A program made the position numbers and the translations under genes. Positions 1 to 26,251 of a DNA stretch of 26,251 nucleotides are shown piece by piece (within the stretch, counting starts at the first letter, position 1; each line of letters opens with the position of its first letter). A model generated the notes under the pieces. That model saw nothing but the letters and a program-made list of their open reading frames with translations, searched no databases and was not told the DNA's origin. Source of the stretch: a virus; the IMG/VR virus record IMGVR_UViG_3300047358_000462, positions 1-26,251 of that record; one strand, written 5' to 3'.

Positions 1-150
1 CCAGAGCATGACTGGAAGAAAGACCCCAACGGACGGAGGAATTTACTTTCCGAAAACTCCAGAATCTCACCCGATATTTTCGAGTGGATTCGCAGTCGGA
101 GGGAACTATCCGATCAACTCCAAGAAAATTTTAAAACGAAAAAAAGGTAA
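1..150 (+). CDS. 3' end of an upstream phage gene, unknown function (partial)
   Basis: The first reading frame is open from the window edge to TAA at 148-150, giving about 49 C-terminal residues that are strongly charged (starts PEHDWKKDPNGRR and ends ENFKTKKR). A second frame, ATG at 8 to TAG at 152-154, is also open but its product looks less like a natural protein. The next small ORF starts four bases downstream, as in the tight packing elsewhere. No family is recognised. The call rests on reading-frame openness and charged composition only. Confidence 0.4.
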   Translation, partial: PEHDWKKDPNGRRNLLSENSRISPDIFEWIRSRRELSDQLQENFKTKKR

Positions 151-153
151 GTA

Positions 154-273
154 GTGGAAGAAGAAACAGAAGTAGTCGAGGAAGTAGTCGAGGAAGTAGT
201 TAAAGAAACTCCTGCACCAGCCAGCTCAAATTTTGCTTGGTCGGGAAATTCTGGCAGCACTCCCTTAGCCTAA
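154..273 (+). CDS. Small acidic protein with Val-Glu repeats (39 aa, GTG start)
   Basis: The ORF starts at GTG 154 just after the upstream stop and ends at TAA 271-273. The product begins with an acidic stretch containing EVVEEVVEEVV and ends in a Pro/Ser/Gly-rich tail (TPAPASSNF...GNSGSTPLA). The Val-Glu part is encoded by a 12-bp tandem DNA repeat. No clear ribosome site other than translational coupling is visible. It is followed by a promoter-like element, so this is probably the last gene of the upstream operon. Function unknown. Confidence 0.4.
   Translation: MEEETEVVEEVVEEVVKETPAPASSNFAWSGNSGSTPLA
169..201 (+). repeat. 12-bp tandem repeat, 2.75 copies
   Basis: GAAGTAGTCGAG occurs at 169-180 and 181-192 and is followed by a partial third copy GAAGTAGTT at 193-201. 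The repeat is in frame and encodes the Val-Glu repeats of the small acidic ORF, so copy number could vary by slippage without breaking the frame. Confidence 0.8.
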
Positions 274-275
274 TT

Positions 276-352
276 TTTTATGACACAGGTTCATTAAAAG
301 AAAATTAAAATAAGTCTTGCTTTCTGTGTACATATAAATTATATGTATAGGT
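276..352 (+). promoter_or_regulatory. Conserved upstream element, copy A
   Basis: It contains TTTTATGACAC (276-286), then TTGC (317-320), four bases, TGTGTACA (325-332) and TATAAA (333-338), followed by the ATGAAC start at 353. A 24-nt stretch (315-338) is identical to 12216-12239. TTGC lies 36 nt before the ATG, the spacing expected of a -35 box if transcription starts at the start codon. No strong Shine-Dalgarno is present. TGTGTACA is nearly palindromic and could be an operator. Confidence 0.55.
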
Positions 353-1474
353 ATGAACAGAGAACAATACTTACAAAAAGCTACCAAGCACTTCGCTAAA
401 TCTTTATTCGCGCCAGCAGGGTATGAAGTCCCTGCAGATGTAAAAGTCACCACCAGCTTGCCCAGTCGCAGAGCATTTGGAACTAAGAAAAGAACCATAG
501 GGCAATGCTATTCTAGAGAATGTTCTGATGCTAAGGTCAATGAGGTTTTCATCAGTCCTACCATTGACAATAGTATCGAGGTCTTAGCTACACTTGTACA
601 CGAACTTGTACATGCCATTGATAATTGCGAGCATGGTCACAAGAAAGAATTTATCAAGATAGCTAGAGCTGTAGGATTGCAAGGCAAACCAACTGAATGC
701 ACAGCAGTAGAAGGCACTAAATTATATGAGCTGTTAGAAAAGTATGTAGAGAAGAATGGTAAATTCCCTCACAAGAAAATAGACATCTTTGTAGACACTA
801 AGAAGCAATCTACTCGCATGATTAAAATTGAATGCCCACATTGCGGATTCAAGGTTCGTGCATCTCGTAAAGTCATTGATGAAATCGACAATAACCATGT
901 GCAATGCTGGTCATGCGGTAGCAGGGAATTACAGATAGATGGTGTTCCAGTCATTGCAGGGTTTGAGCGTTTAAACGATGCTGGATTCGATTATGATGAT
1001 GATGATGACCGGCAAGAAATATTTACTGCTGATGAGAATCCACCTGAGCCTCAAGAAAATCTCAAGCCGGCTAAATTTGGTGACATCAAGAAATATCTAG
1101 GTGGTCAGTATACTAAAGCAATAAATTGGATTCAGAAAGAACGCAGGAGAAATCGTGAGTTTCGAACCTACTGGCAAGGTATTTTCCATGGCTCTGGAAG
1201 ATGGATTTATATTAGCGATGCAGATGGGAAGGAACTGCTCCGTGAATCCGACATCAAGACCACTCTTGGAAGTGTCAAAGAATATATCGAGATAGCAAGC
1301 AAAGAAGGTGTAGTCGATGAGGTCACTCTTTGGACTGACATCTATGGTATAACTAATCCAAGTGAGAGAGAATATTCAGAATCAGAGAGAGTCGATTGGG
1401 CAGAAGCTGAAATTGTTACGATTACCTTAAAAGTCAAAGATGGTAAGCTCTACGATCTGGAAGGAGTTTTATGA
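353..1474 (+). CDS. SprT-like zinc metalloprotease with zinc ribbon and extra C-terminal region
   Basis: The N-terminal part matches the SprT/Spartan-like peptidase fold: zinc-binding HELVH at residues 83-87 and a downstream EHGHKKEF (93-100) supplying the third histidine. A zinc ribbon follows, with CPHC at 161-164 and CWSC at 185-188, as in bacterial SprT proteins. After an Asp-rich stretch (DDDDD near 215-219), residues ~240-373 form a domain I do not recognise, making the protein (373 aa) about twice the length of a minimal SprT. Related proteases cleave DNA-protein crosslinks in other systems; that role here is inference. It is the first gene after promoter-like copy A and begins with ATGAAC without a good ribosome site. 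Its stop lies within promoter-like copy B. Confidence 0.8.
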   Translation: MNREQYLQKATKHFAKSLFAPAGYEVPADVKVTTSLPSRRAFGTKKRTIGQCYSRECSDAKVNEVFISPTIDNSIEVLATLVHELVHAIDNCEHGHKKEFIKIARAVGLQGKPTECTAVEGTKLYELLEKYVEKNGKFPHKKIDIFVDTKKQSTRMIKIECPHCGFKVRASRKVIDEIDNNHVQCWSCGSRELQIDGVPVIAGFERLNDAGFDYDDDDDRQEIFTADENPPEPQENLKPAKFGDIKKYLGGQYTKAINWIQKERRRNREFRTYWQGIFHGSGRWIYISDADGKELLRESDIKTTLGSVKEYIEIASKEGVVDEVTLWTDIYGITNPSEREYSESERVDWAEAEIVTITLKVKDGKLYDLEGVL

Positions 1475-1521
1475 CACGAGTTTTGTTTGCATAATGTGTA
1501 CACATATATAGATTAATACTC
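1467..1521 (+). promoter_or_regulatory. Conserved upstream element, copy B
   Basis: TTTTATGACACGAG (1467-1480) is identical to 12187-12200 and overlaps the stop codon of the protease gene. It is followed by TTGC (1487-1490), four bases, and the perfect palindrome TGTGTACACA (1495-1504), then TATATA (1505-1510) and the ATGAAC start at 1522. TTGC to ATG is 35 nt. No Shine-Dalgarno is visible before 1522. Confidence 0.5.
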
Positions 1522-1707
1522 ATGAACATTACAAGAAAACAAGTTGCAGAAAATTCAGTTATAACCTTGAAAGTCGCTAAATCAGTAATCAAGCAGAGTG
1601 GGATTAGATCACCGCTCACTCTGCTTGAGATTGATGAGCAAATAGCAGAATTAGAAAAAGTTTTTAAAATTACTAGGAAACTTTATGCAGAAAACATTAA
1701 ACACTAA
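1522..1707 (+). CDS. Hypothetical small protein (61 aa)
   Basis: It begins MNITRKQVAENS directly behind promoter-like copy B with no ribosome site, so it may be translated from a leaderless message. The product is helical in composition: a basic N-terminal half and a C-terminal amphipathic segment (LLEIDEQIAELEKVF) that could form a short coiled coil. No domain is recognised. The short gap to the next gene suggests co-transcription of the block up to 2408. Confidence 0.6.
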   Translation: MNITRKQVAENSVITLKVAKSVIKQSGIRSPLTLLEIDEQIAELEKVFKITRKLYAENIKH

Positions 1708-1720
1708 GAAAGGAATACAA

Positions 1721-1936
1721 ATGAAATCCAAAAAAATTAATATGATAGCAAGAATTTACACCAAACCTCAAGTGCAAGGTATGCTTAAAGCACTTCGGCA
1801 AGCTGGTGTTTTCACAATTGAAAAAACCGGTATGGGTTATGAAGTCAAGCATACTAAAAGTGACATTATTGTTTTTAAAGCAATGAATGGTAGCAGAGCT
1901 TATTTAGTCCGACATGCTGACAATTTATTTGCTTAA
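1721..1936 (+). CDS. Hypothetical small protein (71 aa)
   Basis: I chose ATG 1721 because AAAGGA lies at the right distance upstream (about 1709-1714); an in-frame ATG at 1685 would overlap the previous gene. The product starts MKSKKINMIARIYTK and reads like a small alpha/beta domain (helix around QVQGMLKALRQAGV, then strands FTIEKTGMGYEVKH and DIIVFKAMNGSRAYLVRH). This is reminiscent of small phage nucleic-acid-associated proteins, but no family can be named. It belongs to the accessory block before the integrase. Confidence 0.6.
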   Translation: MKSKKINMIARIYTKPQVQGMLKALRQAGVFTIEKTGMGYEVKHTKSDIIVFKAMNGSRAYLVRHADNLFA

Positions 1937-1955
1937 ACATTAGAAGATAAAAAAA

Positions 1956-2408
1956 ATGAAAATGAAAACTTACGAAGAAAGACAAAAGGCAAACGAGTGG
2001 TCAAATGTCAAAAGGATTTTGAATCAGGAGCGACATGCATTTGAAGAACATGCTAAACAAACATATTATGAGAAAGAAAAAGCTTACGATAAATGGGTTG
2101 ATGCAACATCTGCAGTCGTAGACTTAGAACGCAAATTAGAGAAAGCAAAAGAAAGGCAAGAATCTGCAAAACAAACTGCTCTTCGATTAGACGATAAATA
2201 TATGAGTCAACATAAAAGAGCAGAGAAAGAAAGTTCTGCAGCTATTAAAGCGACTAAGTTATTGAAGAAAAATCCTCATATTAATATCTCACAAGGTACA
2301 GACTTTTCCGTACAAGTTTATGTAGAAGATTGGCATGAAGATATGGAATATCTTAGTACTTGGACTTCAGTTCTTGAAGAAATAGAAATAATCTTGACAG
2401 CATCCTAA
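1956..2408 (+). CDS. Hypothetical coiled-coil protein (150 aa)
   Basis: It starts MKMKTYEERQKANEW; ATG 1962 is an equally possible start. Residues ~25-105 are rich in Lys, Glu and Ala with few helix breakers, predicting a long coiled coil. A compact C-terminal segment follows (from ~110, DFSVQVYVEDWHEDMEYL onwards). It is the last gene before the attP site, at the edge of the block that would become the far end of the prophage. No function is recognised; such coiled-coil proteins are common among phage early genes. Confidence 0.65.
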   Translation: MKMKTYEERQKANEWSNVKRILNQERHAFEEHAKQTYYEKEKAYDKWVDATSAVVDLERKLEKAKERQESAKQTALRLDDKYMSQHKRAEKESSAAIKATKLLKKNPHINISQGTDFSVQVYVEDWHEDMEYLSTWTSVLEEIEIILTAS

Positions 2409-2434
2409 TAAGCCCATTTAAGTACAACTACACT

Positions 2435-3613
2435 ATGCAAATACCGGAGACAGAGCTGGGGACTGCAAATCCTCTATTCGTGGGTTCGATTCCCACCCGC
2501 GCCTCCATTTCTGTCAATAGTCGAATTAACCAAAATGAGGTAAATGCGTACAAAAAAAATATTGATGGGTTAGATCAATTATGCATAAGATATGGGTCAA
2601 TGAATATTCCGGTGACCATTACGGATCACGGAAAATATATATCCCTCGCTTTTGAATATAAGAATGAGTATTTCAAGCACCGATTATACAGCTCTATTTT
2701 CGAGACATCCTGCAAAGATATTTCTGATTTCGTTACAAAGAAATGCAACGAGATAGATGGTGCTGGTTCAATTTTAAATTTAATAAATGATTATTTAGAA
2801 TTTGGAACAGGTGCAGTCAGTACAAGAAAAAAGAATGTAGGTCACCTTAAAAACTACTGCAAACGAGATGGTATAGAGTTAGGTGAATCAATTACAAGGC
2901 TGGCTCAAGCCGATAACTTTAATAGAACTTTGCCGGAAAGATGGGCAGCTAAATGGAACTTGCCTCACAAGATGAGACAGGTGAGGTCTATCTTTAATCG
3001 CAAGAATATTGTATTGTATCGTTCTAGGGGCTGGGATACCGATCAGTTTAGGGATTTTATTTCTTTCATTCCTGAAACATGTGTATCCCAGCCCTTTTCT
3101 ACTGATGATGCAGAGGTGGATAGAATCATCAAATTTTTCAATGACCGGAAAGAATCACATCCTGTATTTTATGATATTTACACATTGGCATTCGGAGCAG
3201 GATTAAGAAAGTCAGAAATTTATCAAGTGCGTTACGAGCACTTTACAACTTTTAATGGACAGCATTTCTTGCAATTACCTTTTGCAACAAAGCGAACGAA
3301 ATTAAAACAATTAAATCATACTGAAAAGGTTGGTATCTCAAAGCAAACTTATGACCATTTTAAAAATCGATCTAGTGAAGGATTGGTAATAAATGGTGGT
3401 GAAAGATTGCATCGAAGATTTATCAAATTCTTGAAGAAAGATTTAGGTATCCTTGAAAACAAGGCATGCCATAGATTACGAAAAATTCTAGGAGCTAGAT
3501 TGGCATCTACAGCTGGCATATATCATGCAGCAAAGACTCTTAGAAATAGTGTAGCGGTTGCGGAAAAATACTATTCCGATCTTACAGCTCATAGAAATGA
3601 GTTAGAGACATAG
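2435..3613 (+). CDS. int: Tyrosine-family site-specific integrase
   Basis: The C-terminal catalytic domain shows the tyrosine recombinase signature: Arg258 in GAGLRKSE, Lys286 in ATKRTKL, His346-x-x-Arg349 in CHRLRK, and catalytic Tyr379/380 in EKYYSDL. The usual second His/Trp is replaced by Asn371 (LRNS). The middle region (about 110-195) fits a core-binding domain. The first ~25 residues (containing NPLFVGSIPTRAS) are a translation of the tRNA-Cys 3' end, so the annotated ATG at 2435 may not be the native start. It has no ribosome site, and the next in-frame ATG is at residue 56. The enzyme would recombine attP with the host tRNA-Cys gene. No excisionase is certain; small HTH proteins elsewhere are candidates. 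Confidence 0.9.
   Translation: MQIPETELGTANPLFVGSIPTRASISVNSRINQNEVNAYKKNIDGLDQLCIRYGSMNIPVTITDHGKYISLAFEYKNEYFKHRLYSSIFETSCKDISDFVTKKCNEIDGAGSILNLINDYLEFGTGAVSTRKKNVGHLKNYCKRDGIELGESITRLAQADNFNRTLPERWAAKWNLPHKMRQVRSIFNRKNIVLYRSRGWDTDQFRDFISFIPETCVSQPFSTDDAEVDRIIKFFNDRKESHPVFYDIYTLAFGAGLRKSEIYQVRYEHFTTFNGQHFLQLPFATKRTKLKQLNHTEKVGISKQTYDHFKNRSSEGLVINGGERLHRRFIKFLKKDLGILENKACHRLRKILGARLASTAGIYHAAKTLRNSVAVAEKYYSDLTAHRNELET
2458..2507 (+). other. attP: attP core: 3' half of a tRNA-Cys gene
   Basis: The stretch folds as the 3' half of a tRNA. The anticodon arm is GGGGA (2458-2462), CTGCAAA, TCCTC (2470-2474) with anticodon GCA at 2465-2467. The T-arm is GTGGG (2480-2484), TTCGATT, CCCAC (2492-2496). 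Then come the acceptor 3' strand CCGCGCC (2497-2503), T, and an encoded CCA (2505-2507). No matching D-arm or 5' acceptor strand is found upstream, so it is not a functional tRNA here. It is the typical phage attachment core that restores a host tRNA-Cys gene on integration, and it sits inside the open integrase frame. Confidence 0.88.
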
Positions 3614-3620
3614 AGTAGTT

Positions 3621-3809
3621 ATGGTACATATAAATCCAAAAAGCAGCCCTAACCTTGGTAAATCATCGTTAACTACTAAATCAATATCAGTTAACAATAT
3701 TACGCTAAAACAACAAAATAAAGAACTTACGATTACTACAAAAGGTAATTGGAAAGGTTCTTTAGAGGAACTACAGAGCTTGCTGAAGGATTTATATGGC
3801 AAGGATTAA
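3621..3809 (+). CDS. Hypothetical small protein (62 aa)
   Basis: The ORF starts seven bases after the integrase stop, with a weak GAGTAG ribosome site, and overlaps the next nuclease gene by 14 nt. The product is polar and Lys/Ser-rich at the N-terminus (INPKSSPNLGKSS) with a C-terminal amphipathic helix (SLEELQSLLKDLYGKD). Nothing identifies a function. Its place between the integrase and the recombination genes suggests an accessory early gene. Confidence 0.55.
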   Translation: MVHINPKSSPNLGKSSLTTKSISVNNITLKQQNKELTITTKGNWKGSLEELQSLLKDLYGKD

Positions 3810-4119
3810 TTCTCAAAAGAAAGGGGCGCGCTATGAGCGTGAAATTGCTGAGATTCTTCGGGGATATGGATACGAAGCAAAGCGAGGCTGCCAGCATGCC
3901 GGTGGATTCGACTCGCCCGATGTTGCCTGTGAAAAATTCCCCTGTCACATCGAAGCTAAATTTGTGCAGCGTTTAAACATCTGGGACGCATTCGAACAAT
4001 CAGCAAATGATGCACCACCAAATAAACCGGCATCAGTAATTCACCGGAAGAATCATAAGAACTTTTCACTAATAACTCTAAGACTATCTGACTTCTTAGA
4101 ATTAATCCCAAAACAATAA
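3796..4119 (+). CDS. Holliday-junction-resolvase-like PD-(D/E)XK nuclease
   Basis: The protein (107 aa) starts with a basic segment and the helix KKGARYEREIAEILRGYGY, whose Glu can be the first metal ligand. The nuclease core follows: Asp42 in FDSPDV and Glu-Ala-Lys in HIEAKF (about residues 52-55), a typical PD...(E)xK arrangement. This layout is shared by archaeal Hjc-type and phage resolvases that cut branched DNA. It lies upstream of ERF and the exonuclease, so it probably works in recombination or in resolving replication and packaging intermediates. One GTTTAAAC palindrome lies within it (3971-3978). RusA-type resolvase is excluded by the motifs; a general VRR-like nuclease is the main alternative. 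Confidence 0.72.
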   Translation: MARINSQKKGARYEREIAEILRGYGYEAKRGCQHAGGFDSPDVACEKFPCHIEAKFVQRLNIWDAFEQSANDAPPNKPASVIHRKNHKNFSLITLRLSDFLELIPKQ

Positions 4120-4128
4120 CTAACAAAA

Positions 4129-4881
4129 ATGAATGAAGACAATAACAGCATTCCTGAAATGGAATTTAATCACATTAATCAAGCTTTTGCTGAAGCTCAG
4201 AAAGAAATAAAAAATCCGAAAAAGAATCAGCAAGGATACGGATATAAATATGCCGGACTCGATCAGATTGAAGAAATGGCAAATAATATATTTCCTAAAT
4301 TTGGCTTATCACATCATCAGGATATCAGCTCAAAATTTCTAGACATTGGTCAGGTGATATATGTGCAGACAATTATCCGGCATAGCTCTGGGCAAAGAAT
4401 TACATCCAGTAAGCTACCAATGCTAGTAGAGCAGGGTAAAGGTACATCTAGTAATCAATCTGTAGGTGCATGTATTACTTACGCTCGCAGATATCAGCTA
4501 TCAGCATTTCTAGGCATTGCTGCTGAAGAAGATACCGATCTAGAAGGACAGCAAAGAAAGCAATTAGAAGAGGAGAGAAAGAAAGCAGCAGCAGATGTAA
4601 AAAAAGAAGCTGCAGGAATGAAGAAAAAAGCGGAAGCTGAAAAGGAAAAGAAACGAAAGGAATCAGCAGACAAAAAGCATAAGGCAACTTTGATTGATAG
4701 AGTTAAAGCTAGATTGATTGATACTGGAGCAACTGCATATGCCAAATCCAAGAATTTTGATCCTGATAAAGCATCATTGGCTCAGCTCGAAAATTTCATG
4801 GAATTTACTAATGAGCAGATAGCAGAGAAAGTGGATGCATGGGAAATGCAGGAAGCAGCAGAAGGGAGCTTAGTATCATGA
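4129..4881 (+). CDS. erf: ERF-family single-strand annealing protein
   Basis: The N-terminal ~140 residues match the ERF family of phage recombinases. They include the GYKYAGLDQI-like region (38-47) and the hallmark GACITYARRYQLSAFLGI (113-130) followed by the acidic EEDTD. The family anneals complementary single strands during phage recombination and circularisation. Residues ~140-195 are a long Lys/Glu/Ala coiled coil, and the C-terminal ~50 residues form a separate helical segment (LIDTGATAYAKSKNF). The gene starts after a 9-nt gap without an obvious ribosome site and ends in an ATGA overlap with the exonuclease gene, a sensible functional pair. Confidence 0.88.
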   Translation: MNEDNNSIPEMEFNHINQAFAEAQKEIKNPKKNQQGYGYKYAGLDQIEEMANNIFPKFGLSHHQDISSKFLDIGQVIYVQTIIRHSSGQRITSSKLPMLVEQGKGTSSNQSVGACITYARRYQLSAFLGIAAEEDTDLEGQQRKQLEEERKKAAADVKKEAAGMKKKAEAEKEKKRKESADKKHKATLIDRVKARLIDTGATAYAKSKNFDPDKASLAQLENFMEFTNEQIAEKVDAWEMQEAAEGSLVS

Positions 4882-5579
4882 GTGCAATCAGTTGTATCGT
4901 TGGTCACAATATTTTCGAATATGATTTGCCAATGCTCATCCAGTATTCTGATCGGCATGGAGTCAAAGTACCGGTTTACCTTCAACCGAATCGGGACAAG
5001 TTTCGAGGTTATCCACCGGTTTATCGAGATACCATGGAACTGCATGCTGCTGGTAAATTTAAAGATTTTCACAAGCTTGAAACTATTGCAAGAGCACTAG
5101 GTTTTGAAGGTGGTAAAAATGGCAAGTCAGGGAAAGATTTCTGGAAACTATCTCAAGATGAGCAGGAGCAATATTTGTCAAATGATTTACGAATGACATC
5201 ACATGTTTGGAAGAAAATAAATTACAGCAGAGAACTTTGTGATAGTGCTTTAATTTTCGACATTGAAACAAGACCAAGAGATGAAGAGAAAATTCGCCAC
5301 ATCATGCCGGACTTCAATGCAGATAATGTGAAGGTTGGTAATATAAAAGACCCTGACAAAATAGAGGCAAAGATAGAGGAAGCTAGGGAAAACCATTTCT
5401 ACAGCTTCTACGACAAAGCACAGCTTAAATCTGAGTATTCTGAACCATGTGCAATTGGCATCATTGATCCTGATGAAACTATATCTCTACATTTTGCAGA
5501 TAGTCCGGAGAGCATTGCCACTATGCTGAAAGTCTTTTGGGAAAAGTGCTCAAATGTTTGGGGCAACAATCAATACTAA
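4878..5579 (+). CDS. DEDDy 3'-5' exonuclease with circularly permuted motif order
   Basis: From ATG 4878 (ATGA overlap with erf) the 233-aa product begins almost at once with the ExoII motif GHNIFEYDLPML (Asp16). It continues through YRDTMELHAAGKF and LETIARALGF to ExoIII YLSND (Tyr99, Asp103). Only then comes ExoI, IFDIETRP (Asp128, Glu130), followed by the RHIMPDF, NIKDPDKIEAKIEEA and CAIGI segments that normally follow ExoI in this exonuclease family. The chain stops at VWGNNQY (227-233), which looks like the beginning of a second ExoII. In relatives I know the order is ExoI, ExoII, ExoIII. All four acidic residues are present, so activity is possible. An in-frame ATG at 4839 would add 13 residues but lacks support. 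Proofreading or end-trimming roles are inference. Confidence 0.75.
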   Translation: MSAISCIVGHNIFEYDLPMLIQYSDRHGVKVPVYLQPNRDKFRGYPPVYRDTMELHAAGKFKDFHKLETIARALGFEGGKNGKSGKDFWKLSQDEQEQYLSNDLRMTSHVWKKINYSRELCDSALIFDIETRPRDEEKIRHIMPDFNADNVKVGNIKDPDKIEAKIEEARENHFYSFYDKAQLKSEYSEPCAIGIIDPDETISLHFADSPESIATMLKVFWEKCSNVWGNNQY

Positions 5580-5591
5580 AAATTAGAATAT

Positions 5592-6020
5592 ATGAGAGCA
5601 ATAATTAAAGGGGTTTATTCATCAGATAAAGAAACCGGAAAAGACTATGTAACTCCGAAGGGAAATGCATTTATTAAATTGGCAGTAAAGTTAGAGAATG
5701 AAGATATTGTTTACGATGCGTTTTTCTTCACTAAGCCAGCTCATTGGAAAGTAGAGCAGTTTTTTGAAGCTGTAGGATTACCAGCTCCTACCTATAATGA
5801 AGTATCGTTTAAACACTTCATTAGTGCAAAAGAAAGAGAGGTTGAAGTGGAGCATGGTACTGACAAAAAAGGTTACCCTAAGATTTACAAATATAATAAA
5901 GTTGTAGTCATTCCTGAAGAACCTACAGCTGAACCTACCGATGAAATTTCCGGTCAAAGTTCAAGTGATCCTACTGATCCAGAACTTGATGAGGAGCTAG
6001 GTGAAGATGTCCCATTCTAA
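5592..6020 (+). CDS. SSB-like single-stranded DNA-binding protein
   Basis: The 142-aa product has a beta-rich N-terminal ~105 residues (MRAIIKGVYSS, AFIKLAVKLENEDIVYDAFF, EREVEVEHGTDKKGYPKIYKYNKVVVI) compatible with an OB fold. It then has a disordered acidic tail ending EELGEDVPF. An acidic tail with a terminal Pro-Phe is the hallmark of bacterial SSBs (DDDIPF type), which use it to recruit partner proteins. Its position among exonuclease, annealing protein and replication initiator supports a ssDNA-binding role. Sequence similarity to classical SSB is not evident by eye, so it may belong to one of the divergent phage SSB families. Confidence 0.72.
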   Translation: MRAIIKGVYSSDKETGKDYVTPKGNAFIKLAVKLENEDIVYDAFFFTKPAHWKVEQFFEAVGLPAPTYNEVSFKHFISAKEREVEVEHGTDKKGYPKIYKYNKVVVIPEEPTAEPTDEISGQSSSDPTDPELDEELGEDVPF

Positions 6021-6654
6021 TCGGTTGACTATCAGGATACCTGATCATTTGAAGCAGCAACTTGACATGGTTTCAGTCAAATATGACATGACTATTAATG
6101 ATGTAATTAAGTTCAGCATCATAAATGGGATCAATATATTCGATATTTCACCTGTTCAATTTGACAGCAAAAACCCACTAAATGGGGCAGTTTTGACAGC
6201 AAGTGCATTAGTAGAGAAAAAACAGGGTGACAGCAAAAACCCCCTAAAATCGACAAATTTGACAGCAACTGATGATTTAGATGTGCAGAAGGTGAATGTT
6301 CCATTTGACAGCAAAAATGCCGAAAAACCAGCAAATTTGACAGCAGCCTCGCGCGCACCTAATAGAGATATATACTTACTTAATAAGAAAGATATAGTTA
6401 TATATAATACTAAGTTGCAATTTGCTTGGGAAGAATTTGTTCAGCATCGAAAAGAACTCAGGAAGTCAATCAAACCAACTCAGCTAAAAAGGATGTGGAG
6501 TGGTTTCGATGAGATTATTTCAAAATTTGGAGTCGATACTCTAATTGGGTGTTTAAACAAGAGTGTCGAAATGGGATGGGCTGGAGTTTTTGCACCACCA
6601 GAACAAATCAATCAAGTTAGTTCAAAACATGTGTTTACGGAGAATGACTTATGA
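6007..6654 (+). CDS. Replication initiator (lambda O-like) with RHH-like N-terminus and internal iterons
   Basis: From ATG 6007 (GAGGAG at 5991-5996; a GTG at 6001 is an alternative) the product is 215 aa. Residues ~5-45 (NRLTIRIPDHLKQQL... then DVIKFSIINGI) look like a ribbon-helix-helix DNA-binding domain. The middle carries three copies of a DSKN...LTA repeat that is simply the translation of DNA iterons. The C-terminal part (FAWEEFVQHRKELRKSIKPT... to VEMGWAGVFAPPEQ) resembles the C-terminal domain of phage replication proteins that contact the helicase or its loader. The next gene is a DnaC-like loader, so the pair mirrors lambda O-P: the protein binds the iterons within its own gene and recruits host helicase. 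This role is inferred from architecture and context. Confidence 0.7.
   Translation: MSHSNRLTIRIPDHLKQQLDMVSVKYDMTINDVIKFSIINGINIFDISPVQFDSKNPLNGAVLTASALVEKKQGDSKNPLKSTNLTATDDLDVQKVNVPFDSKNAEKPANLTAASRAPNRDIYLLNKKDIVIYNTKLQFAWEEFVQHRKELRKSIKPTQLKRMWSGFDEIISKFGVDTLIGCLNKSVEMGWAGVFAPPEQINQVSSKHVFTENDL
6160..6346 (+). repeat. ori: Array of six TTTGACAGCAA iterons (likely replication origin)
   Basis: Direct repeats of TTTGACAGCAA occur at 6160-6170, 6192-6202, 6226-6236 (GG in place of the first TT), 6258-6268, 6304-6314 and 6336-6346 (last A is G). Start-to-start distances are 32, 34, 32, 46 and 32 bp, mostly three helical turns, and the copies pair up. The odd copies read as Asp-Ser-Lys and the even ones as Leu-Thr-Ala, in different codon phases. 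Conservation is therefore at the DNA level. Confidence 0.8.
6361..6416. other. A/T-rich tract beside the iterons (candidate DNA unwinding element)
   Basis: Directly after the last iteron comes a stretch that is about four-fifths A/T and contains GATATATAC, GATATAG and TTATATATAATAC. It still encodes part of the initiator, in its linker. The iterons-then-A/T order inside an initiator gene is the same as in the lambda origin, where the A/T tract melts. Function is inferred. Confidence 0.6.
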
Positions 6655-7361
6655 TGGCATATGCATGTAGAGAATGTGGATGTGATACCGATTGGACTGA
6701 TGAACTCGTTGAAGCTTTTTCAGAGAAAGCAGTAGTTTGTGATCAATGCTGTGAAGATTATCAAAAATCCAAAAAATCACACAAAGCTGAAATTGTACAT
6801 CAAGCTAGACCAATCACAGAATTAATTAGACCCCTGTACTTGGAAACTGATTACGAAAAGCTTCCGGAAGAAGCACAAAATGTTTGGAACAATATTAAGC
6901 ATTGGACTCCTGACATTGGCAAAGGTATCTACTTATTGGGAGCAAGCAGAACCGGTAAAAGCAGATTACTTACCCTCTTACTGCAAAAGCTACATGGGTA
7001 CGGATATGCATTTAAGATATTCTATGCCGGTGAATTTCATGCTGAGCTTTCAAATGCTAAGCGATCCACACATTATCGATCTTGGAGAGATGAAGTTGTT
7101 ACGATTCCAATTCTGGCAATCGATGACTTGTTTGCTGAGAAAATGACTCCAACATCAGAAGCTGGATTATTTGAAATCATCAATCAAAGAATGGAACGCA
7201 AGCTACCGGTCTTAGCAACTTCTCAAGTGATCCGTAAAGATGCTGTAGCTCGCTTTGATGACAAACACAGAGGTGAGGCATTACTGAATCGATTAAGGGA
7301 AACAACGCAGCTCTGGTTATTCAATCAGGAGCTTATGCAAACAACGATGAATAACTTATGA
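6651..7361 (+). CDS. DnaC-like AAA+ helicase loader with N-terminal zinc finger
   Basis: The N-terminus has a likely zinc finger with cysteines at 6, 9, 30 and 33 (CREC and CDQC). The AAA+ module follows: Walker A GASRTGKS (97-104), Walker B ILAIDDL (154-160), LATSQ (188-192) as sensor I, and basic residues in LLNRLRE (211-217). At 236 aa it has the size of DnaC/DnaI loaders, which place the replicative helicase on origin DNA. It overlaps the initiator stop (ATGATG at 6651) and overlaps the next tiny membrane gene by ATGA, so all are translated together. IstB-like transposition helper ATPases share this fold, but no transposase is nearby. Confidence 0.83.
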   Translation: MMAYACRECGCDTDWTDELVEAFSEKAVVCDQCCEDYQKSKKSHKAEIVHQARPITELIRPLYLETDYEKLPEEAQNVWNNIKHWTPDIGKGIYLLGASRTGKSRLLTLLLQKLHGYGYAFKIFYAGEFHAELSNAKRSTHYRSWRDEVVTIPILAIDDLFAEKMTPTSEAGLFEIINQRMERKLPVLATSQVIRKDAVARFDDKHRGEALLNRLRETTQLWLFNQELMQTTMNNL

Positions 7362-7444
7362 AATGGGAAGATTATATGGATTGGCTTTTTTTAATGATGT
7401 GCTTGCTGCTTACAATGGTAGTCGCTCATTACCTTTTTGAATAA
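7358..7444 (+). CDS. Tiny single-pass membrane peptide (28 aa)
   Basis: An ORF of 28 codons starts in an ATGA overlap with the loader stop and ends in a TAATG overlap with the next ATG. The product begins MKWEDYMD and then has one hydrophobic helix (WLFLMMCLLLTMVVAHYLF) ending in Glu. Exact coupling at both ends and a clean membrane segment make it more than chance. Function unknown; it could be a small membrane-acting early protein. Confidence 0.6.
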   Translation: MKWEDYMDWLFLMMCLLLTMVVAHYLFE

Positions 7445-7872
7445 TGGCAGGAAGGGAAAAGGTAACGAAACGCAAACTTCACAATATGGGTATAGGTGAA
7501 ATTGCGGATGCAAATGATTTGGCAAATCAGGTAAAGCATGAACTTGGTGAATTTGAGCTTACTCAAGAGCAAAAGGATTTAGCATTTGAGATGGCAAACC
7601 TTACTCCTAACGAATTTCTATCCAGTACCATAGGTGGACAGAGAATGCTAGTCATGACATTGCTAAATTTAGCTATCAAGACAGCAGGGGAACTTAAAGC
7701 CAGACAAATACCAGCAGCTCTTAAATATTCAATGGAAACACTAAGGGAAATGCAGGGTGATGCTAGTCAACATGTCAGTAAGGTTAAGCGTGGATTTACT
7801 CCGGAAGAAATGAAAGACATTTTAGATTCATTGCCTAAAAAAGCAGATATAGAGGTGCAGGGTGACAATTGA
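7444..7872 (+). CDS. Hypothetical helical protein (142 aa)
   Basis: The product is largely helical with mixed charge (ELTQEQKDLAFEMANLTP, GGQRMLVMTLLNLAIKTAG, ARQIPAALKYSMETLREMQ). It ends with a basic, proline-containing linker and KRGFTPEEMKDILDSLPKK. No motif gives a function. It is coupled to the membrane peptide upstream (TAATG) and to a GTG-start gene downstream (11-nt overlap). A small terminase-like role cannot be excluded, but the large terminase gene lies 2.7 kb away and nothing specific supports this. Confidence 0.65.
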   Translation: MAGREKVTKRKLHNMGIGEIADANDLANQVKHELGEFELTQEQKDLAFEMANLTPNEFLSSTIGGQRMLVMTLLNLAIKTAGELKARQIPAALKYSMETLREMQGDASQHVSKVKRGFTPEEMKDILDSLPKKADIEVQGDN

Positions 7873-8137
7873 AGATGAACTGGTTGCACATCGTGAAAAC
7901 AAAACAAGATATCATGATGATGTCTCATATACAGAAGGATGCCTAGCTTGGATGAACTTCTGTCTCAAAAATCAATTAATGAAAGGTAAACTTGGAGAAC
8001 ATGTCGAAGAAGCAGAATACTATTTCAGCGAGCAAGAAGGTTGTCGTACCTTCGAAGCTGCACCACATCGATATCCAATCATTAGAACACAGCTTGCAAG
8101 ACCTCAGAAGTCTAAAGCATTCAGAAGTAAATACTGA
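7862..8137 (+). CDS. Hypothetical protein (91 aa, GTG start)
   Basis: The start is GTG 7862, overlapping the previous stop, with GAGGTGCAGG just upstream as ribosome site. The N-terminal ~65 residues (IEDELVAHRENKTRYHDD, GCLAWMNFCLKNQLMKGK, EHVEEAEYYFSEQEG) look like a natural helical protein. The last ~45 residues overlap the next gene in another frame and look less constrained. Function unknown. Confidence 0.5.
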   Translation: MTIEDELVAHRENKTRYHDDVSYTEGCLAWMNFCLKNQLMKGKLGEHVEEAEYYFSEQEGCRTFEAAPHRYPIIRTQLARPQKSKAFRSKY

Positions 8138-8309
8138 GATGGTCAGGCAATGTTTAGCAATATTAGCAGCACAATCTGGATCACCTATGATTAGAGAAAC
8201 CTATGGGCAACTCATATTGAACCACATTAATGCAAGTGAGCTGGAGTTGGTCACTCTTAGATCAAGAATAAAGGAGTTTCGGAAGAAATATGGAGTAATA
8301 GCCCCATAG
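8001..8309 (+). CDS. Hypothetical helical protein (102 aa)
   Basis: ATG 8001 is preceded by GGAGA at 7994-7998; a TTG at 7992 is an alternative. The product starts MSKKQNTISASKKVVVPSK and continues with helices (SLEHSLQDLRSLKHSE, EMVRQCLAILAAQSGS, RETYGQLILNHIN, LVTLRSRIKEFRKKYG). It overlaps the 3' part of the preceding gene by about 137 nt in a different frame. No family is recognised. It is the last confidently coding frame before the G-rich region at 8.31-8.64 kb. Confidence 0.55.
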   Translation: MSKKQNTISASKKVVVPSKLHHIDIQSLEHSLQDLRSLKHSEVNTEMVRQCLAILAAQSGSPMIRETYGQLILNHINASELELVTLRSRIKEFRKKYGVIAP

Positions 8310-8346
8310 AGGCTCGTGAAGGGGTCTAATCGTTGTTGAGGGTAAA

Positions 8347-8658
8347 ATGAAGCTACGGAATCAAATGGTATTTAAAACGCAAGAATCAAGGGGTATGGTA
8401 ACACAGCAAAGGCATAATCCGGTTGGCAGGGTAATGTCGGAAGTGATGTCGGGCATATATAAGGCATTAAAGGCATGCAAAGCGTACACTTTATCACCGG
8501 TTTGCTCCAGAACCCTGTCTTTATGCGGTAGTACAGAGGATTCTTTGTCCTCTACTACAGGCAAAAAGAGGGTCGGGGGGGTCGGGGGGTGCTTCGTCTT
8601 TTTTTTCCAGACCGGTTATGCCATAGAAAATTTTTTTATTTATGGGCAAAGGCTTTAA
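8347..8658 (+). CDS. Doubtful ORF across the G-rich interval (103 aa)
   Basis: GAGGG at 8338-8342 lies four bases before ATG 8347, and the frame stays open for 103 codons, so it could be translated. However, the second half reads through a long hairpin, a G-run and a T-run to give KKRVGGVGGCFVFFFQTG. The 3' end also overlaps the next gene start at 8642. Apart from this ORF, the stretch 8310-8641 has no gene. It may be a real small protein whose sequence carries DNA or RNA structure, or an intergenic regulatory region that is open by chance. I lean slightly towards the latter. Confidence 0.33.
   Translation: MKLRNQMVFKTQESRGMVTQQRHNPVGRVMSEVMSGIYKALKACKAYTLSPVCSRTLSLCGSTEDSLSSTTGKKRVGGVGGCFVFFFQTGYAIENFFIYGQRL
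8528..8558 (+). other. Long hairpin (11-bp stem)
   Basis: GTAGTA (8528-8533) pairs with TACTAC (8553-8558), and GAGGA (8536-8540) with TCCTC (8548-8552). A 2-nt bulge (CA) and a 7-nt loop TTCTTTG complete it. CCTGT at about 8513-8517 could extend it with ACAGG at 8557-8561. No T-run directly follows, so it is not a canonical terminator; it may be an RNA structure upstream of the nuclease gene. Confidence 0.6.
8570..8606 (+). other. G-quadruplex-capable G-runs followed by T8
   Basis: GGG (8570-8572), TC, seven G (8575-8581), TC, six G (8584-8589) satisfies a four-run G3 quadruplex pattern, a striking sequence in A+T-rich phage DNA. Eight T follow at 8599-8606. It sits between the hairpin and the next gene. 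Function unknown; transcription pausing is one possibility. Confidence 0.55.
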
Positions 8659-9082
8659 TAGTGATCTTACAGCTGGAGAGGACAGCGAAGCAAGGCTAAT
8701 GAACATGGTCAGGTCATTAGGTAAGACTCCCATGAAACCGGTAGGTCGATTCCCATATTATGATTTTTTTGTTTGTGAGACAAAGAAGGCATATGAGGTA
8801 AAAAGAGACTGGAAGTCAGCTCATACCGGTAATGTGGTTGTAGAGGTAGAAATGCCGATTGGTACACCTAGTGGCTTATTGACCAGTATAGCAGATTGGT
8901 GGATTTTTGATTTACCGGATGAGTTTGTATTTATTGATCCGAAACAGATCAGGAAGTTAATCCTGCAGGAAGATTTACGGAGTTGTAGGTTTGTCGGGGA
9001 TGGTGATGTGACAGAGAAGCGAGCGTATTTGGTCAAGGTGGATTTGTTAAAAAAGTATGCAGAAAGTGTGAAAGAAAAATGA
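8642..9082 (+). CDS. PD-(D/E)XK-type nuclease, phage family
   Basis: The 146-aa product has an early acidic helix (GEDSEARLMNMVRSLG). Then come YYDF (Asp41) and, after one strand, YEVKRD, giving the PD...ExK metal-binding pattern of the PD-(D/E)XK fold. A later GLLTSIADWWIFDLPDEFVFID segment is typical of phage members of this group that recognise ends or branches. The start ATG 8642 has no ribosome site. It overlaps the downstream regulator by ATGA. It could be a second resolvase or a packaging or recombination nuclease. The fold assignment is fair, the substrate is unknown. Confidence 0.6.
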   Translation: MGKGFNSDLTAGEDSEARLMNMVRSLGKTPMKPVGRFPYYDFFVCETKKAYEVKRDWKSAHTGNVVVEVEMPIGTPSGLLTSIADWWIFDLPDEFVFIDPKQIRKLILQEDLRSCRFVGDGDVTEKRAYLVKVDLLKKYAESVKEK

Positions 9083-9648
9083 CATTTGATGATTTTGATT
9101 ATTTAGAATCTATACTGAATCATTTACCGAAGTGTGAGCGAAAGATTTTAGAGTTGTATTATATACAGGGTTACACACAGGCAGAGGTTGGTAAGAAATA
9201 CAATTTAAGTGGTGGAGCAATTTTCCAATACTTGAAGCGGTTGTTAATGACCTGTTATAGCATTGCCAGTAAATTAGATAAGGGGATACCTGTAATTATT
9301 GAGCCTACCTTTGGTCACAAGAGTAGATTGTATGAGGGTAAGGGAAGTGAAACACAGGTTAAAATTAAGAAGTCGATTAAGTCTCATGCGAGAAGGGATC
9401 GTTCTGAATTTAATAGAAAGCTTGCAGCTAGGCTGGCAAAGCAAAGATTTGATAAATGGGGATATGGTAGTGGGTCAATAAGAGATGGTAAGCACCGGAA
9501 TGGTGGAGGGTATATTAATGGAATATATCGAAGAAGTTTGAAAGGTTGGAAAGTTGTCGAATTGAGAGATAAGGAAGGGTATCGGTACGCAGCTTGGATG
9601 AATCCACAAGGGGAAGTAGAGCATGCAGAAAGGAGGCGTTTGCCATGA
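9079..9648 (+). CDS. Sigma-70 region 4-like DNA-binding protein, possible late-gene regulator
   Basis: Residues ~6-60 (YLESILNHLPKCERKILELY, then YIQGYTQAEVGKKYNLS, then GGAIFQYLKRLL) have the helix-turn-helix pattern of sigma factor region 4. The Lys-Arg-rich remainder (KIKKSIKSHARRDRSEF, KLAARLAKQRFDKWG) and a Gly-rich segment have no recognised family. No region 2 is present, so it is not a complete sigma factor. Phage proteins with this HTH can act as late transcription activators or as packaging-related DNA binders. It stands between early and late genes, which fits a switch role, but this is inference. Both gene junctions are ATGA overlaps. Confidence 0.6.
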   Translation: MTFDDFDYLESILNHLPKCERKILELYYIQGYTQAEVGKKYNLSGGAIFQYLKRLLMTCYSIASKLDKGIPVIIEPTFGHKSRLYEGKGSETQVKIKKSIKSHARRDRSEFNRKLAARLAKQRFDKWGYGSGSIRDGKHRNGGGYINGIYRRSLKGWKVVELRDKEGYRYAAWMNPQGEVEHAERRRLP

Positions 9649-9857
9649 ATATTTGGACTCCAACCGGTAAGAAGCTTGAATCGTTTCCGCAATGGGTTGG
9701 TCGATTACTTGAGGAAAATAAAAAATTATTAAAAAAGTTAAAAGAATATGAAGACAGAGAAAGAGCTAAGTCAGGAGATGGGGCTGGACAGAAAGCATCT
9801 GGTGAAGATGAGAAAGGAAGGAGTCATAGCAGCAAGCAGCTGGATAAAGGTAAGTAA
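9645..9857 (+). CDS. Hypothetical small coiled-coil protein (70 aa)
   Basis: ATG 9645 follows an excellent AGGAGG ribosome site (about 9631-9636) and overlaps the previous stop. The first 40 residues (MNIWTPTGKKLESFPQWVGR, then LLEENKKLLKKLKEYEDRER) suggest a short coiled coil. The last 30 are low-complexity and overlap the next gene by 110 nt in another frame. Function unknown. Confidence 0.55.
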   Translation: MNIWTPTGKKLESFPQWVGRLLEENKKLLKKLKEYEDRERAKSGDGAGQKASGEDEKGRSHSSKQLDKGK

Positions 9858-10149
9858 TCAAATTGTTTACCATGAAGAGGGTGAGCACGAGATCAGGAAT
9901 ATTATCCAGAGGGAATTGTGCGTAGATGAATTATCTGATCCTTTGCCTGAGCCGGTGGAGAAGGAAATGATCGTGACAGCAATTCCTAAAAATAACAGGA
10001 TGGTTTTATGTGGGGATGTGAAGGTTAAAGTTCACAGCAATCAGAATTTTAGAAAGGGTATGAAATTAACAGCAAGACCACCGATATCGACTGATAGTAG
10101 GATGTGGGTATTAGTTGGTCGTAGTCCTAGATGGAAGGGTAAATGGTAA
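9748..10149 (+). CDS. HTH DNA-binding protein, candidate small terminase
   Basis: The N-terminal ~50 residues (KTEKELSQEMGLDRKHLVKM, then RKEGVIAASSWIKVSNQIVYH) read as a helix-turn-helix with a following wing, as in small phage DNA-binding proteins that select the next residue pair on a target. The C-terminal half is beta-rich and basic (MVLCGDVKVKVHSN, GRSPRWKGKW). It lies three genes upstream of the large terminase, so a role as small terminase (DNA recognition) is possible but unproven. The first third overlaps the preceding frame. The stop overlaps the next start (TAATG). Confidence 0.55.
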   Translation: MKTEKELSQEMGLDRKHLVKMRKEGVIAASSWIKVSNQIVYHEEGEHEIRNIIQRELCVDELSDPLPEPVEKEMIVTAIPKNNRMVLCGDVKVKVHSNQNFRKGMKLTARPPISTDSRMWVLVGRSPRWKGKW

Positions 10150-10301
10150 TGAGTAAGCAAAGTAATGATATTGTAAAGCAATGGGAAGAGCAGAAGCAGA
10201 TTGAAAAAGAAGGTGATCCGTTTAAACGCATTGTTAAATTGTTAAATAAGCAAGTTAAGGGAAACCAGTTGAAAGGGAAGAAGCCTAAGAAAAAGAAGTG
10301 A
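10149..10301 (+). CDS. Small Lys-rich protein (50 aa)
   Basis: A 50-codon ORF starts in a TAATG overlap and ends in a GTGA overlap with the next gene. The product starts MSKQSNDIVKQWEEQKQIEK and ends in a basic tail KGKKPKKKK. It carries one GTTTAAAC palindrome (10220-10227, encoding part of DPFKRIV). The exact coupling at both ends supports it as a gene. Function unknown; nucleic-acid contact is plausible from charge. Confidence 0.6.
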   Translation: MSKQSNDIVKQWEEQKQIEKEGDPFKRIVKLLNKQVKGNQLKGKKPKKKK

Positions 10302-10561
10302 AGGACATTCGGTTAAAAAAGAACTGGATGGATAAAATACCTATACCATCAGGATGGATTGTGAAGACTAGTGAGGAAAAGCCGAATATAAACTATCAGC
10401 TGCGTGATGTAGATGGGGTGATTTATAGAACTGATATACCTAGATTCCCCCTGCATCCTATATTTAGGGAATCACAATACTATAAGAAACATAAAAAACC
10501 GCATTGGACTGCAATGAAGTTTGACAAGGCTTATCCTAGTAGACCGGCAAGTAAAAAATGA
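10298..10561 (+). CDS. Hypothetical protein upstream of terminase (87 aa, GTG start)
   Basis: GTG 10298 is used (GTGA overlap with the preceding stop), and the gene ends in an ATGA overlap with the terminase. The product is basic with many aromatic and proline residues (LKKNWMDKIPIPSGW, RFPLHPIFRESQYYKKHKKPHW). Such small basic proteins often sit before terminase genes, but no family is recognised. Co-translation with TerL suggests a packaging-related role. Confidence 0.6.
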   Translation: MKDIRLKKNWMDKIPIPSGWIVKTSEEKPNINYQLRDVDGVIYRTDIPRFPLHPIFRESQYYKKHKKPHWTAMKFDKAYPSRPASKK

Positions 10562-12186
10562 TTACATGGACTGAGCATCCATATTATCCTGTTCCTACGC
10601 AGAAAGAAGCGAAGGAGATGGGAGCACAGAAGCTGTTTGAATTTCACCAGCAAAGAGAGGAATCAATCTATGCTGAAAAAACTGATCCTTTTCACAATGG
10701 ATATGAGCCGGAACATTGGTCAATGGCAGATGATGAGTTTGCCAAAACGGATGAGCTTGTAATTTTGGGCGGAAATAGGTCTGGCAAGTCAGAATTTTGC
10801 AGTAAAAGAGTAGTAAAGTGCACTAATGATATTCCGGAAGCAAATGTACTTTGCATGCATACTACCGCCAGCACCTCAGTAGAACAGCAGCAGCAATATG
10901 TTTACAAGTATTTACCATCAGAATGGAAACAGGCTAAGAAAGGCAAAGTTACAAACCTGACATTTTCCAAGAAAGGTGGTTTCACGGAGTCCTGTTGCGT
11001 TACTCCTAATGGTAGCCGGATATTTTTTCGTAATTATTCGCAGAATCTAGATACCGGCATTCTGGAAGGATCAGAATGGGACATGGTTTGGCTAGATGAG
11101 CTTTGTGGGGTGGATCATATTAACGCATTAAGGTTCAGATTGGTAACTAGGGCAAATAGACCGACTCCAGACTATCCTCAAGGGTATCCTTGGAGAGGTA
11201 TGTTAATCAGTTTTACACCGGTTGCCGGTTATACTCCAACCATTCGGGAGTATTTGCAGGGAGCAAGGACAGAAAAGTGGGCTTATGCTGATCCTGAGCT
11301 TCTGAAGGGAGAGAAAGTGCCAATCATACAGCAACCTTTACGAGAAAATGCTAAAGTTATCTATTTCCATAGTGTTTGGAATAAATTTAATGATTACCGC
11401 GCGTTAAAGCGTACACTCAAGAATGATCCAAGAGCAAAAATTTTGACTCGTGCTTATGGAGTGCCTACTAAGGTCTCTGGTGGTCAATTTCCAAAATTTG
11501 GAGAAGTTCATTTAGTATCTGATAATCAGATTCCTGAAGAAGGCACTAATTACATGGTTGTAGACCCTTCGCATGGCAAAAACTGGGTTATGATCTGGGT
11601 CAGAGTCGCAAAAGACGGCAAAAGCTATGTATACAGAGAGTTTCCGGATCAAAATAGACCTATCGATGGGGTAGGAATGGCAGGAGAATGGGCAGTTGCC
11701 GGCAAGAAAGTCGATGGAGATCGTGGACATGCACAGGAAAGCTGGGGCTGGTCACTTGCCAGATACAAGCAGGAAATCGACATGCTGGAGGAAAATGAGA
11801 AGATATTCATGCGTATTATGGATTCAAGGTTTGGCTCAAGCCCAACTCCAACAAAATCAGGTATAACCACCCTGATTGATGAAATGGCAGATATGGACAT
11901 GTTTTTTGAGCCAAGTGTCGGGGTGAGAATCGAAGAGGGTATAACCTTGGTCAATAACTTGCTGGATTATAACTCTGAGCAGCCGGTAAGTTCTATGAAT
12001 TGTCCCAAGCTGTATGTTCATGAAGACTGCAAGAACCTGAGATTTGCTTTGAGTACTTGGACAAATTCGGATGGCAAGCATGCTGCGACAAAAGACTTTT
12101 GTGATCTGGTCAGGTATTTTGTTCTCTCAGCTCCTACTTTTCTAGACGAAGGATCAGGCGTTTTGTTTAGCGGTGGTGGATACTAA
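10558..12186 (+). CDS. terL: Terminase large subunit (packaging ATPase/nuclease)
   Basis: The N-terminal ATPase shows Walker A GGNRSGKS (71-78), Walker B MVWLDE (176-181) with the catalytic Glu, and a coupling motif near SFTPVAGYT (219-227). The C-terminal RNase-H-fold nuclease shows Asp336 in MVVDPSHGKN, Asp422 in RIMDSRFG and Asp513/516 in KDFCDLVRYF. At 542 aa it has the usual length. The enzyme cuts concatemeric phage DNA and drives it into the prohead through the portal. It starts ATGA-coupled to the preceding small gene and ends just before promoter-like copy C. Confidence 0.95.
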   Translation: MITWTEHPYYPVPTQKEAKEMGAQKLFEFHQQREESIYAEKTDPFHNGYEPEHWSMADDEFAKTDELVILGGNRSGKSEFCSKRVVKCTNDIPEANVLCMHTTASTSVEQQQQYVYKYLPSEWKQAKKGKVTNLTFSKKGGFTESCCVTPNGSRIFFRNYSQNLDTGILEGSEWDMVWLDELCGVDHINALRFRLVTRANRPTPDYPQGYPWRGMLISFTPVAGYTPTIREYLQGARTEKWAYADPELLKGEKVPIIQQPLRENAKVIYFHSVWNKFNDYRALKRTLKNDPRAKILTRAYGVPTKVSGGQFPKFGEVHLVSDNQIPEEGTNYMVVDPSHGKNWVMIWVRVAKDGKSYVYREFPDQNRPIDGVGMAGEWAVAGKKVDGDRGHAQESWGWSLARYKQEIDMLEENEKIFMRIMDSRFGSSPTPTKSGITTLIDEMADMDMFFEPSVGVRIEEGITLVNNLLDYNSEQPVSSMNCPKLYVHEDCKNLRFALSTWTNSDGKHAATKDFCDLVRYFVLSAPTFLDEGSGVLFSGGGY

Positions 12187-12252
12187 TTTTATGACACGAG
12201 AAAGTTTTATTTAGTTCTTGCTTTCTGTGTACATATAAAATAAGTTGTATGT
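12187..12252 (+). promoter_or_regulatory. Conserved upstream element, copy C
   Basis: TTTTATGACACGAG (12187-12200) is the same as in copy B. TTGC (12218-12221), four bases, TGTGTACA (12226-12233) and TATAAA (12234-12239) are the same as in copy A, with 24 identical nt at 12216-12239. TTGC precedes the ATGAAC start at 12253 by 35 nt, and no Shine-Dalgarno is present. It separates terL from the downstream head operon. Confidence 0.55.
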
Positions 12253-12492
12253 ATGAACAACGATAAATTATTCATTTTCCATAAACCAAGTTCTAAGGGA
12301 TTGGTTGTTAGTATTAACGATATGATCGAACAGGGTCTTATAGATTCTGTTGATGAGTTTACCGAGCATGGTGTTAACGATTTAATGACTCACAATGCTG
12401 TTTACGACATCATCATAGAAAAATTCAATCGGCATGCCCCTGTTACGCCTATGGATTATGATGTAACTTGGTACTTAGAGCTTCAGTTATGA
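12253..12492 (+). CDS. Hypothetical protein (79 aa)
   Basis: It starts with ATGAAC after promoter-like copy C and has no ribosome site, so it may be leaderless. The product (MNNDKLFIFHKPSSKGLVV onwards) is acidic with a helical middle (DMIEQGLIDSVDEFTEHGVN) and no known motif. It ends in an ATGA overlap with a tiny membrane ORF. As the first gene behind a conserved element it may be regulatory, but nothing in the sequence proves this. Confidence 0.6.
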   Translation: MNNDKLFIFHKPSSKGLVVSINDMIEQGLIDSVDEFTEHGVNDLMTHNAVYDIIIEKFNRHAPVTPMDYDVTWYLELQL

Positions 12493-12557
12493 TTTTAACA
12501 ATAGCATACCTCATCCAAATATTATTCATCATCTATATCATTAAGGAAGAGCTATGA
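12489..12557 (+). CDS. Tiny membrane peptide (22 aa)
   Basis: A 22-codon ORF is linked by ATGA overlaps to both neighbours. The product is almost entirely a hydrophobic helix (ILTIAYLIQILFIIYII) ending in Lys-Glu-Glu-Leu. Its AAGGAAGAG also serves as ribosome site for the next gene. The alternative is that it is only a translational bridge; the clean membrane segment argues mildly for a real peptide. Confidence 0.45.
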   Translation: MILTIAYLIQILFIIYIIKEEL

Positions 12558-12766
12558 ATCAGGCTAAGATAGAAGCTTGGAAGCGTGAGTTTCTAAGAGA
12601 CCAGCTTTGTATCCGGTTGGGTATGCTGGTCAATGTACCACCACCAGCATGCTATGATAACCTCATGGTACAGAATTTAGCAGAGCAATGTTTAGATAAT
12701 GAAACTATTATTGTGGACACTAAAAGGCGAAAGATTATAACTTACAGGCATGGATCAAAAAAATAA
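12554..12766 (+). CDS. Hypothetical small protein (70 aa)
   Basis: A good ribosome site (AGGAAGAG) precedes ATG 12554, which overlaps the previous stop. The product starts MNQAKIEAWKREFLRDQLC and ends in a basic beta-like tail (TIIVDTKRRKIITYRHGSKK). No known domain is seen. It overlaps the following gene by 17 nt in another frame. Confidence 0.6.
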   Translation: MNQAKIEAWKREFLRDQLCIRLGMLVNVPPPACYDNLMVQNLAEQCLDNETIIVDTKRRKIITYRHGSKK

Positions 12767-12944
12767 CTGGGGTGGAAAAAGACCCAATCAATCCGGAAGA
12801 CCAAAAATGCCAGAAGAATTAAAACGCATTTATATGACCATGCGAGTTAAGCCGGAAACTAAAACTTTCTTGGAAAAAGACCCAGATGGTCAAGGTAAGT
12901 GCGTAGACAAATTAGTCGTTCGTGCAAAAGCTAAAAAAATATAG
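12750..12944 (+). CDS. Hypothetical small basic protein (64 aa)
   Basis: The product begins with a Gly/Asn/Arg/Pro-rich tail (NNWGGKRPNQSGRPKMPEE). A short segment, MTMRVKPETKTFLEKDP, is reminiscent of small DNA-binding proteins whose N-terminal arm contacts DNA. No family is certain. The start region lacks an obvious ribosome site, which weakens the exact start. Confidence 0.5.
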   Translation: MDQKNNWGGKRPNQSGRPKMPEELKRIYMTMRVKPETKTFLEKDPDGQGKCVDKLVVRAKAKKI

Positions 12945-12980
12945 TTGACCTAAATTCTTACAAAAAGTCGAGTCGTATAC

Positions 12981-13208
12981 ATGGCTCGATTAGGGATTGA
13001 TAAAGCCTTACTAAGGCGAGGTGAGGTGATCAAGGTTCTTGGACTCTCAAGGTCGGAGATGAAAAATATGGTGGATGAGAAAATCATAACTCCGCATTAT
13101 TTTCGCAAAGGTGCTCGTGCATTCTTTTTGCGTTCCCAAATCGAAAAACTTTTAGATCGATGGGAGAGCAATGAGGAAGTACGATTCGGACAAGAACAAA
13201 TTAACTAA
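12981..13208 (+). CDS. Helix-turn-helix DNA-binding protein (75 aa)
   Basis: The central part (RRGEVIKVLGLSRSEMKNMV, then DEKIITPHYFRKGARAFFLR) follows the pattern of the MerR/excisionase-type HTH: helix, turn, recognition helix, then a basic wing. It is short, like many phage regulators or excisionases. No Shine-Dalgarno precedes ATG 12981; TTGACC lies 36 nt upstream (12945-12950), but no good -10 is seen. It overlaps the portal gene by 38 nt. Candidate roles are excisionase, small terminase or a head-operon regulator. Confidence 0.6.
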   Translation: MARLGIDKALLRRGEVIKVLGLSRSEMKNMVDEKIITPHYFRKGARAFFLRSQIEKLLDRWESNEEVRFGQEQIN

Positions 13209-15291
13209 CGAGCCGGATGTAGCGGAGTTGCAAGCTGAGCTTGCAGACATCTTGGAAGATGCAAGCAGGAATCTGAGAAGAAGGGATGACTTCGATAATA
13301 CTCGTTTTTGCAGATGGTCAGGTCAATCAGATGATGGCAGGAAGCATGAAGAATTTTTAGGCAAGAAACCAATACCATGGGAAGGTGCAAGCGATACCCA
13401 TAACCGGCTTGCAGACAGGCTTGTAAATGAGCATGTGCACATGTCAATGGAAGCATTCTTTCGTAGTAATATGAATGTAACCGGTATTGAGGTGAATGAT
13501 TCTAAGAAAGCATCCTACTGGCGTGATTGCCTAAGCTATTTTCTTGAGCAGAAAATGCTGCCAGAGCTTCGTAGAGAAGTCGAAATCCTTGCGCAGGAAT
13601 TGTATGCTGGCAGCCCAGCGATTGGAATCCTTGGAGTGTATTGGCAGCAAGAAACTATCATGAGGATGAAAAAATTTAGCATGCAAGATTTAATGCTACT
13701 TGTTCAATCCATGGGTGGAGATGAAACTGCAGCGGAAGAAGTTGCCATGATGATGTCTGATCCAGACATGGAAGAAGATGCTATGATGATCATGCGAAAT
13801 GTTTTTGCTGGTGTAAAAGATTCTGTTCTTAAAAAAGGTTTGAAGGAGTTTCGTGAGTTTGGTGAAACAAAATTGCCAGCTCCCAGCGAGCATGAAAATC
13901 GCCCAAGGTTTGTAGCGCATAAGCTTTACAATGATGTTTTTATAGACGCAAATTGCACAGAAATAGATCGAGCCAGATGTGTGATGCGGAAAGAGTGGTT
14001 CACGGAAACGGAACTTAGAGATAAAATATTGACTGAAGAATTTGATGAGGAATTTGTAGAAGCAGTTTTAGAAAGAACTGAAGCAGTTTCCGGTGTACCC
14101 CAGTATGATCAAAGGAGTCCTATTCGGTTAGGTGAGCTTTTGGTAGGTCAGGGAGTCGAAGGAGATTATGATAACCTGTACGAAATATTCTACTGCTACA
14201 AGCGAGTCTATGATGAGGATACAAATGTACCGGCAATTTATTGCACAGCATTTTCTGCACATGTTAATGACTTGTATGGAAAGCACGAGATTTTGGATTA
14301 TGGTCATAATCAAATGCCTTTTGTTTTATTTACTAGGGAAAGACTCAGTAGGTCGGTTTTTGATAGTCGAGGCATTCCAGAGCTAGTAGCAACAAATCAA
14401 TATGAAGCTAAATTGCATCGTGATTTAAAAAATGACGCAGCTACAATATCAGTCATTCCACCTTTGTTGGTAAATGCCAGAAGAGGTGGTTTAAACACTA
14501 CGATTGCTCCAGCAAGTCAACTTACGACTACAAGAAATGATGATATCAGCTGGCTAAATCCACCACCGGTTTCTCAAGGTTCGATGGAAGCGGAAGATGC
14601 TGCCATTGCGGATGCAGAAAAATATTTTGGTAATCCAGAGAAGCCGGAGCAGAAACAACTTTATCAGCAATGCATGATTAACAGGTGGTTAGACTCATGG
14701 AAGGAAGCTCTGGCACAAGCTTTATGTCTCTGTCAGCAGTATCTAGCTCCTGAGTTTGTAGCTAGGTTAACAGGTGGTGCAGTTGAGGATATTGCAGTAC
14801 AGCAAGATGACATTGCTGGAAGGTATGACCTGAGCATGCGTTTTAATGTTGATACCCTCAACCCAGAATTTATGGAGAAGAAACTGGATGCTGTTATGAA
14901 GCTCACTCAGTTTGATGTGACCGGTGCTCTGGACAGAAATAAACTTTTAGAAATTATGGCAGAGTCGATTGATCCAATGCTGGCTAAGATGGTAGTCATG
15001 GATAAGGCAACTGCTGCACAAAGGGAAATCGAAGATGAGCAAAATGCTTGGATTAAAATTATTAATGAGATTGAACCTATACCAAAAGAGGGAGTTAATT
15101 TTGAGCTGCGTCAGCAAACTGCTCAGCAAATTATACAGACTTCACAGGAGCTACAGAAGAAAATGGCAGAAAAGCCACTCGTTAAGCAATTGTCGGATAA
15201 TCGGATGCAGTATCTGCAATTCGGCATACAGCAAATGGAAAACGCCCAAATTGGAAGAGTGGGAGTTAAATCTGTGAGCGGAAACTATTAA
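13171..15291 (+). CDS. Portal protein
   Basis: The 706-aa product lies after the terminase and before the scaffold-like and capsid genes, the usual portal position, and has the length of the large portals of short-tailed phages. Recognisable features are the WEGASD motif near residue 70 after an early helical region, a long C-terminal helical barrel-like tail rich in Gln/Glu (from ~600), and a central FVLFTRERLSRSVFDSRGIPEL segment. The portal forms the dodecameric ring through which DNA is packaged and ejected. GGGAGAG at 13162-13168 precedes the ATG. The stop shares a base with the next start (TAATG). Confidence 0.85.
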   Translation: MRKYDSDKNKLTNEPDVAELQAELADILEDASRNLRRRDDFDNTRFCRWSGQSDDGRKHEEFLGKKPIPWEGASDTHNRLADRLVNEHVHMSMEAFFRSNMNVTGIEVNDSKKASYWRDCLSYFLEQKMLPELRREVEILAQELYAGSPAIGILGVYWQQETIMRMKKFSMQDLMLLVQSMGGDETAAEEVAMMMSDPDMEEDAMMIMRNVFAGVKDSVLKKGLKEFREFGETKLPAPSEHENRPRFVAHKLYNDVFIDANCTEIDRARCVMRKEWFTETELRDKILTEEFDEEFVEAVLERTEAVSGVPQYDQRSPIRLGELLVGQGVEGDYDNLYEIFYCYKRVYDEDTNVPAIYCTAFSAHVNDLYGKHEILDYGHNQMPFVLFTRERLSRSVFDSRGIPELVATNQYEAKLHRDLKNDAATISVIPPLLVNARRGGLNTTIAPASQLTTTRNDDISWLNPPPVSQGSMEAEDAAIADAEKYFGNPEKPEQKQLYQQCMINRWLDSWKEALAQALCLCQQYLAPEFVARLTGGAVEDIAVQQDDIAGRYDLSMRFNVDTLNPEFMEKKLDAVMKLTQFDVTGALDRNKLLEIMAESIDPMLAKMVVMDKATAAQREIEDEQNAWIKIINEIEPIPKEGVNFELRQQTAQQIIQTSQELQKKMAEKPLVKQLSDNRMQYLQFGIQQMENAQIGRVGVKSVSGNY

Positions 15292-15494
15292 TGCCAAGAA
15301 CCAAAAAAAAGCGCAAAATCTCAGCAGCAAAAAAATATGCTGATGGTACGACTTATAAAGATTCGGAAGGTAAAACACACAAGCGTAAGTCTCATCCGAA
15401 GGGTCATCCCAAGCAGCGAGCCTATTGTGCAAGAAGTGCAAAACAAAAACAGACTGCAAAAGTCAAAGCCAGAAGGAAAGCATGGAGTTGTTAA
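15291..15494 (+). CDS. Small very basic protein 1 (67 aa)
   Basis: The product starts MPRTKKKRKISAAKKYADG and has RKSHPKGHPKQRAYCARSA in the middle, a pattern I associate with small DUF6321-like proteins of marine phages (uncertain). About a third of the residues are Lys/Arg. The first ~19 bases of coding DNA are identical to those of the gene at 15903. It probably binds DNA or capsid; function unknown. Confidence 0.65.
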   Translation: MPRTKKKRKISAAKKYADGTTYKDSEGKTHKRKSHPKGHPKQRAYCARSAKQKQTAKVKARRKAWSC

Positions 15495-15787
15495 GTAGGT
15501 TGTTTAAACGCAGAGCATCTTTAATAAAATACCCTCAACCTTTGACCGGTGAAGAAGTGAAAAATATTTTCGCAGATCAGGGGGAGGACAATAAGATTTG
15601 GCAAGCACTTGACACTATAATCGATGCAGCACTTCTAGATTCAGTCAACGATGTCGCAGACTCTAAAAACTCGCCAGAGATGTTTTCTCATAGTGCAGGA
15701 AAAATTGATGCACTAGCTTTACTTAAATCACAAATCGAGGATTACAAACCATGGAAGAATGGGAAGATATTTTACAAGAAGAACTAA
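15482..15787 (+). CDS. Hypothetical acidic protein (101 aa)
   Basis: I chose ATG 15482 (MELLSRLFKRRAS) because an upstream in-frame ATG at 15425 would lie wholly inside the previous gene. The product has a basic start, then helical acidic segments (TGEEVKNIFADQGEDNKIWQ, LDTIIDAALLDSVNDVADS), reminiscent of small virion-assembly proteins. It contains one GTTTAAAC site (15502-15509). It overlaps the next small gene by 37 nt. Confidence 0.6.
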   Translation: MELLSRLFKRRASLIKYPQPLTGEEVKNIFADQGEDNKIWQALDTIIDAALLDSVNDVADSKNSPEMFSHSAGKIDALALLKSQIEDYKPWKNGKIFYKKN

Positions 15788-15903
15788 GCAACAAATGTGC
15801 AGATTATATGGAAAAAGGATTAACAAGCAGACAAATAATTGGAGTTCTGGAGACTCTGAAAGCAGAACTTTTGCCTAACATAATTGTAGTGGAGGACGAA
15901 TAA
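15751..15903 (+). CDS. Hypothetical acidic protein (50 aa)
   Basis: A 50-codon ORF (MEEWEDILQEELSNKCADYM onwards) has GAGG upstream at 15737-15740 and ends in a TAATG overlap with the next gene. It is acidic and helical, unlike its basic neighbours. No domain is recognised. Tight coupling supports translation. Confidence 0.55.
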   Translation: MEEWEDILQEELSNKCADYMEKGLTSRQIIGVLETLKAELLPNIIVVEDE

Positions 15904-16073
15904 TGCCAAGAACCAAAAAGAAAAGAAAAGCTAAAAAAGGATTATACGCTAATATCCATGCAAAACGAAATAGGATTGCAGCAGGAAGCGGAGAAAAAAT
16001 GAGAAGTGCAGGAGCTAAAGGAGCACCTACAAATAAAGCATTCAGGGATTCAGCAAAAACAGCAAAAGCATAA
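15903..16073 (+). CDS. Small very basic protein 2 (56 aa)
   Basis: GGAGG at 15891-15895 precedes ATG 15903. The product starts MPRTKKKRKAKKG, the same first nine residues as the protein at 15291, and continues with LYANIHAKRNRIAAGSGEKM and GAPTNKAFRDSAKTAK, a pattern common among small phage virion-module proteins. Its DNA start is a near copy of the start at 15291, suggesting duplication of a 5' end. Probable DNA or capsid association. Confidence 0.7.
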   Translation: MPRTKKKRKAKKGLYANIHAKRNRIAAGSGEKMRSAGAKGAPTNKAFRDSAKTAKA

Positions 16074-16090
16074 CAAAGGAGAAATTTAAT

Positions 16091-16186
16091 ATGCCATCAC
16101 ATTACGGACATAAAAAAACAAAAAAATCTACAATGCGGAAAAAGGTAGTCAAGTCAGGATCGACTACGAGACGCAAGAAAGGCTAA
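16091..16186 (+). CDS. Small very basic protein 3 (31 aa)
   Basis: AAGGAG at about 16077-16081 precedes ATG 16091. The product (MPSHYGHKKTKKSTMRKKVV, then ending TTRRKKG) is highly basic and lies in the same cluster as the two other MP-starting basic proteins. It is short enough to be missed by gene finders, but its ribosome site and setting support it. Function unknown. Confidence 0.6.
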   Translation: MPSHYGHKKTKKSTMRKKVVKSGSTTRRKKG

Positions 16187-16189
16187 CGA

Positions 16190-16903
16190 GTGAAAAAGTT
16201 TGTGTTTGCCTCTGACTTGCACGGAGACAAACAAGACTACGATGCTGTTGAGCATCTCCATAAGTTTGTAGAAGAGTTCAAACCCGATGTGAGAATCTTC
16301 GGGGGTGATTTGTTTGACTTTTCTCCTTTGATGAGATCAGCAGATGCAGCAGAAAAAAATGCGAGTATGGAAGCAGATGTGGAAGCTGGGATGAAATTTT
16401 TAAATGATTATAAACCACATCACTTCTTGCTGGGAAATCACGATGACAGACTTTGGCAGACTGCGTTTAAACATTCAATTGGTATTATGCGAGATACTGC
16501 AAAGATGGGTATTAAGGACATTGAAAATGTTTGCCGGAAGTTAAAGTGCAAGATGTACCCTTACGATGTTGATAAAGGTATTTTAAAATTAGGAAAAATA
16601 AAATTTCTTCATGGTTATTTCCATGGGATCACAGCAACAAAAAAACATGCCGAAACATTTGCGGATCGGGGTGGTCTTGTAGTCCATGGTCATATACATT
16701 CTATTCAGCAGCATACAATACCAAGGCAGGGAGGTGGTGCTGGAATTTCTGCAGGGTGCTTGGCTACTACAGCAATGGACTGGAATCGAGCAAAGGTGAA
16801 TCGTTTGGCTCATGAAGCTGGCTGGGTTTATGGGTATTACACCAATCAGGGATGGGCAGTTTATGTTGCTAAACGAATGGGGGGAGAATGGTTCTGGATT
16901 TAA
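16190..16903 (+). CDS. Calcineurin-like metallophosphoesterase
   Basis: Translation starts at GTG 16190. All five family motifs are visible in order: SDLHGD (8-13), GGDLFDF (38-44), GNHDDR (82-87), LHGYFHG (about 141-147) and VHGHIH (about 164-169). These bind two metal ions and hydrolyse phosphoesters. At 237 aa it has the usual size. Its place inside the head module, between the portal and the scaffold, is notable; it could act on nucleic acid or nucleotides at maturation, but the substrate cannot be deduced. One GTTTAAAC site lies at 16465-16472. Confidence 0.85.
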   Translation: MKKFVFASDLHGDKQDYDAVEHLHKFVEEFKPDVRIFGGDLFDFSPLMRSADAAEKNASMEADVEAGMKFLNDYKPHHFLLGNHDDRLWQTAFKHSIGIMRDTAKMGIKDIENVCRKLKCKMYPYDVDKGILKLGKIKFLHGYFHGITATKKHAETFADRGGLVVHGHIHSIQQHTIPRQGGGAGISAGCLATTAMDWNRAKVNRLAHEAGWVYGYYTNQGWAVYVAKRMGGEWFWI

Positions 16904-17154
16904 AATGGGTTGAGCGTTTACAAGCATTGTCAAATTCCAAGGCAAATGAGCCGGAGGGTGAGGGTTGGTTTACTGCTTCAGAATTTCAAAATAAAACCGG
17001 AATAGGTATCACTCGGTCACACAGACTTCTCAGGGCTGGTCTAGCAGACAAAACCATTGAAATTTACAAAGGTAGTGTCTGGTCAGAAACTCAGCAGCAA
17101 CTGGTTAGAAGAGTCTGGTATCGCTTTATTAAGCCCAAGAAGGACGCAAAATAG
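16888..17154 (+). CDS. Hypothetical HTH-like protein (88 aa)
   Basis: It overlaps the phosphoesterase stop by 16 nt. Residues ~27-50 (WFTASEFQNKTGIGITRSHR, then LLRAGLADK) fit a winged-helix HTH, followed by a basic tail (RRVWYRFIKPKKDAK). Small DNA-binding proteins of this kind may act in regulation or packaging. It is the last gene before the structured leader upstream of the scaffold gene. Confidence 0.55.
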   Translation: MVLDLKWVERLQALSNSKANEPEGEGWFTASEFQNKTGIGITRSHRLLRAGLADKTIEIYKGSVWSETQQQLVRRVWYRFIKPKKDAK

Positions 17155-17251
17155 TCATCCCCTTGACTTAAAAGGTTACGAGAAGAAGCGTGGATGTAAG
17201 TCCGTGACTTTTCACGAGTAACAATCATCCAACGCCAGCGATAATAAACCT
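17155..17251 (+). ncRNA. Structured leader upstream of the scaffold gene (candidate)
   Basis: This is the longest non-coding gap in the head operon. CGTGGATG (17189-17196) can pair with CATCCAACG (17226-17234) apart from one bulge, around an inner hairpin CGTGA/TCACG (17203-17207 with 17212-17216). GTTAC (17175-17179) can pair with GTAAC (17218-17222), which would cross the larger stem as a pseudoknot or be an alternative fold. A cis-acting control of scaffold/capsid translation is inference. Confidence 0.35.
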
Positions 17252-18214
17252 ATGGTAGAAATTGAAGACGAGGTCGCTCCTCAAGAAACAGCAGAAGAAT
17301 CAGAAAGTCTAATTGATATTTCCGAAATAATGGAAGCATCAGGAATTAGTAAAAATTCGTTCATTGATAATGCATCAGAACCTGAAGAGGTTGCTGAAGA
17401 AAGTGAGACTGAGACAGAGACAGAAGGGGAAAATGTTCCTGCAGAAGCAGAAATAGAAGATTCTGAAGAATCTGTTAAATCAGATGACTCTGGTGGTGTA
17501 AAAAAGAGAATCGGCAAATTGGTTGAAGCTAAAAACAATGCTTTAGCTGAAGTCGAGGAACTTAGAGCAGAGCTAGAAGGTTTGAAAGACAAACCAGTCA
17601 AAACTCAAAAAGTTGAAACAAAAGGTTTAGATAAATTCAAAAGTGTCAAAACCATGGAAGAACTTAAAGATCGGGAAGAAAGTGCTGAGCACCTTCGTGA
17701 GTGGCTTTTAGAAAATCCAGATGGTGGAGATTACAAGGATTTAACCGGAGCAGATCATGATGTAGATTATGATCAAGCTAGGCAATTAATGGTAGAAACC
17801 GATAGAGACTTGCGGAAGAATATTCCAAAAGTAGCAAACCGGTTAATCGAAAAGCAAAAGCAAACAAATATTGCAATGCAAACTTTCGGTTGGATGAGCG
17901 ATCAAGCTAGTCCTGAATCTAAGGAAGTAAATGCCATTTTAGCGAATAATCCTTTACTTGCAGAATATGTTTCAACCGATCCGCACGGACTAATTACAAT
18001 AGGTTATGCGGTTGAAGGTTTTAAGGCTCAAAGAGCAGCACAGGCAAAAAAAGCAGGAGGTAAACAACCAACTGCTCCAAATGTCCCAACTGCACCTAGT
18101 CGATCAAAACCAAATGTAGTAAAATCAAAAACTCAAACTACAGAATCACTTTTAAAAAAAGCAGCCTCCGGAGATGTAGACGATGCAGCATCTTACATAG
18201 AATCAATCTTATAA
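17252..18214 (+). CDS. Scaffolding-like capsid assembly protein
   Basis: The gene lies directly upstream of the major capsid gene, the usual place of a scaffold. The 320-aa product has a very acidic N-terminal region (EEVAEESETETETEGENVPA), a predicted coiled coil (KLVEAKNNALAEVEELRAEL, about residues 88-110) and a basic, Pro/Lys-rich C-terminal part that could contact capsid protein. Acidic N-terminus, coiled coil and basic C-terminus is the usual architecture of phage scaffolds. No start ribosome site is clear. A fused protease is not seen. Confidence 0.75.
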   Translation: MVEIEDEVAPQETAEESESLIDISEIMEASGISKNSFIDNASEPEEVAEESETETETEGENVPAEAEIEDSEESVKSDDSGGVKKRIGKLVEAKNNALAEVEELRAELEGLKDKPVKTQKVETKGLDKFKSVKTMEELKDREESAEHLREWLLENPDGGDYKDLTGADHDVDYDQARQLMVETDRDLRKNIPKVANRLIEKQKQTNIAMQTFGWMSDQASPESKEVNAILANNPLLAEYVSTDPHGLITIGYAVEGFKAQRAAQAKKAGGKQPTAPNVPTAPSRSKPNVVKSKTQTTESLLKKAASGDVDDAASYIESIL

Positions 18215-18229
18215 TAGGGGGAAATAATC

Positions 18230-19279
18230 ATGGCTGGGATAGTCGAGAGATCACAAAATTTAAAGAGAGAAGACCTTTCAAATCTTCTCACAATCGTAGA
18301 TAAAAAAAGCACACCCTTCCTTTCAGAAGTTAAAAAGGGTAGTGCTCCACGCAACTCACTTCTTGAATGGGGTGTAGACAAGCACAAAATTAATCAAGTT
18401 CAGGCAGCCACTTATACTTCTGGCGTTTCTGATAAGATTCCAGTCGATGGTGAAGATACCACGAGTGCTGATTTCGAGAACTATGATGATCGTGCAAAGT
18501 GCCAAGTGTATGTCCAGTACGCTCGCAGATTTCCAAAGGTCAGTCGCTTAGCTGATATGACTTCGGATATCGCTGGAGTTGGTTACAAAAAGGAAATGGC
18601 AAACAGCATTGCTAAGGCTTTGGTAACTCACAAAAGAGACATCGAGGCAACTCTTTGCTCTTCACAGGAAACCAATCAGGAGTCTTCATCTGATCCATAT
18701 CAAACTCGTGGATTGGGTAAATGGATTTCTTCAACCACTCAAAGTACTTTACCAGTACCAAGTGATTTCCTTACGCCAGCAAACTCTATAGGAACTTCAA
18801 CTGCAGCAGCTGCCAAGGAAGAAGATTTGCGAGACATCTTGCAAAGTATCTATGAGCAGACTGGCGAGTCCGACAAAACCTTTTTTGGTCTTTGCGGAAC
18901 TTCGGTTAAGAAAACCATCTCTGAGTTTACTCTCTTCACCAATCGTACCAACAACCTTGTCATGTCAAATCGTGATACGGATGAGGGTCGCTTGAGTGCT
19001 GCAGTTGACATCATCGACTCTGATTTCGGTACTATCACATTGAACCTTTCCAGCTTCCTAGAGCAAGATGCTCGCAATGCTGGAACATACGATGCAACAG
19101 CTGGTCAGGGTACATTGTTCATTCTTAATAAACCACAACTTGAGGTCGCATTTGCGGAGAACACGAATGTTCGTGAACTTCCTGATCTTGGTGGTGGTGC
19201 TCGTTCTTTGATCGAGTCCGTATTTGCTCTCAAGTCCTACTCCGGTGGTCTTGACCATGGCAAATACACGATTACCTAA
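18230..19279 (+). CDS. Major capsid protein (HK97-fold candidate)
   Basis: GGGGGA at 18217-18222 gives the best ribosome site of the window, as expected for an abundant protein. The 349-aa product starts MAGIVERSQNLKREDLSNLL, contains the PFLSEVKKGSAPRN and YVQYARRFPKVSRLADM segments, and ends in LGGGARSLIESVFALKSYSG, resembling the DUF5309/SU10-like capsid group. Position after the scaffold supports it. The codons look richer in G and C than in neighbours (many CGT, GGT, CTT), consistent with high expression. The family assignment is from memory of motifs, not a search. Confidence 0.85.
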   Translation: MAGIVERSQNLKREDLSNLLTIVDKKSTPFLSEVKKGSAPRNSLLEWGVDKHKINQVQAATYTSGVSDKIPVDGEDTTSADFENYDDRAKCQVYVQYARRFPKVSRLADMTSDIAGVGYKKEMANSIAKALVTHKRDIEATLCSSQETNQESSSDPYQTRGLGKWISSTTQSTLPVPSDFLTPANSIGTSTAAAAKEEDLRDILQSIYEQTGESDKTFFGLCGTSVKKTISEFTLFTNRTNNLVMSNRDTDEGRLSAAVDIIDSDFGTITLNLSSFLEQDARNAGTYDATAGQGTLFILNKPQLEVAFAENTNVRELPDLGGGARSLIESVFALKSYSGGLDHGKYTIT

Positions 19280-19300
19280 TTTGGTAGTTATTCATAATTA

Positions 19301-19651
19301 GTGTCGGCAATGCTCGATGGCAACAAAGAGATAGTAGTTAATGGGGTAAACTACACTCGTGAGGTTTTTGATAACCTTGCTGAGTCTCATGCCATCGAGC
19401 TTGCTCGCGCTGAGAATGAACAGATTGCATTAATGCAAGCTTGGCAGCGTCAATCGGGTGGACAATGTAAAAATTATATATTTGGAGAATTGAGATTTAA
19501 GCTTTGTCCAGAAGTTTACAATTTCTGGAAAGATAAATTGCATGAAAATATCTGGCATGATGAAGGATTTAAAAAATGGATTGGCAAGCGACATGGTGAC
19601 TTGCTGAAGATAAATTCCATATCAGATAAAGTTCACCTTCTTATCTCATGA
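19301..19651 (+). CDS. Hypothetical protein between capsid and adaptor (116 aa)
   Basis: The start is either GTG 19301 or ATG 19310; neither has a strong ribosome site. The N-terminal half (EIVVNGVNYTREVFDNLAES) is followed by helices rich in Trp, Lys and Phe (VYNFWKDKLHENIWHDEGFK). It ends in an ATGA overlap with the adaptor gene. It may be a connector or head-completion component, but no motif proves this. Confidence 0.6.
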   Translation: MSAMLDGNKEIVVNGVNYTREVFDNLAESHAIELARAENEQIALMQAWQRQSGGQCKNYIFGELRFKLCPEVYNFWKDKLHENIWHDEGFKKWIGKRHGDLLKINSISDKVHLLIS

Positions 19652-22600
19652 GGAGCGTTACATATACTAAGGTAAAGGAAGGCGTTGCTGCTATGGCAGG
19701 AATTGATCCTACCAGTATCCTGAGCCATGAAAATGTTTTACTAGCTGAGTATATAAATGATGCAGTAAAATACTGCTGGGATTATTATCCTTGGGCAGAA
19801 TTTACAAAAACGGAAGTACGATATTTTAGGGATCAATACGATCCGACTACTATATATAGTCCTGACCAAGAAGTTTACTATCAGGGCAAATACTATCGAA
19901 CTTACTTGGGTGCAGGAGCTGGGGTCTTACCAACAGATGTAAGGAACTGGGTAGAAGTTGGAGATGTTGACGCAGCACCAGAATGGTCAGAAACTGGCGT
20001 TTATTTTATTGGGGCAAAAGTAAAATATAATGACAAACTTTATTTAGTTCCGAATGAGTCAGAACAACCTGACATTCCTTATTGTTTTGAAATTGATGGA
20101 AAACTGCCAGATCAATTTTTCACAGAATTAGACGAAACTTTTGATCGCTTTATAGCTTACGAGCAAACCGGTAAGGATGTAATAGGAACATGCTTATCAA
20201 TTACTTTAGATGACCCAAGGTATAACGATACTACACCTTTAAATTGGAGAGAAGATCGGGAAGGAATTTATATAGAACCTTATGAAAAATCATTCAATCA
20301 AGTCTGGCTGCGTTATCGTCTTGAAGCTCCTACTTTTACTTCACAGAGTAATTCGGAAGAAGTGCCAAATTTTCTCACTCCGGCTATTAAAGTATATGCG
20401 TACAAAGCGTTCTTAATTGCAGATGGGCAGCATGAAAAAGCACAGCTACAAGATATATATGGTTTAGATTTACTGGTCAGGGAACTAGATAAATTGGACA
20501 TGCAGCAGGATCGTGCTGCACCATTTACAATAACTAAAGAACCATATAGGCGTTTAAACGCTAAGCAAAATGCTGTTGCACCGGTAACTGCTGACAAAAT
20601 TGGAGCACTTAAATCGGCAACGATTACAAGTTCTGTCTCAATAAGTTCAAATAGTTTCGCAAAGAATGCAGTAGTTAAAGCATACATTGTCGGAGACCCA
20701 ATATTTACGCTTATCGTATTTGCAGAGAATATGGTACGCAAAGGATTCCCAGCTTGTCACCTACGAGTCAAATCAATCGTTAAGGGAATAAATGCTGTCA
20801 AGTATGGAATAGCAGAATCAGTCTCACGAATACGGACAGGAAAGGCATACAGGTCTATAAACTTTGGTCAGGTAAGAGGATTAAAACTTAGGATGGTCTT
20901 GTCACCACCTATTTCAACATCCGTTACAATGAAATTAACATCACAGGGCAGGAATGTTGTAAGGTCTTCAGCTGTACAATCAATGCCAATTGCGGTGACA
21001 CTTAATTCAAATGGTAGGAATGTTGTCAGGTCAGGCAGAAGCACAATTCCTGTCAAGGTCTGCTTTAAGTACGATCAGGTTGTCGGAAGGAATCTTGTTA
21101 GGAAAGGTACTAGCGTAATGCCTTTAGGGATTGGTAGCGACTTTACTGGTCGAAATGTAGTGCAGCGTGGAAGTGCAACATCGAGCTTGCAATTCCAGAG
21201 CACATTTATCGGAAAAAATGCTGTAAAGAAGGCAATTCCAACTGCAATAGTATCAATTAGTTCAACATTCTTGTATCGAAGAGTCAGGCATGGTTCAGCG
21301 ACAAGTCAGATAACTTACACGATTACAAATGATGGTGATTCTTCAGTACAACTTTTCAATACAAGAACAACCCCACAAACTGATGCTTTCCTAGATGGAT
21401 TTGTTGAGGGTTACTTTGCAAATTCAAGTCACAAATATATTTGGTTTGAAGCACATGGACAGCATACAAGTCCAATGAATGGAAATACTCCCTATGTTGA
21501 TCAAACTGCTCGCAGACTTGCACACATTGAAACATCAGAATTATTTAATAGGAATCAACAATTCAAACTAGTCCATGTTGATGATTTTAAAGATGAGGTC
21601 TTCTTTGATAATCTGCAAATGGACTACAGAGACCTTCCTTTTAATCAAGCAGACTCTTCTGGCTTTTCTTGGTTTAATGGTAGTGCAACAGCTAATAATC
21701 CAACCAGTCAGCAGCCATATGAGAAAATGCTGCTTATAAATAAAACGCCAGTAAATGTATTTCTTCCAGCGACAAATTCGTTATCTGGTCAGTTTGCACA
21801 TGCAGGAGACCCACAAGAAACAATACAGGCATATATTATAGCGTATTTTGCTGATCCAGCCATTCGGTATACAGATCGACAATATTGTAACCTTATGTAT
21901 CCAGAAGAACAATTACCATGGAATAATCAAAGATGGTATGGAGAAGTGGATCGTAGTGAACCAGCAGCTGCAGGAAGCTCAACAAGCTTTTATAATATGC
22001 CATTTTCTGGTGGTCAAAGTAATGCAAAAAATAATCTAGAATTTCACTCAGGTTCTGCTTCAGCTGGAGACGATCCATTGTTTTGTAAGAACATAGCTTA
22101 TCAAATCCGTTTCAGGCTGCTTGTAAAAAATAAACATTATGAAATGGAGAATGATCCAAATAGCAATGCTGTATTTGCTAATTCCTTTTATCAGACTCCA
22201 ATGAGGCTTCATAATAATAATTGCTTGATGTCTCTTAGTAGTAATGCAAATGCAACTTATGTTAACCAAAATCCTAAAGAAAGAATGGTTTCTATAAGTG
22301 GTGGTTACTGGATTAATAGAAACTACCCAGTTAATATGGCAGCCCCAACGCAGCCAGATGTTGGCTTTTTATTTCAAGCGATAATGTTTGCAGGACAGCA
22401 ACAAGCAGCAGATGTAAATTCTAAGAATTTTGGTACAGAGGTTCAACCATATCGAGAACACATGATCCCCCATTCACCAGCGAAGGGGTATACAACTCCG
22501 TACCCTGCTGCCCAAGACCCTTGGGATGAATATCAAGATGAAGATTCACGAAACTCAAGTTCGGTAGCAAATTTTGGTGTAAGTTTCGCAGATTTAAAAA

Positions 22601-22752
22601 TGCCTTTTACCTGTAATGTTATACCAGATGCTTTACCAGCAGCTTTTCCACAAACATTCGGTAAGGATGCGGTAACAAATTGGGCAAACAATGATTGGGT
22701 AACTATCGGGCAATGCACAAACAAGAATGTAGTTTTAGCTGAAAAAGAATAA
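19648..22752 (+). CDS. Giant adaptor fusion: connector, sugar-binding-like modules, repeat stalk and C-terminal domain
   Basis: At 1034 aa this is the largest gene. Residues 1-~305 resemble a head-to-tail adaptor (LLAEYINDAVKYCWDYYPWA, then later TPAIKVYAYKAFLIADGQHE). Two units inside it (about 70-106 and 112-145, with VYYQGKYYRT and WSETGVYFIGAKVKYND) look like CBM5/12-type carbohydrate-binding motifs. Residues ~320-558 are about ten repeats of 20-25 aa around GRNVVRSG/GKNAVKKG, predicting a beta stalk. Residues ~560-1034 form a large unrecognised domain. It starts ATGA-coupled to the gene at 19301. It may form the connector plus a surface-exposed appendage. I see no stop or frameshift between the parts. 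It carries a GTTTAAAC site at 20552. Confidence 0.72.
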   Translation: MRSVTYTKVKEGVAAMAGIDPTSILSHENVLLAEYINDAVKYCWDYYPWAEFTKTEVRYFRDQYDPTTIYSPDQEVYYQGKYYRTYLGAGAGVLPTDVRNWVEVGDVDAAPEWSETGVYFIGAKVKYNDKLYLVPNESEQPDIPYCFEIDGKLPDQFFTELDETFDRFIAYEQTGKDVIGTCLSITLDDPRYNDTTPLNWREDREGIYIEPYEKSFNQVWLRYRLEAPTFTSQSNSEEVPNFLTPAIKVYAYKAFLIADGQHEKAQLQDIYGLDLLVRELDKLDMQQDRAAPFTITKEPYRRLNAKQNAVAPVTADKIGALKSATITSSVSISSNSFAKNAVVKAYIVGDPIFTLIVFAENMVRKGFPACHLRVKSIVKGINAVKYGIAESVSRIRTGKAYRSINFGQVRGLKLRMVLSPPISTSVTMKLTSQGRNVVRSSAVQSMPIAVTLNSNGRNVVRSGRSTIPVKVCFKYDQVVGRNLVRKGTSVMPLGIGSDFTGRNVVQRGSATSSLQFQSTFIGKNAVKKAIPTAIVSISSTFLYRRVRHGSATSQITYTITNDGDSSVQLFNTRTTPQTDAFLDGFVEGYFANSSHKYIWFEAHGQHTSPMNGNTPYVDQTARRLAHIETSELFNRNQQFKLVHVDDFKDEVFFDNLQMDYRDLPFNQADSSGFSWFNGSATANNPTSQQPYEKMLLINKTPVNVFLPATNSLSGQFAHAGDPQETIQAYIIAYFADPAIRYTDRQYCNLMYPEEQLPWNNQRWYGEVDRSEPAAAGSSTSFYNMPFSGGQSNAKNNLEFHSGSASAGDDPLFCKNIAYQIRFRLLVKNKHYEMENDPNSNAVFANSFYQTPMRLHNNNCLMSLSSNANATYVNQNPKERMVSISGGYWINRNYPVNMAAPTQPDVGFLFQAIMFAGQQQAADVNSKNFGTEVQPYREHMIPHSPAKGYTTPYPAAQDPWDEYQDEDSRNSSSVANFGVSFADLKMPFTCNVIPDALPAAFPQTFGKDAVTNWANNDWVTIGQCTNKNVVLAEKE
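20605..21322 (+). repeat. DNA encoding ten 20-25-aa GRNVVRSG-type repeats
   Basis: The stalk of the adaptor fusion consists of degenerate in-frame repeats, the best being GRNVVRSS (residues 434-441), GRNVVRSG (456-463), GRNLVRKG (480-487), GRNVVQRG (501-508) and GKNAVKKA (522-529). They are spaced 21-24 residues apart. Protein-level conservation exceeds DNA identity, so the copies are old. Similar structural repeats occur in phage virion proteins. Confidence 0.75.
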
Positions 22753-22785
22753 TTTTTTAACAACAAATAAAGAGAGGATATAATA

Positions 22786-23217
22786 ATGAGTCAGGCAACG
22801 GATTACATGGAGGAAAAATTTCTGGATGCATTAGCATCTTTAGGAAGTTTTGATTTCGCAACAGGAACGATAACATCAGGGTCAGGTGGTTTCATTGGGC
22901 TTTTTACAGGAGCACCAAGTGATAGCTCATCTGGCACGGAGGTAAGCACTAGTGGTACAGCTTATGTGCGCGTACAAATCGGATCAGCTGGTCAGGGCAG
23001 TTTTGGTGCTGCTTCAGGTGGTGAGATAACTAATGACGCAGAATTTCGCTGGTCAGACGCTCAAGCAGACTGGGGAACAATAACCCATGTCGGTTTGTTC
23101 GATGCTAGTACATCTGGAAACTTGCTGGTTTATGGTCAGTTACAGAGTGCTGTAGCAATAGAAACTGGAGACATTTTTAAAGTCCCAACTGGTGGATTTA
23201 CGATCCAGATGAATTAA
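22786..23217 (+). CDS. Phage virion beta-protein (tail/decoration family)
   Basis: GAGAGGA lies before ATG 22786. The 143-aa product has Gly/Ser-rich beta segments (GFIGLFTGAPSDSSSGTEVS) and a conserved-looking DWGTITHVGLFDASTSGNLL-like segment near residue 95. This is typical of a family of small phage structural proteins found beside tail or appendage genes. It may decorate the capsid or act as an appendage foot. It shares its stop with the next ATG (TAATG). Confidence 0.62.
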   Translation: MSQATDYMEEKFLDALASLGSFDFATGTITSGSGGFIGLFTGAPSDSSSGTEVSTSGTAYVRVQIGSAGQGSFGAASGGEITNDAEFRWSDAQADWGTITHVGLFDASTSGNLLVYGQLQSAVAIETGDIFKVPTGGFTIQMN

Positions 23218-23651
23218 TGTTTCGATGGGTAGTAATTTTATTCTCATGCCTCTTTCTTGTTAGTTGTAGTGTAAGCATGAAGTCTCTTCTTCCACCATCA
23301 TTAGCGATTGTGGGAGGAGGGGCTGGTGCTGCAATCACAGGAGGGAATCCTGCTGGTGCTGCACTAGGTGCTGGTGCAGGGAGTGCTGCTGGGTCTTTGA
23401 TGGTTATGGACTCAAATGCTCGTGAGGATAAGATTATGATGGTCGAGGCTTTAACCTCTGGGGATGTAGATAAATTGGTCGATTCCAAGCTTCAAGGTGC
23501 AAAAGACAATGGCTTCTTCGATCATGTGTTTCAGGAAATATATGGAGTTATAAAATTGTGCGTAATTGGATTAGCAGCTTGGTTCATCGTGCCGATGATT
23601 TACTCCCACTATCGAGCAAAGAAAACAGAAAAGAAATGGAAACAAACTTAG
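23217..23651 (+). CDS. Lipoprotein with glycine zipper and C-terminal membrane helix
   Basis: The N-terminus is a lipoprotein signal peptide (MFRWVVILFSCLFLVSCS) with lipobox LVSC, cleavage before Cys17. A Gly/Ala-rich hydrophobic segment follows (about 31-64, with repeated GAG/GAA) resembling a glycine zipper. Near the C-terminus is a membrane helix (VIKLCVIGLAAWFIVPMIY) and a basic tail. Such proteins may insert into the cell envelope during DNA entry, or may block superinfection or take part in lysis; context (among tail genes) does not decide. It overlaps the next membrane gene by 16 nt. Confidence 0.6.
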   Translation: MFRWVVILFSCLFLVSCSVSMKSLLPPSLAIVGGGAGAAITGGNPAGAALGAGAGSAAGSLMVMDSNAREDKIMMVEALTSGDVDKLVDSKLQGAKDNGFFDHVFQEIYGVIKLCVIGLAAWFIVPMIYSHYRAKKTEKKWKQT

Positions 23652-23869
23652 TATTTTATGCCCTCCAATGTGTAAGCGGATGTCTTTTCGCAGTAGGTGG
23701 ATTTATGATTAAGTCCGTATTCGGAGAAATGAAATGCCAGTCGCAGAGAATTAATAGGCTGGAGGTTGATATGGCAAGAAATACAAGTGAAAACGAAACT
23801 CTGTTTAAACGCTTAGATGGCATCGAAACAAAACTAGATAAACTACTCGAAAACTGGAGAACTAATTAG
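23636..23869 (+). CDS. Small membrane protein with coiled coil (77 aa)
   Basis: I chose ATG 23636 (METNLVFYALQCVSG) because an upstream in-frame ATG at 23558 would overlap the lipoprotein by 94 nt. One membrane helix (FYALQCVSGCLFAVGGFMI) is followed by an amphipathic coiled coil (RINRLEVDMARNTSENETLF, then LDGIETKLDKLLENW). This topology occurs in small phage holin-like or tail-associated proteins. It overlaps the tail-hub gene by one base. It contains a GTTTAAAC site at 23803. Confidence 0.55.
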   Translation: METNLVFYALQCVSGCLFAVGGFMIKSVFGEMKCQSQRINRLEVDMARNTSENETLFKRLDGIETKLDKLLENWRTN

Positions 23870-25395
23870 TGCCTAAGTTCCGTTCACATGGTCAGCTTGA
23901 TGATCCATACCAAGAAGATGGTGATGCATTATTTACCGGTATGGACGCTTTTACCGATCCTACGCTTTTGCAAGAAGGCATGGTTCAGCTTAGCCTCAAT
24001 ATGAGAATGGAAAATGGGACTGCACGAGTACGCAAAGGTTTAAATTTAGTCAGAACATTTTCTGAACCTGTACAGGAGCTTTTAGAATTTAGTGATCCCG
24101 ATGGAACGCATGACATTTTAGCAATCACAGCACAAGCTGCACAGGGTGTAACTGATGCTACAAAAGTTTTAACGCTGGCAAGTCCAGTAACGAACGCTAC
24201 AGCAATACAAGCATTTAATGAGGTCATAGTTTTTGATGAAGGTCAAAGACCACAATCATCAGATGGTGATAACTCATTTATACAATTTACAAATAGTCCT
24301 ACTATAAATGATCCTGCGTTTACTCAATGCCCCAACGCAGGATTTGGTCACTACCTTGCCAATAGGTTAATCGTTCCAGACTATGCAGATTCAAGCACAA
24401 CAATTCTAGTAAGTGACATTTTATCATCTAATAATTTCAACATTAGTGAAGGGGAGTTTTTTGTAAATAAGGGAACAAATGATAAAATTTTAGCCTTTGC
24501 CAGTTTTCAAGAAAATCAGCTGCTCTGCCTAAATAACCGATCCGTCCATATTGTATCAAATATTCATTCACTCCAAAGTGCAAGTTTTGAGGTCACGAGG
24601 CAGTATGGAATAGCCGGCAACAAAGCTTACGCACAGAATGGCAGCTATATTTATTTTGTTTCAAATGAAGGCAATATTCAGGTGCTTGTACCCAGTAGCG
24701 ATCCAGCGAAAGGACTGGGCATAAGTATCAGCAAGGTAACACTAGATCAACAACCTTTGTCCAGACCTATCCAGCCAATCGTTAATCAGATTAATTTGGC
24801 AGCAATTGATAAGTCAATCGTTCACTACCATAAGAACAGGGTTTTCTTTGCAGTTCCGTATTCAGCTGATCTTTCAAATCCGGCAACTGAGCCAACAGCT
24901 GTACTTGTTTATAATTCATTAAATTCTGTCTGGGAATCGATAGATATATTGCCAGTAGGGATAACTGCAATGGCAAGTTTAAACGGAAAGATGTATGTTT
25001 CTGCTGGTGATAAAGTGTACGAATATGAAGAGTCACTTTCTGATGATACGAATCCAATTTTGGGTAAAATAATAACAAGACAATACAATTTAGGGAGCAG
25101 GGGCATTAAAAAATTTGTTAGAGGTACTATTGGTTATTCTGGAGAAGTAGGAGCAAGCACAGCAATATCAGTTCATACTAAAAATCCAGATAATATAATT
25201 ATCTCAAAGGTGATAGTAGAGTCGGATAATAAGTTTAATAGACTTACAAGATTCAACGCAAGAAAGCGTGGATATACAGCTCAAGTTGAAGTCAATGCAC
25301 AGAGTGGATCAACATTGCAAAGCGAGATCAATAGAGTGTCTATAGAGGGATTTGTCGGGCATGGAAGAGCAGGAGGTATTTTCGATGGCAATTAG
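23869..25395 (+). CDS. Tail hub/nozzle-like protein (beta-propeller candidate)
   Basis: The start is GTG 23869. The 508-aa product begins MPKFRSHGQLDDPYQEDGDA and has LFTGMDAFTDPTLLQEGMVQ followed by LSLNMRMENGTARVRKGLN, the N-terminal style of phage tail proteins that form the nozzle or stabilise packaged DNA (T7 gp12 or P22 gp10-like). Repeated beta segments such as NRLIVPDYADSSTTILVSD, FQENQLLCLNNRSVHIVSN and LNGKMYVSAGDKVYEYEES suggest a propeller. It would sit at the tail tip or between connector and appendages. Family assignment is moderate. Confidence 0.6.
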   Translation: MPKFRSHGQLDDPYQEDGDALFTGMDAFTDPTLLQEGMVQLSLNMRMENGTARVRKGLNLVRTFSEPVQELLEFSDPDGTHDILAITAQAAQGVTDATKVLTLASPVTNATAIQAFNEVIVFDEGQRPQSSDGDNSFIQFTNSPTINDPAFTQCPNAGFGHYLANRLIVPDYADSSTTILVSDILSSNNFNISEGEFFVNKGTNDKILAFASFQENQLLCLNNRSVHIVSNIHSLQSASFEVTRQYGIAGNKAYAQNGSYIYFVSNEGNIQVLVPSSDPAKGLGISISKVTLDQQPLSRPIQPIVNQINLAAIDKSIVHYHKNRVFFAVPYSADLSNPATEPTAVLVYNSLNSVWESIDILPVGITAMASLNGKMYVSAGDKVYEYEESLSDDTNPILGKIITRQYNLGSRGIKKFVRGTIGYSGEVGASTAISVHTKNPDNIIISKVIVESDNKFNRLTRFNARKRGYTAQVEVNAQSGSTLQSEINRVSIEGFVGHGRAGGIFDGN

Positions 25396-25906
25396 AGCTA
25401 TTGTTACACCAGCAGCACCTCCAGAAGTCGGAACAGATGTCCTGACTGCATTGCGGAATATACAAGCTCCAGAGGTCTTTGTCCCTACAAGTCATATACA
25501 AATCGGGAATGGTGAAAAGATTACAATCCAGACAGGTGGGGAGCTGGTGGTTAACGGAACTCTTAGCGGAGTTAATCTAGGCACAGGGTCAGGCTCAGGA
25601 GGTGGTGCAACTAACTTAGACCAGTTAACTGATGTGGCTACTTCTAATGTCGCTGCTGGACATGTCCTTAAATATAACGGAACAAATTTTGTAAATACTG
25701 CTGAGTCAACTCCTCAACTATCCATTGGTAATTTAACAGATGTAACATCAGCAAATTATGCAGACAACTCCGTGCTGCAGTTTGACTCTGCAAGTGAATC
25801 ATGGGTAAGTCGTAGTGAGGTCGATTTTATCGAGGGTCACATTGATGGTGGAGTAGCAAACTCAACATTTGATATAAGCCTCAATATAGATGGAGGATCA
25901 GCATGA
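25385..25906 (+). CDS. Tail appendage protein with LTDV repeats (173 aa)
   Basis: I chose ATG 25385 (MAIRAIVTPAAPPEVG), which overlaps the hub stop by 11 nt; an in-frame upstream ATG at 25352 lies deep in the previous gene. A Gly/Ser linker (GTGSGSGGGATN) separates a beta N-terminus (IQIGNGEKITIQTGGELVVN) from two repeats, NLDQLTDVA...VLKYNGTNFVN and IGNLTDVT...VLQFDSASESWVS. This is a pattern of phage fibre or appendage proteins. Probable trimeric fibre part. Confidence 0.65.
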   Translation: MAIRAIVTPAAPPEVGTDVLTALRNIQAPEVFVPTSHIQIGNGEKITIQTGGELVVNGTLSGVNLGTGSGSGGGATNLDQLTDVATSNVAAGHVLKYNGTNFVNTAESTPQLSIGNLTDVTSANYADNSVLQFDSASESWVSRSEVDFIEGHIDGGVANSTFDISLNIDGGSA

Positions 25907-26142
25907 GCGTAAGACGCATTCAGATCAGGCGCGATACTTTTCAGAATTTTTCAAATTTGAATGTTACGCTACATCAGGGTGAACTCGGTTTAGATATTAC
26001 CAATAAAAGAATCAAGGTTGGTGACGGATTCACATCATGGAATAATTTAGAATACATTGAGAAAAACGCTATGGATGAGATCAGAACTGAGTACGGGGAT
26101 GAGGTCAGCTTTAGTACAAATTATGAACTATATAAACAATAA
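25903..26142 (+). CDS. Fibre-associated small protein with Mtd_N-like motif (79 aa)
   Basis: The product starts MSVRRIQIRRDTFQNFSNLN and contains HQGELGLDITNKRIKVGDGF followed by TSWNNLEYI. This is the motif I associate with the N-terminal domain of major tropism determinant and related fibre proteins (GELG...D..+.KVGDG...W..L). These domains attach receptor-binding proteins to the tail. Here the motif makes up almost the whole protein. Its start overlaps the upstream stop. No reverse transcriptase or template repeat of a diversity-generating retroelement is seen in the window. Confidence 0.7.
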   Translation: MSVRRIQIRRDTFQNFSNLNVTLHQGELGLDITNKRIKVGDGFTSWNNLEYIEKNAMDEIRTEYGDEVSFSTNYELYKQ

Positions 26143-26147
26143 ATAAA

Positions 26148-26251
26148 ATGTCAGAACCAACAGATATACTAGGGAAGATCGGTAAAAAAGTTGCCGAAGA
26201 AATTAAATCTGTCAAAGACTCAGTAACTTCCATAAGCGAGGTAGCTGGTGA
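26148..26251 (+). CDS. Start of a further tail/fibre gene (partial)
   Basis: ATG 26148 opens a frame that continues past the window end. The first residues are MSEPTDILGKIGKKVAEEIK, followed by a helical segment (VKDSVTSISEVAG), like the N-terminal coiled coil of phage fibre proteins. The product is cut by the window edge, so nothing more can be said. Confidence 0.55.
   Translation, partial: MSEPTDILGKIGKKVAEEIKSVKDSVTSISEVAG

Follow-up and report, generated by a model that had tools for sequence, protein, structure and literature searches.

The motif order ExoI-ExoII-ExoIII is what defines exonucleases of the DEDD type, which include proofreading domains, DnaQ and RNases D and T among others, and it is also the basis of their detection. 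The window analysed here, a stretch of 26,251 nucleotides (positions 1 to 26,251 of the virus record IMGVR_UViG_3300047358_000462), contains a gene whose product has the homology of a canonical-type exonuclease domain over its whole length, yet presents its motifs in the order ExoII-ExoIII-ExoI. The locus thus raises the question of whether a complete catalytic domain has been rewired in nature and, if so, what the enzyme does. The explanation that accounts best for the observations, with a probability of about 0.9 as a whole, is that its product is a stand-alone DEDDy 3'-5' exonuclease of the PolB type that was circularly permuted in nature and that probably works as the partner of an Erf- or Sak-type annealing protein.

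The open reading frame and its motifs

The open reading frame, including the stop codon, occupies positions 4878..5579 of the + strand, on which the segments of the gene and the three neighbouring genes of its module described below also lie, and encodes 233 amino acids (4878-5576). The reading frame, its PF10108 match and a two-part profile match together define the product as a predicted permuted DEDDy (PolB/PF10108-like) 3'-5' exonuclease. A second in-frame ATG is present at 4839. The codon at 4878 is the likely start by sequence comparison, because the homologues all begin 2-7 residues ahead of the ExoII strand and because this ATG shares the tetranucleotide ATGA with the stop codon of the upstream erf gene. 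In the AlphaFold2 model, the ExoII strand comes directly after the start codon.

The ExoII motif GHNIFEYD (residues 9-16; 4902..4925) is assigned to the first strand (5-9) and carries the catalytic residue D16. The ExoIII motif YLSND (residues 99-103; 5172..5186) provides the catalytic residues Y99 and D103 from the helix of residues 93-118, and the ExoI motif FDIET (residues 127-131; 5256..5270) provides D128 and E130 from the strand of residues 123-133. A reading of the letters alone (the sequence-only reading) had placed the three motifs in one frame at these same residues and had stated that the four acidic ligands are kept. Both statements hold. Across the 14 full-length permuted sequences, D128 and E130 (the ExoI D-x-E pair of metal ligands), D16, and Y99 and D103 (the ExoIII Y-x3-D pair, with the 'y' of DEDDy) are present in 14/14, and N11 is present in 13/14, which gives the N-x(3-4)-D context of ExoII.

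Searches in which the sequence is read in its own order detect only part of the protein. Pfam assigns PF10108 (PolB-related 3'-5' exonuclease) to residues 7-103 only, with 26.1 bits against a cut-off of 24. A PHROGs family annotated as 'DNA polymerase exonuclease subunit' matches only the first half, and a phmmer search of the PDB with the window protein gave no credible match.

Complete rotation of the canonical domain

A canonical profile was built from 24 relatives with the ExoI-ExoII-ExoIII order. Residues 4-114 of the window protein (4887..5219; the ExoII-ExoIII segment) match profile positions 104-212, the canonical C-terminal half, with 76.3 bits (E 1.3e-22, Z=1000). Residues 125-229 (5250..5564; the ExoI segment), which contain the VKVGNIKDP signature, match profile positions 4-102, the canonical N-terminal half, with 86.2 bits (E 1.2e-25, Z=1000). 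Each match is significant singly, and the two occur in reversed order without overlap. When the halves are swapped back into the canonical order, they merge into a single match to model positions 4-212 with 172 bits. The rotated two-part match was obtained for 8/8 full-length permuted proteins tested, and canonical proteins that were rotated artificially gave the mirror-image result. In an independent profile-profile alignment by hhalign, window residues 123-227 correspond to canonical residues 2-103 (probability 99.9, E 3e-33).

Because each half alone matches the profile of the canonical relatives, the motifs GHNIFEYD, YLSND and FDIET are, by profile comparison, not a product of chance, and aligning the halves separately, a check proposed with the sequence-only reading, favours the permutation. 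In these alignments, the entire canonical domain is shown to be kept in rotated form, with nothing lost and no clear duplication. The new termini stem from a break in the loop that separates helix A from the ExoII strand, and approximately four residues now connect the ExoIII helix, with which the ancestral chain ended, to the ExoI strand, with which it began. The linker is assigned to residues 119-122 (5232..5243) from the DSSP elements of the model and the motif spacings; the distance between the ExoIII and ExoI aspartates is 25 or 27 residues in every permuted protein.

Predicted structure of the permuted protein

The permuted protein was modelled by AlphaFold2 from an alignment of permuted sequences only, with a pLDDT of 87.3 and a pTM of 0.83. 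The first part of the model consists of a strand (residues 5-9), a helix (12-26), a short strand (49-51) and four helices (52-56, 67-73, 85-90 and 93-118). The second part contains a strand (123-133), three helices (136-142, 159-171 and 173-183), two strands (188-196 and 202-206) and a last helix (210-232). The model of a canonical relative, L059 (pLDDT 94.6, pTM 0.88), begins with a strand (3-12), two helices (15-21 and 38-60), two strands (67-76 and 81-84) and a helix (89-102), and continues with a strand (106-109), a helix (112-127), a strand (144-146) and four helices (147-152, 162-168, 178-187 and 189-210). The two lists are rotations of each other, except that one long helix is given as two in the permuted model.

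In structure searches with Foldseek, the canonical model gave 129 PDB matches at E <= 0.001, and its top matches are all exonuclease domains of PolB polymerases over nearly the full length. The permuted model gave no PDB match at E <= 0.001, only half-length matches with poor E-values, among them RICE1 and the exonuclease of T4 polymerase (5v5f and 1noy). This contrast between full-length and half-length matches is expected of a permutant because Foldseek aligns in chain order. The permuted chain is therefore predicted to close up as the canonical enzyme does, in an RNase H-like fold whose elements follow a rotated order, and D128/E130, D16 and Y99/D103 would meet in one two-metal active site. 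The expectation that the fold could still close is borne out at the level of prediction.

Relatives, descent and selection

Exact-peptide scans of viral contigs with the window protein found no relatives, and a tblastn search of isolate phages gave weak half-length matches only. A degenerate DNA pattern for VKxGNxKDP recovered 61 family open reading frames from viral contigs, and profile-guided scans then supplied further viral and bacterial-genome loci. A pair of half-profiles, covering the ExoI half (I) and the ExoII-ExoIII half (II), served to score the six-frame open reading frames. The first 152 sources yielded 121 open reading frames of the order I-II versus 22 of the order II-I; these 22 belong to 12 contigs, duplicates included, and later scans added four permuted contigs. 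After de-duplication, the permuted order is found in 16 contigs, namely the window and 15 IMG/VR contigs from 13 metagenomes, whose proteins are 40-48% identical to the window protein. The same-order relatives for which the sequence-only reading had suggested a search are thus at hand, and they share its break point and neighbours with the window gene. In the collections searched, the permuted form is absent from isolate phages and reference bacterial genomes, and genomes hold canonical members only.

Several candidates were rejected. Three proteins scored as I-I-II (L116, L118 and L122) and considered as tandem intermediates are single canonical domains that an insertion has interrupted. Vibrio phage matches that overlap Rad52/Erf genes are canonical proteins whose C-terminal half touches the downstream annealing gene, and the matches in MT835614 and P-RSP2, over residues 13-140 and 7-132, have no half-profile match.

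Two observations concern individual loci. The 43.4-kb contig IMGVR_UViG_3300020601_000023 (L163/L020) has both ends inside the permuted exonuclease gene, and the overlap of these ends points to a complete genome that is either circular or terminally redundant. Genome bins of Verrucomicrobia (L134-L147) often contain canonical VKxGNxKDP exonucleases, mostly with a resolvase-like gene approximately 1 kb upstream, which may be part of a prophage or mobile module of this phylum.

In phylogenies of the de-rotated sequences, the permuted proteins group in a single clade, with an SH-aLRT support of 98 under a mixture model and 100/99 in the careful tree. A single permutation event would therefore suffice for all of them. 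The tree is unrooted, and the direction from canonical to permuted rests on the generality of the I-II-III order. For close permuted pairs, dN/dS is 0.06-0.21 (Nei-Gojobori, own script), with a high dS in several pairs; by this measure, the family is under purifying selection and has been retained through deep divergence. These comparisons show that the arrangement arose, as far as sequences record it, within a single lineage of recombination modules of temperate phages.

The C-terminal tail and the route of origin

Among the routes known for circular permutations, the simplest is a gene duplication after which the outer halves are lost. The sequence-only reading had regarded the C-terminal tail VWGNNQY (5556..5576) as half of another ExoII motif, in which a tandem duplication would still be visible. 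By eye, tails such as SNVWGNN, GSVWGHD and GNIWGHW resemble V-x-G-H-N, and V-[WFH]-G-[NH] is found again in several permuted tails. When scored with a matrix of the canonical ExoII strand, however, the tails stay within the range of shuffled sequences (p 0.06 for the window protein and 0.08-0.63 for its relatives). The profile alignments end at or before the tail, which belongs to the predicted helix of residues 210-232, where confidence is low at the end. VWGNNQY is thus best read, in the model, as the end of a helix, and this part of the earlier interpretation is not upheld: a duplication, if it occurred, has left no detectable trace at the C-terminus.

It is accordingly rather doubtful that the protein arose by tandem duplication and trimming that can still be seen as a C-terminal ExoII half-motif, as opposed to fission and re-fusion or another route. 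The recurrent tail pattern and the textbook status of duplication speak for such an origin, but the shuffle-level scores, the predicted helices and the extent of the profiles do not, and neither a tandem copy in one open reading frame nor split intermediates were found among the six-frame open reading frames scored. Duplication with loss of the outer halves is plausible and unproven as the origin of the permutation itself.

Genomic context and inferred function

The exonuclease gene is directly preceded by a gene for an Erf-type single-strand annealing protein (4129..4881; PF04404, E 3.8e-28; phrog_2324) and directly followed by a gene for an SSB-like acidic-tailed protein (5592..6020), which has only a weak match to phrog_2698. 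The same module contains a gene for a Holliday-junction-resolvase-like nuclease (3796..4119; phrog_244, E 3e-16; weak Hjc/PDDEXK matches). The permuted loci share the gene order Int-Hjr-ERF-EXO-SSB-O-DnaC wherever their sequence extends. The SSB-like protein is immediately downstream in all of them, and ERF is upstream in every locus with upstream sequence except L009/L072, which have Sak (PF06378). Translation of the exonuclease is coupled to that of the annealing protein, also where the latter changes type. In L072, the Sak-type protein (2869-3394) stands in place of Erf and the neighbouring genes are unchanged.

Canonical cousins in Vibrio phages also adjoin Erf/Rad52 and SSB. Erf was found within 1.5 kb in only 12/58 non-redundant canonical loci, a count restricted to Erf among the types of single-strand annealing protein (SSAP), and the SSAP link is thus strong for the permuted clade and not general for the whole family. 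In phage C75C1, which has the nearest terminase, the replication/recombination region with Erf and SSB carries a PD-(D/E)XK exonuclease instead, approximately 2 kb away.

Judged by its gene content, with an integrase gene and a lambda-like replication module, the source phage is temperate. The integrase open reading frame starts inside a sequence (window 2440-2508) that resembles the 3' portion of a tRNA-Cys with a GCA anticodon, ending ...GCGCCTCCA. ARAGORN reports no complete tRNA at this position, and the tRNA-Cys-like 3' part is probably the attP core. Three imperfect 49-nt direct repeats (TTTGACAGCAAAAACCC...TTTGACAGCA; window 6153-6345), spaced 66 and 78 nt, lie within the O-like replication gene and are likely iterons of the phage origin. 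A 146-aa open reading frame without a Pfam match (8642-9082) stands just before a sigma-70 region-4-like gene (9079-9648), and related open reading frames recur in some permuted loci.

In this context, the permuted enzyme is most likely the 3'-5' exonuclease partner of the adjacent annealing protein, because the coupling survives the replacement of Erf by Sak, because the Vibrio cousins have similar neighbours and because C75C1 has a substitute exonuclease. The 3'-5' polarity is predicted from the DEDDy class. The exonuclease would resect or trim 3' ends, Erf would then anneal the resulting strands, and the resolvase-like protein would complete recombination.

Alternative explanations

A permutation would be refuted by an assembly or binning artefact in which two fragments of a canonical gene, unrelated or broken circularly, had been put together. 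The permuted sequences stem without exception from assembled metagenomes, none occurs in the isolates searched, and contig 3300020601_000023 terminates inside the permuted gene. Nevertheless, 15 further contigs from 13 metagenomes, divergent from the window protein, share its break and flanks, and an artefact has a negligible chance of being the explanation. A decaying or catalytically dead relic is also highly improbable. The ExoII region has diverged to GHMSNKYD in L063 and Pfam barely detects the family, but the invariance of the five catalytic residues, the absence of stop codons, the low dN/dS and the deep divergence within the clade argue for a maintained gene.

The other two alternatives accept a real permutation and concern how it works. 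The protein might be functional solely through domain swapping in a dimer, where the ExoI part of each subunit would complete the active site of its partner. A joining linker as short as that observed can favour swapping, and a swapped dimer is compatible with a monomer prediction, but no element of the canonical fold is missing from the confident monomer model, and the swapped arrangement is improbable. The enzyme could instead proofread or trim 3' ends for the host replicase, independently of recombination with the annealing protein. Its nearest folds are PolB proofreading domains, Pfam assigns it to a PolB-related family, and the phage has DnaC- and O-like genes with no polymerase seen within the window. 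Against this role stand the tight translational coupling to Erf, which is preserved when Erf is swapped for Sak, and the PD-(D/E)XK exonuclease that takes the place of the DEDDy enzyme in the Erf/SSB region of C75C1; a proofreading role is unlikely. The reading of the gene as a circular permutant, first proposed from the ExoII-ExoIII-ExoI order, is supported by the rotated profile matches, the relatives, the clade and the models.

Discussion

The closest known systems are stand-alone canonical PolB-like exonucleases of phages and bacteria (PF10108-like; L059, L089 and L139-L147 of Verrucomicrobia). They are homologous to the window protein over the whole domain once it is de-rotated (172 bits) and have the same catalytic residues and VKxGNxKDP segment, and some adjoin erf. 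They differ in the order ExoI-II-III and in their ends, which lie at the ExoI strand and the ExoIII helix, whereas the window family starts at the ExoII strand and terminates within helix A. The exonuclease domains of PolB polymerases (archaeal PolB, Pol epsilon and T4/RB69) share the fold and the DEDDy site with the canonical relative but are parts of polymerases and, unlike the window protein, have the canonical order. In lambda Exo/Bet and RecE/RecT, an exonuclease gene adjoins the gene for an annealing protein, as in the window module. The exonucleases of these systems act with 5'-3' polarity and belong to the PD-(D/E)XK or lambda-exonuclease type; the window exonuclease, in contrast, is a DEDDy enzyme of the RNase H fold with a predicted 3'-5' and thus opposite polarity.

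The window family carries the DEDDy residues in an order other than ExoI-ExoII-ExoIII and, on that account, is classed by its sequences as a permuted offshoot of the DEDDy group and not as an ordinary member. The DAM methylases of jumbo phages (PMC7824862) are a described case of phage enzymes whose catalytic domain is circularly permuted in nature; their fold and chemistry are unrelated to those of the window exonuclease. No report of a permuted DEDD, DnaQ or RNase H-fold exonuclease was found in open-licence PMC full texts, in agreement with the sequence-only reading, which knew of no permuted member with this break point, and the part of the 2014 superfamily survey (PMC3985635) considered here contains no word beginning with 'permut'. 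Permutation in phage enzymes is therefore already known, and a permuted DEDDy offshoot appears to be new among open-licence papers. A more far-reaching proposal is offered tentatively, at somewhat less than even odds: that this is the first DEDD (DnaQ/PolB) exonuclease core to be found circularly permuted in nature, that the change was fixed once, and that the enzyme is active as the 3'-5' partner of Erf/Sak. In this proposal, the new termini at the ExoII strand may have been kept since a surface on which the annealing protein docks is thereby freed or created.

The break point is an evolution-tested site for engineering permuted proofreading domains. The finding also exposes a blind spot, and other permuted nucleases may hide among phage hypotheticals because sequence-ordered searches (Pfam and Foldseek) see half of such permutants or miss them. 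An inherited family breaks the ExoI-II-III order with every ligand retained. The RNase H-like catalytic core tolerates natural rewiring with new ends beside the ExoII strand, and canonical sister sequences are available for testing how this rewiring is tolerated.
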